From Shimia biformata (GTDB lineage Bacteria > Pseudomonadota > Alphaproteobacteria > Rhodobacterales > Rhodobacteraceae): a stretch of 64,000 nt of DNA. Below the pieces are notes generated by a model. The model did not search any database. It worked only from the letters and a program-made list of their open reading frames with translations, and had not been told where the DNA came from. Of the stretch, positions 1 to 64,000 are shown in pieces. Position 1 is the stretch's first letter. Every line of letters starts with the position of its first letter. The position numbers and the translations under genes were made by a program. The stretch covers positions 1,025,475 through 1,089,474 of the forward strand of contig NZ_JAFEJK010000001.1 of NCBI RefSeq assembly GCF_016888515.1, given 5' to 3'.

Positions 1-62
1 TCGCCATCCGCGAAGGCGGCCGCACCGTCGGTTCGGGCGTCGTCTCGAAGATCATCGAGTAA
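1..62 (+). CDS. tuf: Elongation factor Tu, C-terminal end (partial)
   Basis: The first bases read in frame (from base 3) as AIREGGRTVGSGVVSKIIE followed by TAA. This is the highly conserved C-terminus of EF-Tu, the GTPase that delivers aminoacyl-tRNA to the ribosome. Only about 19 residues are inside the window. Its position just before the S10 operon matches the usual str-S10 order of proteobacteria. A strong terminator follows at once, so tuf transcription probably ends before the next gene. Confidence 0.9.
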   Translation, partial: AIREGGRTVGSGVVSKIIE

Positions 63-85
63 TCAGCTCCGCTGATGATCAATTG

Positions 86-113
86 GAAGGGCGCCCAGTG
101 GGCGCCCTTTTTC
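86..113 (+). terminator. Rho-independent terminator after tuf
   Basis: A GC-rich hairpin with arms GGGCGCC and GGCGCCC (about 89-95 and 101-107) runs straight into TTTTT. It lies 25 bases after the tuf stop codon. Confidence 0.85.
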
Positions 114-287
114 CTTGGACGAACGGGGTGCGGATGTAACGCCATTGCCGGAGCGAATGCGGGGCGGGTTGGCCTGAACCGTGTATCGGCGCATTGCTGC
201 CGTTCTCGTCAAATCTCTTTCGTCAATTCGACACATGTCTGTAACCTTGCTGTGGAAGTGATTTCTTTCAACCAACGAGGATTCAAC

Positions 288-2252
288 ATGACTGCCAAGT
301 TTTCACGCCGCGGTTTCCTGGCAACCTCTGCCAGCGCCGGTTTCATTGCACTCCATCCTTTTTCTGCACGCGCCGCTGCTGGCCAGGCACATCTGCGCAT
401 CATGGAAACAACGGACCTGCATGTGCATGTCTTTCCCTATGATTATTACGGTGACCGCCCAAACGACACGGTCGGACTGGCGCGCACGGCCTCAATCGTG
501 AACGAGATCCGCGCGGAGGCCACCAACAGCCTATTGATCGACAATGGCGATTTCCTGCAGGGCAATCCGATGGGCGACTACATCGCCTATGAACGCGGGA
601 TGAAAGAAGGCGACATGCACCCGATCATCCAGGCGATGAACGCGGTTGGATTTGATGCCTCGACCCTCGGAAATCACGAGTTCAACTATGGGCTGGACTT
701 CCTGATGAAGTCGCTTGCCGGGGCGGAATTCCCGGTTGTTTCGGCGAATGTTGCGCTTGAAAAGGGAGCGGATCCGACCAAGGACAAGACGCTGGTGCCA
801 CCCTACGTGATTGTCGAGAAAGAAGTCACCACGGGCAATGGTGAAACCCACACGATCAAGGTCGGCCTGATCGGGTTCGTGCCACCCCAAATCATGAACT
901 GGGACCGTCGCCATCTTGAGGGCAATGTTCAGGCGCGCGACATCATCGAAACCGCCAAGGCCTTCGTGCCGCAGATGAAAGAGGCGGGTGCAGACATCAT
1001 TGTCGCGCTCAGTCACTCTGGTATCGGCGAGGCCGAAGCCTTTGACGGTATGGAAAACGCCTCGGTTCCACTTGCGGCGATTGATGGCATCGACGCCATC
1101 CTAACGGGCCACCATCACCGAGTCTTCCCGTCCAAGGCCTATGACGGTGTCGCCGGAGTGGACACGGCCAAGGGCACGATCCACGGAAAGCCCGCCGCGA
1201 TGGGCGGTTTCTGGGGTTCACACCTGGGGTTGATCGACCTGATGCTTGAGCGCGACGGCAATGAATGGCGCGTGGTCGGGCACACCGCCGAGGCGCGTCC
1301 GATTTCGAAGCGGAATGAGGACCGTTCGATCACCGCGCTGGTCGAGAGTGACAATGCGGTGCTGGCATCGGTGCAGAAAGAGCATGACGAGACGCTGGCC
1401 TATGTCCGGCGCGCTGTGGGCAAGACGGATGCCCCTCTGCACAGCTATTTCGCGCTTGTGGCCGACGATCCGTCGGTTCAGATCGTGTCAATTGCGCAGC
1501 TGTGGTACGTGTCCCAGATGCTGAAGGGCACCGAGCAAGAAGGCCTGCCGATCCTGTCCGCGGCTGCGCCGTTCAAGGCTGGCGGGCGCGGTGGACCGGA
1601 ATATTACACCGATGTCCCCGCGGGTGACGTGGCGATCAAGAATGTCTCGGACCTTTATCTCTATCCCAACACCGTGCGCGCTGTCCGCGTCACCGGGGCC
1701 GACGTAAAGGGCTGGCTTGAGCGGTCGGCCGGGATTTTCAACCAGATCGAACCAGGCAAACCGGATCAGGTACTGCTGAACCCGGAATTCCCAAGCTACA
1801 ATTTTGATGTGATCGACGGGGTCGAGTACCAGATCGATCTGAGTCAGCCTTCTCGGTTCTCGCCGAAAGGGGATCTGGTGAACCCCGAGGCCTCGCGGAT
1901 CGTGAACCTGACTTTCCAGGGACAGCCGATCGCGGATGACCAGGAATTCATCATTGCCACCAATAACTATCGCGCCAGCGGGGGCGGAAAGTTCCCCGGC
2001 GCTATGGGCGACACGGTGGTGTTCGAGGCACCTGACACCAACCGCGACGTGATTGTGAGGTACATCGTGGAGCAGGGTACGATCAGCCCTTCTGCCGACG
2101 CCAACTGGACCTTCGCGCCGCTGGATGGCGCGTCTGTGCTGTTTGACACCGGCCCCAAAGCCGCCGCCTATGCCGATCAGGTCAATGGGGTGTCCATCGA
2201 ACCTGCGGGTGATGGGCCGGACGGGTTTGCACGGTTCCGCATCAAGCTTTGA
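288..2252 (+). CDS. cpdB: Bifunctional 2',3'-cyclic-nucleotide 2'-phosphodiesterase/3'-nucleotidase, Tat-exported
   Basis: A 654-residue protein of the metallophosphoesterase/5'-nucleotidase family. The metal-binding blocks are visible in order: TDLHVHVFPYDYY near residue 42, DNGDFLQGN near 85, GNHEFNYG near 125 and the GHHH motif near 272; the C-terminal half is the nucleotidase substrate-binding domain. The PYDYY block favours CpdB over UshA. The N-terminus has a twin-arginine signal (SRRGFLATS, then a hydrophobic stretch ending in ARAAA), so it acts in the periplasm, probably scavenging phosphate and nucleosides. The reading frame stays open upstream to base 75, but the ATG at 288 gives the Tat signal and follows a purine-rich site (ACGAGG). 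It separates tuf from rpsJ, an unusual place for such a gene. Confidence 0.88.
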   Translation: MTAKFSRRGFLATSASAGFIALHPFSARAAAGQAHLRIMETTDLHVHVFPYDYYGDRPNDTVGLARTASIVNEIRAEATNSLLIDNGDFLQGNPMGDYIAYERGMKEGDMHPIIQAMNAVGFDASTLGNHEFNYGLDFLMKSLAGAEFPVVSANVALEKGADPTKDKTLVPPYVIVEKEVTTGNGETHTIKVGLIGFVPPQIMNWDRRHLEGNVQARDIIETAKAFVPQMKEAGADIIVALSHSGIGEAEAFDGMENASVPLAAIDGIDAILTGHHHRVFPSKAYDGVAGVDTAKGTIHGKPAAMGGFWGSHLGLIDLMLERDGNEWRVVGHTAEARPISKRNEDRSITALVESDNAVLASVQKEHDETLAYVRRAVGKTDAPLHSYFALVADDPSVQIVSIAQLWYVSQMLKGTEQEGLPILSAAAPFKAGGRGGPEYYTDVPAGDVAIKNVSDLYLYPNTVRAVRVTGADVKGWLERSAGIFNQIEPGKPDQVLLNPEFPSYNFDVIDGVEYQIDLSQPSRFSPKGDLVNPEASRIVNLTFQGQPIADDQEFIIATNNYRASGGGKFPGAMGDTVVFEAPDTNRDVIVRYIVEQGTISPSADANWTFAPLDGASVLFDTGPKAAAYADQVNGVSIEPAGDGPDGFARFRIKL

Positions 2253-2269
2253 GTGCGAAGTGACTGAGG

Positions 2270-2297
2270 GAAGCCGCTTGTGGTGAGCGGCTTTTCC
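2270..2297 (+). terminator. Terminator after cpdB
   Basis: Arms AAGCCGCT and AGCGGCTT flank a short loop and are followed by TTTCCC, 18 bases past the cpdB stop. The U-tract is short, so termination may be partial. Confidence 0.65.
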
Positions 2298-2472
2298 CTG
2301 CCCGCAGGCGCACGGGTGAGACGTGGGTCAATGCGGGCTTTCGAAACCCCAAGAGGACGGGTTAAGGCAGGCGGGCGCCAAGATGCTGTTGCAGCCTCTG
2401 GACCGGGGCATCGTTGTCTGTCAGATAGGCCGCATGATTTCTTTTCCGATCCGCGTTTCCGACATTTTTGCA

Positions 2473-3051
2473 ATGAAGCTTTTGAGCGGCGCCAAGGTAC
2501 TAGCGCCGCTTTTCCTGCTGATGTTGACCACTGCCTGTTCGCTGCCGTCTCGTGATTATTCCCAGGCGGATGTTGACCGGTTGGCAGCGGCGATCACTGA
2601 TCTAAGCCCATCGGTCAGCCCATCCGAGGCTGCCCGGGCTGCGGCGATTTCCTACGCCTATGGCAAGCAGCTTGCAGAAAGCTACAATGTCACCGACCCG
2701 GCGCTGATCCACAACAACAAGGTTCACTCGGGCCAGCGTGACCGCGGGCTGTGTAACGAATACACCGAGGATATGCTGAAGCGCCTCAAGGCCGAGAAGT
2801 TTCGCACACTGACATTGCATTGGGCGACGCGCCCCCCGACGCCGATCATGATCGTTCACCACTCGCCGGTCATTTCCGCCAAGGGCGCCCCGATGGAAGA
2901 AGGGATCGTTCTGGACGCCTGGCGCGATGGCGGGGCGTTGTTCTGGGCTCCGGTGGTCGAGGACACACGCTATGACTGGCAACCGCTGGCCGAAGTCGTC
3001 GATGATCTGTGGGCGATCGAGGTGCGCCGGCGCAAACCCACGGCGGAATAA
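2473..3051 (+). CDS. Predicted lipoprotein of unknown function
   Basis: A 192-residue protein starting MKLLSGAKVLAPLFLLMLT with a lipobox TTAC, so a signal-peptidase II lipoprotein is expected, anchored in the inner or outer membrane. The mature part has no motif that I recognise; it is mixed helical and strand, with a conserved-looking segment around HSGQRDRGLCNEYTEDM and a Trp-rich C-terminus. The frame is open further upstream and an alternative ATG at 2434 would add 13 residues; I chose 2473 because it gives a compact lipoprotein signal. No clear ribosome site precedes either start. It lies between the cpdB terminator and the rpsJ promoter and is not obviously co-regulated with ribosomal genes. 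Confidence 0.7.
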   Translation: MKLLSGAKVLAPLFLLMLTTACSLPSRDYSQADVDRLAAAITDLSPSVSPSEAARAAAISYAYGKQLAESYNVTDPALIHNNKVHSGQRDRGLCNEYTEDMLKRLKAEKFRTLTLHWATRPPTPIMIVHHSPVISAKGAPMEEGIVLDAWRDGGALFWAPVVEDTRYDWQPLAEVVDDLWAIEVRRRKPTAE

Positions 3052-3094
3052 ACCGGGCGCATCGGGAATTGACGGAGGCACGGGGGTTTTTTCC

Positions 3095-3123
3095 TTGCCA
3101 CCCAACCCGACCGCCTGTATATC
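3095..3123 (+). promoter_or_regulatory. Promoter of the S10 block (rpsJ-rplW)
   Basis: A -35 box TTGCCA (3095-3100), exactly 17 bases, then a -10 box TATATC (3118-3123). Transcription would start near 3130, giving a leader of about 113 bases before rpsJ. Confidence 0.7.
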
Positions 3124-3148
3124 GCGCGAGTTCTCGTAAGAGACTTGG

Positions 3149-3168
3149 CGGCGGGGTGATTCCCGCCG
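3149..3168 (+). promoter_or_regulatory. Leader hairpin upstream of rpsJ
   Basis: Perfect arms CGGCGGG and CCCGCCG with a 6-base loop lie in the predicted rpsJ leader, with no U-tract. This is a candidate for translational or attenuation control of the S10 block; the role is inferred from position only. Confidence 0.4.
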
Positions 3169-3242
3169 TTTGGGTTCGAAGAGGGTTTGCGATGAGCGCG
3201 GGTCCTCCTCTCAACTCCAACGCCTGACAAAAGGCTGACGAA

Positions 3243-3554
3243 ATGCAAAGCCAAAATATTCGCATTCGGCTGAAGGCATTCGATTACCGCGTGCTGGATG
3301 CAAGCACCCAGGAAATCGTCAACACGGCAAAGCGCACCGGCGCAACCGTCCGTGGCCCGATCCCGCTTCCCAACAAGATTGAGAAGTTCACCGTTCTGCG
3401 TGGTCCCCACGTCGACAAGAAATCCCGCGATCAGTTCGAGATCCGCACGCACAAGCGTCTTCTCGACATCGTTGATCCGACCCCCCAGACCGTGGACGCG
3501 CTGATGAAGCTCGACCTCGCCGCTGGTGTGGATGTCGAAATCAAGCTGCAGTAA
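3243..3554 (+). CDS. rpsJ: 30S ribosomal protein S10
   Basis: 103 residues, the normal length for S10. The core begins [15 protein letters not shown] and carries GPIPLP and the RTHKR segment typical of the family. S10 sits in the head of the 30S subunit and also works in NusB-NusE antitermination. First gene of a four-gene block rpsJ-rplC-rplD-rplW; rplC starts 17 bases after its stop. Preceded by its own promoter and a leader hairpin, so it is uncoupled from tuf. Confidence 0.97.
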
Positions 3555-3571
3555 GTCGGAGGGTATAGAAT

Positions 3572-4306
3572 ATGCGCTCTGGTATTATCGCAAAGAAAGT
3601 CGGCATGACCCGGCTTTTCATGGAAGATGGTCGCCAGATCCCGGTCACCGTTCTTCAACTGGACAACCTGCAGGTCGTTGCACAGCGCACCATCGAGAAG
3701 GACGGTTATACCGCCGTTCAACTGGGTGCAGGTGAAGCGAAAGCAAAACGCACCTCGAAAGCCATGCGCGGCCATTTCGCCGCCGCCAATGTTGCGCCCA
3801 AGCGCAAGATTGCTGAATTCCGCGTGTCGGAAGACGGGCTGATCGACGTGGGCGCCGAAATCTCGGCCGAGCACTTCCTCGAAGGCCAGAAGGTCGACGT
3901 GGCAGGTACCTCGATCGGTAAAGGTTTCGCCGGTGCCATGAAACGTCACAACTTCGGTGGTCTGCGTGCCTCGCACGGTGTCTCGATCTCGCACCGTTCG
4001 CACGGTTCGACCGGTCAGTGTCAGGACCCCGGCAAGGTGTTCAAGGGCAAGAAGATGGCAGGCCACATGGGTGCCGTGCGTGTCACGACCCAGAACCTGG
4101 AAGTCGTCAAGACCGACGCCGACCGTGGCCTCGTGTTCATCAAGGGCGCCGTTCCCGGCTCCAAGGGTGGATGGGTCACCGTCAAGGACGCCGTGAAGAA
4201 GAAAGCACCGGAAGGTCTGCCTTTCCCGGCTGCCGTGAAATCGACTGCTGCTCCGGCGGCGGAAGCACCTGCGGAAGAAGTTGCCGCGGAAGGTGGTGAA
4301 GCATGA
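3572..4306 (+). CDS. rplC: 50S ribosomal protein L3
   Basis: 244 residues. Starts [16 protein letters not shown], the L3 signature, with the tentacle region [13 protein letters not shown] and the HRSHGSTG motif that reaches the peptidyl-transferase centre. The C-terminus has an Ala/Glu-rich tail of about 25 residues ([19 protein letters not shown]), a low-complexity extension longer than in E. coli L3 (209 residues). Its stop overlaps the start of rplD by four bases (ATGA), so translation is coupled. Confidence 0.97.
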
Positions 4307-4920
4307 AACTTGACGTGATCAAACTCGACGGCGGCAAGGCCGGTTCGGTTGAGCTGTCCGAAGACCTGTTCGGTCTGGAGCCGCGCGCCGACATCCTGCA
4401 CCGTGTGGTCCGTTGGCAGCGCAACAACGCGCAAGCCGGTACCCACAAGGTCAAGACCCGTTCGGAAACGAGCTACTCGACCAAGAAGATCTATCGCCAA
4501 AAAGGCACCGGCGGCGCACGCCACGGTGACCGCAACGCGCCGATCTTCCGCAAGGGTGGTATCTACAAGGGTCCGACCCCGCGCAGCCATGGCCACGACC
4601 TGCCGAAGAAATTCCGCAAGCTGGGCCTGAAGCACGCGCTGTCCGCCAAGGCGAAAGCCGGCGAACTGGTGGTGATCGAAGCGGCCGAGTCGGAAGGCAA
4701 GACCGCAGCGCTGGCCAAACAGGTTGCAAACCTCGGCTGGAAACGCGCGCTGATCATCGACGGAGCTTCGGTCAACGAAGCCTTCGCCAAGGCAGCCCGC
4801 AACATCGAAGGTCTGGACATCCTGCCGACCATCGGTGCCAACGTCTATGACATCCTCAAGCGTGACACCCTGGTGATCACCAAAGCGGGGATCGAAGCAC
4901 TGGAGGCCCGTCTGAAATGA
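4303..4920 (+). CDS. rplD: 50S ribosomal protein L4
   Basis: 205 residues. The loop region [19 protein letters not shown] and the GPTPRSH segment identify L4, which lines the exit tunnel and in enterobacteria represses its own S10 operon. Overlaps rplC and rplW by four bases on either side, so the three genes form a translationally coupled chain. Whether this L4 regulates the operon here cannot be told; the leader hairpin upstream of rpsJ is the obvious place to look. Confidence 0.97.
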
Positions 4921-5213
4921 GCGCGAAAGCAGAACATTACGACGTGATCCGCAAGCCGATCATCACCGAGAAGTCGACGATGGCGTCCGAAAACGGCGCA
5001 GTTGTTTTCGAAGTGGCGATCGACTCAAACAAACCTCAGATCAAAGAGGCCGTTGAGGCCCTGTTTGGTGTGAAGGTCAAAGCGGTCAACACCACCATCA
5101 CCAAGGGTAAAGTCAAGCGTTTCCGCGGCCAGCTGGGCAAGCGGAAAGACATCAAAAAGGCTTACGTCACCCTGGAAGAAGGCAACACGATCGACGTGAC
5201 CACCGGTCTCTGA
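4917..5213 (+). CDS. rplW: 50S ribosomal protein L23
   Basis: 98 residues. Contains [13 protein letters not shown] near the N-terminus and the internal [15 protein letters not shown] loop typical of L23, the docking site for trigger factor and SRP at the tunnel exit. Last gene of the first ribosomal block; in most bacteria rplB follows within a few bases, but here a terminator and two foreign genes intervene. Confidence 0.97.
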
Positions 5214-5236
5214 TCGTTCTCTCTTCCTGAAAATCA

Positions 5237-5275
5237 AAGGCCCCGGCTTGATCCCAAGTCGGGGCTTTTTCTTTT
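5237..5275 (+). terminator. Terminator after rplW
   Basis: A long hairpin with arms GGCCCCGGCTTG and CAAGTCGGGGC is preceded by AAA and followed by TTTTT. It ends the S10 block and could also serve the convergent phasin gene. Confidence 0.85.
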
Positions 5276-5285
5276 CCGGTCCGAG

Positions 5286-5588
5286 TTACAGCGGCACGTC
5301 ATCATATCCGCGTTTCGTGGCACTTTTCCCGGACATCATCGACAGAACCCGTGTCGCTTGCGCCGAGTAATCCGCCAGCGCGTCCTGATAGAATTGTGTC
5401 TGCACCTTCATCAGATCGGCGGGCGACTTGCAGGCAAGCAAGGCCTTCTGGGTTTCCCTGTCCTTTTGCAGCCGATCCGTCATGAACCGGACGCTTTCCG
5501 CCATGACCTCCTGCCAGGCGGCAGCGGCGGCCGGGTTGAAAACCGTCATCGGGTTGGGCGTCGTCTCGGGCTTCTTTTTCGTGGCCAT
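5286..5588 (-). CDS. Phasin family protein (short)
   Basis: A 100-residue, mostly helical protein starting MATKKKPETTPNPM, with the Phasin_2-type pattern: a Trp near residue 25 (AAWQEVM), FMTDRL, a Cys (LLACKSPADL), then QTQFYQDALADY. Phasins coat polyhydroxyalkanoate granules; small ones of this kind are common in Rhodobacteraceae. The ATG at 5588 is preceded by an ideal site (GGAGGT, 6 bases upstream), which decides against the longer open frame. A TAGAAT -10 box lies at 5641-5646 on this strand. It is convergent with rplW and back to back with the AbiJ-like gene. No PHA genes are nearby, so the granule role is inferred from family only. Confidence 0.8.
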   Translation of the reverse strand: MATKKKPETTPNPMTVFNPAAAAAWQEVMAESVRFMTDRLQKDRETQKALLACKSPADLMKVQTQFYQDALADYSAQATRVLSMMSGKSATKRGYDDVPL

Positions 5589-5793
5589 GATTGCACCTCC
5601 TTCTGCCATGCCGCGCCGGAAGGGGAGCGGCACTTTGGGTATTCTAGCACAGGGGAGCGGCGGGGGATTTGATTTGGATCGTGTTGGGTGGGGGCTTCGA
5701 AACGCTCTAGTCGGGATGCGGGTTTTCGACGCTATACAATTTGTTGGTCACGACATCTATTGTGGCGGCAATAGCAAGATTGGGATCAAAATC

Positions 5794-6642
5794 ATGACGC
5801 GCGATTCTACGTATGTTCCCTTTTCACAGCGTGAGGGATTTGAGCCAATTCCAACCCAGTTGCAAATCGGAGAGGTTTCAGGCGAACTAAGACGCCTAAT
5901 CGACTATTTCATCCGGTTGGAAATAGAGCGTGAAAGTCATTCTGGTTACGAAAGTACTTACTTCGACCCAGATTGGGCGCGAGTTGCAAAAGACTTTCAT
6001 GTACTATTTCTAAAACTGCCGGCGTCAAGTTACAGCGGCGGCCCATATGAATTCAGGAAGCTCATTGAAAATTGGACCACACGACTTGGTGTTGGGAGGC
6101 TTTTTGACATGGTTGAATTTTTCGTTCGCCACCAAAACTGCAGTGCCGAATTGAAACGTGACCTAGCTAGTGCGTTTGAAACATCTCTGGCAGCCTACCG
6201 AGTTGTTGATAGACAAATCGTTGCAATTGGAAACGAGCAACAAGCTGAAGCCTTTATGGGCGCACTTAAGCAAACTGAGAAAACAGGAGCTTCGGCGTCG
6301 CGCCAACATTTAGTTGCCGCAGGGAAAGAGTTGGTTGCCGCAAACTGGGCAGGTAGCGTTAGGGAAAGCATACATGCTGTCGAGGCCATGGCAGTCAAGC
6401 TGGCACCGGAAAGAAAAACACTAGGAGCCGCATTGGACACACTAAGCGGTCAAGCTCATTTACATGGCGGCTTAAAGGCAGCGTTCAAAGCTCTGTATGG
6501 ATGGTCAAGCGACGAAGAAGGTGTTCGTCACGCATTGGTTTTCAATAACGAGGCCAAAGTTGATGAAGCCGACGCATTGTTCATGTTGGGCGCCTGCGCG
6601 TCATTTGTTTCCTACTTAATTGCACGGAGCAGCGGCCCATAG
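5794..6642 (+). CDS. AbiJ-like abortive-infection protein (AbiJ_NTD4 plus HEPN-type C-terminal domain)
   Basis: A 282-residue protein. The N-terminal block FSQREGFEPIPTQLQIGEVS (residues 10-29) followed by ELRRLIDYFI matches the start of AbiJ_NTD4-type proteins. The C-terminal part has the family's HEPN-like pattern: VRESIHAVEAMAVKLAP (189-205, Arg190 and His194), TLGAALDTL, LHGGLKAAFKALYGWSSDEEG, VRHALV (Arg245-His246) and DEADALFMLGACASFVSYLI. Proteins with this architecture belong to abortive-infection systems in which HEPN domains usually act as RNases; activity here is inferred. The gene is clearly AT-richer than its neighbours (27 G/C in bases 5941-6000 versus 43 in bases 7021-7080 inside rplB), a sign of transfer. 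A TATACA box at 5733-5738 supports the ATG at 5794 rather than upstream starts. It sits alone between rplW and rplB. Confidence 0.82.
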   Translation: MTRDSTYVPFSQREGFEPIPTQLQIGEVSGELRRLIDYFIRLEIERESHSGYESTYFDPDWARVAKDFHVLFLKLPASSYSGGPYEFRKLIENWTTRLGVGRLFDMVEFFVRHQNCSAELKRDLASAFETSLAAYRVVDRQIVAIGNEQQAEAFMGALKQTEKTGASASRQHLVAAGKELVAANWAGSVRESIHAVEAMAVKLAPERKTLGAALDTLSGQAHLHGGLKAAFKALYGWSSDEEGVRHALVFNNEAKVDEADALFMLGACASFVSYLIARSSGP

Positions 6643-6805
6643 GCCGCTCGTGCATCGCCGCCGCGCGCGGCTTTGATGCGCCGGGTAGGTCGGGAGGGGG
6701 TTGGACCCCAAGAAATAGCGTTCGCGCCACTTGCCACCCACCCACCTCCCTGCTATTGACCCCCATCTTCTCGGCCTCAGATTCGTTCTGGGGCCGGTTG
6801 CTGTT

Positions 6806-6834
6806 TTAACCGGGCACCTACGGGGGCCTATACT
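6806..6834 (+). promoter_or_regulatory. Candidate promoter of the rplB-rplP block
   Basis: TTAACC (6806-6811), 17 bases, TATACT (6829-6834). The spacer and -10 box are largely made of the first copy of a 17-base direct repeat. The rest of the 263-base gap between the AbiJ-like gene and rplB (6643-6805) holds no gene; it is GC-rich, with a G-rich run near 6690 and a C-rich run near 6735-6750. Confidence 0.5.
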
Positions 6835-6854
6835 TCTGGCACCTACGGGGGCCT
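6813..6854 (+). repeat. Two direct copies of a 17-base sequence
   Basis: GGCACCTACGGGGGCCT occurs at 6813-6829 and again, perfectly, at 6838-6854, so the repeat period is 25 bases. The copies flank the predicted rplB transcription start. This could be a slippage duplication, a footprint of insertion or a binding site. Confidence 0.85.
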
Positions 6855-6905
6855 CAAACATAGCGGGCCGAAAAGGTTCGCACTGCTAAACGGAAGACAG
6901 AAAGC

Positions 6906-7748
6906 ATGGCACTCAAGTCGTATAAGCCGACGACGCCGGGCCAGCGCGGGCTGGTGCTGATCGACCGTTCGGAGCTTTGGAAAGGACGTCCTGTCAAAGC
7001 CCTCACCGAGGGTTTGACCAAGTCGGGCGGCCGGAACAACACCGGACGGATTACCTCGCGTCGTCGCGGGGGTGGCGCCAAACGCCTCTACCGGATCGTT
7101 GACTTCAAACGGAACAAATTTGATGTGGCGGCCACCGTCGAGCGGATCGAGTACGATCCGAACCGGACCGCGTTCATCGCGCTGATCAAATACGAAGACG
7201 GCGAGCAGGCCTATATCCTTGCTCCGCAACGTCTGGCTGTCGGTGACCAGGTCATCGCGTCGGAAAAAGCCGACATCAAGCCGGGCAACGCGATGCCGTT
7301 CTCGGGGATGCCGATCGGTACCATCATCCACAACATTGAGCTGAAACCCGGCAAGGGTGGTCAGATCGCACGCGCCGCGGGCACCTATGCCCAGTTCGTC
7401 GGCCGTGACGGTGGGTACGCACAGATCCGCCTGTCGTCGGGCGAACTGCGCATGGTCCGTCAGGAATGCATGGCCACCGTCGGTGCCGTGTCGAACCCCG
7501 ACAACAGCAACCAGAACTTCGGTAAAGCCGGCCGCATGCGTCACAAGGGCAAACGCCCGAGCGTCCGCGGCGTGGTCATGAACCCGATCGATCACCCCCA
7601 TGGTGGTGGTGAAGGCCGGACCTCGGGTGGTCGTCACCCGGTGACCCCGTGGGGCAAGCCGACCAAGGGTGCACGCACCCGCAACAAGAACAAGGCGTCG
7701 CAAAAGCTGATCATCCGCTCGCGTCACGCCAAGAAGAAGGGGCGCTAA
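6906..7748 (+). CDS. rplB: 50S ribosomal protein L2
   Basis: 280 residues. Begins [17 protein letters not shown] and ends with the conserved peptidyl-transferase segment: [19 protein letters not shown] (the functionally important His near residue 232 in GGGEG context) and [12 protein letters not shown]2 joins the subunits and supports peptidyl transfer. Starts the second ribosomal block rplB-rpsS-rplV-rpsC-rplP; rpsS begins 3 bases after its stop. Confidence 0.97.
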
Positions 7749-7751
7749 TAT

Positions 7752-8033
7752 ATGTCTCGCTCTGTATGGAAAGGCCCTTTCGTTGATGCTTATGTGCTTA
7801 AGAAAGCCGAAGCAGCACGCGAATCCGGGCGCCAAAACGACGTGATCAAGATCTGGTCGCGCCGCTCGACGATCCTGCCCCAGTTCGTGGGCCTGACGTT
7901 TGGCGTTTACAACGGCCAGAAACACATCCCTGTTTCGGTCACCGAGGACATGATCGGTCAGAAATTCGGTGAATACTCGCCGACCCGTACCTATTACGGG
8001 CATGCTGCCGACAAGAAAGCGAAGCGGAAGTAA
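7752..8033 (+). CDS. rpsS: 30S ribosomal protein S19
   Basis: 93 residues. [18 protein letters not shown] and the segment [17 protein letters not shown] followed by [10 protein letters not shown] are the S19 signatures. S19 pairs with S13 in the 30S head near the A site. Flanked by rplB (3-base gap) and rplV (3-base gap). Confidence 0.97.
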
Positions 8034-8036
8034 GTC

Positions 8037-8417
8037 ATGGGCAAGGAAAAGAACCCCCGCCGCGTGGCCGACAACGAAGCAATGGCAAAACTGCGCATGC
8101 TTCGCACCAGCCCGCAAAAGCTGAACCTGGTGGCTCAGATGATCCGTGGCAAGAAGGTTGAGAAGGCGCTGACCGATCTCACTTTCTCGAACAAGCGGAT
8201 CGCGCAGGACGTGAAGAAATGCCTTCAGTCCGCCATCGCCAACGCCGAGAACAACCACAACCTGGACGTCGACGAACTGATCGTTGCCGAAGCATGGGTT
8301 GGCAAGAACCTCGTGATGAAACGTGGCCGTCCGCGGGCACGTGGCCGTTATGGCAAGATCATGAAGCCGTTCTCGGAACTCACCATCAAGGTGCGTCAAG
8401 TTGAGGAGCAAGCCTAA
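8037..8417 (+). CDS. rplV: 50S ribosomal protein L22
   Basis: 126 residues. [21 protein letters not shown] near the N-terminus and the beta-hairpin [21 protein letters not shown] are typical of L22; the hairpin lines the exit tunnel at the macrolide-contact site. It shares one base with rpsC (TAATG). Confidence 0.97.
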
Positions 8418-9124
8418 TGGGTCATAAAGTAAATCCGATCGGCATGCGCCTTCAGGTCAACCGCACCTGGGACAGCCGCTGGTACGCCGACACCAAGGAC
8501 TACGGTGATCTTCTTCTGGAAGACCTGAAAATCCGTGAATTCATCAAGGAAGAGTGCAAGCAGGCCGGCGTTGCCCGCGTGATCATCGAGCGCCCCCACA
8601 AGAAATGCCGTGTGACCGTTCACACTGCACGTCCGGGCGTGATCATCGGCAAGAAAGGCGCGGACATCGAGACCCTTCGCAAGAAGCTGGCCGCGATGAC
8701 CGACAGCGAGCTGCACCTGAACATCGTCGAAGTCCGCAAGCCCGAGCTGGACGCTCAGCTTGTGGGTGAGTCGATCGCTCAGCAGCTTGAGCGCCGTGTT
8801 TCGTTCCGCCGCGCCATGAAGCGTGCGGTGCAGAACGCGATGCGTATGGGTGCCCTGGGTATCCGCGTGAACGTCGCCGGCCGTCTGGGTGGCGCCGAGA
8901 TCGCACGGACCGAGTGGTATCGTGAGGGCCGCGTGCCGCTTCACACCCTGCGTGCCGACATCGATTATGCACATTCCGAAGCCATGACTCCTTACGGGAT
9001 CATCGGTATCAAGGTCTGGATTTTCAAAGGCGAGATCATGGAGCATGATCCGGCGGCACGTGACCGTCGCGCCCAGGAAATCCAGGACGGCCCCGCACCG
9101 CGCGGCGCCGGTGGCCGTCGCTAA
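8417..9124 (+). CDS. rpsC: 30S ribosomal protein S3
   Basis: 235 residues. [12 protein letters not shown] start, KH domain with the GKKG loop ([17 protein letters not shown]) and the C-terminal S3 domain with [32 protein letters not shown]-type sequence. S3 forms part of the mRNA entry and helicase site. Ends with a short basic/Pro tail. rplP follows after 13 bases with an AAGGAGGT-like site in the gap. Confidence 0.97.
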
Positions 9125-9137
9125 GGAGGTCTGAAAA

Positions 9138-9551
9138 ATGCTTCAGCCAAAGCGTACAAAATTCCGCAAGATGCACAAAGGCCGCATCAAGGGCGATGCG
9201 AAGGGTGGCAGCACCCTGAACTTCGGTTCCTTCGGCCTCAAGGCGACCACGCCCGAGCGTGTCACCGCGCGTCAGATCGAAGCCGCACGTCGTGCCATGA
9301 CCCGTCACATGAAGCGTCAGGGCCGTGTGTGGATCCGCATCTTCCCCGACACTCCGGTCACCTCGAAGCCGACCGAAGTCCGTATGGGTAAAGGTAAGGG
9401 GTCCGTCGATTATTGGGCCGCCAAGGTCAAACCGGGTCGCGTCATGTTCGAACTGGACGGCGTGAGCGAGGAAGTCGCGCGTGAGGCCCTGCGCCTGGCC
9501 GCGATGAAACTTCCGGTGAAAACCCGCGTCGTGGTTCGCGAAGACTGGTAA
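9138..9551 (+). CDS. rplP: 50S ribosomal protein L16
   Basis: 137 residues. [16 protein letters not shown] start and the conserved [27 protein letters not shown] region identify L16, which positions A-site tRNA. In E. coli an Arg of L16 is hydroxylated by the 2-oxoglutarate oxygenase RoxA/YcfD; a putative oxygenase gene follows here at 9998. Last gene of the second block, with a terminator 20 bases downstream; rpmC, normally adjacent, is 1.8 kb away. Confidence 0.97.
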
Positions 9552-9571
9552 ACCCTGTTTTCCTGACAAGA

Positions 9572-9612
9572 TAAAAAAAAGCCCCCGCCGGTCTCTGGTG
9601 GGGGCTTTTTGC
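9572..9612. terminator. Terminator after rplP
   Basis: A hairpin with arms AGCCCCCGCC and GGTGGGGGCT-type pairing is preceded by A8 and followed by TTTTT, so it could work in both directions. Confidence 0.85.
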
Positions 9613-9736
9613 ATTCTATGGGGTAATTGCCCTCAACTGTGGCAAATCCGACTCTGCCGCACATCTTTGCCGGGAAACAGGCGACGGCGATCGAAATCGC
9701 TGTTATACTTCCGCCATAGTAAATCCGGAGACATCC

Positions 9737-9943
9737 ATGTCCCAGCTTGATACCAGTATCGATGTTCATCAGATCCGGGAAAACTACCCGGACTGCCCTC
9801 AGCGCGAAATGGCGCTGAATCTGCTGAGACGAGGTCATGTTGACCAGTGCCGCGCGTGGCTTGAGGCGCTGGATCGCATGATCGAGGACGGACAGGCCCA
9901 GTTCCAGCGTGACGACTCATCCACAGATCGCCGTAGAGCCTGA
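9737..9943 (+). CDS. Small hypothetical protein
   Basis: A 68-residue acidic, helical protein with no signal peptide or membrane segment and no motif that I recognise; the C-terminus is charged (DDSSTDRRRA). Support for a real gene: a CCGGAGA ribosome site 6-8 bases before the ATG and an extended -10 box (TGTTATACT, 9701-9709) upstream. It ends 54 bases before the oxygenase-like gene, so the two may be co-transcribed. Confidence 0.55.
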   Translation: MSQLDTSIDVHQIRENYPDCPQREMALNLLRRGHVDQCRAWLEALDRMIEDGQAQFQRDDSSTDRRRA

Positions 9944-9997
9944 CAGGATACGCAGAACGGCTCTCGCACCGATGAACATTCCGCGTTAAGACGCGTT

Positions 9998-10618
9998 ATG
10001 GCCCAGATAGAATCTCTCTTTGTGACCCGACTGTACCGTGCCCGCCTGTCCGAACAGGGCACACCGATTGATGCCAATGAACTGGCGGGATCCTGTTATT
10101 CGATTGCCGAGGATGACGAGGCGGGGCAGGCCTGGTGCGAGGAAAACGGCTATCCCGGTTATACATCCTACGCGTCGCTGACAGATCTGCCGTGGCGTTT
10201 CCCGATCTTTGCCGACCTGGTGACCGCGCTGGATGCCCATGTCGCGGCATTTGCCGAGGACCTGGAGTTCGACCTGGATGATCGCGCGCTGGTGCTTGAG
10301 GATCTGTGGATCAACATCCTGCCAGAAGGCGGCACTCATTCCAGCCACCTGCACCCCCATTCGGTGATTTCCGGCACGACCTATGTCGCCATGCCCGATG
10401 GGGCGTCTTCGTTGAAACTCGAAGATCCGCGTTCCGCCCGGATGATGGCAGCGCCGACCCGCAAAAAAGACGCCCGGCGAGAATTGCAGCCCTTCATCTA
10501 TATGAAGCCCGATGTCGGCGACGTACTTCTGTGGGAAAGCTGGTTGCGCCATGAGGTCCCGATGAACATGGCCGAGGAGGAACGGATCTCGGTTAGCTTC
10601 AACTACAAGTGGGAGTGA
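9998..10618 (+). CDS. Putative 2-oxoglutarate/Fe(II)-dependent oxygenase (TIGR02466-like)
   Basis: A 206-residue protein resembling the TIGR02466 / 2OG-FeII_Oxy_5 family. The central block LWINILPEGGTHSSHLHPHS (103-122) followed by VISGTTYVAMPDGAS supplies His residues (114, 117, 119, 121) expected for iron binding, and the C-terminal part has DVLLWESWLRHEVPMN (His185) and an Arg at 196 in ERISVSFNY, the usual place for the 2-oxoglutarate-binding Arg. The substrate is unknown for the family. It is directly downstream of rplP (L16) and upstream of cspA, which raises, but does not prove, a link to translation. No signal peptide, so cytosolic. Confidence 0.75.
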   Translation: MAQIESLFVTRLYRARLSEQGTPIDANELAGSCYSIAEDDEAGQAWCEENGYPGYTSYASLTDLPWRFPIFADLVTALDAHVAAFAEDLEFDLDDRALVLEDLWINILPEGGTHSSHLHPHSVISGTTYVAMPDGASSLKLEDPRSARMMAAPTRKKDARRELQPFIYMKPDVGDVLLWESWLRHEVPMNMAEEERISVSFNYKWE

Positions 10619-10882
10619 GGCGAGCCCCCCGTCCGTGGCACTTGCTTGGCCAAGAGAAATCCTCGTACGCGGATCTTTGGCGGGTATTGACCTGAAAAAA
10701 ATGTCGGTTGACCCAGATAACGAACCGCTTGTGTTTCTCTTGAATTGCCGTCTTAGGCAGCGGGCAAAAGTTTTTCTATTTCGACCATCGTCTCTCGTTT
10801 AATCGCGTTCAGACTTTCGATCCAGACTGACCGCGCCAGGCCGCTGCATCATGCGGGCGGCAATAAGCAGGAGATTACGGAT

Positions 10883-11089
10883 ATGGCCACTGGCACCGTA
10901 AAATGGTTCAACGCGACAAAAGGCTTCGGCTTCATCGCACCCGAGGGCGGCAGCAAGGATGTGTTCGTCCACATCTCGTCCGTCGAGCGTTCGGGTCTGT
11001 CCGGGCTTGCCGACAACCAGAAAGTGACCTTTGTTCTGGAAGCAGGTCGCGATGGTCGCGAGTCGGCAGTGAACATCGCCCTGGTCTGA
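10883..11089 (+). CDS. Cold shock protein, CspA family
   Basis: 68 residues, one OB-fold cold-shock domain. Both RNA-binding motifs are intact: KGFGFI (RNP1, residues 13-18) and VFVHIS (RNP2, about 27-32). Such proteins melt RNA secondary structure. It starts after a gene-free stretch of 264 bases (10619-10882) that ends with a GGAGAT ribosome site; a long leader is typical of cold-shock mRNAs and may hold thermosensing structure, but no obvious promoter stands out. A terminator follows. It is a monocistronic insert between ribosomal blocks. Confidence 0.92.
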
Positions 11090-11112
11090 TTGACCAACAG
11101 TATGAGCTATTG

Positions 11113-11145
11113 ACGCGGTTCCCGTTGCGGGGGCCGCGTTTTTTG
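11113..11145 (+). terminator. Terminator after the cold shock gene
   Basis: Arms GACGCGG and CCGCGTT with an internal CCCG/CGGG pairing, followed by TTTTTT, 24 bases past the stop codon. Confidence 0.85.
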
Positions 11146-11191
11146 TTTCACGAAGTGAGGCACAAAGATTGGCAAAAGGACCGAAACTTAC

Positions 11192-11220
11192 TTGCCATCC
11201 CGCCAAGGCACCCTTATAGA
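11192..11220 (+). promoter_or_regulatory. Promoter of the spc block (rpmC onward)
   Basis: TTGCCA (11192-11197), 17-base spacer, TATAGA (11215-11220). Transcription would start near 11227, about 110 bases before rpmC. Confidence 0.72.
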
Positions 11221-11338
11221 GCGCCATCTCGCGGATTCCGGCAACGGGATTCGCGCGTTTGTTATTTTGTCCATCAGGCACAAGGTGACCCTGACATAAC
11301 CGCGGGGGCCTTCTGATGTATGAGAAAGGAAGAGGCGC

Positions 11339-11545
11339 ATGAACGCCAACGAACTGCGTGATAAAACGCCGGATCAGCTCCGTGAGGAACTGGCCAACCT
11401 GAAGAAAGAAAGCTTCAACCTGCGTTTCCAGGCGGCCACCGGCCAGCTTGAAAACCCCGCTCGCATCCGCTCGGTCCGTCGTGACGCTGCGCGTGTGAAA
11501 ACCATCCTGAACGAAAAGGCCGCTGCCGCGGCATCGGAGGAGTAA
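11339..11545 (+). CDS. rpmC: 50S ribosomal protein L29
   Basis: 68 residues, two-helix protein with [20 protein letters not shown] and [20 protein letters not shown], the L29 hallmark. Binds near the tunnel exit beside L23. The C-terminus is Ala-rich. First gene of the third ribosomal block; rpsQ starts 4 bases after its stop, with the ribosome site GGAGG inside its end. Confidence 0.96.
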
Positions 11546-11549
11546 TCCA

Positions 11550-11780
11550 ATGCCCAAGCGTATCCTGCAAGGTGTCGTGACCTCGGACGCAAACGCCCAG
11601 ACCATCACCGTCTCGGTCGAGCGCCGCTTCACCCACCCCGTTCTGAAGAAAACCATCCGTAAGTCCAAGAAATACCGGGCTCACGATGAAAAGAACGCCT
11701 TCAAGGTCGGTGACACCGTTCGCATCGTCGAATGCGCGCCGAAATCGAAGACGAAACGTTGGGAGGTGCTGGAAGCGTAA
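11550..11780 (+). CDS. rpsQ: 30S ribosomal protein S17
   Basis: 76 residues. [13 protein letters not shown] start and the [19 protein letters not shown] core are typical of S17, an OB-fold primary binder of 16S rRNA. A gap of 76 bases precedes rplN, with a weak stem at TTCGACATTGTCGAA; no terminator is evident. Confidence 0.96.
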
Positions 11781-11856
11781 GCTTCGGCATCTTTCGACAT
11801 TGTCGAAACCCTGGGGGATCTAACGAGAACAGCCCCCACAGGTCGGGAGAAACCAC

Positions 11857-12225
11857 ATGATCCAGATGCAGACCAATCTGGATGTCGCTGACAACTCTGG
11901 CGCCCGCCGAGTTCAGTGCATCAAGGTCCTGGGTGGTTCCAAGCGTAAATACGCCTCCGTGGGCGACATCATTGTCGTCTCGGTGAAGGAAGCCATTCCG
12001 CGTGGTCGCGTGAAAAAAGGTGACGTCCGCAAGGCCGTCGTCGTGCGCACCGCAAAAGAAGTCCGTCGTGAAGATGGCACCGCGATCCGTTTCGATCGCA
12101 ACGCAGCCGTTATCCTGAACAACAACAACGAACCCGTTGGTACTCGTATCTTCGGACCGGTTGTTCGCGAACTGCGCGCCAAGAACTTCATGAAAATCAT
12201 CTCGCTCGCCCCGGAGGTGCTGTAA
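11857..12225 (+). CDS. rplN: 50S ribosomal protein L14
   Basis: 122 residues. [19 protein letters not shown] start and [11 protein letters not shown] near the end identify L14, which contacts the 30S subunit and is the docking site of RsfS. rplX starts one base after the stop. Confidence 0.97.
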
Positions 12226-12226
12226 G

Positions 12227-12538
12227 ATGGCTGCCAAGTTGAAAAAAGGCGACAAGGTCGTCGTGCTGGCCGGCAAGGACAAGGGCAAGGAAGGCACCAT
12301 CACTTCTGTTGACCCGAAAGCCGGCAAAGCTGTCGTGGAAGGCATCAACATCGCCATCCGCCACACCCGCCAAAGCCAGACTGAACAGGGCGGCCGCCTG
12401 CCCAAGGCACTGCCGATCGACTTGTCGAACCTGGCTTATCTGGACGCAAACGGCAAACCGACCCGCGTTGGCTTCCGCATGGAAGGCGACAAGAAGGTCC
12501 GTTTCGCCAAGACCACGGGGGACGTGATCGATGCTTGA
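12227..12538 (+). CDS. rplX: 50S ribosomal protein L24
   Basis: 103 residues. The KOW motif [20 protein letters not shown] at the N-terminus is diagnostic; L24 initiates 50S assembly. Overlaps rplE by eight bases, so translation of the two is likely coupled. Confidence 0.97.
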
Positions 12539-13094
12539 TACCGCAAACTACACCCCGCGCCTGAAGAACCTCTACAAGGACACCATCCGTGGCGCCCTGA
12601 AGGAAGAGTTCGGCTACAAGAACGAGATGATGATCCCCAAGCTGGAGAAAATCGTTCTGAACATCGGCTGTGGCCGTGCGGCTGTGAAAGACAGCAAGAA
12701 AGCCAAGTCCGCTCAGGCTGACCTGACCGCAATTGCCGGCCAGAAAGCCCTGACCACGGTGGCAAAGAACTCGATCGCGGGTTTCCGCGTGCGTGAAGGT
12801 ATGCCGATGGGCGCGAAAGTGACCCTGCGCGGCGACCGGATGTACGAATTCCTCGATCGTCTGATCACTGTTGCACTGCCCCGCGTCCGCGACTTCCGCG
12901 GCGTTTCGGGCAAATCGTTCGACGGTCGCGGCAACTATGCCATGGGCCTGAAAGAACACATCGTGTTCCCGGAAATCGACTTTGACAAGATCGATGAAGC
13001 CTGGGGCATGGACATCGTGATCGCCACCACCGCAAAGACCGACGCGGAAGCAAAAGCGCTGTTGAAAGCTTTCAACATGCCGTTCAACAGCTGA
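12531..13094 (+). CDS. rplE: 50S ribosomal protein L5
   Basis: 187 residues. Contains [14 protein letters not shown], the GQKALTT segment, [17 protein letters not shown] and the C-terminal [10 protein letters not shown] region of L5, the 5S rRNA-binding protein of the central protuberance. Starts inside the end of rplX. Confidence 0.97.
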
Positions 13095-13113
13095 TCCGCG
13101 GGAAGGAATAGAC

Positions 13114-13419
13114 ATGGCTAAAAAAGCAATGATCGAACGCGAGAAGAAGCGTCAGGCGCTGGTGGAGAAATATGCCGCCAAGCGTGCCGCTCTGAAAGAG
13201 ATCGCGAACGACGAATCCAAGCCGATGGAAGAGCGCTTCAAGGCGCGTCTGAAACTGGCGAAACTGCCGCGCAACTCGTCGGCAACCCGTCTTCATAACC
13301 GTTGCCAGCTGACCGGCCGTCCGCACGCTTACTACCGTAAGCTGAAGATCAGCCGTATCGCGCTGCGCGAGCTGGGTTCTGCTGGTCAGATCCCCGGCAT
13401 GGTCAAGTCCAGCTGGTAA
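13114..13419 (+). CDS. rpsN: 30S ribosomal protein S14 (zinc-independent form)
   Basis: 101 residues, the long form. [22 protein letters not shown] contains a single Cys and lacks the CxxC pairs of the short zinc-binding paralogue. Sits in the 30S head next to S3 and S10. A GGAAGGA ribosome site precedes the start. Confidence 0.97.
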
Positions 13420-13432
13420 GGAGGGTTAAGAT

Positions 13433-13822
13433 ATGAACGATCCTATCGGTGATATGCTGACCCGTATCCGTAACGGCCAGATGCGTGGCAAGTCGACCGT
13501 GTCGACCCCCGCTTCGAAGCTGCGCGGCTGGGTTCTGGATGTGCTGGCTGACGAAGGCTACATCCGCGGCTATGAAAAGTCTGAAGAAAACGGCCATCCG
13601 GCGTTTGAAATCAGCCTGAAATACTACGAAGGCACCCCTGTCATTCGCGAACTCAAGCGGGTATCGAAACCCGGCCGTCGCGTTTACATGGGCGTCGATG
13701 ACGTTCCCACCGTCCGCCAGGGCCTGGGTGTGTCGATTGTCTCCACCTCGAAAGGTGTGATGTCGGATGCAAGCGCACGCTCCAACAATGTTGGCGGCGA
13801 AGTGCTCTGCACGGTCTTCTAA
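13433..13822 (+). CDS. rpsH: 30S ribosomal protein S8
   Basis: 129 residues. [15 protein letters not shown] start and the C-terminal [21 protein letters not shown] motif identify S8. In E. coli it represses the spc operon by binding the rplE start region; whether a similar site exists here was not determined. GGAGGG site just before its ATG. Confidence 0.97.
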
Positions 13823-13832
13823 GGAGAAGCAG

Positions 13833-14366
13833 ATGTCTCGTATTGGTAAAAAACCGGTCGAGCTGCCCAGCGGCGTCACTGCCTCTGTCTCCGGCCAGAC
13901 CATCGAAATCAAAGGTCCGAAAGACACCCAGTCCTTTACCGCCACTGACGATGTCACGCTGGCCGTGGAAGACAACGTTGTGACCGTGACGCCGCGTGGT
14001 TCGTCCAAGCGCGCACGTCAGCAATGGGGCATGTCGCGCACCGTGATCGCCAACATGGTGACCGGCGTGACTTCGGGCTTTAAAAAAGAACTCGAGATCA
14101 ACGGCGTTGGTTACCGGGCCCAGATGCAGGGCAACACCCTGAAGCTGGCGCTTGGCCTCAGCCATGACGTGAACTTCGAAGTGCCGGCCGGCGTGACCGT
14201 GACCGCACCGAAGCCCACCGAGATCATTATCGAGGGCACCGACGCACAACTCGTCGGCCAGGTTGCGGCCAACATCCGCGAATGGCGCAAGCCCGAGCCC
14301 TACAAGGGCAAAGGCATCAAGTACAAAGACGAGTACATCTTCCGCAAGGAAGGCAAGAAGAAGTAA
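13833..14366 (+). CDS. rplF: 50S ribosomal protein L6
   Basis: 177 residues. [15 protein letters not shown] start, two tandem L6 repeats, and the C-terminal signature [19 protein letters not shown]. The frame is open 66 bases further upstream, inside rpsH, but AAGGAG lies 6 bases before the ATG at 13833. Confidence 0.97.
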
Positions 14367-14377
14367 GGACCAGACAG

Positions 14378-14737
14378 ATGGCAAACAGCAAACGGGAACT
14401 GTTCCTCAAGCGCCGCCTGCGCGTCCGGAACAAACTTCGCAAGGTCAACAGCGACAAGATGCGCCTCTCGGTGCACCGTTCGAACAAGAACATCAGCGTT
14501 CAGCTGATCGACGACGTCAACGGTGTGACCCTGGCAAGCGCCTCGTCGCTGGAGAAAGACCTGGGCGTGGTTGGCAAGAACAACGTGGAAGCCGCTGCCA
14601 AAGTGGGCGCCGCGATTGCCGAACGCGCAAAGAAAGCCGGCGTGACCGAAGCCTATTTCGATCGCGGTGGTTTCCTCTTCCACGGCAAGGTGAAGGCTCT
14701 GGCCGACGCCGCGCGTGAAGGTGGTCTGAAGATCTGA
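14378..14737 (+). CDS. rplR: 50S ribosomal protein L18
   Basis: 119 residues. [20 protein letters not shown] start and the C-terminal [24 protein letters not shown] motif mark L18, the partner of L5 on 5S rRNA. A longer open frame upstream overlaps rplF and is rejected; AAGGA precedes this ATG. Confidence 0.97.
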
Positions 14738-14743
14738 TCGGTC

Positions 14744-14765
14744 GGGTGCGTGATGTCACGCACCC
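14744..14765 (+). promoter_or_regulatory. Perfect 10-bp hairpin in the rplR-rpsE spacer
   Basis: GGGTGCGTGA, 2-base spacing, then TCACGCACCC, six bases after the rplR stop, with no U-tract. The spacer (14738-14914) is 177 bases where most spc genes are nearly contiguous. It could be an mRNA-processing or stabilising element, a weak terminator or a protein-binding palindrome. Confidence 0.6.
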
Positions 14766-14914
14766 AGCCGCGAAAAAAACCGCAGGCTGCGCTCATCCGC
14801 GCGGTTTGCACGTGAAGGCGGGGCAATCCGCCTCGATGATCGGGGGCCTGCAAAGGTCACTGCGATTGGAAAAATCAGGGCGCGTCACGCGCCAGAACGA
14901 AAATGGAGTGCCTT

Positions 14915-15484
14915 ATGGCAGAACGTGAAAACCGTCGGGGTCGCGGTCGCAACCGCGAAGAAGAAACCCCGGAATTCGCAGATCGTCTGGTAGCGATCAA
15001 CCGCGTCTCGAAAACCACCAAAGGTGGTAAGAACTTTGGCTTTGCCGCCCTGGTTGTTGTCGGTGACCAAAAAGGTCGCGTCGGCTTTGGTAAAGGCAAG
15101 GCGAAAGAGGTCCCCGAGGCCATCCGCAAGGCCACCGAGCAAGCCAAGCGTCAGATGATCCGTGTGCCGCTGCGCGAGGGCCGCACCCTGCACCACGACA
15201 TGGAAGGTCGTCACGGTGCCGGTAAGGTCGTCATGCGCACCGCGCCGGAAGGTACTGGTATCATCGCCGGTGGTCCGATGCGTGCCGTGTTCGAAATGCT
15301 GGGCGTCAAGGATGTTGTGTCCAAGTCGATCGGTTCGCAGAACCCCTACAACATGATCCGCGCCACCATCGACGGCCTGCAAAAAGAAGCAAGCCCCCGT
15401 CAGGTGGCCGCGCGCCGTGGCAAGAAAGTTGCCGACATCCTGAAAAAGGATGACGCACCGGCAGCCGAAGCAGCTGAAGCGTAA
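14915..15484 (+). CDS. rpsE: 30S ribosomal protein S5
   Basis: 189 residues. [13 protein letters not shown] start, dsRBD-like N-terminal domain with [20 protein letters not shown] and the fidelity-linked loop [17 protein letters not shown], then [15 protein letters not shown]. The start at 14915 is preceded by GGAG six bases away; an ATG at 14903 would add four residues. Ends with an Ala-rich tail. Confidence 0.97.
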
Positions 15485-15496
15485 GGAGACACGGAC

Positions 15497-15685
15497 ATGG
15501 CAAAAACCATCGTTGTGAAGCAGATCGGCTCGCCGATCCGTCGCCCCGAGATCCAGCGCAAGACGCTGATCGGTCTGGGCCTGAACAAGATGCACAAGAC
15601 CCGCGAGCTTGAAGACACCCCCGCCGTGCGCGGCATGGTCAACAAGATCCCGCACCTTGTCGAGATCATCGAAGAAAAAGGCTAA
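15497..15685 (+). CDS. rpmD: 50S ribosomal protein L30
   Basis: 62 residues. [14 protein letters not shown] start and [23 protein letters not shown] are the L30 signature. Last gene of the third block; a terminator follows 26 bases later, and rplO, normally next, is 2.3 kb away. Confidence 0.96.
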
Positions 15686-15711
15686 GCGCCCTTTTCAACG
15701 GATGTGAATTG

Positions 15712-15746
15712 AAACGCCCCGGTCAGAAATGGCCGGGGCGTTTGTC
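15712..15746. terminator. Terminator after rpmD
   Basis: AAACGCCCCGGTC and GGCCGGGGCGTTT form a strong stem around AGAAAT. It overlaps the stop codon of the convergent gene on the minus strand and may serve both. Confidence 0.85.
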
Positions 15747-16131
15747 ATTTCTTCGACGCCTGCAACCGTTCTACGGCGGCCTCTGCGACATGGCGGGGTA
15801 TTCGAAACTGTTTCCGGGCTGCCAACCCTTCTGGAATCTCCGCGCCGATTAGGTTGAGCGCGTGTCTAAGGTGGATGCCGGACAAGACGATGGCGTCAGG
15901 GTCTTCACCTGTAACGCGGTTAATCCAGCGGCCGCCAAACCAGCGCGCGCGTCTTCGCGCTCCGTTTGCCTGTGCCAGGCGCACCTGCAGGAATGTCAAA
16001 AGTTCATCATCCTGAAATCGCATCAGATCCGCGGCTGTGGACCCGGCCCCGAGCAAGGGCGCAACCCCGTCGACTGTGGCCTCGGACAAGTTGCGCATGG
16101 TTGAATTTCGGTTTGATCGTTCCTTTGACAT
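15745..16131 (-). CDS. Hypothetical protein
   Basis: 128 residues from ATG 16131 (an in-frame ATG at 16098 would give 117). Soluble, basic and helical, with a motif-like stretch RARWFGGRWINRVTGEDPDAI and a C-terminal helix; I do not recognise the family. Codon use and composition resemble the neighbours. No strong ribosome site precedes either start, so the start is uncertain. Its stop codon lies inside the rpmD terminator. It is one of four genes that split rpmD from rplO. Confidence 0.6.
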   Translation of the reverse strand: MSKERSNRNSTMRNLSEATVDGVAPLLGAGSTAADLMRFQDDELLTFLQVRLAQANGARRRARWFGGRWINRVTGEDPDAIVLSGIHLRHALNLIGAEIPEGLAARKQFRIPRHVAEAAVERLQASKK

Positions 16132-16364
16132 GGTTGCGAAGGTGGCATCGAGGCACACAACGGTCAACCAACATGCGGTGGCGGCACTTTTTTGCCCTTC
16201 CTTCGTGGGGAGGTTCTTCTGCCCGCACAACCTGAACCAAGGGCAGGCGAGTTCAAAGGTTCCATGCAGATTGCGCAACACCGGCTTGTCCTGTTGACTG
16301 TGGCTCGAAGCAGTGAAGGGGCGTAGTCGGGCGCTAACACGTACATTTTATCGGAGAAAAATTC

Positions 16365-16484
16365 ATGCCAACCCCGATCCAATCCGCTGGCCCGATCCAG
16401 ACCCACGTCGCAAAACTAAAGTCAGCGTGGACCCAAGGTCTCGTGCCCTATTGGGCCGATTACCTGCATCAGGATCCACGTTGA
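16365..16484 (+). CDS. Possible 39-residue micro-protein
   Basis: A short frame MPTPIQSAGPIQTHVAKLKS... ending HQDPR. The ATG has a good ribosome site (GGAG 8-9 bases upstream) in a locally AT-rich leader (ACATTTTATCGGAGAAAAATTC). No family is recognised and the frame could be chance; it is the only coding candidate in the 375-base stretch 16132-16506, which otherwise shows nothing clear. Confidence 0.35.
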   Translation: MPTPIQSAGPIQTHVAKLKSAWTQGLVPYWADYLHQDPR

Positions 16485-16506
16485 ACTTTTTCGGCGTCCG
16501 CTGCGC

Positions 16507-17172
16507 CTAGGCGTTTGCACCCGCTACTGCGAACGCATGGTCGCGGCGGGGCCAGTAAAGGTAGGCGATCAGGTAGCCGAGCCCAATGTTCATGCTCAGG
16601 TAGATCAGCGTGGTGACGGGTGAAAGCAGAGCAACCGGGGCCAGCACGACAACCGCACGTGCCAGCCATCTGGTGGAATTGGCGGCGCGGCCCTCCTGCA
16701 AGATGAGGAAGGACAAGGTCAGTGTCAGCAGCAGGCCGAAGTTGAACTTGCTCTGGGTCACGACCGTTTCAAAGGTGATCCGTGCCATGTCCGGCATTTG
16801 TCCGCGCTCGGCTGCCGCGGCAATCGCCAGGATGTGATTGTTCTCGATGAAGTCCAGCCCGGCGGTCATCAGCACAGCAATCAGGGCAAGAATGCCCGCC
16901 GTTCGGCGTTCGGGTACCAGTTGGACCATGGCAAAGACCATGGTGACGTAAGAAAAGATATACATCGTATCCAGAGGGTAAATCAGCCGCAGCACGGGTG
17001 CGGAGCTTACGATCGCATCACCATAGGCTTCGGGCGTGCCGTGGCGCAGGATCGATTCGAAATCCTGAAAGCCGGTGCCGTTCTGCACCGAAATGCCCAC
17101 CATCAACGCCACCATGGTAGCGCCAAAGCCAGCGCAGAGTGCCACCAATCGGGGCAGGTTCGTCTGTGTCAT
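16507..17172 (-). CDS. Multi-pass membrane protein of unknown function
   Basis: 221 residues with about six hydrophobic helices: near residues 8-28, 68-86, 91-108, 144-160, 167-186 and 188-206. Acidic/polar loops include FQDFESILRHGTPEAYGD and DFIENNHI. No catalytic motif is recognised. It is transcribed divergently from the HxlR-type regulator at 17292, with an inverted repeat between them, so it is probably the regulator's target. Confidence 0.7.
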   Translation of the reverse strand: MTQTNLPRLVALCAGFGATMVALMVGISVQNGTGFQDFESILRHGTPEAYGDAIVSSAPVLRLIYPLDTMYIFSYVTMVFAMVQLVPERRTAGILALIAVLMTAGLDFIENNHILAIAAAAERGQMPDMARITFETVVTQSKFNFGLLLTLTLSFLILQEGRAANSTRWLARAVVVLAPVALLSPVTTLIYLSMNIGLGYLIAYLYWPRRDHAFAVAGANA

Positions 17173-17226
17173 GTCGTTTTCCTATCAAAGGTTCAAATCT
17201 CGCTTGATGCGACTCAGTTCAAAAGG

Positions 17227-17258
17227 TGAACTGACAATTTGTTTGCATAGACAGTTCA
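17227..17258. promoter_or_regulatory. Inverted repeat between the membrane gene and the HxlR gene
   Basis: TGAACTG (17227-17233) and CAGTTCA (17252-17258) form a perfect dyad with an 18-base spacer in an AT-rich divergent promoter region. HxlR-family dimers bind such dyads; the assignment is inferred. Confidence 0.6.
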
Positions 17259-17291
17259 GTTTTGCAACTCTCTCGTTGAAAGGGGAGTGAT

Positions 17292-17735
17292 ATGAAGCGC
17301 AACGACTTCTCCCAGTGGGATTGTTCACTCGCACGGACCGTGGACATCATCGGGGACTGGTGGACGCCACTGATCTTGCGAGACGCGGCGCGTGGGGTGA
17401 CCACCTTTGAAGACTTTCATCAGTCTCTGGGGGTCAGTCGCAACACGCTGACCCAACGCCTGAACCGGCTGGTCGAGCATGGGATGCTGGAAAAGACCCT
17501 CTATAGCGACCGACCCAAGCGTTATCGCTATGTGATGACCGCTCAGGGGGTGGACTTCGTGCCCGTGCTGATGGCGATGGCGGCCTGGGGCGACAAGTGG
17601 ATCGCCGATACCGCTCCGCCGTTCCGCGTGCGTCACAAAACCTGCGGGGCCGAGGCGACAGCGCGGGTTGTCTGCGCATGCTGCGAAGCGCCGCTTGCGC
17701 TCAGCGATTTGGAACCTTTGGACGAGGCCGCCTGA
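17292..17735 (+). CDS. HxlR-family transcriptional regulator
   Basis: 147 residues. The winged-helix domain shows the family pattern: CSLARTVDIIGDWWTPLILRD (11-31), FEDFHQSLGVSRNTLTQRLNRLVEHGMLEK (41-70) and the wing YSDRPKRYRYVMTAQG. After it comes a Cys-containing tail (HKTCGAEATARVVCACCEAPL) that might bind metal or sense redox. MarR/HxlR proteins of this kind usually repress a divergent gene in response to aldehydes, quinones or oxidants; the ligand here is unknown. A GGGGAGT ribosome site precedes the ATG. Confidence 0.88.
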   Translation: MKRNDFSQWDCSLARTVDIIGDWWTPLILRDAARGVTTFEDFHQSLGVSRNTLTQRLNRLVEHGMLEKTLYSDRPKRYRYVMTAQGVDFVPVLMAMAAWGDKWIADTAPPFRVRHKTCGAEATARVVCACCEAPLALSDLEPLDEAA

Positions 17736-17814
17736 CAATACACGCGCCGGCGGCCTGTCAGAGGGCAGGTAAATAGCCCGCGAAATTTCTGACACGAGGC
17801 GGGGCGGTGTCCTC

Positions 17815-17843
17815 TTGATCCGCTGCCGCAACACGCGTATACG
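17815..17843 (+). promoter_or_regulatory. Promoter of the rplO-secY-adk block
   Basis: TTGATC (17815-17820), 17-base spacer, TATACG (17838-17843). The predicted leader before rplO is about 93 bases. Confidence 0.65.
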
Positions 17844-17942
17844 CCCCCGGTGGTCCTTTGGGATCGCAAGAATCAACAATCAAAAAAAGCCGAGTTTGGC
17901 CCGTTAACGCTTCGGGGGCCACATCCGGCAAGGAGAAGCGAC

Positions 17943-18416
17943 ATGAAATTGCATGAACTGCGCGACAACGAAGGCGCAACCAAGAAACGCATGCGCGTTG
18001 GCCGTGGCCCGGGCTCGGGCAAGGGTAAGACCGGTGGCCGTGGTATCAAGGGTCAGAAATCGCGTTCGGGTGTGGCCATCAACGGCTATGAAGGCGGCCA
18101 AATGCCGCTCTATCAACGTCTGCCCAAGCGTGGCTTCAACAAGCCGAACCAGAAGAAATTTGCCGTTGTGAACCTGGGTCTGATCCAGAAGTTCGTCGAC
18201 GCCGGCAAGCTGGACGCCAAATCCGCAATCACCGAGGACGTGCTGGTTGCATCGGGCCTGGTGCGCCGCAAGCTGGACGGTATCCGCGTCCTGGCAAAAG
18301 GCGAAGTATCGGCCAAGCTGAACCTGGAAGTGACCGGCGCATCGAAGTCGGCGGTCGAAGCTGTCGAAAAAGCTGGCGGCTCGCTCAAGGTCACAACCGC
18401 GTCCGCGGCTGAATAA
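17943..18416 (+). CDS. rplO: 50S ribosomal protein L15
   Basis: 157 residues from the ATG at 17943, which follows AAGGAGAAG; the upstream open frame is rejected. [22 protein letters not shown] and the Gly/Lys-rich [20 protein letters not shown] are the L15 signature, then [15 protein letters not shown]. Fourth ribosomal block, now headed by its own promoter rather than following rpmD. Confidence 0.97.
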
Positions 18417-18469
18417 GAGGTTGTGGGGGGCGAAGATGCCCCTTACATAACTCGACAAGTTTTCCTTTG

Positions 18470-18503
18470 ACGCCGCCGGACCGGAAAACGGTCTTGGCGG
18501 CGT
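18470..18503 (+). terminator. Hairpin between rplO and secY
   Basis: ACGCCGCC (18470-18477) and GGCGGCGT (18496-18503) are perfect arms followed by TTGTT, 21 bases before secY. With its weak U-tract it may attenuate rather than stop transcription into secY-adk. Confidence 0.55.
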
Positions 18504-18524
18504 TTGTTATCAAGAGAGAGCCGA

Positions 18525-19889
18525 ATGGTATCTGCAGCAGAGCAAATGGCGGCCAATACAAGCTGGGCCGCACTTGGCAAAGCCACCGACCTTCGCAACC
18601 GCATCCTGTTCACGCTGGGTTTGCTGATCGTCTATCGCCTTGGAACCTATATTCCGGTTCCCGGCATCGACGGCGCCGCCCTGCGCGAGTTCATGGAAGA
18701 AGCGGCGCAGGGTATCGGGGGCATCCTGACCATGTTCACCGGCGGTGCGCTGGGACGGATGGGCATCTTTGCTCTGGGCATCATGCCCTATATTTCGGCC
18801 TCGATCATCGTGCAGCTTCTGACCTCGATGGTGCCTGCGCTTGAGCAGCTCAAGAAAGAGGGCGAACAGGGGCGCAAGAAGATCAACCAGTATACCCGGT
18901 ATGGCACCGTGGCCCTTGCCACGTTGCAGGCCTGGGGGCTGGCGGTCAGCCTTGAGGCGGGTGACCTTGTTACCGATCCGGGTCTGTTCTTCCGCTTGTC
19001 GTGCCTGATCACGCTGGTTGGCGGCACCATGTTCCTGATGTGGCTGGGTGAGCAGATCACCGCGCGCGGCATCGGCAACGGTATCTCGTTGATTATCTTC
19101 GTCGGAATCATCGCCGAGGTGCCCGCAGCGCTGGCACAATTCCTGTCGCAAGGCCGCTCTGGCGCCATCAGCCCCGCCGTGATTGTCGGTGTGATCGTGA
19201 TGGTTATTGCCGTGATCGCCTTCGTGGTGTTCATGGAACGCGCTTTGCGCAAGATCCATATTCAGTATCCGCGCCGCCAGGTCGGGATGAAAGTTTATGA
19301 CGGTGGGTCAAGCCATCTGCCGGTCAAGGTCAATCCTGCGGGCGTGATCCCGGCGATCTTTGCGTCGTCGCTGCTCCTGCTGCCAACCACGATCTCGACT
19401 TTCTCGGGGGCACAGACCGGCCCGATCATGTCGACGATCCTGGCCTATTTTGGCCCCGGTCAGCCGCTCTATCTGGCGTTCTTCACGCTGATGATCGTGT
19501 TCTTCGCCTATTTCTACACCTTCAACGTCTCGTTCAAGCCGGACGAAGTTGCAGATAACCTGAAGAACCAGAACGGTTTTGTTCCGGGCATCCGTCCTGG
19601 TAAGAAAACTGCGGAATACCTGGAATACGTAGTGAACCGTATCCTGGTCCTGGGTTCGTTCTACCTTGCGGCAGTTTGTCTCCTTCCCGAGATTCTGCGT
19701 GGCCAGTTCGCGATCCCCTTCTATTTTGGCGGCACTTCGGTTCTGATCGTTGTTTCGGTGACCATGGACACCATTCAGCAGGTCCAGAGCCATCTGCTGG
19801 CCCATCAATATGAAGGGCTGATCGAGAAATCGCAGCTGTCCGGCAAGGGCCGTGGCAAGCGCAAACGCAAGGGACCGGCGCGTCGATGA
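18525..19889 (+). CDS. secY: Preprotein translocase subunit SecY
   Basis: 454 residues with ten transmembrane helices. Visible landmarks: [13 protein letters not shown] in the first helix and plug region, [45 protein letters not shown] in the cytosolic loop and [27 protein letters not shown]. Forms the protein-conducting channel with SecE and SecG. Start chosen at 18525 because a GAGAGAGCC purine stretch precedes it. Its stop overlaps adk by four bases (ATGA). Confidence 0.97.
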
Positions 19890-20461
19890 ACATCATACTT
19901 CTGGGACCGCCGGGCGCGGGCAAAGGAACTCAGGCTGGTCGCCTGGTTGAAAAACGCAACATGATCCAGCTGTCGACAGGTGACATGCTGCGGGCGGCCA
20001 AGACCTCGGGCACCGAGATGGGCAAGAAGGTCGCCGAGGTTATGGATCGTGGCGAACTTGTCACCGACGAGATCGTGATCGGGCTGATCCGCGAGCGGCT
20101 GGAAGGCGACAAGAAGGGCGGCTTCATCTTTGACGGCTTCCCGCGCACATTGGCCCAGGCGGATGCACTGGCTGACCTTTTGGACGAGTTCGGCGAAAAG
20201 CTGGATGCCGTGATCGAAATGCAGGTCAATGACGAAGTGCTGGTCGAACGCATCCTCAACCGCGCCAAAGAAGCTGTCGCCAACGGCGGGACGGCCCGCG
20301 CGGATGACAATGAGGAAAGCCTGAAAGTGCGCCTGATGGCGTATTACAAGCAAACCTCGCCGCTGATCGGCTATTACCATGCCAAGGGCAACCTGACGTC
20401 GATTGATGGGCTGGCCTCGATGGATGAGGTCGAAGCGTCGATTGCATCGGTGCTTGGCTGA
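19886..20461 (+). CDS. adk: Adenylate kinase
   Basis: 191 residues. P-loop [11 protein letters not shown] (7-17), [25 protein letters not shown] and the R-rich lid; the lid is the short type without the zinc insertion. Converts AMP plus ATP to 2 ADP. Translationally coupled to secY, an arrangement common in bacteria; a terminator follows. Confidence 0.97.
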
Positions 20462-20487
20462 CAGGACGCTGCACCGGAAAAGGTTTT

Positions 20488-20525
20488 TGACGGCGGCTTT
20501 GCGACATAGGCCGCCGTTTGCTTTT
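20488..20525 (+). terminator. Terminator after adk
   Basis: ACGGCGGC (20490-20497) and GCCGCCGT (20510-20517) form a stem followed by TTGCTTTT. Confidence 0.75.
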
Positions 20526-20603
20526 GAGTGGTGCGCCGATGGCAGTCACGGGACGGCGCGGTACGGATTTCCCTGCTCTTGGAACTGGTTTGCAACCTTC
20601 CTC

Positions 20604-20632
20604 TTGACCCTCCGGTCAATTCCCCATAAACG
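20604..20632 (+). promoter_or_regulatory. Candidate promoter of the alpha block (rpsM onward)
   Basis: TTGACC (20604-20609) is followed by CATAAACG (20625-20632); the best -10 alignment is uncertain (15-17 base spacer). The 328-base stretch 20462-20789 has no gene: it holds the adk terminator, this promoter and two leader hairpins. Confidence 0.45.
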
Positions 20633-20639
20633 ACCCCAT

Positions 20640-20671
20640 CCCTTCGGGGAGAATCACATATTGCCGAAGGG
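20640..20671 (+). promoter_or_regulatory. Leader hairpin 1 of the alpha block
   Basis: CCCTTCGG (20640-20647) and CCGAAGGG (20664-20671), perfect arms with a 16-base loop, just downstream of the candidate promoter. There is no U-tract after it. Confidence 0.5.
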
Positions 20672-20747
20672 GTCGCGCCCCTGACGCAAGACCACCTCAT
20701 CAGCTGCGGCCCGGCGGGAAAATCGTCGGGCTTGTGTTGTGAAAAAA

Positions 20748-20767
20748 GGTTCCGGTGCTACGGAACC
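20748..20767 (+). promoter_or_regulatory. Leader hairpin 2, next to the rpsM ribosome site
   Basis: GGTTCCG (20748-20754) and CGGAACC (20761-20767) with a 6-base loop; the GTG start of rpsM lies 22 bases further on and the AAAGGA site falls between. This is a good position for control of translation. Confidence 0.5.
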
Positions 20768-20789
20768 GCAACGAAAAGGAAAGTGACAC

Positions 20790-21158
20790 GTGGCACGTAT
20801 TGCCGGCGTTAACATCCCGACCCACAAACGGGTCCCGATCGCCCTGACTTACATCACCGGTATTGGCAACACCTCCGCCAAAGCCATCTGCGAAGCCGTG
20901 AACATCGACGCAACCCGTCGTGTGAACGAGCTGTCGGATGCCGAGGTTCTGGCCATCCGTGAGCACATCGACGCAAACTACACCGTTGAAGGTGACCTGC
21001 GCCGCGAAGTGCAAATGAACATCAAGCGCCTGATGGACCTGGGCTGCTACCGTGGCCTGCGTCACCGTCGCAACCTGCCTGTCCGTGGTCAGCGTACCCA
21101 CACCAATGCCCGCACCCGCAAAGGTCCGGCAAAACCGATCGCCGGTAAGAAGAAGTAA
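20790..21158 (+). CDS. rpsM: 30S ribosomal protein S13
   Basis: 122 residues starting with [24 protein letters not shown] start, then the [11 protein letters not shown] helix-turn and the basic C-terminal tail [20 protein letters not shown] typical of S13, which bridges to the 50S subunit. AAAGGA stands 8 bases before the GTG. First gene of the alpha block rpsM-rpsK-rpoA-rplQ; rpsD is absent, as is usual in alphaproteobacteria. Confidence 0.97.
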
Positions 21159-21172
21159 GGGGGGCTTGATCC

Positions 21173-21562
21173 ATGGCACGCGATAAGACTCGTACCAAGC
21201 GCAAAGAGCGCAAGAACATTGCGTCGGGTGTGGCTCACGTCAACTCGTCGTTCAACAACACCAAGATCCTGATCTCGGACGTGCAAGGCAATGCGATCTC
21301 GTGGTCGTCGGCTGGCACCATGGGCTTCAAGGGTTCGCGCAAATCGACCCCCTATGCTGCTCAGATGGCGGCTGAAGATGCTGGCAAGAAGGCTCAGGAA
21401 CACGGCGTCAAGACGCTGGAAGTCGAAGTTCAGGGCCCCGGTTCGGGTCGTGAATCGGCTCTGCGCGCGCTGGCCGCAATCGGTTTCAACATCACTTCGA
21501 TCCGCGACGTGACCCCGATTGCTCACAACGGCTGCCGCCCGCCGAAGCGCCGCCGCGTCTAA
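21173..21562 (+). CDS. rpsK: 30S ribosomal protein S11
   Basis: 129 residues. [21 protein letters not shown] and the C-terminal [21 protein letters not shown] are the S11 signature; S11 forms the platform near the E site. 14 bases after rpsM. Confidence 0.97.
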
Positions 21563-21579
21563 GCGACATTTCTATCATC

Positions 21580-21603
21580 GGGGCTGCGGGATTCCGCGGC
21601 CCC
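21580..21603 (+). promoter_or_regulatory. Hairpin between rpsK and rpoA
   Basis: GGGGCTGCGG (21580-21589) pairs with CCGCGGCCCC (21594-21603), one G-U, loop of 4. Loosely followed by TTCGTCATTTT. It could be a partial terminator that lowers rpoA relative to ribosomal genes. Confidence 0.55.
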
Positions 21604-21679
21604 GGTTCGTCATTTTGAAAACCTCGGGCGTCGCGCGCCTTTCGGACATCGGGCCGCGACAGGTATGGAGGCACTACGC

Positions 21680-22696
21680 ATGATCCACAAGAACTGGCAG
21701 GAACTGATCAAACCCACCCAGCTTGACATCAAGCCGGGCAATGATCCCGCACGCCAGGCGACCGTCGTTGCCGAACCGCTGGAGCGCGGTTTTGGTCTGA
21801 CCATGGGCAACGCCCTGCGCCGTGTACTGCTTTCGTCGCTGCAAGGTGCAGCGATCACCAGCGTCCAGATCGACAACGTCCTGCACGAGTTCTCGTCGGT
21901 GGCCGGTGTGCGTGAAGACGTGACCGACATCATCCTGAACCTGAAAGGCGTGAGCCTGCGCATGGAAGTCGAAGGGCCCAAGCGCCTGTCGATCCACGCC
22001 AAGGGCCCCAGCGTCGTCACCGCCGGTGACATTTCGGACAGCGCTGGCATCGAGATCCTGAACAAGGAACACGTGATCTGCCACCTCGATGACGGTGCCG
22101 ACCTGTTCATGGAACTGACCGTGAATACCGGCAAGGGCTATGTTTCTGCTGACAAGAACAAGCCGGAAGATGCGCCTATCGGTCTGATCCCGATCGACGC
22201 GATCTATTCGCCGGTCAAGCGCGTCAGCTATGACGTTCAGCCGACCCGTGAAGGCCAGGTTCTGGACTATGACAAGCTGACCATGAAGGTCGAAACCGAC
22301 GGTTCGGTCACGCCCGAAGACGCCGTGGCCTTTGCCGCGCGCATCCTGCAGGACCAGCTGTCGATCTTCGTCAACTTCGACGAACCCGAAGCCGCCGGCC
22401 GTCAGGAAGAAGACGATGGTCTCGAGTTCAACCCGCTTCTGTTGAAGAAAGTGGATGAGCTGGAACTGTCGGTCCGTTCGGCAAACTGCCTGAAGAACGA
22501 CAACATCGTCTATATTGGCGACCTGATCCAGAAAACCGAAGCCGAGATGCTGCGCACCCCGAACTTCGGCCGCAAGTCGCTGAACGAGATCAAAGAGGTC
22601 CTGTCGGGCATGGGCCTGCACCTTGGCATGGACGTCGAGGACTGGCCGCCGGACAACATCGAAGATCTGGCCAAGAAATTCGAAGACGCGTTCTAA
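21680..22696 (+). CDS. rpoA: DNA-directed RNA polymerase subunit alpha
   Basis: 338 residues. N-terminal assembly domain with [23 protein letters not shown]-type dimer helix and [14 protein letters not shown]; linker; C-terminal domain with [21 protein letters not shown] and [21 protein letters not shown], which contacts UP elements and activators. The ATG at 21680 follows GGAGG with a 9-base spacing; an upstream in-frame ATG at 21665 is rejected. Confidence 0.97.
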
Positions 22697-22757
22697 GCGC
22701 GTCTTCATCAAATGCCCGGTCAAGCCGGGGACATTATGGGCAAAGGCCCCAAGGAGA

Positions 22758-22781
22758 GGGCTCCGACACGCAACGGAGCCC
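22758..22781 (+). promoter_or_regulatory. Hairpin between rpoA and rplQ
   Basis: GGGCTCCG (22758-22765) and CGGAGCCC (22774-22781), perfect 8-bp arms with an 8-base loop and no U-tract, in the 133-base rpoA-rplQ spacer. Confidence 0.55.
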
Positions 22782-22829
22782 CGGACAAAGCAAAACCGCC
22801 CGTAGAGGGCATGAACTGGAGAAAGACCC

Positions 22830-23249
22830 ATGCGTCATAAACGTGGCTATCGCCGCCTGAACCGTACTCATGAGCATCGCAAGGCGCTGTTTGCAAACAT
22901 GGCTGGCTCGCTGATCGAGCATGAGCAGATCAAGACCACCCTGCCGAAAGCCAAGGAACTGCGCCCGATCGTTGAAAAACTGATCACGCTGGCGAAAAAA
23001 GGCGACCTGCACTCGCGCCGTCTGGCGGCTTCGCGTCTGAAGGAAGACCAGTATGTGTCGAAACTGTTCGACGTGCTGGGCCCGCGCTATGCCGAGCGTC
23101 CCGGCGGTTACCTGCGCATCATGAAAGCGGGCTTCCGCTATGGTGACATGGCGCCGATGGCGATCATCGAATTTGTCGACCGTGACGTCGACGCGAAAGG
23201 CGCTGCTGACAAGGCGCGCGTCGCAGTGGAAGAAGCCGCTGAGGAGTAA
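22830..23249 (+). CDS. rplQ: 50S ribosomal protein L17
   Basis: 139 residues. [20 protein letters not shown] start and [21 protein letters not shown] identify L17. Slightly longer than E. coli L17 through an acidic/Ala tail. Last gene of the super-operon, closed by a strong terminator. Confidence 0.97.
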
Positions 23250-23271
23250 TCCCGCGCTTTTTCGAACCTGA

Positions 23272-23310
23272 TTGGCCCTCGCCCAACGGCGGGGGCCTTT
23301 TTTGTTTTTG
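23272..23310 (+). terminator. Terminator at the end of the ribosomal super-operon
   Basis: GGCCCTCGCC and GGCGGGGGCC arms around CAAC, followed by TTTTTTGTTTTTG. Confidence 0.9.
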
Positions 23311-23357
23311 TGCACATTTGGCCGGGCAGGGTGGACGCCCCGTACCCTGCCCAACAC

Positions 23358-23386
23358 TTGCAATCCGCCGCGACGCTTTGCATATC
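23358..23386 (+). promoter_or_regulatory. Candidate promoter of the protease gene
   Basis: TTGCAA (23358-23363), 17-base spacer, CATATC (23381-23386). The predicted start of transcription (about 23393) leaves room for a ribosome site only in front of the ATG at 23411. Confidence 0.5.
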
Positions 23387-23410
23387 GGCAGGGCAATGTA
23401 TGAGGGAAAG

Positions 23411-24793
23411 ATGCTTCGGATCGTTCTTGTCAGTGTATTTCTGGCGCTTGGGATCACAGCCCAAGCCGAGACCCGTGTGCCTGCCAGTCAGACTGAGATC
23501 GCGCTAGGGTTTGCCCCGCTGGTGAAGCAAACCGCGCCCGCCGTGGTCAATATTTATGCCAAGCGCGTGGTCGAAGTCCGGTCATCGCCCTTCATGGACG
23601 ATCCGTTTTTCCAGAACCTGTTCCGCGATTTCGGCCAGACCCGCCCCCAGGTTCAGAATTCGCTCGGGTCTGGGGTGATCCTCACCGAAGACGGCATCGT
23701 CGTGACGAACTACCACGTGGTTGGCATGGCGACGGATATTCGCGTTGTGCTGAATGATCGGCGCGAGTTCTCGGCGAATGTACTGTTGGCCGATCAGGAC
23801 AGTGATCTGGCTATCCTGAAAATGGATGGCGCGGATGCAATGCCGTTTCTGCAATTGCGCGACAGCGACACCGTTGAAGTTGGTGAACTGGTCCTGGCCA
23901 TCGGCAACCCGTTCGGTGTTGGTCAAACCGTATCCAGCGGGATCGTATCCGGGTTGGCCCGATCCGGTGTGGCGACGGGCAACGCGCAGGGGTATTTCAT
24001 CCAGACGGATGCACCGATCAACCCGGGCAACTCGGGCGGGGCGCTGGTTGACGTGAATGGCGCGCTGATCGGGGTCAACACCTCAATCCTGACGCGCTCG
24101 GGCGGATCGAACGGGATCGGCTTTGCCATTCCGTCCTCTTTGGTGGCGGAATTCGTGAAACAGGCCCATGCCGGTGAGACCCGGTTTCAACGCCCCTGGG
24201 CAGGGATGTTCGGTCAGCCGGTCGATGTTGATATCGCCGAAAGCATCGGTCTGACCGTCCCGGGCGGCATCGTGATTTCCAACCTGCATGACGTCAGCCC
24301 CTTTGCCCGCGCCGGGTTCCGCCCGGGGGATGTGATCCTCGAAGTGGACGGGCTGCCGGTGAACACACCAGCCGAGATGGTGTTTCGCATGTCCGTTGCA
24401 GGTCTTGGCGCTACGGCGGATATCACTGGGCTGATGGATGGTGAGATGCGCACTGTTGCGGTCGATCTTGTGCCCGCACCCGACGACCCGCCGCGCCAGA
24501 CGCTGACCACTTCACGCAAAGCCGCCATACCGGGTCTTGTGCTGAGCCGGATCAATCCGGCGGTCCTCAGCGAATACGGTCTGCCCCTGTCGGCCGAGGG
24601 CGTAGTGGTCGAGGACCCGGGCCAGATCGGAGCCCGCGCCGGGCTTCGCCGGGGTGACGTGATCCTTGGCGTGGGTGAACGCCCGACAGCGACTCCGAAA
24701 GATGTCGAGGCGGCGCTCAGGGACGCCCGCCGGACGGTGTCTCTGATGGTGCAGCGCGGCACGCAACGCGTCGTCATGCGGTTCAGGATCTGA
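23411..24793 (+). CDS. Periplasmic serine protease, DegP/DegQ (HtrA) family
   Basis: 460 residues from ATG 23411 (GAGGGA site; alternative ATG 23396). A Sec signal peptide of about 19 residues ends in TAQA. Protease domain with catalytic His102 (TNYHVVG), Asp132 (DQDSDLAIL) and Ser208 (NPGNSGGAL), then two PDZ domains, each with a VxxGSxAxxxGLxxGD-like core (SPFARAGFRPGDVIL and IGARAGLRRGDVILG). Degrades or refolds damaged envelope proteins. The long LA loop is short, more DegQ/DegS-like than DegP. rarA follows after 4 bases, so they are likely co-transcribed. Confidence 0.93.
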   Translation: MLRIVLVSVFLALGITAQAETRVPASQTEIALGFAPLVKQTAPAVVNIYAKRVVEVRSSPFMDDPFFQNLFRDFGQTRPQVQNSLGSGVILTEDGIVVTNYHVVGMATDIRVVLNDRREFSANVLLADQDSDLAILKMDGADAMPFLQLRDSDTVEVGELVLAIGNPFGVGQTVSSGIVSGLARSGVATGNAQGYFIQTDAPINPGNSGGALVDVNGALIGVNTSILTRSGGSNGIGFAIPSSLVAEFVKQAHAGETRFQRPWAGMFGQPVDVDIAESIGLTVPGGIVISNLHDVSPFARAGFRPGDVILEVDGLPVNTPAEMVFRMSVAGLGATADITGLMDGEMRTVAVDLVPAPDDPPRQTLTTSRKAAIPGLVLSRINPAVLSEYGLPLSAEGVVVEDPGQIGARAGLRRGDVILGVGERPTATPKDVEAALRDARRTVSLMVQRGTQRVVMRFRI

Positions 24794-24797
24794 GCCC

Positions 24798-26108
24798 GTG
24801 GCCGACCTGTTCGACAGTTCCGCACCCAGCCCGTCGTCAAACGCACCGCGCCCTCTGGCGGATCGGTTGCGTCCGCGCGCCCTGTCCGAAGTGATCGGTC
24901 AGCAGCAGGTGCTGGGACCGGATGCGCCCCTTGGCGTAATGCTGGCCTCTGGGTCGCTGTCTTCACTTGTCTTCTGGGGGCCGCCGGGTGTCGGAAAAAC
25001 GACCATAGCGCGGCTTTTGGCGGACGAGACCGACCTGCATTTCGTCCAGATCAGCGCGATCTTCACCGGTGTCCCGGAACTGCGCAAAGTGTTCGAGGCG
25101 GCCAAGCATCGGCGGCAGAACGGGCAGGGAACCCTGTTGTTTGTCGACGAGATCCACCGCTTCAACAAAGCCCAGCAGGACGGCTTTCTGCCACATATGG
25201 AGGACGGCACCATCCTTCTGGTCGGGGCCACGACCGAGAACCCGTCATTCGAGTTGAACGCCGCCCTTCTCAGCCGCGCGCAAGTTCTTGTGCTTGAGCG
25301 GTTGGCGCTTGCTGACCTGGAACGCCTGACTCAGCGTGCCGAGAAGGAACTGGGTAAACCCCTGCCGTTGAAAGGCCCGGCGCGCGAGGCACTGTTGGAG
25401 ATGGCCGACGGGGATGGCCGCGCGCTGCTCAATCTGATCGAGCAGGTGGCGGCGTGGAAGGTGGACGAGAAGTTGGACACCGACGCGCTTTCGGCGCGGC
25501 TGATGCGGCGGGCGGCGAAATATGACAAGTCCGGTGAAGAGCATTACAACCTGATTTCCGCCCTGCACAAATCGGTGCGCGGATCGGACCCCGATGCGGC
25601 GCTTTACTGGTTTGCGCGGATGCTGGAAGGGGGCGAAGACCCACGGTTCCTTGCCCGTCGCCTGACGCGGATGGCGGTTGAAGATATCGGCCTTGCCGAC
25701 CCGCAGGCCCAGACCCACTGCCTGCACGCCTGGGAGACCTACGAACGACTTGGCAGCCCGGAAGGTGAGCTGGCACTGGCGCAGGCGGTGATCTACCTAG
25801 CCTTGGCGCCGAAATCGAACGCTGGATACGCGGCCTATAAGAACGCCCGCGCCTCGGCCAAACGCACAGGATCAGAGCCGCCGCCCAAGCATATTCTGAA
25901 CGCTCCGACATCGCTGATGGAGGATCAGGGTTATGGCAAGGGCTACCAGTATGACCATGACGCCGAAGACGGCTTCTCTGGCCAGAACTATTTCCCTGAA
26001 ACCATGAAACGCCCGGTGCTGTATGCACCTGTTGAACGTGGCTTCGAACGCGAATTGAAACGGCGGGTCGAATACTTCGCCAAGCTGCGCGAGAAGCGGC
26101 AGGGGTAG
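24798..26108 (+). CDS. rarA: Replication-associated recombination protein A (RarA/MgsA AAA+ ATPase)
   Basis: 436 residues starting with GTG. ADRLRPRALSEVIGQQ start, Walker A GPPGVGKTT (61-69), Walker B LLFVDEIHRFNKAQQD, sensor 1 GATTENPSFELNAALLSR, then the MgsA C-terminal tetramer domain with LMRRAAKYDKSGEEHYNLISALHKSVRGSDPDAALYW-type sequence. Acts at stalled replication forks. Its start is 4 bases after the protease stop. Confidence 0.95.
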   Translation: MADLFDSSAPSPSSNAPRPLADRLRPRALSEVIGQQQVLGPDAPLGVMLASGSLSSLVFWGPPGVGKTTIARLLADETDLHFVQISAIFTGVPELRKVFEAAKHRRQNGQGTLLFVDEIHRFNKAQQDGFLPHMEDGTILLVGATTENPSFELNAALLSRAQVLVLERLALADLERLTQRAEKELGKPLPLKGPAREALLEMADGDGRALLNLIEQVAAWKVDEKLDTDALSARLMRRAAKYDKSGEEHYNLISALHKSVRGSDPDAALYWFARMLEGGEDPRFLARRLTRMAVEDIGLADPQAQTHCLHAWETYERLGSPEGELALAQAVIYLALAPKSNAGYAAYKNARASAKRTGSEPPPKHILNAPTSLMEDQGYGKGYQYDHDAEDGFSGQNYFPETMKRPVLYAPVERGFERELKRRVEYFAKLREKRQG

Positions 26109-26143
26109 GGGGCGTTGCCCCCTCTGCTGCGCATTCACCCCTA

Positions 26144-26165
26144 GGGTATTTGAAACCAGAAAAAA
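26144..26165 (+). repeat. Recurrent intergenic motif, copy 1
   Basis: GGGTATTTGAAACCAGAAAA after the rarA stop. A near copy is at 58252-58272 and a more distant one at 62764-62785, each downstream of a gene. Confidence 0.5.
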
Positions 26166-26211
26166 GGGGGCGCTGCTTGACAAGCGCCACCTGTCGCGCG
26201 ACAGACCGGGG

Positions 26212-26589
26212 ATGTTTCAAAACCTGGCATATGTGGCCTTTGGCGGCGCTTTGGGCGCGTCCCTGCGGTATCTCGCGGGGATTGGGGTCGTGCGCCTTGT
26301 TGGGACCGGGTTCCCGATGGCGATCATCACGGTGAACGTGATCGGTTCATTCCTGATGGGGGTGTTTATTGTCGCCGCCGCGCATCGCGGGCTGACCCAT
26401 CTGTCGCCCCTCGTGGCCACCGGGTTTCTTGGCGGCTTCACCACGTTTTCGGCCTTTTCGCTTGAAGCGGTAACGCTTTACGAACGCGGAGACCTGGGCG
26501 CGGCGGCGGCCTATGTCGCGATTTCGGTAGGTGTTTCGATTGCCGCCCTGATGCTGGGGCTTTGGCTGGCGCGGGGGATTTTTGCATGA
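26212..26589 (+). CDS. crcB: Fluoride channel CrcB/Fluc
   Basis: 125 residues, four transmembrane helices. GGALGASLRYLAG at the N-terminus, TVNVIGSFLMGV with the conserved Asn, and GFLGGFTTFSAFSLE with the Phe-box residues that line the pore. Exports fluoride as an inside-out dimer. Overlaps rluC by four bases. I saw no clear fluoride riboswitch in the 103-base spacer after rarA. The promoter is unclear. Confidence 0.93.
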   Translation: MFQNLAYVAFGGALGASLRYLAGIGVVRLVGTGFPMAIITVNVIGSFLMGVFIVAAAHRGLTHLSPLVATGFLGGFTTFSAFSLEAVTLYERGDLGAAAAYVAISVGVSIAALMLGLWLARGIFA

Positions 26590-27629
26590 GCAGGGTTCAG
26601 ACTGTTACCGTCGGGCCGGGTGACGCCGACATGCGGCTGGACCGCTGGTTCCGGCGCATGTTTCCGCACGTGGGGCAGGGGCGGATCGAGAAGATGTGCC
26701 GCAAGGGAGAGATTCGGGTCGACGGGGCGCGGGCCAAGGCGTCGACCCGCTTGACCCCGGGGCAAGAAGTGCGCATTCCACCCTTGCCCGACCCCGACAC
26801 CAAACCGAAGGTCGAAACACCGCGGGTTTCGGATACGGACGCCAAGCTGATCCGCGACAGCGTGATCTACAAGGACGACCATATCATCGCAATCAACAAG
26901 CCGCCGGGCCTTCCGACGCAGGGCGGCAGCAAGCAGACCCGCCATGTCGACGGTCTGGCCGAGGCGCTGCGTTTCGGGTTCGAGGACAAGCCGCGACTGG
27001 TGCATCGGCTGGACAAGGACACATCGGGCGTCCTGCTTCTGGCCCGGACCCGTGCTGTTGCGGCCGGGCTGACCGCCGCGATCCGTCATCGAGAGACGCG
27101 CAAGATCTATTGGGCGGTCGTCGCGGGCGTGCCGACGCCGTACCTGGGCGAGATCAAGTATGGTCTGGTCAAGGCGCCGGGACACGGCGCACGTGGCGAA
27201 GGCGAGAAGATGCTGTGCATTCATCCCCGCGATGTTGACCGGACCGAGGGCGCAAAGCGCGCGATCACCCAATATGCCACGCTTTACCGGGTTGCCAGCC
27301 GCGCCGCATGGGTCGCGATGGAACCGATTACCGGACGCACCCACCAGCTGCGCGCACATATGGCCGAGATCGGCCACCCGATCATCGGGGATGGCAAGTA
27401 TGGCGGTTCTGGTCAGGAGAACCTTGGCGATGGCTGGGGGGCGAAAATGGGTGGCGTGATCTCGAACAAGCTTCACCTGCATGCCCGCAGGATGAGCTTT
27501 GAACATCCCGTCACCTACAAGCCGGTTGTGATCGAGGCCGACCTGCCCGACCACATGGTCCACACTTTTGACACGCTGGGCTGGACGCCTGACCTGGCTT
27601 CGGATGATCCTTTCGAGGAATTGCGATGA
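26586..27629 (+). CDS. rluC: Ribosomal large subunit pseudouridine synthase, RluC/RluD family
   Basis: 347 residues from the ATG overlapping crcB. S4 RNA-binding domain at residues 16-65 (MRLDRWFRRMFPHVGQGRIEK), catalytic motif HRLDKDTSGVLLLART with the nucleophile Asp143, NKPPGLPTQGG and GRTHQLRAHM. Isomerises uridines in 23S rRNA; the exact sites (955/2504/2580 for RluC) are assumed from the family. Coupled to the HAD gene by a four-base overlap. Confidence 0.9.
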   Translation: MSRVQTVTVGPGDADMRLDRWFRRMFPHVGQGRIEKMCRKGEIRVDGARAKASTRLTPGQEVRIPPLPDPDTKPKVETPRVSDTDAKLIRDSVIYKDDHIIAINKPPGLPTQGGSKQTRHVDGLAEALRFGFEDKPRLVHRLDKDTSGVLLLARTRAVAAGLTAAIRHRETRKIYWAVVAGVPTPYLGEIKYGLVKAPGHGARGEGEKMLCIHPRDVDRTEGAKRAITQYATLYRVASRAAWVAMEPITGRTHQLRAHMAEIGHPIIGDGKYGGSGQENLGDGWGAKMGGVISNKLHLHARRMSFEHPVTYKPVVIEADLPDHMVHTFDTLGWTPDLASDDPFEELR

Positions 27630-28303
27630 GCGATCTTCGACTGGTGGTCTTCGATGTTGACGGCACGCTGGTCGACAGCCAGGCTGATATCCTGGCCGCG
27701 ATGCGCGGCGCGTTTGACACCGTCGGCCTGTCAGCGCCGGACCGTGAAGCGATCCTTGGCATCGTCGGGCTGTCACTGGATGTGGCAATGCCGCGCCTTT
27801 CGCCACACGCCGACGCCGGGGCACACGCGGAACTGGTCGAGGCGTACAAGGCGACTTACATGTCCCTCCGCATGGAAAACGGAACATCGATGTCGCCGCC
27901 GCTGTACCCCGGCGCCCGCGCTGCGCTTGATGCGCTTCACGCGGTGCCCGAGGTTCTTTTGGGCGTGGCAACAGGGAAGTCCCGTCGCGGGCTGGACAAG
28001 CTCTTGGACGGGCACGGGCTGCGCGGACGTTTCGTGACCGAACAGGTCGCAGATTTCCATCCGTCAAAACCGCACCCGTCGATGTTGCAGGCAGCATTGG
28101 CTGAGACTGGCGTCCGGCCTGAACAGGCCGTGATGATCGGTGATACGAGTTACGATATGGAGATGGCGCGCGCGGCGGGAATGCCCGCGATCGGGGTCAG
28201 CTGGGGCTATCACGATCGGAAGGCATTGGCGTTGGCCGATGTCGTGATTGACAGTTTCGACGAATTGCAGGGCGCGCTGAACGGTATTTGGGGGACAGCA
28301 TGA
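27626..28303 (+). CDS. HAD-superfamily hydrolase, phosphoglycolate-phosphatase-like
   Basis: 225 residues. Motif I VFDVDGTLVDS (nucleophile Asp10, acid Asp12), a helical cap of about 65 residues, motif II GVATGKSRRG, motif III Lys near HPSKPHPSM and motif IV GDTSYDMEMARAAGM. Dephosphorylates a small metabolite; substrate unknown, GPH/phosphoglycolate-like by similarity. Overlaps genes on both sides by four bases. Confidence 0.9.
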   Translation: MSDLRLVVFDVDGTLVDSQADILAAMRGAFDTVGLSAPDREAILGIVGLSLDVAMPRLSPHADAGAHAELVEAYKATYMSLRMENGTSMSPPLYPGARAALDALHAVPEVLLGVATGKSRRGLDKLLDGHGLRGRFVTEQVADFHPSKPHPSMLQAALAETGVRPEQAVMIGDTSYDMEMARAAGMPAIGVSWGYHDRKALALADVVIDSFDELQGALNGIWGTA

Positions 28304-29004
28304 GCGGTTGGGCAAAAAAGAAGTTCTGGAAGCAGGCTGAAGTGATCGAAGTGGACGGCGGCTTTGGCATCACGCTGGATGGCCGATCGGTAAAAACTCC
28401 GGCCAAGGCCGCCTTGGTGATGCCGACCCGCGCCATGGCCGAGGCCGCAGCGCAAGAGTGGCAGGCGCAAGATCAAGAGATTGACCCGACGACCATGCCG
28501 GTCACCCGCTCGGCCAATGCCGCTATCGACAAGGTGAGTATTCAGCACACCGAAGTCGCTGACATGCTGGCAGAGTATGGCAACTCAGACCTGTTGTGCT
28601 ATCGCGCCGCGCAGCCGGATGAACTGATCCAGCGTCAGGCCGCAGCATGGGATCCGCTTCTGGATTGGGCCAGGACTGAATTCGGCGTGCAGCTAAAGGC
28701 GGTTTCGGGTGTGATGCACGTGGCCCAGGACGAGCATGCACTGGCCATCCTGCGCGATGAAGTTCACGCCCTGGATCTGTTCCGCCTGGCGGCGTTTCAC
28801 GACCTTGTGTCCTTGTCGGGATCCTTGATCATCGGCTTCGCCGCCGCGCGGCAGGCACAACCCATCGACGCGCTGTGGAGCGCTTCGCGGATCGATGAGA
28901 CCTGGCAGGAAGAGCAATGGGGCGAGGATGAAGAGGCGACCGAACTCGCAAAAACACGTTACAATGCCTTTTTGCATGCCGATTTCTTCTTCAGGATGTG
29001 CTAA
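28300..29004 (+). CDS. ATP12-family F1-ATPase assembly chaperone
   Basis: 234 residues. MSGWAKKKFWKQAEVIEVDGGFGITLDGRSVKTPAK is the ATP12 N-terminus, followed by EWQAQDQEIDPTTMPVTRSANAAID and YGNSDLLCYRAAQPDEL. In mitochondria and alphaproteobacteria Atp12 holds the alpha subunit before F1 assembly. Last gene of the crcB-rluC-HAD-ATP12 chain; no clear terminator follows. The 212-base gap 29005-29216 carries the transporter leader, with a TTGACG at 29083 but no convincing -10 box. Confidence 0.92.
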   Translation: MSGWAKKKFWKQAEVIEVDGGFGITLDGRSVKTPAKAALVMPTRAMAEAAAQEWQAQDQEIDPTTMPVTRSANAAIDKVSIQHTEVADMLAEYGNSDLLCYRAAQPDELIQRQAAAWDPLLDWARTEFGVQLKAVSGVMHVAQDEHALAILRDEVHALDLFRLAAFHDLVSLSGSLIIGFAAARQAQPIDALWSASRIDETWQEEQWGEDEEATELAKTRYNAFLHADFFFRMC

Positions 29005-29216
29005 AATTCGCTTTACAATTCAGCATTTTGCACACGATTTCCGTCGATCCCGACCTATTGATCGAATTGCGTGATCCGACCCTTGACGTTTTGTCATGAA
29101 TCCGACCACACTGAAACGCACTGAGGGGGGGAGCACCCTTTCAAGTTTCGCCGCCGGTCCCGTTGGGCCGGTAAGATAACCGCCCACGAAGGGCGGACCA
29201 TCAGGAAGAGGTAAAT

Positions 29217-30233
29217 ATGAAAAAAACCGTAATCTTTGGTGCGCTGACTGTTGCTGGCCTTGCGGCTGGCGCTGCTGCTGCTGGTACGCTTGACGACGTC
29301 AAGGCCCGCGGCAAGCTGAACTGTGGCGTGACCACCGGCCTGGTCGGTTTTGCTGCACCGGACGCGAATGGTAACTGGGACGGCTTCGACGTTGGCGTCT
29401 GCCGCGCGGTTGCTGCCGCAGTTCTGGGCGATCCGACCGCCGTTGAATTCGTGCCGACCACCGGCAAGACCCGCTTCACCGCGCTTGCGTCGGGTGAGAT
29501 CGACATGCTGGCCCGCAACACCACCTGGACCTTCAGCCGCGACGTCGACCTGAAGTTCGAATTCGTCGGTGTGAACTACTACGACGGCCAAGGCTTCATG
29601 GTTCCCGCAGAACTGGGCGTTTCGTCGGCCAAGGAGCTGGATGGCGCAACCGTCTGCATCCAGACCGGCACCACGACCGAGCTGAACCTCGCGGACTTCT
29701 TCCGCGCCAACAACATCAGCTACGAGCCGGTTCCGATCGAAACCAACGCTGAGGCGCAACAGCAGTATCTGGCTGGTGCCTGTGACGTTTACACCACTGA
29801 CGCGTCGGGCCTGGCCGCGACCCGTGCAACCTTCGAGAACCCCTCGGCGCACGTTCTGCTGCCCGAGATCATCTCGAAAGAGCCGCTGGGTCCGCTTGTC
29901 CGCCACGGCGACAACAACTGGGGCGACGTGGTCCGCTGGACCCTGAACGCCCTGATCTCGGCAGAAGAGCTGGGTGTGACCTCGGCCAATATCGGTGAGA
30001 TGGCGTCGGGTACCAACAACCCGGAAATCAACCGTCTGCTGGGCACCGAAGGCACGCTGGGCGAAATGCTGGGTCTGTCGGCTGACTGGGCCAAGAACGC
30101 GATCATGGCGGGTGGCAACTACGGCGAACTGTTCGAGAAGAACATCGGCGAGAACACCCCGATCGGTCTGGCACGTGGCCTGAACGCACAGTGGACCGAT
30201 GGCGGCCTGATCTACTCTCCGCCCTTCCGGTAA
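29217..30233 (+). CDS. aapJ: General L-amino-acid ABC transporter, periplasmic binding protein
   Basis: 338 residues. Sec signal peptide of about 22 residues ending AAAA, then GTLDDVKARGKLNCGVTTGL and GFAAPDANGNWDGFDVGVCR, the AapJ/BztA signature; TVCIQTGTTTELNLADFF and ATRATF further on. Binds glutamate, aspartate and other L-amino acids and hands them to AapQMP. AGGAAGAGG precedes the ATG. A strong hairpin separates it from aapQ, consistent with the excess of binding protein over permease usual for such operons. Confidence 0.94.
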   Translation: MKKTVIFGALTVAGLAAGAAAAGTLDDVKARGKLNCGVTTGLVGFAAPDANGNWDGFDVGVCRAVAAAVLGDPTAVEFVPTTGKTRFTALASGEIDMLARNTTWTFSRDVDLKFEFVGVNYYDGQGFMVPAELGVSSAKELDGATVCIQTGTTTELNLADFFRANNISYEPVPIETNAEAQQQYLAGACDVYTTDASGLAATRATFENPSAHVLLPEIISKEPLGPLVRHGDNNWGDVVRWTLNALISAEELGVTSANIGEMASGTNNPEINRLLGTEGTLGEMLGLSADWAKNAIMAGGNYGELFEKNIGENTPIGLARGLNAQWTDGGLIYSPPFR

Positions 30234-30246
30234 GATACTCTACAAC

Positions 30247-30276
30247 GAAGGGCGCGGATCATTCCGCGCCCTTTGC
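30247..30276 (+). terminator. Hairpin (attenuator) between aapJ and aapQ
   Basis: AGGGCGCGGA (30249-30258) and TCCGCGCCCT (30263-30272) are perfect 10-bp arms with loop TCAT, followed by TTGC. The weak U-tract suits partial termination or 3'-end protection of aapJ mRNA. Confidence 0.7.
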
Positions 30277-30350
30277 ACATTTAAGACTTGAAGCGGCCAC
30301 CGGCGACAAAGCCACATAAAAACAAGGCCGCACAACGGGGAACATCCCAG

Positions 30351-31619
30351 ATGACAACACTCACCGACCCTCCGAAGGAGTCGTTCCGGCTATCTATGCT
30401 GATCTACGACACCCGGTATCGTTCGATGACGATCCAGGCTGTCGCGATGATTGGCTTCATGCTGGCGGCTGCGTGGCTGATCAACAACACGATCGTCAAC
30501 CTGAATACGCTGGGCAAGCCGATTGACTTCGGCTTTCTGAGCGAACCTTCAAGCTATGACATCAACCAGCGACTGCTGGATTATAATAGCCGCGACACCC
30601 ATCTTCGCGCCTCTTTGCTGGGGCTTCTGAATACGCTCGTCGTTGCCGTACTTGGGTGCATAACAGCCACCATCCTCGGCGTTCTGATTGGCGTTCTGCG
30701 CCTGTCCAAAAACTGGCTCGTGAGCCGCATCATGACGGTTTACGTGGAAATGTTCCGCAACGTGCCCGTACTGCTGTGGATCGTTCTTGCCATGGCCATC
30801 CTGATCGAAAGCCTTCCCGCGCCGCGCGCGTTCCGGGGCGAGGATGCAACGGCCTCCATGTCGTTTTTTGATACGATCGCGGTGACCAACCGGGGTGTTT
30901 ACGTGCCCGAGGTTCTGTTCTCGCGTAGTCTGGGTGACGTTCATTTCCTGGGAACGTCGAGTTTCCGTTTTGACGTTTCACTGGACCTGATCGCCTTCTT
31001 GATCGTGCTTGGCGCGTCGATCTTTGCCGTGCGCAAGGTCACGGCCCGGGCCGCACGAATCCAAGAAGAGACCGGCGAACGCCCCAAAACCCTGTGGCTG
31101 AACATCGGCATCATCGTCGTTCCGACGGCGATCCTGTTTGCGGCCTTGGGCTTCCACCTTGGTTACCCCGAACTGAAGGGCTTCAACTTCAGCGGCGGCA
31201 CCCATCTTCGGAACTCATTGATCGCGCTCTGGTTGGCGCTGTCGCTGTACACGGCGGCCTTTATCGCCGAGATCGTGCGCGGTGGTATCCTGGCAATCAG
31301 CAAAGGTCAGACCGAAGCGGCCGGAGCCCTTGGGCTGCGTCCCGGCAAAATCATGCGCCTTGTGATCCTTCCGCAGGCGCTGCGCGTCATAATCCCGCCG
31401 CTGATTTCCAACTACCTGAACCTGACCAAGAACTCGTCACTGGCGATCGCGGTCGGTTACATGGATATCACCGGCACGCTCGGCGGCATCACTATGAACC
31501 AGACCGGCCGAGAGCTGGAATGTGTTTTGATGCTCATGGCTTGCTACCTGATCATCTCGCTTTCGATTTCGTCCGTGATGAACTGGTACAACAACCGCGT
31601 CAAACTGGTGGAGAGATAA
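30351..31619 (+). CDS. aapQ: General L-amino-acid ABC transporter, permease AapQ
   Basis: 422 residues from ATG 30351. About eight membrane helices; an ABC permease core with VEMFRNVPVLLW and the EAA loop EAAGALGLRPGKIMRLVILPQALRVIIPPL. Has the long periplasmic insertion typical of AapQ/BztB compared with ordinary amino-acid permeases. aapM starts one base after its stop. Confidence 0.94.
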   Translation: MTTLTDPPKESFRLSMLIYDTRYRSMTIQAVAMIGFMLAAAWLINNTIVNLNTLGKPIDFGFLSEPSSYDINQRLLDYNSRDTHLRASLLGLLNTLVVAVLGCITATILGVLIGVLRLSKNWLVSRIMTVYVEMFRNVPVLLWIVLAMAILIESLPAPRAFRGEDATASMSFFDTIAVTNRGVYVPEVLFSRSLGDVHFLGTSSFRFDVSLDLIAFLIVLGASIFAVRKVTARAARIQEETGERPKTLWLNIGIIVVPTAILFAALGFHLGYPELKGFNFSGGTHLRNSLIALWLALSLYTAAFIAEIVRGGILAISKGQTEAAGALGLRPGKIMRLVILPQALRVIIPPLISNYLNLTKNSSLAIAVGYMDITGTLGGITMNQTGRELECVLMLMACYLIISLSISSVMNWYNNRVKLVER

Positions 31620-31620
31620 G

Positions 31621-32967
31621 ATGAGCGATACTTCATTTGTCCGCACCGAGATGCTGCCCGAAAAAGACCCGCCGGCGACGTCCGTCGGGGCCATCGGGTG
31701 GGCCCGAGCCAACCTGTTTGACGGGTGGTTCAACTCAGTCCTCACGATCCTGTCGCTGGCCTTTATCTGGTATGTGCTGGCCGGGGTTATCCCGTGGGTC
31801 TTTCAGTCGGTCTGGAATGCAACCTCGCTGACCGAGTGTCGTGAGATCATGTCCGAAACATGGGGGTCGACGCACGGCCATGCATGTTGGGGTGTGATCA
31901 ACGACCGCTGGCTGCAACTGCTTTACGGTTTCTACCCGCCTTATCCGGTCACGCCGGATGTAAATGCCGGTGACGGAACTGGAATGCTTCCGGCCTATTT
32001 CCGGCCCAATCTGGCCTTTGTGCTGCTGCTGGTCGCGATTTCGCCAGTCTTGTTCACCAACCTTCCCCGCAAACTGTTGATCGTCTCGGCAGCTTATCCG
32101 TTCCTGATGCCCTGGCTGATGTGGGGCGGATCGATCTGGGGACCTGTTATGGTTGCGGCAGGTTTCGGCATCGGCTTCCTGGCATATCGCATCGTGAACC
32201 CGCTCGCGGGCAGCCTGACTGCCATCATCGCGGCAATCTTCGTGCCGATAATTTGGTGGTTGACCCTTGCTGGGCCGGTCGCCGGTGTTCTGGAAGGGAT
32301 CGTCTCGATCTCGATCCCAGAGGTCGAAAGCCGTCGGTTCGGTGGGTTCATGCTGTCGATCCTGATTGGCGTCGTTGCGATCGGATGCTCTTTGCCGATC
32401 GGAATCTTCCTGGCGTTGGGACGTCAGTCGGACCTTTTGATCGTCAAATCGCTTTGCGTTGGCTTCATCGAGTTCATTCGAGGGGTGCCGCTGATCACTT
32501 TGTTGTTCGTGGCATCGGTCCTGTTGAACATCTTTCTGCCTCCGGGCACCGAGTTCGACATTATCCTGCGGGTTCTGATCATGGTGACGCTGTTTGCCGC
32601 GGCTTACATGGCCGAAGTGATCCGGGGCGGTCTGGCTGCGCTGCCAAAAGGCCAGTATGAGGGGGCCGACTCGCTGGGTCTCAACTACTGGCAGGCGCAG
32701 CGTCTGATCATCATGCCGCAAGCGTTGAAGATTTCTATTCCGGGTATCGTCTCGACCTTTATCGGGGTCTTCAAGGATACGACGCTGGTTTCGATCATCG
32801 GCCTTCTTGATCCGCTTGGTCTGTCCAACGCTATCCGCGCCGATGCCGCCTGGAACGGAATCTACTGGGAACTGTTCGCGTTCATCGCGGTCCTGTTCTT
32901 CGTCTTCTGCTTCAGCATGTCCCGCTATTCCATGTACCTGGAGCGTAAGCTCCATACTGGTCACTAA
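31621..32967 (+). CDS. aapM: General L-amino-acid ABC transporter, permease AapM
   Basis: 448 residues with about ten membrane segments. [15 protein letters not shown] and the EAA loop [29 protein letters not shown] mark the permease core; the N-terminal third ([14 protein letters not shown]... [13 protein letters not shown]) is the extension characteristic of AapM/BztC. Forms the channel with AapQ. GGAGAG site before the ATG. Confidence 0.94.
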
Positions 32968-32983
32968 TAAAGGAGTTCAACAA

Positions 32984-33775
32984 ATGTCTGAACTTATGTC
33001 TGACCGCGAGATCGACCGCTCCAAGATGAAGGTCTCGGATGAGGTCGCGATTGAAATCACCAACATGAACAAGTGGTACGGCACCTTCCACGTGCTGCGC
33101 GACATCAACCTGACCGTCAACCAGGGCGAGCGGATCGTTATCGCCGGGCCTTCGGGTTCGGGGAAATCGACGCTGATCCGGTGCATCAACCGGCTTGAGG
33201 AACATCAGGAAGGGTCGATCGTGGTGGACGGGACCGAGCTGACCTCGGATCTGAAGAACATCGACAAGATCCGCTCTGAGGTTGGCATGTGCTTTCAGCA
33301 CTTCAACCTGTTTCCGCACCTCACCATCCTCGAGAATTGCACGCTGGCCCCGATCTGGGTGCGCAAGACGCCCCGGAAAGAGGCCGAGGAAACAGCGATG
33401 CATTTCCTTGAAAAGGTGAAGATCCCAGATCAGGCGCTGAAATATCCCGGTCAGCTTTCAGGTGGTCAGCAGCAGCGTGTGGCGATTGCCCGCTCGTTGT
33501 GCATGCGTCCGCGAATAATGCTGTTCGACGAACCGACCTCGGCGCTTGACCCCGAGATGATCAAAGAGGTTCTCGATACCATGATCGAACTGGCGGAAGA
33601 GGGCATGACCATGCTCTGCGTGACCCACGAGATGGGCTTTGCCCGCCAGGTGGCGAACCGGGTGATCTTTATGGATCAGGGGCAGATCGTAGAACAGAAC
33701 GAACCGGAAGAGTTCTTCAACAACCCGAAAAGCGACCGGACCAAGCTGTTCCTCAGCCAGATCCTGGGTCACTGA
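32984..33775 (+). CDS. aapP: General L-amino-acid ABC transporter, ATP-binding protein AapP
   Basis: 263 residues. Walker [11 protein letters not shown]-loop [16 protein letters not shown], signature [15 protein letters not shown], Walker [15 protein letters not shown]-loop VTHEMGFAR. Energises the AapQM channel. Start at 32984 after AAAGGAG, 16 bases beyond aapM. The extra N-terminal 20 residues ([14 protein letters not shown]) precede the normal start of such ATPases. Confidence 0.95.
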
Positions 33776-33797
33776 CGATCCTGTCGACGGAAAAACA

Positions 33798-33826
33798 AAA
33801 GCCCCGCTTCGGCGGAGCTTTTTTCT
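33798..33826 (+). terminator. Terminator of the aap operon
   Basis: AGCCCCGC, TTCG loop, GCGGAGCT (one mismatch), then TTTTTTC. Confidence 0.85.
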
Positions 33827-33853
33827 TGCGGGTGCCGAGGGGCAGCTACGACT

Positions 33854-34345
33854 TCAAAGCAATTCGCGCGGAACGACGAAATCGATCACCTCGCCCGCGC
33901 CGAAATCAACATCTGCCCAGCGAGTCGCCGCAAAGCGTAACACGGTTGTCGCGCCGGTCGGGTAGTCTAGGAAGCGGCCATGCCAGGGCACGGACATGGC
34001 CAGACGCTGTGCCAGATCCCCGATGCCGGGATTGTGCCCGACCATCATGACCTTTGGCTTTGTGGCATCGCTTAGGACCTGCAACATTTGTCGCGCACTT
34101 GCATGGTAAAGCTCACTCGTGGTCGTGACCTCGGCCTTGACGGACATCAGGCTCAGCGTCTCACAGGTCCGCGTGGCAGAGGAACATAGCACCTGATCCG
34201 GCACGAATCCGTTGTCCCTCAGCCAATGCCCAAGGGCAATGGCAGAAGCCCGTCCACGCGCATTCAGCGGGCGGTCATGGTCGGAGAGGTCAAGCGCGCT
34301 CCAACTGGATTTGGCGTGCCGGACAAGGATGAGCTCAAGTGCCAT
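33854..34345 (-). CDS. SixA-like histidine phosphatase
   Basis: 163 residues. MALELILVRHAKSSWSALDLSDHDRPLNARG has the RHG catalytic motif (His10, with Arg9) and the Lys/Ser pattern of SixA proteins; second His in MVGHNPGIGDLA. SixA removes phosphate from phosphohistidine of phosphotransfer proteins; the target here is unknown. The start at 34345 lies 11 bases inside the ferredoxin-like gene, so the two are coupled. Confidence 0.85.
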   Translation of the reverse strand: MALELILVRHAKSSWSALDLSDHDRPLNARGRASAIALGHWLRDNGFVPDQVLCSSATRTCETLSLMSVKAEVTTTSELYHASARQMLQVLSDATKPKVMMVGHNPGIGDLAQRLAMSVPWHGRFLDYPTGATTVLRFAATRWADVDFGAGEVIDFVVPRELL

Positions 34346-35000
34346 TTTCCAGGAATTGCTCCATGTGATAGGCGGAGTGCCTTTCCTGTCTGCCATACCG
34401 GGCGGATGCCGGGCAAGCCCGTCGCACCGCGCACCCGCGCGTGCGGCAGGGATGGGCAACGGAGGTGACGATGTCAGCCTTGCAGGTGCTGACATCATAA
34501 CCATCGCTTCGCAATGCCCCGACCGGGCAGGCAGATCGGCACGGCTGGGTGCTGCAACTGTCGCAAGGGGACGCGGGCGGCGCGGGCAATGCAATGCGCT
34601 GTGGCAGACCCAAAGCCCCGCGGAAAGAGACAAAAAGTCCAGCGCGATCATGCACCAATAAGGAGACCGGTGACGGGTGGCATCGTCTCGTGCGCAAGGC
34701 CCAGGAAACGAACGGCATCCAGGGCGGACCATCAAACGGATAGAACGGCGCGGCGCCAAGTGCGGCTCCCATCGACGCCAGAGCCCGGACGGACCAGCGG
34801 TCCATTGGGTTGGGCATGTCTTCATCCCATTCGGGCTGGGTTGTGAAATAGCCCCAGAACCCCGGTTCTCTGGGGCCGAACATCAACAGTGTGCCTATCC
34901 CGGACAGATGCTCTTCGCCGTTGTCGGGGTGAAATCCACCCAAAACCTCAAGATGCCAGGTCGCAGCCAAACGTTCGATCAGAGGCAGGTCCGGGGTCAT
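34335..35000 (-). CDS. Ferredoxin-like 4Fe-4S protein
   Basis: 221 residues from the ATG overlapping the upstream gene by four bases. The C-terminal part has CDSCSTQPCRSACPVGA (CxxCx4-5CxxxCP, about residues 142-158), then a second Cys set STCKADI and HPCRTRGCAVRRACPAS, enough for one or two 4Fe-4S clusters of the epoxyqueuosine-reductase-like arrangement. The N-terminal 130 residues resemble no enzyme that I can name. Probably an electron carrier or reductase; context with a di-iron hydroxylase-like gene suggests it could feed electrons to it (inference). Confidence 0.7.
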   Translation of the reverse strand: MTPDLPLIERLAATWHLEVLGGFHPDNGEEHLSGIGTLLMFGPREPGFWGYFTTQPEWDEDMPNPMDRWSVRALASMGAALGAAPFYPFDGPPWMPFVSWALRTRRCHPSPVSLLVHDRAGLFVSFRGALGLPQRIALPAPPASPCDSCSTQPCRSACPVGALRSDGYDVSTCKADIVTSVAHPCRTRGCAVRRACPASARYGRQERHSAYHMEQFLENGT

Positions 35001-35791
35001 TTTCGGCGGAAGGGCAAAACCAGGCTCCAGCCAAGTTTGGACGGCCTGTCGTCCTGCCACTCAAGCCCGATGGTCATGTCCTCATGCCCGCCTTCGGGCT
35101 GGGCGACATAGGTCCCGAACACCCGGTCCCAAAGTGACAATGAGAAGCCATAATTGCTGTCATGCTCGTGCCGATGGACGGAGTGGTGGACCCGGTGCAT
35201 GTCCGGCGTCACTACAACCAGCCGCAAGACCGCATCTATTCCCAGAGGCAGTCGGATATTGGCATGGTTGAACATTGCCGTTCCGTTCAGGATGACCTCA
35301 AACAGTACAATGGCAAGGGCGGAGGGGCCAAGAAGATAGACAAGCCCGATCTTCAACAGCATCGACAGGGCAATTTCGATCGGGTGGAAGCGGATTGCGG
35401 TGGTGACGTCGATGTCCCGGTCAGCATGATGAACCCGGTGCAGGCGCCACAGGATAGGGACCTTGTGGGTGATCAGGTGCTGCGCCCAGATCGCGAAATC
35501 AAGGATCAGGATGGCGGCTGTGACCTCGACCCAGGTGGGCAGGTCCATCTTGTTGAACAGACCCCAACCATTTGCCTCGGCATCCAGCGCCGCACCAACG
35601 GCGAGCAGGGGTAAGGCAATGGCCATCAGACGCAATGTCACCGTGTTCAGGATGGTGATTGCCCAATTTGTCAACCAGCGCCTGGCGCGCGGCTGAGTGC
35701 GGACACGACGCGGCGCCAAAGTTTCGATGCCGGCGAACAGGACGAACAGGCCGGCAAAGACACCAAGTCGGATCAGGGCTTCGTTTTCCAT
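34997..35791 (-). CDS. Sterol desaturase / fatty acid hydroxylase family protein
   Basis: 264 residues, four or five membrane helices. Three His clusters for a di-iron centre: HLITH (about 105-109), HRVHH (about 118-122) and HRVHHSVHRHEHDSNYG (about 199-215). Members hydroxylate or desaturate lipids; bacterial substrates vary. First gene of a minus-strand three-gene chain with the ferredoxin-like and SixA-like genes, all overlapping. A perfect AT-rich dyad lies 36 bases upstream. Confidence 0.88.
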   Translation of the reverse strand: MENEALIRLGVFAGLFVLFAGIETLAPRRVRTQPRARRWLTNWAITILNTVTLRLMAIALPLLAVGAALDAEANGWGLFNKMDLPTWVEVTAAILILDFAIWAQHLITHKVPILWRLHRVHHADRDIDVTTAIRFHPIEIALSMLLKIGLVYLLGPSALAIVLFEVILNGTAMFNHANIRLPLGIDAVLRLVVVTPDMHRVHHSVHRHEHDSNYGFSLSLWDRVFGTYVAQPEGGHEDMTIGLEWQDDRPSKLGWSLVLPFRRK

Positions 35792-35826
35792 GAGGCTACC
35801 TTAGATTGGGGTTCTGCCTCGTCAAT

Positions 35827-35846
35827 ATATTCCTAAACGGGAATAT
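35827..35846. promoter_or_regulatory. AT-rich palindrome upstream of the sterol-desaturase operon
   Basis: ATATTCC (35827-35833), 6 bases, GGAATAT (35840-35846); a perfect dyad in a GC-rich genome, placed in the 69-base gap between argB and the divergent-from-none minus-strand operon start. Candidate operator. Confidence 0.55.
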
Positions 35847-35860
35847 TTAAAAGGCGCAGA

Positions 35861-36724
35861 TCAGTCGCCCCGGATCAGAGAGCCCGCGCCATGTTCGGTG
35901 AAGAGTTCTAGCAAACAAGCGTTGGGCGCACGCCCATCCAGAATTACCACCGCCCGCACACCGCCTTCGATCGCGTCCAGCGCGGTTTCGGTCTTGGGGA
36001 TCATACCGCCCGCAATGACGCCTTCCGTGGTCAGGTCGCGGATCTGTTGCGCTTTGAGCTCGGTGATGACTTCGCCATCGGCGTTCTTTACACCCGCTAC
36101 GTCGGTCAGCAGCAACAAGCGATCCGCCTTCAACGACGCGGCGATTGCGCCTGCTGCGGTATCCCCGTTGACGTTGAAGGTTTCTCCATTGCGGCCCGCA
36201 CCCAGCGGGGCAATGACCGGGATCAGGTTCTTGTCAAACAGCGCGTGCAATACCTTGGGGTTCATTTCGGCAGGTGTTCCGACAAAGCCCAAATCGGCAT
36301 TGGTCTGATCGCACACCATCAGGTTGGCATCCTTGCCCGAGATTCCAATCGCCTTGCCGCCCTGACGGTTGATCGCCTGCACGATGCGCTTGTTCACCAG
36401 GCCAGACAGCACCATCTCAACCACTTCGACCGTGGCCTGATCGGTCACGCGCTTGCCGTTCACGAAGCTGGATTCGATCCCCAGCTTGTCCAGCATCGCG
36501 TTGATCATCGGCCCACCACCATGCACGATCACCGGGTTCACCCCAACCTGCTGCATCAAGACGACATCGCGGGCAAAGACCTCCATCGCCTCGTCCGAGC
36601 CCATCGCGTGACCGCCGAGCTTGATCACGACGATCGCGTCGGTATAGCGCTGCAGGTATGGTACAGCTTGAGACAACGTACGGGCGGTGGCGATCCAGTC
36701 GCGATTCATGTCTTGCTTTCTCAT
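35861..36724 (-). CDS. argB: Acetylglutamate kinase
   Basis: 287 residues. [22 protein letters not shown] start with a four-residue extension (MRKQD) typical of the family in this group; [28 protein letters not shown] and the C-terminal [26 protein letters not shown]. Second step of arginine synthesis: phosphorylates N-acetylglutamate. The N-terminal helix seen here is found in arginine-inhibited hexameric ArgB. Follows engB by 82 bases on the minus strand. Confidence 0.95.
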
Positions 36725-36806
36725 GGTTTGGTCCCTTGGGCGTTCATTCGGTTATCCCGAATGACAGTGCGTCACGCAAGAGCTTTGCCCCAGAAGGGGC
36801 AACCGA

Positions 36807-37460
36807 TCAGATCAACCCGGCGATGATGGCGCGTAGGGTGGGGATGCCATCGCCCTTTTCAGAGCTGGTCAGTACGATCTCGGGGAAGGCGGCGGGGTGT
36901 CTGGACAGGCGTTCGCGCACCTGCTTCAGGACCTTTTCGCGGTCCTTTTCCTTGACCTTGTCGGCCTTGGTCAGCACCGCCTGAAAAGTGACTGCAGATG
37001 AGTCGAGCAGCGACATGATCTCTTCGTCCACATCCTTGATCCCGTGACGCGCGTCGATCAGCACGAAGGCGCGGCGCAGGCTGGCACGGCCCGAGAGGTA
37101 CTGTTTCAGCAATTTCTGCCATTTCTCGATCACCGGTAACGGGGCGTTGGCATAGCCATAGCCCGGCAGGTCGACCAGAAAATGACTGTCGGCCAGGGTA
37201 AAGAAGTTGATTTCCTGGGTGCGGCCAGGAGTATTTGATGCGCGGGCCAGCCCCTTGCGGCCGGTCAACGCGTTGATCAGGCTGGACTTCCCGACATTGG
37301 AACGACCCGCAAAACAGACTTCGATCCGATCGTCGGCCGGCAGGCCGGACATGGCGACGACACCCTTGAGAAAGTCAGCGTTACTACCCGCAAACAGCTT
37401 GCGCCCGGTTTCTCGGGCGAAATCGTCCGGCTCGTCGGCGATGGGGAATGGCAGTTGCAT
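36807..37460 (-). CDS. engB: Ribosome biogenesis GTP-binding protein EngB (YihA/YsxC)
   Basis: 217 residues. G1 GRSNVGKSSLINAL, G3 DLPGYGYA, G4 TKADK, G5 TSSEKGDG. Needed for 50S assembly. The ATG at 37460 shares one base with the MOSC stop codon (TGATG); a GTG one codon earlier is possible. Confidence 0.95.
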   Translation of the reverse strand: MQLPFPIADEPDDFARETGRKLFAGSNADFLKGVVAMSGLPADDRIEVCFAGRSNVGKSSLINALTGRKGLARASNTPGRTQEINFFTLADSHFLVDLPGYGYANAPLPVIEKWQKLLKQYLSGRASLRRAFVLIDARHGIKDVDEEIMSLLDSSAVTFQAVLTKADKVKEKDREKVLKQVRERLSRHPAAFPEIVLTSSEKGDGIPTLRAIIAGLI

Positions 37461-38206
37461 CACAGAACCTCGATCTTGTCGTCTACGGCGATCTGGCCGG
37501 ACATTGTGACCTCAGCATAGACACCGAAATCCGTGTGGTTCCAGCCCTCTTTGAGGATGCCCAGCGTGTTGGCATCGCGTTTGCCGGTCTCGGGATTGGC
37601 GGTGGTCGCAAGGCAACGCCCGATCCGTTCGCGTACAGTCAATTCCGCGCCACCAATCCGCAGGCTCTTGCCGATCCAGTCGAATTCCTCCCACGGGGCG
37701 GCGCCATCGAACAGGATGTTGCCACGCCAGCGCAGGGGCGACAGGCTGCGCCCCAGACGACCCTCGACTGCGCGGTGCGAGGCAAGGTTGTTCAATGCGA
37801 TGGACGGAAAATTCGTGTCCGTCATCCCGCGCCCCGGTACCCGGATCAGCCGGGTTGAGGCCGCCCGATCCTGGGGCATCAGCGGGCGAACCCAGTCCAG
37901 GAAGGCCGCTGCATCGCCATCCGGGTCGAAAGTCAGGTCAGGTCGATCAGGATGCGACAGCGTCACGGTATTGGCAGCAAGATCGCTTTGCGCCGCGACC
38001 GCCATGAGTTCCGGCGCCTTGGCCCCGCGCGAGAAATTGGCGCAGGGCACCCATTCCGATCCGTCAGCTTTCGACGCCTCATGCGCGACCGCCCACCGGC
38101 GGTCCCATGGCAGGGTCCGGCCTTTGGTCAGCGTCACATGATCCAGCGGCTCGCGGCCATGGGCCTTGATTGGATGCCGCCAGATCTGAGCGATGCGGAT
38201 GGTCAT
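37460..38206 (-). CDS. MOSC domain protein
   Basis: 248 residues. N-terminal beta-barrel part (IWRHPIKAHGREPLDHVTL, LPWDRRWAVAH) followed by a MOSC domain with FDWIGKSLRIGGAELTVRERIGRCLATTANPETGKRD-type sequence; the conserved Cys in GRCLATT is present and is expected to carry sulfur or the molybdenum cofactor. Similar to YcbX/mARC-like proteins that reduce N-hydroxylated compounds, though the substrate is not known. Overlaps yidC by four bases. Confidence 0.88.
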   Translation of the reverse strand: MTIRIAQIWRHPIKAHGREPLDHVTLTKGRTLPWDRRWAVAHEASKADGSEWVPCANFSRGAKAPELMAVAAQSDLAANTVTLSHPDRPDLTFDPDGDAAAFLDWVRPLMPQDRAASTRLIRVPGRGMTDTNFPSIALNNLASHRAVEGRLGRSLSPLRWRGNILFDGAAPWEEFDWIGKSLRIGGAELTVRERIGRCLATTANPETGKRDANTLGILKEGWNHTDFGVYAEVTMSGQIAVDDKIEVL

Positions 38207-40041
38207 TTCCCGGCCTTTTTCGGGGCCTTCTTGTCGCGCTTGAAGCTTTCGCGGATATTGCCGAACACGTCCGGTTTATAGCCGTGACTGCGCATGATCG
38301 CGTATTGCTGGATGAAGGTGATCGTGTTGTTGGCAATCCAGTAGATCACCAGACCGCTTGCGAACGAGCCCAGCATGAACATGAACACCCAAGGCATCCA
38401 TGCAAAGATCATCTTCTGCGTCGGGTCCGTGGGCGCCGGGTTCAGCTTCTGTTGCAGCCACATCGAAATCCCCAGAAGGATTGGCAGGATGCCAAGGCTG
38501 AAGATGAAGAACAGCGAACCGGGTTCGGGTGTCGCAAAGGGCAGAAGGCCAAACAGGTTCAGGATCGACGACGGGTCCGGCGCGGACAGGTCGGTGATCC
38601 AGCCGATCCAGGGGGCGTGGCGCAGTTCAAGCGTGACGAAGATCACCTTGTAGAGCGAGAAGAAGATCGGGATCTGTATCAGGATTGGCAGGCAGCCCGA
38701 GGCCGGGTTTACCTTCTCCTTCTTATATAGCTCCATCATCGCCTGCTGCATCTTCTGGCGATCGTCTCCGGCCTGCTCCTTGATTTTCTCCATCTGCGGC
38801 TGAAGCTCTTTCATCTTCGCCATGGAGGCATAGGACTTGTAGGCCAGCGGGAAAACGATGGCTTTGATCAGGATGGTCAGACCGATGATCGCCCAGCCCA
38901 TGTTGCCGATCAGACCATTGAGCCAGTGCAGGGTGGCAAAGATCGGCTTGGTCAGGAAGAAGAACCAGCCCCAGTCGATCGAGTCGAGGAAACCGGTGAC
39001 GCCACCTTCGTTCTGGTACGCGCGGATCGTGGCCCATTCCTTGGCGCCGGCAAACAGTTGGCTTTCTGCGGTGACGGTCTGGCCCGGGGCCAGCGTCTGG
39101 GTCGGCATCACGGCCTCGGTTTGATAGATGTCGCGCGACTCGTCATATTTGGCGACCGCCTTGAACGCGGTGCCCTGCGCGGGAATCAGGGTCGCCATCC
39201 AGTAATGGTCGGTCCAGCCGATCCAGCCGCTTTCGGTTACCTGTGTGACCTCGGCCAACGCACCTTCGCGCTGGTTAAAGTCGAATTCGGTCACTTTTTT
39301 GTAGCTTGTCTCAGTCAGCTCTCCATCGGCCATTTGCACGAGCCCCTCGTGCAGAATGAAGAATTTTTTGAGGTCCGGCGGGGTGCCGTGGCGGGCAAGA
39401 ATGCCGTAGGGGGCCAGAGACACGGTGCCGGCACCGGTGTTTTCGACACTTTGTTTGACCGAGAACATGTAGTTCTGATCGACCGAGATTTCGCGGCGGA
39501 AGGTCAGGCCCTGACCGTTGTCCCAGACCAGCGTCACCGGCGCCGTTTCGGTCAGGGTGTCATTGCCTTCAACCGTCCAGCCTGTGTTGGCGCCGGGGAC
39601 TGCGTCCAGCGTCAGACCCTGGCCAGGGGCCCAACCATAAAGCGCATAGAAGGCATGTGGTTTGCCCAAAGGATTGAGGAAATGCACGATATCGGCGTCT
39701 GCCTCAAGCGTCTCGCGATAATCTTTCAGCGACAGGTCGTCGATACGGCCGCCGGTCAGCGCAATCGACCCTTTGACGCGGTCGGTTTCGATCGCGATAC
39801 GCGGTGCATCGGCTGCCGGGTCCACCGTGGTTTCGGTGGTCGGCGTGGTGCCTGGGGCGGCGCTGGGGGCCGCAGCGACGCTGGGTGTTGTCACATCAGC
39901 CGTCGCCGCTTCGGTCGCCCCGGCAACGGCATTGGGATCGGTTGCCTGAGGTTCGGGTGGCGGGAACAGAAGAAACCATACCAGGATCACAGCGAAGCTG
40001 AGCGCGGTCGCGAGGATGAGGTTCTTGTTCTGATCGTCCAT
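38203..40041 (-). CDS. yidC: Membrane protein insertase YidC
   Basis: 612 residues. First membrane helix near residues 8-27 (NLILATALSFAVILVWFLLF), a Pro/Thr/Ala-rich linker, the large periplasmic P1 domain, and a C-terminal five-helix core with KAIVFPLAYKSYASMAKMKELQPQMEKIKEQ and GCLPILIQIPIFFSLYKV. Inserts membrane proteins with or without SecYEG. First gene of yidC-MOSC-engB-argB. The 157-base gap upstream (40042-40198) shows no clear promoter. Confidence 0.97.
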   Translation of the reverse strand: MDDQNKNLILATALSFAVILVWFLLFPPPEPQATDPNAVAGATEAATADVTTPSVAAAPSAAPGTTPTTETTVDPAADAPRIAIETDRVKGSIALTGGRIDDLSLKDYRETLEADADIVHFLNPLGKPHAFYALYGWAPGQGLTLDAVPGANTGWTVEGNDTLTETAPVTLVWDNGQGLTFRREISVDQNYMFSVKQSVENTGAGTVSLAPYGILARHGTPPDLKKFFILHEGLVQMADGELTETSYKKVTEFDFNQREGALAEVTQVTESGWIGWTDHYWMATLIPAQGTAFKAVAKYDESRDIYQTEAVMPTQTLAPGQTVTAESQLFAGAKEWATIRAYQNEGGVTGFLDSIDWGWFFFLTKPIFATLHWLNGLIGNMGWAIIGLTILIKAIVFPLAYKSYASMAKMKELQPQMEKIKEQAGDDRQKMQQAMMELYKKEKVNPASGCLPILIQIPIFFSLYKVIFVTLELRHAPWIGWITDLSAPDPSSILNLFGLLPFATPEPGSLFFIFSLGILPILLGISMWLQQKLNPAPTDPTQKMIFAWMPWVFMFMLGSFASGLVIYWIANNTITFIQQYAIMRSHGYKPDVFGNIRESFKRDKKAPKKAGK

Positions 40042-40198
40042 AGCCGAAGGCCGCCTGTCCTTGTCAAAGTTCAGGCTGGTTCAACAGAGGTGAGGGCCAA
40101 AGGTCAAGTGGATTATGGCCTGAGACCGGGTCACAGGCGGGAAACCGGGCTTTGCTGAGGGAAATCGCAAGGCTGAGGTCTCAATCCGTTGACAAAGC

Positions 40199-41707
40199 CT
40201 ATCCGGTGCGACGGACAAGGCCCGTCGCTTCGGGTAGTTCGGCGTGCCATCGGCGAATCCAATCCACCGTTTCGGCAAGCGGCATCGGGCGTGCGATATG
40301 AAACCCCTGCACATGGCCTATCCTAAGCTGGGCAAGTGTCGCGTGTTCCCCTTGGGTTTCGACGCCTTCAGCCAGCGTGTCTATGCCCAGCCTGATCGCC
40401 AGGGACAGAATGGCATGGATCATTCTGCGCTGATCTTGATCGAGGTCGACGCGATAGACGTATGACCGATCGATCTTGACTCGCTTGACCGGAAACCGCC
40501 GTAAAGCGGCAATCGAGGCATGGCCGGTGCCGAAGTCATCAAGGTCGATGCCACACCCAAGCGCCGCCAATTTGCGCAGGTTCACCAGTTTGGGGTCAGT
40601 TTCGCCATGGCCGATGACTGATTCAAGGATTTCCACCGACAGCCGATCCGGGGTCAGCCCGTGCCGGTCCAGTTCAAATCCGATCCGGTCGGCGAGGCTG
40701 GTGTCGTTCAGCTCGGTCGGTGAGAGGTTCACCGACACATGCGGCACCTTCAGGCCGGCGCTGTCCCAATAGCCCACAGCTTGCAATGCTTCGCCCAGCA
40801 TGATGTCAGCCAGCAGCACGGACTGGCCGTTTGCTTCCAGAGTTTGCAGGAATTGCCCAGGGGGAAGAATGCCAAGCGACGGGTGGTGCCAACGTGCCAG
40901 TGCTTCGAACCCGGTCACTTCGCCCGTGTCGGTCGAGACCTGAGGCTGAAACCACGCTTTGATCTGTCCGCATTTCAGGGCCTCGACAGCATCTCTGTCC
41001 AACGCATCGCGCGTGTCCTGCCTGCGTACCAGTTTCGGCGAAAACGCCCGAATACCAGACGGACCGACGTGCCGCGCCTCGGTCAAGGCAAGCTCGCAGG
41101 CGGCAATTACTTTGGCGGGTGGCGCCCCCGGCAGGGTGGCGCTGCGGCAAATGCCGACCGAGCAGGTGACAAAGGCGTTGCCGGTGCCGATGCGGATGGG
41201 TTCCTCAATTGCGGCGAGGATTCGGTTCGCAAAGCGTATGGACGCCCCCAATTTCAGTTTTTTCCCGGGTTCCGGTAGTACTGCAAATACAGTCGGGCGG
41301 TGATTCAGAAGGCAGTCGCCATCGCGCAATTGGCTGGCAAGTCGTGCGCGGATCCGGGCCGTTATCCGTTCCGCTGCCGATTTGCCCTGGCGCGCGGCAA
41401 TGGCGTCTATGTCATCAATCTGAAACAGGAATAGCGCGGTTTCCTGCCCTTGTGACGAGGCGCGTGAAAACAGCGTGTCGACCATGGCAGGCAGGGAAGG
41501 GCTTTGCCGGTTTTCAATTGCCGGGCGGATTTCGCGCCGGGTCGTCAGGTGACCGACCGCCAGCCCCACCGGAATAGCCAAGCTCGCAACAAGCAGGCCA
41601 ATCGCCCTCATGCCGGTGACAGCGGCAACAAGTACCAAGGGGCAGAGGGTCAGAGCCAGCAGCGCCAGCTTGCGCGGCAAGTGCGAAGTTTTTTCTGTGT
41701 CCGGCAA
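40199..41707 (-). CDS. EAL-domain cyclic-di-GMP phosphodiesterase with degenerate GGDEF domain
   Basis: 502 residues. Two N-terminal membrane helices (about 13-30 and 33-52), a GGDEF-like domain (about 75-225) in which the GGDEF signature is missing (RPTVFAVLPEPGKK stands in its place), then an EAL domain with FEALARWHHP (268-277), VEILESV, DLDDFGTGHAS, KIDRSYV and LAEGVET: all catalytic and metal residues appear intact. Expected to hydrolyse c-di-GMP, with the degenerate domain as a possible GTP sensor. It and ttcA separate yidD from yidC. Confidence 0.9.
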   Translation of the reverse strand: MPDTEKTSHLPRKLALLALTLCPLVLVAAVTGMRAIGLLVASLAIPVGLAVGHLTTRREIRPAIENRQSPSLPAMVDTLFSRASSQGQETALFLFQIDDIDAIAARQGKSAAERITARIRARLASQLRDGDCLLNHRPTVFAVLPEPGKKLKLGASIRFANRILAAIEEPIRIGTGNAFVTCSVGICRSATLPGAPPAKVIAACELALTEARHVGPSGIRAFSPKLVRRQDTRDALDRDAVEALKCGQIKAWFQPQVSTDTGEVTGFEALARWHHPSLGILPPGQFLQTLEANGQSVLLADIMLGEALQAVGYWDSAGLKVPHVSVNLSPTELNDTSLADRIGFELDRHGLTPDRLSVEILESVIGHGETDPKLVNLRKLAALGCGIDLDDFGTGHASIAALRRFPVKRVKIDRSYVYRVDLDQDQRRMIHAILSLAIRLGIDTLAEGVETQGEHATLAQLRIGHVQGFHIARPMPLAETVDWIRRWHAELPEATGLVRRTG

Positions 41708-41778
41708 GCCCGTGCCCCCTTGTCGTGTGGATCATCCACGATTCGGGAACAAGTTAGGAACACTTCCTGATCAGCCGG

Positions 41779-42645
41779 TTAACGCAGGCGCGGAATACCG
41801 TCTGTCTCGGCGGCTTCTGCCGTCCCGCGCATGAGCCCGGCAAAGTCAAAAAGTTTGGGGTCCAGCATGTGGCTGGGGCGGATGTTCATCAGCGCACGGA
41901 ACATGACCTGCCGACGTCCTGGGCTGTTTTTCTCCCATCCGTCAAGGATTTGCTTGACCTGCTGGCGCTGCAACCCGTCCTGCGAGCCGCACAGGTCGCA
42001 AGGTATGATCGGATAGTTCATCGCCCGGGCAAATTTTTCGCAATCTTCTTCGGCAACATGTGCCAGCGGGCGATAGACAAACAGATCGCCTTCTTCGTTG
42101 ACCAGTTTCGGCGGCATTGTCGCAAGCCGTCCGCCATGAAAGAGGTTCATGAAAAAGGTTTCCAGGATGTCGTCGCGGTGATGGCCAAGCACCACCGCCG
42201 AACATCCCTCTTCCCGCGCAATTCTGTAAAGGTTCCCGCGGCGCAACCTTGAACACAGCGCGCAATATGTCCGGCCCTGCGGCACCTTGTCTTTCACGAT
42301 AGAATAGGTGTCCTGATACTCGATCCGGTGGGGAACACCCATCTTTTCCAGGAATTCCGGCAGAACGGTGGCGGGGAAACCGGGCTGTCCCTGGTCAAGG
42401 TTGCAGGCCAGCAGCTCGACCGGCAACAGGCCGCGCCACTGCAATTCGTGCAGAACTGCCAGAAGCGTATAGCTGTCCTTCCCTCCCGACAGACACACCA
42501 ACCACCGCGCGCCACGTTCGATCATGCCATATTGTTCGATCGCATCACGCGTATGGCGCACGATGCGTTTGCGCAGCTTCTTGAAGCTGGCGGTCGAAGG
42601 GGCGCCATGAAACAGCGGGTGGATATCGTCAAGATCGTCAAGCAT
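41779..42645 (-). CDS. ttcA: tRNA 2-thiocytidine(32) synthetase TtcA
   Basis: 288 residues from ATG 42645 (an ATG at 42654 would add three residues; neither has a clear ribosome site). PP-loop [14 protein letters not shown], the CxxC pair [11 protein letters not shown] and [19 protein letters not shown], then a second pair PCDLCGSQ. Uses a 4Fe-4S cluster to thiolate C32 of some tRNAs. The target tRNA-Arg(ACG) type is encoded in this same window at 48744, though its loop base 32 is C and other targets are possible. Confidence 0.93.
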
Positions 42646-42743
42646 GGGCGGCATGTGCCACAAAAGCGGTATCAAATCCAGAACGGAAACTCATCCGGGC
42701 GGCGCTGCGCAGCGTAATCCTTGAAAAACCAAAAGGATCGATC

Positions 42744-43271
42744 ATGCGTTTGATGGCTATTTTGATGCTGGTGCTGCTTTCTGCCTGTGGCAGGCCGTCT
42801 CTTGGAGATGCCGCACTTTCACGCAACCAGTTGAACATAGAGGATTTCTTTGTGGGTCATACGGTCGCTCACGGCCAGTTCCAGGACGTGTTCGGCACGG
42901 TTCGCGAGAGGTTTCGGGTTGAGATCAACGGGACATGGGACGGACGTGTCCTGACCCTGATCGAGGATTTCGTCTATTCCGACGGGCGCGAAGAGCAGCG
43001 CATCTGGACCCTGACAAAGACCGGAGATCAGACCTGGGAGGGAATGGCGCCCGGTGTGCAGGGGGTCGCCAAAGGCGAGGAACGAGGCGATGCTTTCAAC
43101 TGGACCTATATTATCGACCTGCCTCTGGCCGAAGGCGACACCATGCGCGTGGCATTCGATGACTGGATGTGGCTTCTGAGCGAGGACCGGTTGCTCAATC
43201 GGGCCTATATGTCTCGTTTCGGGGTGCCGCTGGGCGAAGTGTTGATAACTTTCGAAAAGCACGGGACATAG
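42744..43271 (+). CDS. DUF3833-family lipoprotein
   Basis: 175 residues. Signal MRLMAILMLVLLSAC with lipobox LSAC. The rest matches the DUF3833 pattern: FFVGHTVAHGQFQDVFGTVRERF, IEDFVYSDGREEQRIWTL, FNWTYIIDLPLAEGDTMRVAFDDWMWL. These predicted beta-barrel-like lipoproteins have no established function. Single + strand gene between two minus-strand genes. Confidence 0.85.
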   Translation: MRLMAILMLVLLSACGRPSLGDAALSRNQLNIEDFFVGHTVAHGQFQDVFGTVRERFRVEINGTWDGRVLTLIEDFVYSDGREEQRIWTLTKTGDQTWEGMAPGVQGVAKGEERGDAFNWTYIIDLPLAEGDTMRVAFDDWMWLLSEDRLLNRAYMSRFGVPLGEVLITFEKHGT

Positions 43272-43320
43272 CGGGTCATCCGGGCGGCCACGCCGCCCGG
43301 AGCTTTGACTTTCCGTGAGA

Positions 43321-43830
43321 TTATTGACCTTCGACGGCCTTGGTGGTGCAGTCACGCGCCATCTCGATTGCTTTGTAGGTTCCCGAGAGGTCTACAATGA
43401 ACGAGTATTCCTTCTCGGGGAAAACAACCATTTTGTACTGTTTCTGGATGTCTTCGACGAACTGCGGGTCGTCGGACAGGACATATCCGCCGGAGTAGCC
43501 CTTGGTGATATTGCCGCGCATTCCCGTGGCTTCGCCAATATAGAGTTTGTCGCCCAGCAGGATTGCCACAGCTTCCTTCGAGTCGCGCTTGATGCCGGTC
43601 TCGGCCTGCGTGAAGACGCCGACATAGGCGACGTCGCGTTCTTGCGTCAGACCCATCTGAACAACATTTCCGGCGTCGTCCGACGACTCTATCATGCAGG
43701 TCATTTTCTCGGTGTCGGTAAAGACATTCCAGCCTTCGCTTTGACCAAACAGTTTGAAATGGCCGTCCGCGGCGGCGGCCTGGGCCGTCACCACGATCAG
43801 AGAAAGGACGGCAAGAGAGTGTTTCAGCAT
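43321..43830 (-). CDS. Hypothetical periplasmic protein
   Basis: 169 residues with a Sec signal peptide (cleavage near AQAAAA-D). The mature part is strand-rich with two Cys (MTCMIESS and ARDCTTK) that could form a disulfide, and a GYSGGYVLSDDPQF segment; family not recognised (a distant likeness to invasion-associated locus B-type proteins is possible). Convergent with the DUF3833 gene. Confidence 0.7.
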   Translation of the reverse strand: MLKHSLAVLSLIVVTAQAAAADGHFKLFGQSEGWNVFTDTEKMTCMIESSDDAGNVVQMGLTQERDVAYVGVFTQAETGIKRDSKEAVAILLGDKLYIGEATGMRGNITKGYSGGYVLSDDPQFVEDIQKQYKMVVFPEKEYSFIVDLSGTYKAIEMARDCTTKAVEGQ

Positions 43831-43971
43831 CAGATATTCCCCTGTTGAAATCCAAAAATGAAATGTGCAGTCAACAGGTAGGGTGCGGGTGCTTTCCTGT
43901 CCAGCCGGGACAGAGGGTGACGTCTGGCGTGCGCGGAAAGGTGCCAGACCACTATTCGCCGTGTTGCCGTT

Positions 43972-44217
43972 TCAAGTTCGATCGTCGGGTTTCTTGGGAT
44001 CGGGCACCGGGTCATAGCCGTCTCCGCCCAACGGGTGGCAGCGCCCGATGCGCTTGGCCGTCAACCAACTGCCTTTGATTGCGCCATGCTTTTCCAGCGC
44101 CTCAAGCGCATAGGCGGAGCAGGTCGGCTGATAGCGGCAGTTGAAGCCGACCCAGGGCGAAAACACCAGCCGATAGAAGCGGACGGGCAAGGCGGCGATA
44201 TGGGCAAGCGGGCTCAT
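43972..44217 (-). CDS. yidD: Membrane protein insertion efficiency factor YidD
   Basis: 81 residues. [28 protein letters not shown] and [17 protein letters not shown] are the YidD motifs, including the conserved Cys residues. Amphipathic, membrane-associated helper of YidC. Third gene of rpmH-rnpA-yidD; 31 bases after rnpA. Confidence 0.94.
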
Positions 44218-44248
44218 GGGAGCAATCTAGGGTGTCCGGGCCTGGAAA

Positions 44249-44665
44249 TTAAGTGCCGTGCAGCTTTTTCAGCGCATAGCGCAGATCACCCAAGAGGGCC
44301 TCGAAGTCGCGAGTGGCTGTGTCGCCCGCGCGACCGATCAACACATAGTCCCAGCCCGGCTTGCCATGGCTGGGAAGGATTGCCCGCGCAACCTCTCGCA
44401 GGCGGCGCTTGGCGCGATTGCGGGCAACGGCGTTGCCGACTTTCTTAGAACAGGTAAACCCGACGCGGATCGCCTGCGGGTCGGCCCGCTCTCCTTCGCG
44501 GCGTTTGCGTGCCTGAACCATCATGCCTTTGGTGCCCTGCCGTTTTGCACGTGCGGCAGACAGGAAATCGGCGCGGGTTTTCAGGACCTCAAGACAAACG
44601 GACACCGCCGGGGGCGTATTCCCTTGACTGGCCTCGCCAATCTCAGGAGCCTCCGGCGGTGTCAT
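44249..44665 (-). CDS. rnpA: Ribonuclease P protein component
   Basis: 138 residues. The RNR motif region VGFTCSKKVGNAVARNRAKRRLREVAR is diagnostic. Binds the RNase P RNA and improves 5' processing of tRNA. Has an N-terminal extension of about 25 residues (PPEAPEIGEASQGN...) ahead of the usual LKTRADF start, so the true start could be later; no better ribosome site was evident. 25 bases after rpmH. Confidence 0.94.
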   Translation of the reverse strand: MTPPEAPEIGEASQGNTPPAVSVCLEVLKTRADFLSAARAKRQGTKGMMVQARKRREGERADPQAIRVGFTCSKKVGNAVARNRAKRRLREVARAILPSHGKPGWDYVLIGRAGDTATRDFEALLGDLRYALKKLHGT

Positions 44666-44690
44666 GTCCGTCAGAACGTTGTCGGTGAGC

Positions 44691-44825
44691 TTAGGCGCTC
44701 AGCGACTTGCGACCGCGTGCGCGGCGTGCGTTCAGAATCTTGCGGCCACCTTTGGTAGCCATACGTGCGCGGAACCCGTGGCGGCGTTTGCGGACCAGGT
44801 TCGAGGGTTGATAGGTGCGTTTCAT
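44691..44825 (-). CDS. rpmH: 50S ribosomal protein L34
   Basis: 44 residues: [20 protein letters not shown]... ending GRKSLSA, the invariant small basic L34. Under 60 residues, but unmistakable. First gene of rpmH-rnpA-yidD and directly behind a near-consensus promoter. ATG at 44825 follows a GGAG-type site (GGAGACGGAGCG). Confidence 0.97.
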
Positions 44826-44893
44826 CGCTCCGTCTCCGTCTTTCGGGCAACCATCGCGGAATCGCGGACGCCCAAGTGGTGTTCGAAGCCCGG

Positions 44894-44922
44894 TCTATAG
44901 GCGGGGCCGGACACCTTGTCAA
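44894..44922 (-). promoter_or_regulatory. Promoter of rpmH-rnpA-yidD
   Basis: On the minus strand: TTGACA (44922-44917), 17-base spacer, TATAGA (44899-44894). One mismatch from the full sigma-70 consensus, the best promoter in the window; start of transcription near 44887, about 62 bases before rpmH. The rest of the gap up to 45095 shows only short stems. Confidence 0.85.
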
Positions 44923-45095
44923 ACGCCCATCGACCGGAATTGCAACAAAATCCGCGCAATCGGTGGCCAATGTTTCAAAAAACCCTGGCTGACGCCGGGG
45001 TGAACCAGTGAAATTGTCACGGAAACCACCGTCGCGATCAACCACACGTGAGGGGTCTGTTGTTTTGCAGGCCCCTGCCGCATGTTGAGGGGGAA

Positions 45096-45857
45096 ATGGC
45101 GGGAAAGACCAAAGACATGACAAGTATGACAGAGCCGCAAACGCGTTCTGCGGGGATGTGGCCGCGCGCGCTGCCGATTGCAACGATACTCATCGTGGCG
45201 GTGCTGGGTTACGTTCTGTTTCGCGACTCGCTCAGCTTTGAGGCCCTCAGCGCCCATAGAGAGCGGGCGCTGGCATTCCGGGATGCACATTACGTCTGGG
45301 CGGCGCTTGGGTTCGTTGCGGCCTATGTGGTGATTGTCGCCTTTTCTCTGCCCGGTGCGCTGGTGGCTTCGCTGACCGGCGGGTTCCTGTTTGGCATGTT
45401 TCCCGGCACGCTGTTCAACATGGTGGCCGCGACGGTCGGGGCAACGGTGATCTTTCTTGCTGCCCGCTGGGGATTGGGGGCGCATCTGGCGGCCCGTATG
45501 GATGCGTCCGACGGGCGGATCAAGCGGTTGAAACAAGGGATCGACGAGAACCAGTGGTCGATGCTGTTTCTGATCCGGCTGGTGCCGGTGGTGCCGTTCT
45601 TTGTTGCCAACCTGATCCCGGCGCTGGTCGGGGTGCCGCTGATGCGGTTCGTGGTCTCGACCTTCCTTGGCATCATCCCCGGCGCGCTGGTCTATACCTC
45701 GGTCGGGGCCGGGTTGAGCGAAGTGTTCGAGCGGGGCGAGAGCCCGAACCTCGGCATTCTTTTTGAACCTCACATCCTGTTGCCGATCCTTGGACTGTGC
45801 GTATTGGCAGCTTTGCCAATGCTTCTGAGGGTGCTGCGCGGAGACAAACGCCCATGA
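45096..45857 (+). CDS. TVP38/TMEM64 (DedA-superfamily) membrane protein
   Basis: 253 residues from ATG 45096, which follows GAGGGGGAA; the upstream extension is rejected. Five or six membrane helices with the SNARE-associated/VTT core: VAFSLPGALVASLTGGFLFGMFPGTLFNMVAATVGATVIFL and FLIRLVPVVPFFVANLIPALVGVP. Related proteins are lipid scramblases or ion/selenite-linked transporters. Overlaps the following flavoprotein gene by four bases; the two families are often adjacent or fused. Confidence 0.9.
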   Translation: MAGKTKDMTSMTEPQTRSAGMWPRALPIATILIVAVLGYVLFRDSLSFEALSAHRERALAFRDAHYVWAALGFVAAYVVIVAFSLPGALVASLTGGFLFGMFPGTLFNMVAATVGATVIFLAARWGLGAHLAARMDASDGRIKRLKQGIDENQWSMLFLIRLVPVVPFFVANLIPALVGVPLMRFVVSTFLGIIPGALVYTSVGAGLSEVFERGESPNLGILFEPHILLPILGLCVLAALPMLLRVLRGDKRP

Positions 45858-47272
45858 CCCCGATCAAAACCGATCTTCTGGTCATTGGCGCCGGCTCCGG
45901 TGGCCTGTCCGTCGCGGCGGGTGCGGTTCAGATGGGCGCCGATGTCGTGCTGCTGGAAGGGCACCGGATGGGCGGGGACTGCCTGAACTACGGCTGCGTT
46001 CCGTCAAAGGCGCTGATCGCCAGCGGCAAGGCGGCTTATGCCCAGTCTCATGGCCAGCCCTACGGAATCACCGATGTTGCACCTGCCGTCGACTACGCCG
46101 CGGCACAGACCCACGTCGCCGACGTGATCGCCCAGATCGAACCCCACGATTCGGTTGAACGCTTCGAGGGGCTAGGCGTCCGTGTCATTACCGAGTTTGG
46201 CAGCTTCCTGTCCCCGACCGAAGTTCAGGCTGGCGACCATGTGATCACCGCGCGGCGCATCGTGATTGCCACGGGGTCTTCCCCATTGGTGCCGCCGATC
46301 CCGGGGCTGGATCAGGTGCCCTACCTGACAAATGAAACCCTGTGGCAACTGCGCGAACGACCCGACCACCTGCTGATCGTCGGTGGTGGGCCGATCGGAA
46401 TTGAGATGGCGCAGGCGCATCGGCGGCTGGGTTGCAAGGTTACCGTGATCGAGGGCGAAACCGCGCTGGGCCGCGATGACCCGGAGATGTCGGCTTTCGT
46501 TCTGGATGCTTTGCGCGAAGAAGGCGTCGAGATCGCCGAGAGTGCGATGGCGGCCGAGGTTTCCACGACTGGCGCGCAGATTACCGTCACGAGCAAAGAC
46601 GGGCGCAGTTTTGCCGGATCGCACCTTCTGGTCGCCGTGGGGCGCAGGCCCAATATCGCCCGTCTGGACCTTGCCAAGGCCGGGATAGAAACCGAACGCG
46701 GCGCGATCCGTGTTGATGACAGCCTGAAGACCACGAACCGCCGGGTCTATGCCATCGGGGATGTGGCGGGCGGGCTGCAGTTTACCCATGTCGCGGGCTA
46801 TCACGCGGGGGTCATCATCCGCTCGGCGCTGTTCGGGTTACCGTCGAAAGCGACAACCGCCCACATTCCCCGTGCCACTTACACCGACCCGGAACTGGCG
46901 CAGGTCGGCCTGACCGAGGCCGAAGCCCGCGCCGCCCACGGCGACCGACTTGAGGTGGTGAGGTTCGATTTCAGCGGCAACGACCGCCTGATTGCCGAAC
47001 GCAAGGCCAGGGGGATGATAAAACTGATGGTGGTCAAGGGGCGTCCGGTCGGCGTTTCCATTGCCGGTCCGCAGGCCGGGGAATTGTCCAACCTCTGGTC
47101 GATGGTCATCGCCAACAAACTGAAGCTATCCGCCGTCGCCGCCATGGTCTCGCCCTATCCGACAGTGGGTGAGATTAACAAACGTGTTGCGGGGGCCTAT
47201 TTCTCGCCAAGGCTGTTTGATAGCGCTATGGTAAAGCGGGTGGTGGGGCTGGTGCAGCGCTGGCTGCCGTGA
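45854..47272 (+). CDS. FAD-dependent pyridine nucleotide-disulfide oxidoreductase (mercuric-reductase/Lpd-like)
   Basis: 472 residues. FAD site LLVIGAGSGGLSVAAGA, redox pair GGDCLNYGCVPSKAL (Cys x4 Cys), NAD(P) site IVGGGPIGIEMAQAHRRLG, second FAD site VYAIGDVAGG and a C-terminal dimer domain. The catalytic His-Glu pair of lipoamide dehydrogenase near the C-terminus is not evident (the tail reads SPYPTVGEINKRVAG), as in related proteins called mercuric reductase-like without the C-terminal Cys pair. Substrate unknown; pairing with a TVP38 protein is a recurrent arrangement. Confidence 0.9.
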   Translation: MTPIKTDLLVIGAGSGGLSVAAGAVQMGADVVLLEGHRMGGDCLNYGCVPSKALIASGKAAYAQSHGQPYGITDVAPAVDYAAAQTHVADVIAQIEPHDSVERFEGLGVRVITEFGSFLSPTEVQAGDHVITARRIVIATGSSPLVPPIPGLDQVPYLTNETLWQLRERPDHLLIVGGGPIGIEMAQAHRRLGCKVTVIEGETALGRDDPEMSAFVLDALREEGVEIAESAMAAEVSTTGAQITVTSKDGRSFAGSHLLVAVGRRPNIARLDLAKAGIETERGAIRVDDSLKTTNRRVYAIGDVAGGLQFTHVAGYHAGVIIRSALFGLPSKATTAHIPRATYTDPELAQVGLTEAEARAAHGDRLEVVRFDFSGNDRLIAERKARGMIKLMVVKGRPVGVSIAGPQAGELSNLWSMVIANKLKLSAVAAMVSPYPTVGEINKRVAGAYFSPRLFDSAMVKRVVGLVQRWLP

Positions 47273-47294
47273 CGCACAAGGACCAAGGGCCGCA

Positions 47295-48683
47295 ATGCTG
47301 AATACCCTTTCTGGCCGTTTCCTGATCCTGACCGTGATCTTCGTCATGCTTGCCGAGGTCATGATCTTCGTGCCGTCGATTGCTCGGTTCCGAGAGGATT
47401 TCTTGCTGTCGCGGCTGGAGCGGGCACAGATCGCGTCTCTGGCGCTTCTGGCCGATGACATGATCGACGCCGAACTTGAGGCGGAGCTGCTCCGAAATGC
47501 CGAGGTGATGAACGTCGTCCTGCGGCGTGACGAGATGCGGCAACTGATCCTGTCCTCGCCAATACCTGCGCCGATTCACGTCACCTTCGACATGCGCGAT
47601 GCTACGGCGGCCGAGTTGATCCGGGATGCGATGGTGCGCCTGTTTGACAATGAAGATCGGATCATTCGGGTGATCGGGTCGCCGGTGCGCGAGGCCGGTC
47701 TGCTGATCGAGGTCACCATGCACACGGATGGGCTGCGCGCGGCGATGATCGACTACGGGCTGCGCATCCTGGTCCTGTCGGCAGTGATCTCGGTCTTCAC
47801 GGCCGTTCTGCTGTTCATGGCTGTGCGCGTTCTTCTGGTGCGTCCGATCAAGGGGGTGGTTCGGTCAATGAAAACCTATGCCCATGCGCCGGAAGACGCC
47901 CGTAGCGTGATCAAACCCTCCGCCGGAGTGCGAGAGCTGCGAGAGGCGGAAGAGGCTTTGGCGGCCCTGCAAACCGAACTGACCCACTCCCTGAAACAGA
48001 AGGAACGGCTGGCCCAGCTTGGTGGCGCGGTGGCCAAGGTTAGCCATGACCTGCGCAACATCCTGACCTCGGCGCAACTGTTCACCGACCGCATCGAGAT
48101 GAGCGAGGACCCCACCGTCAAGCGCATGGCGCCCAAGCTGGTCAATTCGATCAGCCGCGCGGTGAACCTATGCGAAACCACGCTGGCCTTCGGCAAGGCC
48201 GAAGAACCGGCGCCTAAGCTGACCCATCTGGTGTTGATGGACGTAGTCGAGGACGTCGTCGCGTCAGAGCGGCTGGCGGTCGGGGACAGCGATGTGTCCT
48301 TCGCCGAGGATATCCCGGCGGGTCTGATGCTGCGCGCCGACCCTGAGCAGCTCTACCGCGTTCTGTTCAATCTCGTGCGCAATGCACGACAGGCGATTGT
48401 CGCCAACGGTAAGCCGGGCGAAATCTCGATTTCCGCCCACGAAGAGGACGAGGCATGGTTCATCCGAGTCCATGATACCGGGCCCGGCCTTCCCCCGAAA
48501 GCCCGCGAACATCTGTTCACCCCGTTCCAGGGCGGCGCACGTAAGGGCGGCGCGGGGCTTGGCCTTGCGATTTCGGCGGAACTGATCCGCGGGCATGGCG
48601 GAACGTTGATGCTGACCGAGACCGGACCCGGCGGCACCCGCTTTGAAATCTGCCTTCCGAAAGGAGAATTGGCGGGCATGTGA
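47295..48683 (+). CDS. Orphan sensor histidine kinase
   Basis: 462 residues. Helix 1 at about 9-28, periplasmic sensor region 30-155 of unknown fold, helix 2 at about 157-177, HAMP-like linker, H-box AKVSHDLRNILTS (His251), N-box NLVRNARQAI, G1 DTGPGLPP and G2 KGGAGLGLAISAEL. Autophosphorylates and should pass phosphate to a response regulator, but none is adjacent. 22 bases after the flavoprotein gene, so possibly co-transcribed with it. Confidence 0.92.
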   Translation: MLNTLSGRFLILTVIFVMLAEVMIFVPSIARFREDFLLSRLERAQIASLALLADDMIDAELEAELLRNAEVMNVVLRRDEMRQLILSSPIPAPIHVTFDMRDATAAELIRDAMVRLFDNEDRIIRVIGSPVREAGLLIEVTMHTDGLRAAMIDYGLRILVLSAVISVFTAVLLFMAVRVLLVRPIKGVVRSMKTYAHAPEDARSVIKPSAGVRELREAEEALAALQTELTHSLKQKERLAQLGGAVAKVSHDLRNILTSAQLFTDRIEMSEDPTVKRMAPKLVNSISRAVNLCETTLAFGKAEEPAPKLTHLVLMDVVEDVVASERLAVGDSDVSFAEDIPAGLMLRADPEQLYRVLFNLVRNARQAIVANGKPGEISISAHEEDEAWFIRVHDTGPGLPPKAREHLFTPFQGGARKGGAGLGLAISAELIRGHGGTLMLTETGPGGTRFEICLPKGELAGM

Positions 48684-48701
48684 GTTTTTTCCAAAAGGGG
48701 T

Positions 48702-48729
48702 CTTGCAACTCGCCGAATCTGGATATACT
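48702..48729 (+). promoter_or_regulatory. Candidate promoter of the tRNA gene
   Basis: CTTGCAA (48702-48708) and TATACT (48724-48729); spacer 15-16 bases. The -10 box ends 14 bases before the mature tRNA. Confidence 0.55.
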
Positions 48730-48743
48730 TCACGCTCCACCGC

Positions 48744-48820
48744 GCTCTGGTAGCTCAGCTGGATAGAGTACTTGACTACGAATCAAGGGGTCGGGGGTTC
48801 GAATCCTCCCCAGAGCGCCA
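48744..48820 (+). tRNA. tRNA-Arg (ACG anticodon)
   Basis: A 77-base cloverleaf with encoded CCA. Acceptor arms GCTCTGG (48744-48750) and CCAGAGC, discriminator G. D-arm around AGCTCAGCTGGATAGAG, anticodon stem CTTGA/TCAAG with loop CTACGAA, T-loop TTCGAAT. ACG is normally edited to ICG and reads CGU/CGC/CGA. A run of eight T (48821-48828) follows directly. Confidence 0.95.
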
Positions 48821-48912
48821 TTTTTTTTCCGCACGTTAACCTGACGCATCACTCACCTGAATGGTGTCGTCGTGCATACCTGATGGTCGTTGGCAGACAC
48901 ATTGATCTGCAT

Positions 48913-48941
48913 AGAAAAAGGGCCACGCGTTGCGTGGCCCG
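48913..48941 (-). terminator. Terminator of the capsule/Kdo operon
   Basis: Perfect 9-bp arms GGGCCACGC and GCGTGGCCC with a 3-base loop; on the minus strand the stem is followed by TTTTTC. It lies 27 bases past the phosphohexomutase stop. Confidence 0.85.
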
Positions 48942-48967
48942 TTATTGGTGTTGCTGATCAGACCTGA

Positions 48968-50464
48968 TCAGAACGTCTGATCATAATCCCCAACCGAGGG
49001 CTCCGTCCGGATCACAGCGTCAAGATCGGCAAAGATCGCGCGCAGCTCGTCCTCGCTTTCCGGGCTTTCACAAACGACCACAAGGTTCGGGGTGTTTGAC
49101 GACGCCCGCACAAGGCCCCAACCGCCATTGTCCAGGATCACCCGCGCGCCGTTTACAGTCACCACCTGCGCGATCTTGCGACCGCCAAGCGTGCCGCCCT
49201 CGTTGTGGCGCTGAACCAGTTTCTGGACGATGCGCTTCAGCACGTCGTATTTCTCGGTATCGTCGCACCAAGGCGACATGGTCGGGGTGGAATAGGTCTT
49301 GGGCAACGCTTTTCTGAGATCCGACATCGACTTGTCGGGGTTGCGGTCCATCAGTTTGCAGATTTCAACGGCAACCCGCATGCCGCAGTCATAGCCGCGG
49401 CCCACGGGTTCGGCGAGGAAGTAGTGGCCCGACTTTTCGAACCCGGCCAGCGCGCCGATTTCCTTGACCCGCCGCTTCATATGGCTGTGACCGGTTTTCC
49501 AATAATCCGCCTTTGCGCCATTGGCCTTCAATTCCGGGTCCGACGCAAACAAGCCGGTTGATTTCACGTCTGCCACGAAGGTCGCGTTCGGATAAATCTT
49601 GGACAGGTCGCGCGCCATGATGACGCCCACCTTGTCGGCAAAAATTTCCTCGCCCTCGTCATCCACCACGCCGCATCGATCGCCGTCCCCGTCAAAGCCA
49701 AGCGCCATGTCCGCGCCCGACGCCTTCACGCTGTCGGACATGTCATGCAGCATTTCCATGGCTTCGGGGTTCGGGTTGTAGTGGGGAAAGGTATAGTCCA
49801 GCCGGGTGTGGCTGGGTACGACCTCAACCCCAATGCGTTCAAATATCTCTGGGGCAAAGGCAGAGGCGGTGCCGTTACCGGTGGCGCAGACCACCTTCAG
49901 CGGGCGCGACATTTTGAAATCGCCGACCAGGTCATCGATGTAGGCTTCTTTGACACCCGCGACGGTCTCATAGGACCCACCGGGCGCGGGCTCGCCCTTG
50001 CCGTTCAGGACGATGTCGCGGAGTTCCGCCATCTCGTCCGGACCATGGGTCAGCGGGCGTTCAAACCCCATCTTGACCCCGGTCCAGCCGTTGGGGTTGT
50101 GGCTGGCAGTCACCATGGCTACTGCGGGAGCGTCCAGGTGGAACTGGGCAAAATAGGCCATAGGAGACACGGCCGGGCCAATGTCACGCACCCGGATCCC
50201 GGCCTGCATCAGGCCGATAATCAGTGCTTGTTTGATTGCCAGTGAATAGTCGCGATAGTCGTTGGCGACAACGATCTCGGGTTTGATCCCGCGGGTTCGA
50301 ATCTGGGTGCCCAAACCAAGGCCAAGGGCGGTCATGCCGGGCAGGTTGATTTCCTCCGGGAAGCGCCAGCGGGCGTCGTATTCGCGGAAGCCCGTCGGTT
50401 TGATCATTGGGTCGCGGAGAAACTCCCAGGTGTTGGGGGTCACCTCGGCAATCGGTTTGGTCAT
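48968..50464 (-). CDS. Phosphomannomutase/phosphoglucomutase
   Basis: 498 residues. Active-site Ser loop TASHNPNGWTG, metal loop GFDGDGDRCG, sugar-binding loop and phosphate site (NGGWGLVRASSNTP). Interconverts hexose 1- and 6-phosphates, feeding mannose or glucose nucleotide sugars for polysaccharide. Last gene of kpsT-kpsE-kdsA-phosphohexomutase, 29 bases after kdsA. The family (AlgC/ManB type) cannot be split into one substrate by sequence alone. Confidence 0.93.
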   Translation of the reverse strand: MTKPIAEVTPNTWEFLRDPMIKPTGFREYDARWRFPEEINLPGMTALGLGLGTQIRTRGIKPEIVVANDYRDYSLAIKQALIIGLMQAGIRVRDIGPAVSPMAYFAQFHLDAPAVAMVTASHNPNGWTGVKMGFERPLTHGPDEMAELRDIVLNGKGEPAPGGSYETVAGVKEAYIDDLVGDFKMSRPLKVVCATGNGTASAFAPEIFERIGVEVVPSHTRLDYTFPHYNPNPEAMEMLHDMSDSVKASGADMALGFDGDGDRCGVVDDEGEEIFADKVGVIMARDLSKIYPNATFVADVKSTGLFASDPELKANGAKADYWKTGHSHMKRRVKEIGALAGFEKSGHYFLAEPVGRGYDCGMRVAVEICKLMDRNPDKSMSDLRKALPKTYSTPTMSPWCDDTEKYDVLKRIVQKLVQRHNEGGTLGGRKIAQVVTVNGARVILDNGGWGLVRASSNTPNLVVVCESPESEDELRAIFADLDAVIRTEPSVGDYDQTF

Positions 50465-50493
50465 TGGAAAATGCCTTTTGTCTTGTCGGACGT

Positions 50494-51327
50494 TCAGATG
50501 GCAATCGGGTTGGCCTTGGCCAGCCGGTCAAATGCCATCAAGGTTTCGATCAGAGCGGGCATCTGCTCCAGCGGGATCATGTTCGGCCCGTCCGAAGGCG
50601 CATTGTCGGGGTCTTCGTGGGTTTCGATAAAGACCGACGCAATCCCCAGGCTGACGGCAGCGCGCGCCATGACCGGCGCGAATTCGCGCTGACCGCCGGA
50701 ACTGCCACCCTGACCGCCGGGCTGCTGCACCGAATGGGTGGCATCCATCACGACGGGGTAACCGGTCTTGGCCATACGGGGCAAGGCGCGCATGTCGGCG
50801 ACAAGGGTGTTATAGCCAAAAGACGTGCCCCGTTCGGTCAAAAGAATCTTGTCATTTCCAGTGCTTTCCACCTTCGAGACCACGTTGTCCATGTCCCAGG
50901 GCGCCAGGAACTGTCCCTTCTTGACGTTGATGACTGCGCCGGTTCGTCCAGCGGCCAGTAGAAGGTCCGTCTGGCGGCACAGGAAGGCTGGAATCTGCAG
51001 GATGTCGCAGGCTTCGGCTGCGGCGGCGCACTGGGCCTCGGTGTGAATGTCGGTCAGCGTTGGTACACCGATTGCCTTGCCGACGCTCTGCAGCACTTTC
51101 AGGCCTTCGTCGATGCCCAGACCCCGCTTGCCCGAAAGCGATGTCCTGTTGGCCTTGTCGTAGCTGGCCTTGAAGACATATTGCGCGCCTGCCGCGTCGC
51201 AGGCTTCCTTCATCTTGCCCGCAATCATCTGGGCATGGGTTTCACTCTCAAGCTGGCAGGGGCCGGCAATCACGGTGAGCGGCAAATCGTTTCCGACGGT
51301 CAGACCGCCGACAGGGACGTGTTTCAT
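50494..51327 (-). CDS. kdsA: 3-deoxy-8-phosphooctulonate (Kdo8P) synthase
   Basis: 277 residues. VIAGPCQLESETHAQ, FKASYDKANRTS and the loop PVVMDATHSVQQPGGQGG; a Cys in AGPCQ indicates the metal-dependent class. Joins PEP and arabinose 5-phosphate to give Kdo8P. Kdo is needed for lipid A and for the poly-Kdo linker of ABC-exported capsules, which fits its place behind kpsE (one-base gap). Confidence 0.94.
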   Translation of the reverse strand: MKHVPVGGLTVGNDLPLTVIAGPCQLESETHAQMIAGKMKEACDAAGAQYVFKASYDKANRTSLSGKRGLGIDEGLKVLQSVGKAIGVPTLTDIHTEAQCAAAAEACDILQIPAFLCRQTDLLLAAGRTGAVINVKKGQFLAPWDMDNVVSKVESTGNDKILLTERGTSFGYNTLVADMRALPRMAKTGYPVVMDATHSVQQPGGQGGSSGGQREFAPVMARAAVSLGIASVFIETHEDPDNAPSDGPNMIPLEQMPALIETLMAFDRLAKANPIAI

Positions 51328-51328
51328 G

Positions 51329-53062
51329 TCAGGAGGATACCTGTTCTCTGAGAATGGAGGCCGTGAGCGAGATCATCAGGTAGATGCCTGAGAAGATCAG
51401 GAAGGCCAAGGCCGTGTTTTCGAACTTGCGCGGATAGCTCGGGTCCTCGGACGCAACGGGCTCAACGCTTGTGGTCAGATAGCGCACCTGGCGGTTGGCT
51501 TCCAGCTCTGTCTGTTTCAATGTCTGAAGCGCCGATTGCATCAGCAGGTCAGCCGTCGCGAGGTCAGCCTGCGCCATCTGGATTTGCGAAGTTTTCTCGG
51601 CCAGCGACGCTTCGCCCGCGACTTCTTCGGTCATCTTGCGTTCAAGCGTGTCAAGCAGGTTGCGCAGGCGGCGGATGTCGCCCTGAACACCTTCGACCCG
51701 CGCCTGGTTCGGACGCTGGTTGTCCAAGAGTGCCTGAAGCTGCAATTCCTTTTCCTGCAACTGCACCTGGATGTTGCTGATCTGCGTCCTGAGCGAGGCG
51801 ATCAGCCCTTCGGGGTCAAGCACGGTGCCTTCCTGCAGCTTCACAAGCCGTTCCTGCGCGTCGCGGCGGTCGGCCTTGGCCTTTTCCAGGCTGGCCTCGG
51901 CATCCTTTAACTGATCCGACCGTTTGCGGCGTGACAGGTCATCAACACGTTCTTCGGCATAAGTGATCAGTGCCTTCGAGAAACTGGCGCTAACGGCAGG
52001 GTCGGCCGCCGAGACTTCCATTCGGATGACGCCTTCGGTCGGGTCATAGCCGATCTTCACGTATTTCTTGTAAATCTTGTAGGCCTGTTCATTCGACGGG
52101 TTCTCGTCCAGCCGCTGGATCGGGTCGATTGCGGGATTTGAGAAATGAGCCTTGAACCCTTCATCGGCATCAAGGCGCAGCATGGCGTCCTTGGATTGCA
52201 GGTAGGATTGCGTGGCGATCGAGTCCTGGTTGGTGGCAAACTGCGTGCCTGAAAGCAGCGATCCAAAGCCCGATCCCGCTGCCTGATCCGCCTGAAGGAT
52301 CAGGAACTCGGACTTTGTGGAATACATCGGCGTCGCGACCGAATAGAAATACCAGCCCGCAAACAGGGTGGGCAGGAACACAAAGACCGACAACCGGGCC
52401 AGCAGCAGCGCCAGCTTGCGTCGGCGACGGCGACCGATGTCGCGCTGGATCTCACTAATCTCGCGGATTCGCCGTTCGATCGGCGAGGCCATTTCGGTTG
52501 ATGGCAGCTGCTCTTTTTGCAGCGGCATGGTCTGCGGCAATTGCACGGCCCCGCCCGCGGGGGCAGCCGACTGACCGCCGGTATTGCCGATCAATTCCAG
52601 CATATTTGAACGCTGGAACGGGTCGATGCCCTGCTCCCGCAACAGCCGGATCGCATCATAATCAGAGGTCGCCGCGATCCCGTGTTTCTGCGCCACGCGG
52701 CGGGCCATGCGCAGCTGCCGTCCGGTCAGGCCCTCGCGCTTGATCGCGTCAATCTCCTGTTCCGGCGAAAGCTGACCGTTGGAAACCGGAGGCGCGGACG
52801 GGGTCGGCCGTGTTGCCGAAACCATTTGCGGGCGGGCGGCGTCCTGTGATGGTGCCTCCGTCGTGCTGGCTTGCGGGCGTGGCGGCGGCGTGTCGGTCGA
52901 CGAGTCGACCGGGGTCGGGCGTGTCTGAGTGTTGGCGGTCGGTTGATCCGCAGGAACGGCCTGGCGTGCGGCATTGCCAACGGCGTCCGTCATGGTCGTG
53001 CCGACATCGCCCGGAACCGAGCGCCGGATGCGGAATTTCTTAGCTCTGGGTTTCGTAGTCAT
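51329..53062 (-). CDS. kpsE: Capsule polysaccharide export inner-membrane protein KpsE-like
   Basis: 577 residues. The Wzz/KpsE core has helix 1 at about 217-241, VATPMYSTKSEFLILQ at the start of the periplasmic part, a long coiled coil (about 385-530) and a second helix near the C-terminus (about 547-567). Forms the periplasmic bridge for capsule export by the KpsMT transporter. The first 215 residues are an added cytosolic, Pro/Thr/Gln-rich, probably disordered segment with a helical insert (residues 99-160), about 200 residues longer than E. coli KpsE. Overlaps the end of kpsT by 23 bases. Confidence 0.87.
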   Translation of the reverse strand: MTTKPRAKKFRIRRSVPGDVGTTMTDAVGNAARQAVPADQPTANTQTRPTPVDSSTDTPPPRPQASTTEAPSQDAARPQMVSATRPTPSAPPVSNGQLSPEQEIDAIKREGLTGRQLRMARRVAQKHGIAATSDYDAIRLLREQGIDPFQRSNMLELIGNTGGQSAAPAGGAVQLPQTMPLQKEQLPSTEMASPIERRIREISEIQRDIGRRRRRKLALLLARLSVFVFLPTLFAGWYFYSVATPMYSTKSEFLILQADQAAGSGFGSLLSGTQFATNQDSIATQSYLQSKDAMLRLDADEGFKAHFSNPAIDPIQRLDENPSNEQAYKIYKKYVKIGYDPTEGVIRMEVSAADPAVSASFSKALITYAEERVDDLSRRKRSDQLKDAEASLEKAKADRRDAQERLVKLQEGTVLDPEGLIASLRTQISNIQVQLQEKELQLQALLDNQRPNQARVEGVQGDIRRLRNLLDTLERKMTEEVAGEASLAEKTSQIQMAQADLATADLLMQSALQTLKQTELEANRQVRYLTTSVEPVASEDPSYPRKFENTALAFLIFSGIYLMISLTASILREQVSS

Positions 53063-53699
53063 AGAGCTGCTTTGCCTCTTCCAGCGTGTCGAACATGTAA
53101 AGTTGCCCGTTCAGGAGAACCGCTGCGGATCTCGCGAACTTTTCAAGCACCTTGGGTTGGTGCGACACAATCACAATTGTTGTCGTTCTCAGGCGCTCTT
53201 TCAGAATGGCGCCTGCTTTCTTGTTGAATTCGACGTCAGTCGATGACGGCATCCCTTCGTCGATCAGGTAGATGTCGAAGTCCAGCGCCAGCATCAGCGC
53301 AAAGGTGAAGCGCGCGCGCATCCCCGACGAATAGGTGCCAAGCGGTTGGTCGAAATATTCGCCCAACCCGCAAAGCCAGCGGCAGAACGCCTCGACGTAA
53401 TCGGGATCAAGACCATAGAGGCGGGCAATGTAGCGGCTGTTTTCGACGGCGGTATGCTTGTTCACAACGCCCCCCATGAAGCCCAGCGGAAATGAGATAC
53501 GGCAACTGCGGCGAATCTCGCCCTCATCGGGTTTCTCAAGCCCAGCCATCATGTTGATCAGCGTCGTTTTGCCGGTTCCGTTCGGTGCCAGAATGCCCAG
53601 CGATGTGCCTAGTTCCACGCGGAAGGACACGCGGTCAAGGATCACCTTGCGCTGGCTGCCCGTCCAGAAGGACTTACTCACATTTTCGAACTCGAGCAT
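53040..53699 (-). CDS. kpsT: Capsule polysaccharide ABC transporter, ATP-binding protein KpsT-like
   Basis: 219 residues. Walker A APNGTGKTTL (38-47), signature region TYSSGMRARFTFAL, Walker B DIYLIDEG, H-loop IVSHQPK. The unusual SSGMRAR signature is shared by KpsT/Wzt-type exporters. Powers capsule transfer across the inner membrane with KpsM, but no kpsM is seen near it. First gene of its operon; a complex dyad lies in the upstream region. Confidence 0.9.
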   Translation of the reverse strand: MLEFENVSKSFWTGSQRKVILDRVSFRVELGTSLGILAPNGTGKTTLINMMAGLEKPDEGEIRRSCRISFPLGFMGGVVNKHTAVENSRYIARLYGLDPDYVEAFCRWLCGLGEYFDQPLGTYSSGMRARFTFALMLALDFDIYLIDEGMPSSTDVEFNKKAGAILKERLRTTTIVIVSHQPKVLEKFARSAAVLLNGQLYMFDTLEEAKQLYDYETQS

Positions 53700-53767
53700 C
53701 TCGGGCTCCGGTTCTGCTCTGCCTGCACCTCTAACGAGGTTTCATTAACGCTCTGTTGTCTGCCGGC

Positions 53768-53804
53768 TTGTCTTAATATGTCGGATTGACATGGTTCAAG
53801 ACAA
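53768..53804. promoter_or_regulatory. Nested inverted repeat upstream of the capsule operon
   Basis: Outer arms TTGTCTT (53768-53774) and AAGACAA (53798-53804), inner arms ATGTC (53778-53782) and GACAT (53788-53792). On the minus strand, TTGAAC and TATTAA boxes with 15 bases between fall within it. A candidate regulator site overlapping the kpsT promoter. Confidence 0.5.
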
Positions 53805-53888
53805 CCGCGGTGGCGTTGTTTTGTTGATTATTCCCTCCAAATCTGGGCTTTTTTGTGAAATTGGCCGTGATTTGGCAACGCGACAAGG

Positions 53889-53928
53889 GGAAAAACAGCG
53901 CGGCCGTCCCGGTCAGGAGACGGCCGCC
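53889..53928 (-). terminator. Terminator after nhaA
   Basis: Arms GCGGCCGT and ACGGCCGC (53900-53927); on the minus strand the stem is followed by GCTGTTTTTCCCC. Confidence 0.7.
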
Positions 53929-53952
53929 GATGCGTTTCAGGGCGTGCAGGGG

Positions 53953-55200
53953 TCAAAGCCTGTGCTTTTCGACCCGAAAGACCTTGCCCGCCACGATCGA
54001 GATGATAGCCGCGGCGAAGCTGAACAGCGCGCCCATCTTCGCGGCGTCCTGAACCGGGCCGGCATCAAAGGCAACCGAAGCGACGAAAAGCGAAACGGTG
54101 AAGCCAATCGCGGCGACGCAGCCGATAACCACGAGATCAATGATGCGCATGCCCTCTGGAATCCCCAGTCGCATTGGAACAGCGGCGATCCATCCGAAGA
54201 TAAGAATGCCCACCGGCTTGCCGATGATGAGCCCTGCAAGAACCAGCCAGGTGGCGTCGCCCATGGACGAAAACTCGACCCCGGCATTCAGCAGGCCAAA
54301 GAAGAACAGGATGATCTCGACTGGGTGCTTCAACGCGTGTTCCATCACGTTCAACAGGTCATGCAGGTATTGTTCTGCTTCCGCGAAAATTCCAAACGCG
54401 CGGTCGGCATGAGGGATCGCCGGGACGATCGGCAACAGGCCAAGGGCCGGATGCAGACCCGACATCATGAAGCCATACCAGCTGATGCATCCCGCGATGA
54501 TATAGGGCAGGCCGCCAAGTGACCTGCGCACCATGGTCGAGTTCGGACGAGCCTGGTTGCCGCGGTCCAGTCGGCGCGGCAGCCAGTTGAACAGCAGGTA
54601 TACCGCGATCGCGGCCCCAAAGGACATCAGCAACCATTCCGGGGCCAAGTCACCCGAGGGATAGAAGATCGCCAGGATGATCAGACCCGCCGCGTCGTCG
54701 GCAATTGCCAGAAGCAACAGAAAGCGCACCGCCGGGTGCCCTGCGCCGAACACCAGGCGCCCTACCAGATACGAAAACGCAATGTCCGTTGCAGTCGGGA
54801 TCGCCCAACCATTGGCCACCGCGTCATAAGTGTCCGACCCCATGAGCATCGCAAGGCCAAGGTAGACCGAAATCGGGCCAATCATACCGCCCGCCGTTGC
54901 AAACAGGGGGGTTGCGGCCTTCTTGCCGCGCAGCGAGCCGCTTTTCAGCGTCACGGCTTCCCAGACCTCTTTCGCGGCGATGGCAAAGAACAGCGCCATC
55001 AGGATGTCATTCACCAGATAGTGCAGTGTCAGGGTCCGGTGCCCATCGTGCAGATGACCGATTGGCGCGTGATCCCAGATCACGAATTCGACGAAATGAT
55101 GATACCCGGACGGGTTGGTGTTTGCCCAGATCAGGGCGATGATGGCCCCCAGGATCAGCAGCAGTGAATAATTGGTCAGAAAATTCCATACGCGATACAT
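53953..55200 (-). CDS. nhaA: Na+/H+ antiporter NhaA
   Basis: 415 residues, twelve membrane helices. LAIADDAAGL holds the ion-binding Asp pair (Asp168-Asp169, equal to 163/164 of E. coli); TATDIAF (helix IV) carries the conserved Thr-Asp. Exports sodium for protons, useful for a marine bacterium. C-terminal helix region GKPVGILIFGW is typical. Monocistronic, with its own terminator; divergent from nothing, as the DUF318 gene upstream is on the same strand. Confidence 0.95.
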   Translation of the reverse strand: MYRVWNFLTNYSLLLILGAIIALIWANTNPSGYHHFVEFVIWDHAPIGHLHDGHRTLTLHYLVNDILMALFFAIAAKEVWEAVTLKSGSLRGKKAATPLFATAGGMIGPISVYLGLAMLMGSDTYDAVANGWAIPTATDIAFSYLVGRLVFGAGHPAVRFLLLLAIADDAAGLIILAIFYPSGDLAPEWLLMSFGAAIAVYLLFNWLPRRLDRGNQARPNSTMVRRSLGGLPYIIAGCISWYGFMMSGLHPALGLLPIVPAIPHADRAFGIFAEAEQYLHDLLNVMEHALKHPVEIILFFFGLLNAGVEFSSMGDATWLVLAGLIIGKPVGILIFGWIAAVPMRLGIPEGMRIIDLVVIGCVAAIGFTVSLFVASVAFDAGPVQDAAKMGALFSFAAAIISIVAGKVFRVEKHRL

Positions 55201-55325
55201 CTAGGCTCCACCCTTCCCTTAGATGACGTTTTGCGTGGCACTAGCCCAAAAGCCTTCACGGGGCAACGGACGCAATGGCGCAGCTGCTTTTGGTTTTGGA
55301 GAATAGTCGGTTGATGTCGTGGCGC

Positions 55326-55358
55326 AAAAAGCAAACGCCGCCTCGAAAGGCGGCGTTC
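55326..55358 (-). terminator. Terminator after the DUF318-type permease gene
   Basis: Arms AACGCCGCC and GGCGGCGTT around TCGAAA (55334-55357); on the minus strand the stem is followed by TGCTTTTTG. Confidence 0.8.
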
Positions 55359-55379
55359 CATCCTGTCAGTCGTCCCGGC

Positions 55380-56411
55380 TCAGGCTACGATCTGCCACAA
55401 CGTTCCGGCAATCAGCGACCCCACCAGCGCATAGCTGAGATAGGCGGCAAAAACGCGCGGTTTGACCAGTGCCCAGACCGCAATCGCGGCCGGGATGCAA
55501 CTTACGCCCCCGGCCAGCATGAAGGACATCGCCGCACCGTTCGACATGCCCTGAGCCAAAAGCGCATCAACCAGTGGCACGGCGGCATAGCCGTTCAGAT
55601 AGGCCGGTGCCCCAACCAGCGCGCCCAGCAGGATTGGCCGGAACCCGTCGCCGCCCAGAACCGAGGCGATCCAGTCGGCGGGAACGTAGTGGATCATCAG
55701 CGCCTCGATCACATAGGCCAGCGACAGCCATTTCAGCAGGAACAGCGCATTTTCCAGCGCAGCCGAGCGGAAGGTCTCGCGACGGTCCGCATCATGCCAG
55801 AAAGACCAGACGGGGGTCTCGGAATAGGGCGCCTTGGTGCCGCAGCCCTTGGGTTGGGGACGGGCACGCAGCGGGTCCTGAAAGACCGGGGTTGCGGCGA
55901 AAAGCCTGGTGGTGAACCCGCCCAGAAGCCCCAGTCCAACCGCTGACAGGGTCTTGGCAATGGCAAATTCAAAGCCAAGGGTGCCAGAGGTGATGGCGAA
56001 CATCGCCGGGTCCATCAGCGGCGAGGCCAGCCAGAAGGCCATGACCGCGCTCAGTGGGGCGCCCACCGCCAGCATCGCCGCGATAAATGGGATCACTTCG
56101 CAGGAACAAAACGGAGAGATTCCGCCAAACAGCGCCGCCATGACGATCATGCGCGTCTCGCGCCCTTCGAAAGCCTTGGCGATCACGTTTTCTGCACCGG
56201 ACGCTTTCAGATAGCCGATGGCCAGCACCGCAAACAGGATGAAGGGCGCGGTCTTGGCGATCGCGCTGACAGAGAAGCTGACGGTCGGCACCAGTTGCGG
56301 CAGGTCAAGCAGCGCAACAGCGGCAAGGGTTGCGGCGATGGTCAGCCAGACCCGGTCGATCCGGGCAACGGCTTTTGCGAACGGTGCAGGGGACTGGGTT
56401 GTGTCAGCCAT
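55380..56411 (-). CDS. Permease of the UPF0718/DUF318 (ArsP-like) family
   Basis: 343 residues, eight or so helices in two repeats. FGGISPFCSCEVIPFIAAML carries the CSC motif typical of ArsP/UPF0718 permeases, with LASPLMDPAMFAIT after it and a second repeat MLAGGVSCIPAAIAVWALVKP. Related proteins export organoarsenicals or other ions. Its start overlaps the ArsR gene by eight bases, supporting a metal or metalloid efflux role (inference). Confidence 0.87.
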   Translation of the reverse strand: MADTTQSPAPFAKAVARIDRVWLTIAATLAAVALLDLPQLVPTVSFSVSAIAKTAPFILFAVLAIGYLKASGAENVIAKAFEGRETRMIVMAALFGGISPFCSCEVIPFIAAMLAVGAPLSAVMAFWLASPLMDPAMFAITSGTLGFEFAIAKTLSAVGLGLLGGFTTRLFAATPVFQDPLRARPQPKGCGTKAPYSETPVWSFWHDADRRETFRSAALENALFLLKWLSLAYVIEALMIHYVPADWIASVLGGDGFRPILLGALVGAPAYLNGYAAVPLVDALLAQGMSNGAAMSFMLAGGVSCIPAAIAVWALVKPRVFAAYLSYALVGSLIAGTLWQIVA

Positions 56412-56748
56412 GATCGTGATCCTTTGACGGGGTAGCGCAGTCGGCGCAGCATTGGCTCAACAGGTATTCGGAAAGTGCCCGGACCCGGTCATAGGCCACG
56501 GCCGCGCAGATGATTGACCGGCCTTGTCGGGTCTGCGTCACCAGCCCGGCCTGCGCGAGGATCTTCATGTGATGTGTCAGGGTCGACCCGGTCACGCCGC
56601 TACGCTGTCCCAATTCGCCAATGCTCAACCCTTCGGGTCCGGCCCGCACCAGCGTCTGCAATACGCCCAGGCGTTGCTCGGACCCCAGCGCGGCAAAGGT
56701 CGATGCGGCCAGGGCAAGGGAGTCGGGGGAGAGGTCACTCATTTTCAT
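56404..56748 (-). CDS. ArsR-family transcriptional repressor
   Basis: 114 residues. Winged helix with FAALGSEQRLGVLQTLVRAGPEGLSIGELGQ, recognition helix VTGSTLTHHMKILAQAGLV and wing QTRQGRSIICAAVAYD. C-terminal CCADC (100-104) plus HDHG are candidate metal/metalloid ligands. Start ATG 56748 (alternative 56742). Upstream lies a perfect TCGAAAT dyad, and the gene is co-transcribed with the permease, a classic efflux arrangement. Confidence 0.9.
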   Translation of the reverse strand: MKMSDLSPDSLALAASTFAALGSEQRLGVLQTLVRAGPEGLSIGELGQRSGVTGSTLTHHMKILAQAGLVTQTRQGRSIICAAVAYDRVRALSEYLLSQCCADCATPSKDHDHG

Positions 56749-56788
56749 GATTCTAGAAGTATCGAAATAAGCGCGTCGGTCAAGTTTT

Positions 56789-56808
56789 ATTTCGACAATA
56801 TTCGAAAT
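56789..56808. promoter_or_regulatory. ArsR operator candidate
   Basis: ATTTCGA (56789-56795), 6 bases, TCGAAAT (56802-56808), a perfect dyad. A further TCGAAATA half-site lies at 56762. It stands between the minus-strand ArsR gene and the plus-strand glycosylase gene at 56858. Confidence 0.65.
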
Positions 56809-56857
56809 GTTTTTGGACTCACTTCCAATCTGGCCCGCTCCGACGCATCCTGAACGC

Positions 56858-57436
56858 ATGTCCATCGCCGCCGACATTCGGGCCTGCACAGTTTGCGCCG
56901 ACCGCTTCGCCGCCACCGCAACGGCACATGCGCCGCGTCCGGTGGTCTGGTTCCGACCCGGAGCGCGAATCCTGATCGCGGGACAGGCGCCGGGCGCGCG
57001 GGTCCATGACAGCGGGCGTCCCTTCACCGATCCTTCGGGAGACCGCCTTCGGGAGTGGTTGGGGATGGATGCAGACCGCTTTTATGATCGTGACCAAGTC
57101 GCAATTCTGCCGATGGCCTTCTGTTTTCCTGGGTATGACGCGAAGGGCAGTGATCTGCCGCCGCCGTCGATCTGTGCCCGCACTTGGCGAGCATCCGTCC
57201 TGAAGGCGCTGGGAGCGGTTCGGCTGACAGTTCTTGTCGGGCGGTACGCCCAAAAATGGCACCTTGGCACCGCAAGTGTCACCGACACCGTGCGTGCATG
57301 GCGCGACCATGCGCCCGGTGTCTTCCCCTTGCCTCATCCGTCGTGGCGCAATACGGCATGGCTGAGGAAAAATCCGTGGTTTGAGGCTGATCTGCTGCCG
57401 GAACTGCGGGAAGCCGTGAAAGAGGCGCTGAGATGA
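56858..57436 (+). CDS. Uracil-DNA glycosylase family protein
   Basis: 192 residues. Starts MSIAADIRACTVCADRF and has the superfamily pattern GQAPGARVHDSGRPFTDPSGDRLREWLG (motif 1), then LPMAFCFPG and LPHPSWRNTAWLRKNPWFE (motif 2 with HPS). The N-terminal CxxC pair and a later Cys could ligate a cluster, as in family 4/5 enzymes, but not all four ligands are clear. Removes uracil or other damage, or may be a UdgX-like relative. SseB-like gene overlaps its end by four bases. Confidence 0.83.
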   Translation: MSIAADIRACTVCADRFAATATAHAPRPVVWFRPGARILIAGQAPGARVHDSGRPFTDPSGDRLREWLGMDADRFYDRDQVAILPMAFCFPGYDAKGSDLPPPSICARTWRASVLKALGAVRLTVLVGRYAQKWHLGTASVTDTVRAWRDHAPGVFPLPHPSWRNTAWLRKNPWFEADLLPELREAVKEALR

Positions 57437-58224
57437 CCGACCTGACCCCGCTGGACGCCGCCCATGCCGCAATGGAAGCCGCCCCCGAAGATGACACCGC
57501 GCGCCTGCGGTTCTTTGAGCGGCTCGCGGATGCCGAACTGTTCATGCTGCTTGAGAAAGAGGCGGACGGCGATCGCATTTCGCCCGAGACGTTTGAGGTC
57601 GGCGATGCGTCCTTCGTGCTGGTCTTTGACACCGAGGCGCGGCTGGCGGATTTTGTCGGCCGCACCGCGCCCTATGCCGCCCTGTCTGGGCGGATTGTGG
57701 CGCGTATGCTGGCCGGGCAGGGGCTGGGCCTTGGGGTGAACCTTGAAACCGGCCCGTCCGCGATGCTGTTGCCACCGGAGGCGCTTGCTTGGCTTGACGA
57801 AACGCTGGGCAACGCGCCGAATCAGATCGAAAGCCGGGTATCGGAAATCCACAGCCCGGCCAACCTGCCCGAAACCCTGTTGCGAGGGCTCGACACAAAG
57901 CTTGCCAGTGCCGCGGGGCTGGCGCCATCGGCGTTTCTGGTCGGCGTGACCTATGACAGCGGCGCCAAGGGCCACCTTTTGGGATTTGTCGACGCGGTCG
58001 AAGGGGCCGAAAGCGCGCTGGCCAAGGCGATGTCCGAGGCGCTGACGTTTTCCGGTATCGAGGCGGGTGCGCTGGATGTCGGCTTTTTCAAGTCCAGCGA
58101 TCCCTTCGCCGCACAGATGGCACGCCATGGCTTGCGGTTCGATCTGCCCGAGCCGCCGAAGGTGCAGGAGTATCAGCCAGTCATGCCCGGCAGCGACCCG
58201 GACGCCCCCCCCAAGCTGAAATGA
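57433..58224 (+). CDS. SseB-family protein
   Basis: 263 residues. TPLDAAHAAMEAAPEDDTARLRFFERLADAELFMLLE-type N-terminus, the SseB domain core with FEVGDASFVLVFDTEARLADFV and a second half with SAFLVGVTYDSGAKGHLLGFVDAVEGAE. Function of SseB-like proteins outside enterobacteria is unclear (some act with serine/threonine signalling or sulfurtransferases). No signal peptide. Confidence 0.82.
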   Translation: MTDLTPLDAAHAAMEAAPEDDTARLRFFERLADAELFMLLEKEADGDRISPETFEVGDASFVLVFDTEARLADFVGRTAPYAALSGRIVARMLAGQGLGLGVNLETGPSAMLLPPEALAWLDETLGNAPNQIESRVSEIHSPANLPETLLRGLDTKLASAAGLAPSAFLVGVTYDSGAKGHLLGFVDAVEGAESALAKAMSEALTFSGIEAGALDVGFFKSSDPFAAQMARHGLRFDLPEPPKVQEYQPVMPGSDPDAPPKLK

Positions 58225-58226
58225 AA

Positions 58227-58250
58227 AAGGCCCTCGCGAGGCGAGGGCCG
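58227..58250 (+). terminator. Terminator after the SseB-like gene
   Basis: GGCCCTCGC, GAG loop, GCGAGGGCC; preceded by AAAAA and followed by GTGGGTATTTG, so the U-tract is poor on this strand; on the minus strand TTTTT follows, which would serve the convergent gene. Confidence 0.6.
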
Positions 58251-58251
58251 T

Positions 58252-58272
58252 GGGTATTTGGGACCAGAAAAA
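58252..58272 (+). repeat. Recurrent intergenic motif, copy 2
   Basis: GGGTATTTGGGACCAGAAAA, matching copy 1 (26144-26165) except at a few bases of the TTGAAACC/TTGGGACC section, between the SseB-like gene and the minus-strand dehydrogenase. Confidence 0.5.
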
Positions 58273-58275
58273 GCG

Positions 58276-60783
58276 TTATCCGTCCTTGCGGATGGTTTCG
58301 TTCTTCGGGTCATAGGGGCTGTCGCAGGTCACGGTGGCATCCCACAATTGATCCAGCATCTTGACCTTCAACTTCTGGCCTTCGATGGCAAGGTCGGGCC
58401 GGACATAGCCCATGCCGATCGACTTGTTGAAGGCGACCGAGAAGCCCCCCGACGTCAGCCGCCCGACGCGGGTGCCGTCCTCGGTATAGAGCGCCTCGCG
58501 GCCCCAGGGATCGGCATCCTCCGGCCCGTCGATCAGCAGGGTCACGCATTTGCTGCGGATGCCGGTGTCAAGCATCGCCTTCTTGCCGTGAAAATCCTTC
58601 TCAAGGTCAATGAAACGCGGCAAATCGGCTTCTTGCGGGGTGGCATCGCGGCCCAACTCGGTGCCGAAGGCGCGATAGGATTTCTCTTGCCGAAGCCAGT
58701 TCTGCGCCCGCGCCCCAACCAGTTTCATTCCGTGTTTCTCGCCAGCTTTCTCTAGCAGATCGAACAGATAGTTCTGCATTTCGATGGGGTGGTGCAATTC
58801 CCAGCCCAATTCGCCGGTATAGGCAACGCGGATCGCGCGGACCGGGCACATGCCGAGTTCGATGTCGCGGGCTGAAAGCCAGGGGAAACGCTTGTTCGAA
58901 AGCGCGGTGGCGGGGTCGGCATCGACGATCACCTCTTTCAGCACATCGCGGGATTTCGGTCCGGCGATGGCGAAGACGCCCCATTGCGTGGTGACGTCCT
59001 GGATCTCGATGTATCCAAACTCTTCCATTTTGTCGGCGGCGGCTTTGCGCAGGAAGTCGGCGTCGTATTCCGTCCATGCGCCAGCCGAGACAAGGTAATA
59101 GTCATCCTCGCCGCGCCGCACGATGGTGTATTCGGTGCGTGTCGTGCCGGCGGATGTCAGCGCATAGGTCAGGTTGATGCGGCCAACACGGGGCAGCTTG
59201 TTGCAGGTGAACCAGTCAAGGAATGCGGTCGCGCCGGGGCTTTTGACCACGTGCTTGGTGAAGGCGGTGGCGTCGATCAGGCCAACGCCGCTGCGGATCG
59301 CCTTGGCCTCGTCCACAGCATATTGCCACCACGCGCCGCGCCGGAATGATCGGCTGTCATGGTCGAAACTCTCGGGCGCATTGAGTGGACCAAAGTAGTT
59401 TGGGCGTTCCCAGCCGTTCACAAACCCGAACTGCGCCCCACGCGCCTTCTGGCGGTCATAGGCTGGCGCCGTGCGCAGGGGACGGCAGGCTTCGCGTTCT
59501 TCGTCCGGGTGGTGCAGGATGTAGACGTGGTTATAGCATTCCTCGTTCTTGCGCGCGGCGAACTCGGTGGTCATCCAGTTTTGGCTATAGCGTTTGGGGT
59601 CAAGGCTGGCCATGTCGATCTCGGCCTCGCCATCAACCATCATCTGGGCAAGGTAATAGCCCGTGCCACCCGCTGCCGTGATCCCGAACGAAAACCCTTC
59701 GGCCAGCCACATGTTGCGCAGCCCCGGCGCGGGGCCGACCAGCGGGTTGCCGTCGGGCGTGTAACAGATCGGACCGTTGAAATCATCCTTGAGGCCACTG
59801 TCGGCGCAAGAGGGCACGCGCTCGGTCATGGCCATGTATTGCTCGGCAATCCGGTCCAGATCGAGCGGGAACAGGTCGGCGCGGAAACTGTCAGGCACGC
59901 CATGTTCAAAGCGAGCGGGGGCGCCGACTTCGTAAATGCCAAGGATCCACCCGCCGCGTTCCTCGCGGGCATAGGACTGACGGTCAGCATCGCGCACGAC
60001 GGGATGTTCCGGGTTGCCTGCGGCGCGCCATTTCACCAGTTCAGGATCCTGATCCATGACGATGAACGTGTGTTCAACCGGGATCGCGGGCATCTTGATG
60101 CCCAGCATCCTGGCGGTGCGCTGGGCGTGGTTGCCGCTGGCGGTCACAACATGTTCGGCGGTGATGACGACCTGTTCGTCGCTTTCGACAAGGTTGCCGC
60201 CCTTTTCGATCATCTTGGTACAGGTCACTTCCCAATGCGTGCCAGTCCAGTGGAAGGCGTCGGCCTGCATCTTGCGGACGATCTCAACGCCACGCTGGCG
60301 TGCGCCCTTGGCCATCGCCATGGTCACGTCGGCGGGGTTAATATAGCCGTCCTCGGTGTGATAAATCGCGCCCTTCAGGTCGCCGGTCTCAATCAGCGGC
60401 CAGCGTTCCTTGATCTGGTCGGGGGTCAGCCATTCGTATTTGACGCCACAGGTCTCGGCGGTCGAGGCATAGAGCATGTATTCGTCCATGCGCTCTTGCG
60501 TCTGTGCCATGCGCAGGTTGCCCACCACTGCAAAGCCCGCGTTCAGCCCGGTTTCCGCTTCCAGGGTCTTGTAGAAATCGACCGAGTACTTGTGGATATG
60601 GGTTGTTGCATAAGACATGTTGAACAAGGGCAGCAACCCGGCGGCGTGCCAGGTCGAGCCGGACGTCAACTCGTCCCGTTCGATCAGCATCACATCCTCC
60701 CAGCCCGCCTTGGCAAGGTGATAGGCGATGGATGTGCCGACCGCGCCGCCGCCGACCACCAGTGCTTTGACCTGCGTTTTCAT
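58276..60783 (-). CDS. Dimethylglycine/sarcosine-dehydrogenase-like flavoenzyme with GcvT-like domain
   Basis: 835 residues from ATG 60783 (a GTG four codons earlier is possible). N-terminal FAD domain with VVGGGAVGTSIAYHLAKAG (about 9-27), STWHAAGLLPLF around the flavin-binding site, VTASGNHAQRTARMLG; then a DUF/FAO-M region and a C-terminal GcvT folate-binding domain with GPKSRDVLKEVI, YTGELGWELHHP and ARAQNWLRQEKSYRAFGTEL. Oxidatively demethylates N-methylated glycines, passing one-carbon units to tetrahydrofolate. Typical of betaine/choline-using marine bacteria. Monocistronic here. Confidence 0.88.
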   Translation of the reverse strand: MKTQVKALVVGGGAVGTSIAYHLAKAGWEDVMLIERDELTSGSTWHAAGLLPLFNMSYATTHIHKYSVDFYKTLEAETGLNAGFAVVGNLRMAQTQERMDEYMLYASTAETCGVKYEWLTPDQIKERWPLIETGDLKGAIYHTEDGYINPADVTMAMAKGARQRGVEIVRKMQADAFHWTGTHWEVTCTKMIEKGGNLVESDEQVVITAEHVVTASGNHAQRTARMLGIKMPAIPVEHTFIVMDQDPELVKWRAAGNPEHPVVRDADRQSYAREERGGWILGIYEVGAPARFEHGVPDSFRADLFPLDLDRIAEQYMAMTERVPSCADSGLKDDFNGPICYTPDGNPLVGPAPGLRNMWLAEGFSFGITAAGGTGYYLAQMMVDGEAEIDMASLDPKRYSQNWMTTEFAARKNEECYNHVYILHHPDEEREACRPLRTAPAYDRQKARGAQFGFVNGWERPNYFGPLNAPESFDHDSRSFRRGAWWQYAVDEAKAIRSGVGLIDATAFTKHVVKSPGATAFLDWFTCNKLPRVGRINLTYALTSAGTTRTEYTIVRRGEDDYYLVSAGAWTEYDADFLRKAAADKMEEFGYIEIQDVTTQWGVFAIAGPKSRDVLKEVIVDADPATALSNKRFPWLSARDIELGMCPVRAIRVAYTGELGWELHHPIEMQNYLFDLLEKAGEKHGMKLVGARAQNWLRQEKSYRAFGTELGRDATPQEADLPRFIDLEKDFHGKKAMLDTGIRSKCVTLLIDGPEDADPWGREALYTEDGTRVGRLTSGGFSVAFNKSIGMGYVRPDLAIEGQKLKVKMLDQLWDATVTCDSPYDPKNETIRKDG

Positions 60784-60952
60784 ATCCCTGACCACTCCGT
60801 TGGATTCTTCGCTGGCATCATATCAACGATTCCGATGCTGTCTCGGCGGGTTCAGCCGACCCGTTATGTCGCAAAACCGACAAGCCGACCTGTCGGTGGG
60901 GCATTCGGTGGGTAACATCGCTGCGTCGTGACGCTGCGTCGCGGCATTTTTC

Positions 60953-60982
60953 TTGCCGCGCCGCCGAAAAATTTGCTATCAG
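60953..60982 (+). promoter_or_regulatory. Candidate promoter of panC-panB
   Basis: TTGCCG (60953-60958), 18-base spacer, TATCAG (60977-60982), inside a CGCCGC/GCGGCG stem. The gap 60784-61028 has no gene; it also holds a short CCGACA/TGTCGG stem near 60878-60897. Confidence 0.4.
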
Positions 60983-61028
60983 CGGCGCCAATCCAATGTT
61001 TGGACCTATCCTTGGGGGATGCGCGAAC

Positions 61029-61874
61029 ATGCTGATTTGTCGAACGGTTGCGGAATGCCGCGCGGCTGTGGCCGGGTTCCGTCAGGCGGGGGACACCGTC
61101 GGGCTGGTGCCAACCATGGGCTATCTTCACGACGGGCATCTATCGTTGGTGGCGGCCGCAAAAGCGCGGACCGACCGCGTCGTTGTAACGATCTTCGTCA
61201 ACCCGACCCAATTCGGCGAGGCGGCTGACCTTGACGCCTATCCCCGCGACGAGGCGCGCGATATCGCGCTGCTGCAAGCGGCGGGCGTCGATCTGGTGCT
61301 GATCCCCGAGGTGGCAGAGGTCTATCCGCAAGGCGACGAGACCATTGTCGAAACCACCCGCCTGGCCAACATGTTGCATGGCAAGGTGCGCCCGGGCCAT
61401 TTCCGGGGCGTCACGACCGTTGTCGCCCGCCTGTTCAACTTTGTCGGACCGGATATCGCCTGTTTCGGGGAAAAGGACTATCAGCAGCTTCAGGTCATTC
61501 GGAAGATGACCCGCGACCTGGCCTTTCCGATCGAGATCGTCGGCTGCCCCACGGTGCGAGAGGCTGACGGGCTTGCCATGTCATCGCGCAATGTCCGCCT
61601 GACGCCGGAAGACCGCGCGGCGGCGGTGGTGCTGAACAAGGCGCTGACCCTTGCCGAGGACGCGACCCGCGCCGGAACCACGGTCGAGGCGCTGCGCGAC
61701 CTGATCGCAGGTACAATCGCCGCCGAACCCCGCGCGACGTTGCGTGGGCTGGATGTCGTGCATGCCGGCGATCTGGCCGAGGTCTCGGGCCCGGTCACAG
61801 AAACCACCGCGATCATGTTGTCGGTCGAGTTCGGCGGCATCCTGTTGATTGACCAGAGGGAGGTCACCCCATGA
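61029..61874 (+). CDS. panC: Pantothenate synthetase
   Basis: 281 residues. [15 protein letters not shown] (the HIGH-like motif), [60 protein letters not shown]. Joins pantoate and beta-alanine with ATP. The ATG at 61029 follows GGGGGA; the longer frame upstream is rejected. Coupled to panB by a four-base overlap. Confidence 0.96.
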
Positions 61875-62680
61875 GCAAGCAGACCCAGATTCGCCGCACC
61901 ACTGTGCCACAGATCGCGGCGCGCAAAGGCGGCGAGCCGATCGTATCGCTGACGTCCTATCACGCCCATACCGCCGCAATTGTCGACAAATACGCGGATT
62001 TCATTTTGGTCGGCGATAGCCTTGGCATGGTCATGCACGGCATGGACTCGACCGTCGGCGTGTCGCTTGACCTGATGATCGTGCACGGCCGCGCCGTGGT
62101 GCGAGGCACCGAGAAGGCGCTGGTTGTGGTAGACATGCCCTTTGGCTCTTACGAAGAAAGCCCCGCCGTTGCCTTCCGCAATGCCGCCCGGATTATGAAG
62201 GAAACCGGATGCGGCGCGGTCAAGCTGGAAGGTGGCGCGCGCATGGCCGAAACCATCCGTTTCCTGACGGAACGCGGCATTCCGGTCATGGCCCATATCG
62301 GTCTGACCCCGCAATCGAGCCACGTGATGGGCGGCTTCAAGACTCAAGGCAGAGATGAAGAAACCTGGGCCCTGCACGAAGCGGATGCCGCCGCAGTGAC
62401 TGAGGCGGGCGCCTTTGCCGTGGTGCTGGAAGGCATGGTCGAACCGCTGGCTGCGCGCATCACCGGCCAGATTGCCATTCCGACAATCGGGATTGGCGCC
62501 TCGGCAAAATGCGACGGGCAAATCCTTGTGCTGGAAGACATGCTGGGGCTGAACGAATGGACCCCGAAATTCGTCAAGACCTATGGCAATCTTGGCCCGG
62601 CCATTGAACAGGCCGTGTCGGATTACGCCGAAGAGGTGAAATCCCGCACCTTCCCCGGCGAAGATCACGTGTACCGCTGA
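61871..62680 (+). CDS. panB: 3-methyl-2-oxobutanoate hydroxymethyltransferase
   Basis: 269 residues. [71 protein letters not shown] and the Glu in VVLEGM. First committed step of pantoate synthesis, using methylene-tetrahydrofolate. Order panC-panB is usual in this group. Confidence 0.96.
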
Positions 62681-62733
62681 ACGCTCCCGCCGGGTTTGCG
62701 CTCAGGCAAGCTGAGGGCAGACCCGTTGGGCAA

Positions 62734-62785
62734 GGCCGCGCTGACGCGCGGCCGCCTCCGGCAGAGGTATTTGCGGCAAGAGGAA
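62734..62785. repeat. Hairpin followed by recurrent motif, copy 3
   Basis: Perfect stem GGCCGCGC, TGAC, GCGCGGCC (62734-62753), then GAGGTATTTGCGGCAAGAGG (about 62764-62783). The motif keeps GTATTTG and the AGA-purine end of copies 1 and 2. It lies between convergent panB and the DUF1254 gene, so the hairpin may act as a terminator. Confidence 0.45.
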
Positions 62786-62823
62786 GATCAGGCCCCGCAT
62801 TTTCATGTCCCGTCGGCCGGGCA

Positions 62824-63891
62824 TCAGTTTGCAGAAACTGCTTCCGGGAAGCGCCAGTTTCCATCCAGGATTTCCGGGCCGGGTTGATAGAGGCGGACAG
62901 TGTAGTTCCAGCCCTCCATGATCGGCAGGCAATTGACGCGGTTATCTTCGCAGCCGCCAAGATGCACCACCATCGAACCGTCGTCGTTGCGGGCTCCTGT
63001 GACAGAGTTCACGTTATAGGCGTTGCGGCTGTTTGGCTCAAAGAAGCCTTGGGCATTATAAAGGCTGACAGACCAGAAGGCCCCGACGGGGACATCTGCG
63101 GGAATGTCGATCTGGTATTCACCCACAGGCAGGTTCGGGACCACGTTCAGGTAAAAAGCTTCCGTTTCGGGCAATCCCCCCCAGCCAAATGCCGCGCCCA
63201 GGAAATGCCGGATCGGATCGACCTCGTCCGGCATCCCAAAGGTGCGCGAGCTGTCCGGGATATGATCGGCCAAGGCCTTTGCCGCTGCCAGGACTGCATC
63301 AAACGAATCCTCGTCGTAATTCGGCATGATGAAGGGGCGGGAAGACCCTGCATCAATCTTGATTTGGTCCTGCAACTCATGCACCGTTGAAATGTCATCG
63401 GGGTCCGCAGCGTCGACCAGAGTGCGGATGATCATCACCACGTATGGCGTCGCGAAGGTTTCCTGCGACAGCGGGTAAGTGCCGCCGCCGGAGAAGACGT
63501 CCATGTAGTGGTCCTGGTTGACAATATGCGCCGAAATGTAGCGGTCGCCAGTTTCCGGCAGGGTCACCGATGCGCCTTCGCTGATATCTATGATCGCCAT
63601 CGAATACAGCGTGTCGCGGTTCATCCGTACAGTTGGCTGTTGGTCCACGCGGGTCGGTTCGCGCAGATGGAACAGCTTGTTAACTCCGCCGCTAAAGGCA
63701 AGGTACTTGCCAATCTCCATATTTGTTGCGGCCCGGACGAAATTGTCGATATCCACTTTGACTTCGCGGCTTTCGAAAATGCCCCGCAGATGTCCGGTTT
63801 CCTGTTGTGCCATAGCTGGCGCGGCGGAAATGGTGACACCGAGCGCCCCGATTAATGTGGCCTGTAATCCGATGAGCGGCTTGAAATGCAT
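62824..63891 (-). CDS. DUF1254/DUF1214 secreted protein
   Basis: 355 residues with a Sec signal peptide cut near PAMAQ-QETG. The DUF1254 core (VDIDNFVRAATNMEIGKYL, VNKLFHLREPTRVDQQPTVRMNRDTLYSMAIIDI) is followed by a DUF1214 part (PVGAFWSVSLYNAQGFFEPNSRNAYNVNS, WNYTVRLYQPGPEILDGNWRFPEA). Function of the family is unknown; often next to transport or stress genes. The 109 bases to the window end show no gene. Confidence 0.87.
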   Translation of the reverse strand: MHFKPLIGLQATLIGALGVTISAAPAMAQQETGHLRGIFESREVKVDIDNFVRAATNMEIGKYLAFSGGVNKLFHLREPTRVDQQPTVRMNRDTLYSMAIIDISEGASVTLPETGDRYISAHIVNQDHYMDVFSGGGTYPLSQETFATPYVVMIIRTLVDAADPDDISTVHELQDQIKIDAGSSRPFIMPNYDEDSFDAVLAAAKALADHIPDSSRTFGMPDEVDPIRHFLGAAFGWGGLPETEAFYLNVVPNLPVGEYQIDIPADVPVGAFWSVSLYNAQGFFEPNSRNAYNVNSVTGARNDDGSMVVHLGGCEDNRVNCLPIMEGWNYTVRLYQPGPEILDGNWRFPEAVSAN

Positions 63892-64000
63892 GGTGTTCTC
63901 CTGTGAAGTCGATAAAACAATATGTCAGCCATGGGCCGATCCGGGGCGGCGAGACTGTCGGGGCACAGGATATAAATGGTTTTGATCTGGCGCAAATACC

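Follow-up and report, generated by a model that had tools for sequence, protein, structure and literature searches.

The locus studied here raises the question of whether an oxygenase gene that lies beside the gene for ribosomal protein L16 owes its place to a substrate on the ribosome. The window, a stretch of 64,000 nucleotides from Shimia biformata, carries rplP (L16) at 9138–9551 (+) and, downstream of it on the same strand, an open reading frame at 9998–10618. In this frame a sequence-only reading had seen a putative Fe/2-oxoglutarate (2OG) oxygenase of a TIGR02466-like family and, from its proximity to rplP, a possible hydroxylase of ribosomal proteins or translation factors.

The assignment to this family was confirmed by profile matches, conserved residues and fold. 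The frame is intact, begins with ATG and encodes 206 amino acids, which match TIGR02466 with 300 bits (cut-off 62.5) over model positions 1–200 of 201 and PF13759 (2OG-FeII_Oxy_5) with 123.4 bits (gathering cut-off 27) over profile positions 2–101 of 101. Only PF13759 and a weak PF13640 match were listed by hmmscan, and the protein does not belong to JmjC_2 (PF08007). Among sequences of known structure it matches 3BVC (E 7.6e-112) and 2RG4 (E 1.2e-108), and a profile search of the PDB sequences beyond these two orthologs gave chance matches only. The gene is thus an ordinary ortholog of the 2RG4 and 3BVC proteins and a member of a known family, for which a literature search on TIGR02466, PF13759, 2RG4, 3BVC and three-histidine 2OG enzymes found no functional work. 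It is the single TIGR02466 copy of the source genome, and searches of that genome with the RoxA-type profile PF08007 and with PF13640, the family of many prolyl hydroxylases, gave no match.

The gene had been described as lying immediately downstream of rplP and before a cold shock gene. It does lie downstream, but 446 bp separate the rplP stop from the oxygenase start codon, and this interval holds a GC-rich stem-loop with a T-run resembling an intrinsic terminator (about 9580–9609, +) and a 68-aa open reading frame (9737–9943, +). The latter matches no Pfam family over cut-off, and a few relatives (Shimia and loci L180 and L063) have homologs of it at the corresponding site (44–57% identity). 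On the 3′ side of the oxygenase there is indeed a CspA-type cold-shock gene (10883–11089, +), followed by a terminator-like stem-loop (11112–11140, +), but it is an occasional resident of the gap and no general neighbor, being there in 9 of the 76 named relatives and missing from all other loci examined (loci from some 55 genera). The far edge of the gap is formed by rpmC (L29; 11340–11546, +), with which the downstream ribosomal block opens. Of 60 oxygenase-carrying relatives, 46 have a terminator-like structure after rplP, compared with 2% of shuffled sequences. A promoter-like site at 9986–10013 was discarded, as such a site is to be expected by chance and this one overlaps the oxygenase start codon. 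The oxygenase gene therefore lies in the gap that separates two ribosomal blocks and not inside one message; it is not in the rplP operon and is probably transcribed separately from rplP. Judged from sequence, it lacks the fixed orientation and shared transcription that would mark a ribosomal operon-linked modification enzyme, with a terminator-like structure standing between the genes and the two orientations being equally frequent among relatives (57:57, see below).

The junction between rplP and rpmC (9552–11339 in the window) is of a similar kind across the Rhodobacteraceae, where a terminator and a variable gap split the ribosomal gene blocks; in Escherichia coli the ribosomal genes are arranged contiguously, without this split. 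The ribosomal cluster of the source genome also has two insertions besides the oxygenase gap. At 5286–6642, between rplW and rplB, are a phasin-like gene (−) and a gene for an AbiJ_NTD4-domain protein (+), AbiJ domains being linked to abortive infection, and at 15745–17735, downstream of rpsE and before rplO, are an HxlR-type regulator and two open reading frames with no Pfam match.

Conservation of the rplP–oxygenase adjacency had been suggested as a check, and within the family the adjacency held. TIGR02466 proteins are present in 165 of 196 sampled Rhodobacteraceae genomes (72 of 88 genera). When listed positions of the TIGR02466 gene and rplP were compared in the 122 genomes with both on one contig, the oxygenase was found within 4 kb downstream of rplP in 114 (93%), with six of the eight exceptions at 9–24 kb downstream and two far away. 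It lies between rplP and rpmC in the loci fetched for some 55 genera and is the only recurrent gene of this gap, other clusters of open reading frames reaching at most five loci and being mostly singletons. Genomes that lack it have a mostly short gap of 115–450 bp. In the oxygenase tree one branch, modestly supported (66), sets the Rhodobacteraceae proteins apart, which is consistent with a single origin.

Other aspects of the adjacency did not hold, namely strand, retention in every lineage and occurrence outside the family. Among the 114 genomes the gene lies on the same strand as rplP in 57 and on the opposite strand in 57; in a set of 80 named close-relative loci, in which Ruegeria, Shimia and Leisingera are over-represented, the gene was same-strand in 56 and opposite in 20, and four had no rplP in the fetched stretch. 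Both the ribosomal and the oxygenase tree need 16 orientation changes, but as these trees are weakly resolved the supported minimum is lower, and the well-supported branches alone force six to eight changes on the ribosomal tree and two on the oxygenase tree. The gene is also dispensable in several lineages. Decay in the same gap is seen in L169, which holds a 70-aa fragment (L169:4360–4569), and in L175, whose copy (L175:1997–2725) departs from the family after residue 183. These losses and decayed copies indicate that the oxygenase is accessory, though widely kept. Outside the family, rplP was absent from the 11–13 kb around oxygenase relatives at 20 loci from other alphaproteobacterial families. 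These loci shared almost no informative neighbors, as seen with a crude picker of open reading frames that favored long antisense frames in GC-rich DNA. An attempt to derive function from gene context outside the Rhodobacteraceae was dropped, there being no rplP and no informative common neighbor in the 20 loci.

A benchmark for such persistence is offered by rarA, which encodes a non-ribosomal replication and repair ATPase and lies farther down the same ribosomal cluster. Of 89 genomes with rarA and rplP on one contig, 85 carry rarA on the rplP strand and no more than 40 kb downstream of rplP, a limit wider than the 4 kb used for the oxygenase. Being about as persistent around the cluster, rarA indicates that long synteny is normal there in Rhodobacteraceae. 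Taken together, the position on either strand, the losses, the lack of rplP linkage outside the family and the persistence of rarA argue that the adjacency is inherited synteny and does not point to a ribosomal substrate. The place beside rplP looks inherited, historical rather than functional, and says little about the job of the protein. The earlier argument from proximity, undone by these same observations and by the intervening terminator, carries no weight, and the case for an L16 hydroxylase can no longer draw on proximity to rplP. The locus is instead an example of an accessory gene that a whole bacterial family has kept inside a ribosomal cluster, with no conservation of strand.

A ribosomal protein (L16 or a neighbor) or a translation factor, for example EF-Tu, is possible even so as the substrate, with no support from proximity, and the position of the gene in the cluster would then reflect this. 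The location kept in 93% of same-contig genomes would fit such a role, as would a genome with neither PF08007 nor PF13640 proteins, where the role would not be filled by those families. A weak lean to a protein substrate is also given by the predicted fold, whose closest characterised structure is PPHD, an EF-Tu prolyl hydroxylase. These points are countered by the random strand, the terminator between the genes, the multiple losses, the orthologs elsewhere that are not near rplP and the similar persistence of the non-ribosomal rarA. L16 itself offers nothing in favor: R82 of the window protein is the counterpart of E. coli R81, the arginine hydroxylated by RoxA, and it never varies, whether or not a genome carries the oxygenase, its immediate flank likewise being identical except at position 79. 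We therefore consider a ribosomal or EF-Tu substrate improbable. The columns that covaried most strongly with oxygenase presence were L16 positions 12 (M/Q), 25 (S/F) and 79 (T/V/I) and S17 position 60 (L16 states: L159–L238). Covariation of ribosomal residues was rejected as substrate evidence, since as far as tested it follows phylogeny, with L175 and its gene-less neighbors sharing states; an independent-pairs test had only four pairs on supported branches and so little power.

An AlphaFold2 model of the oxygenase, built with relatives from the window and databases, had a mean pLDDT of 90.9 and matched the ortholog 3BVC with a Z of 29.4. The predicted fold is the double-stranded beta-helix of the Fe(II)/2OG-dependent oxygenase superfamily (Z 15–16 to PHD2 and P4H), and next in rank to the two orthologs were the Pseudomonas putida prolyl hydroxylase 4J25 (Z 16.2) and PHD2 (Z 15.8). 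Ranked nearby in Foldseek were the small-molecule enzymes HygX, SnoN, PolD and GriE. These neighbors bear on the alternative that the substrate is a small molecule, for example an amino acid, an osmolyte, a lipid head group or a secondary metabolite. Many bacterial 2OG oxygenases act in this way, and the presence of several 2OG oxygenase paralogs per marine phage genome (Table 3, PMC3037559) suggests diversification of substrate. No conserved biosynthetic neighbors accompany the gene, however, neither the gap residents nor the outgroup neighbors being conserved, and a small-molecule substrate seems rather unlikely, if less so than a ribosomal one. A protein side chain is probably the substrate, judging purely from the likeness of the modeled fold to PPHD and PHD2.

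The structure prediction and active-site comparison that the sequence-only reading had called for thus gave PPHD as the best characterised neighbor, but the HxD…H signature of PHD and PPHD was not found, the oxygenase having HxH…H. Its candidate metal ligands are H117, H119 and H185 and its candidate 2OG-binding residue is R196 (protein numbering). All four are invariant in 44 of 44 family members, where W104 and N106 are also among the invariant residues. The viral relatives had been retrieved by motif, which biases them towards it; 27 weaker, distant TIGR02466 matches chosen by HMM therefore served as a counter-sample, and in all 27 the four residues were again invariant. The sequence HLH…H departs from the HX(D/E)…H facial triad. 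Alignment to PF13640 proteins by hhalign left the metal register ambiguous, with H119 aligned to the histidine of HxD and position 121 at that of the acid. In neither register was a conserved acidic residue found at the canonical position among the 44 and 27 members, and position 121 is variable. D143 is common in cellular members and not in phage members. An arginine does follow the last histidine, R196, and from its position it would bind the 2OG carboxylate.

A natural HxH…H in a PHD-like fold is unexpected, because the Asp to His change at the metal site of human P4H gives an inactive enzyme (PMC2767507) and PPHD uses H124, D126 and H183 (PMC6235002). The protein may on these grounds be no hydroxylase at all, its three histidines, with no conserved carboxylate, serving other metal chemistry or a metal or 2OG sensor. 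This would suit the presence of HxH…H in every HMM-selected member sampled, the inactive P4H variant and the known three-histidine site of cysteine dioxygenase, an enzyme that does not use 2OG (PMC2767507). On the other hand, conservation of R196, at the position that usually binds 2OG, equals that of the histidines, and the model has a complete PHD-like fold; a protein that does not hydroxylate appears distinctly unlikely. A three-histidine metal site in this oxygenase is suggested by the conserved residues. That the TIGR02466/PF13759 proteins as a whole are true 2OG-dependent oxygenases, with a natural three-histidine iron site and a 2OG-binding arginine, is put forward as a tentative proposal, with the chances somewhat against it.

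The explanation we prefer, with confidence evenly divided for and against, is that of a single-domain TIGR02466 oxygenase with a candidate three-histidine/2OG site, encoded by an accessory gene that is widely retained, probably transcribed on its own and placed beside rplP for historical reasons. Most likely a single event in a Rhodobacteraceae ancestor brought the gene between rplP and rpmC, and it would since have been inherited in the gap with repeated strand flips in place and loss in some lineages. The protein is predicted to fold as a PHD-like double-stranded beta-helix in which H117, H119 and H185 would hold iron and R196 the carboxylate of 2OG. Oxygen and 2OG would be converted to succinate, CO2 and a ferryl species that would hydroxylate a C–H bond, the likeliest target being a side chain of a cytosolic protein. 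Several points speak against this explanation. Persistence at one gap through many strand flips could reflect selection for the place, tree support for the flips is weak, and the rarA benchmark used 40 kb against 4 kb. The chemistry assumed may also be wrong, given that a prolyl hydroxylase engineered to three histidines has no activity (PMC2767507), and the fold search lists HygX, SnoN, PolD and GriE as well.

Of the leads from this locus, the most interesting is the metal motif, conserved and free of a carboxylate. Should the HxH site prove real and active, the rule from P4H mutagenesis that such hydroxylases need a carboxylate would be contradicted. TIGR02466/PF13759 proteins are carried by many marine Alphaproteobacteria and cyanophages, and the Rhodobacteraceae ortholog would, if this is true, give a first handle on their substrate.

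Among known systems, the closest to the oxygenase are 2RG4 (Oceanicola granulosus) and 3BVC (Roseovarius nubinhibens), uncharacterised structures from Roseobacter-group bacteria, which match it over the full length with 76–80% identity and an rmsd of 1.4–1.5 Å and show no essential difference from it. The 2OG-Fe(II) oxygenases of cyanophages and pelagiphages (PHROG 81) belong to the same family by profile (102 bits), with 272 phage records matching it. They share the HxH…H and the arginine but differ in having only 25–31% identity and several paralogs per phage, and for the cyanophage enzymes the only proposed role is in 2OG balance (PMC3037559). One viral record stands apart, a 63% identical homolog (L239:3001–3618) right at one end of a 67 kb IMG/VR contig, which is far closer than the other viral members and may be host DNA flanking a provirus. 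P. putida PPHD, the EF-Tu Pro54 4-hydroxylase (4J25/4IW3), and human PHD2 share with the model the double-stranded beta-helix core (164–170 residues aligned) and the C-terminal histidine and arginine. They differ in sequence (11–16% identity), in having HxD where the oxygenase has HxH, and in their substrate-contacting C-terminal helix, which is missing from the oxygenase model, the last element of which is a strand at 196–205 of the 206-residue chain. RoxA (YcfD), the L16 arginine hydroxylase, is of the JmjC type and resembles the oxygenase in predicted 2OG chemistry; it has dimerisation and winged-helix domains (PMC4295552), whereas the oxygenase is one domain of 206 aa. With no PF08007 protein in the genome and a model resembling PHD-type enzymes, the oxygenase is, as had been proposed, of a different fold class from RoxA.
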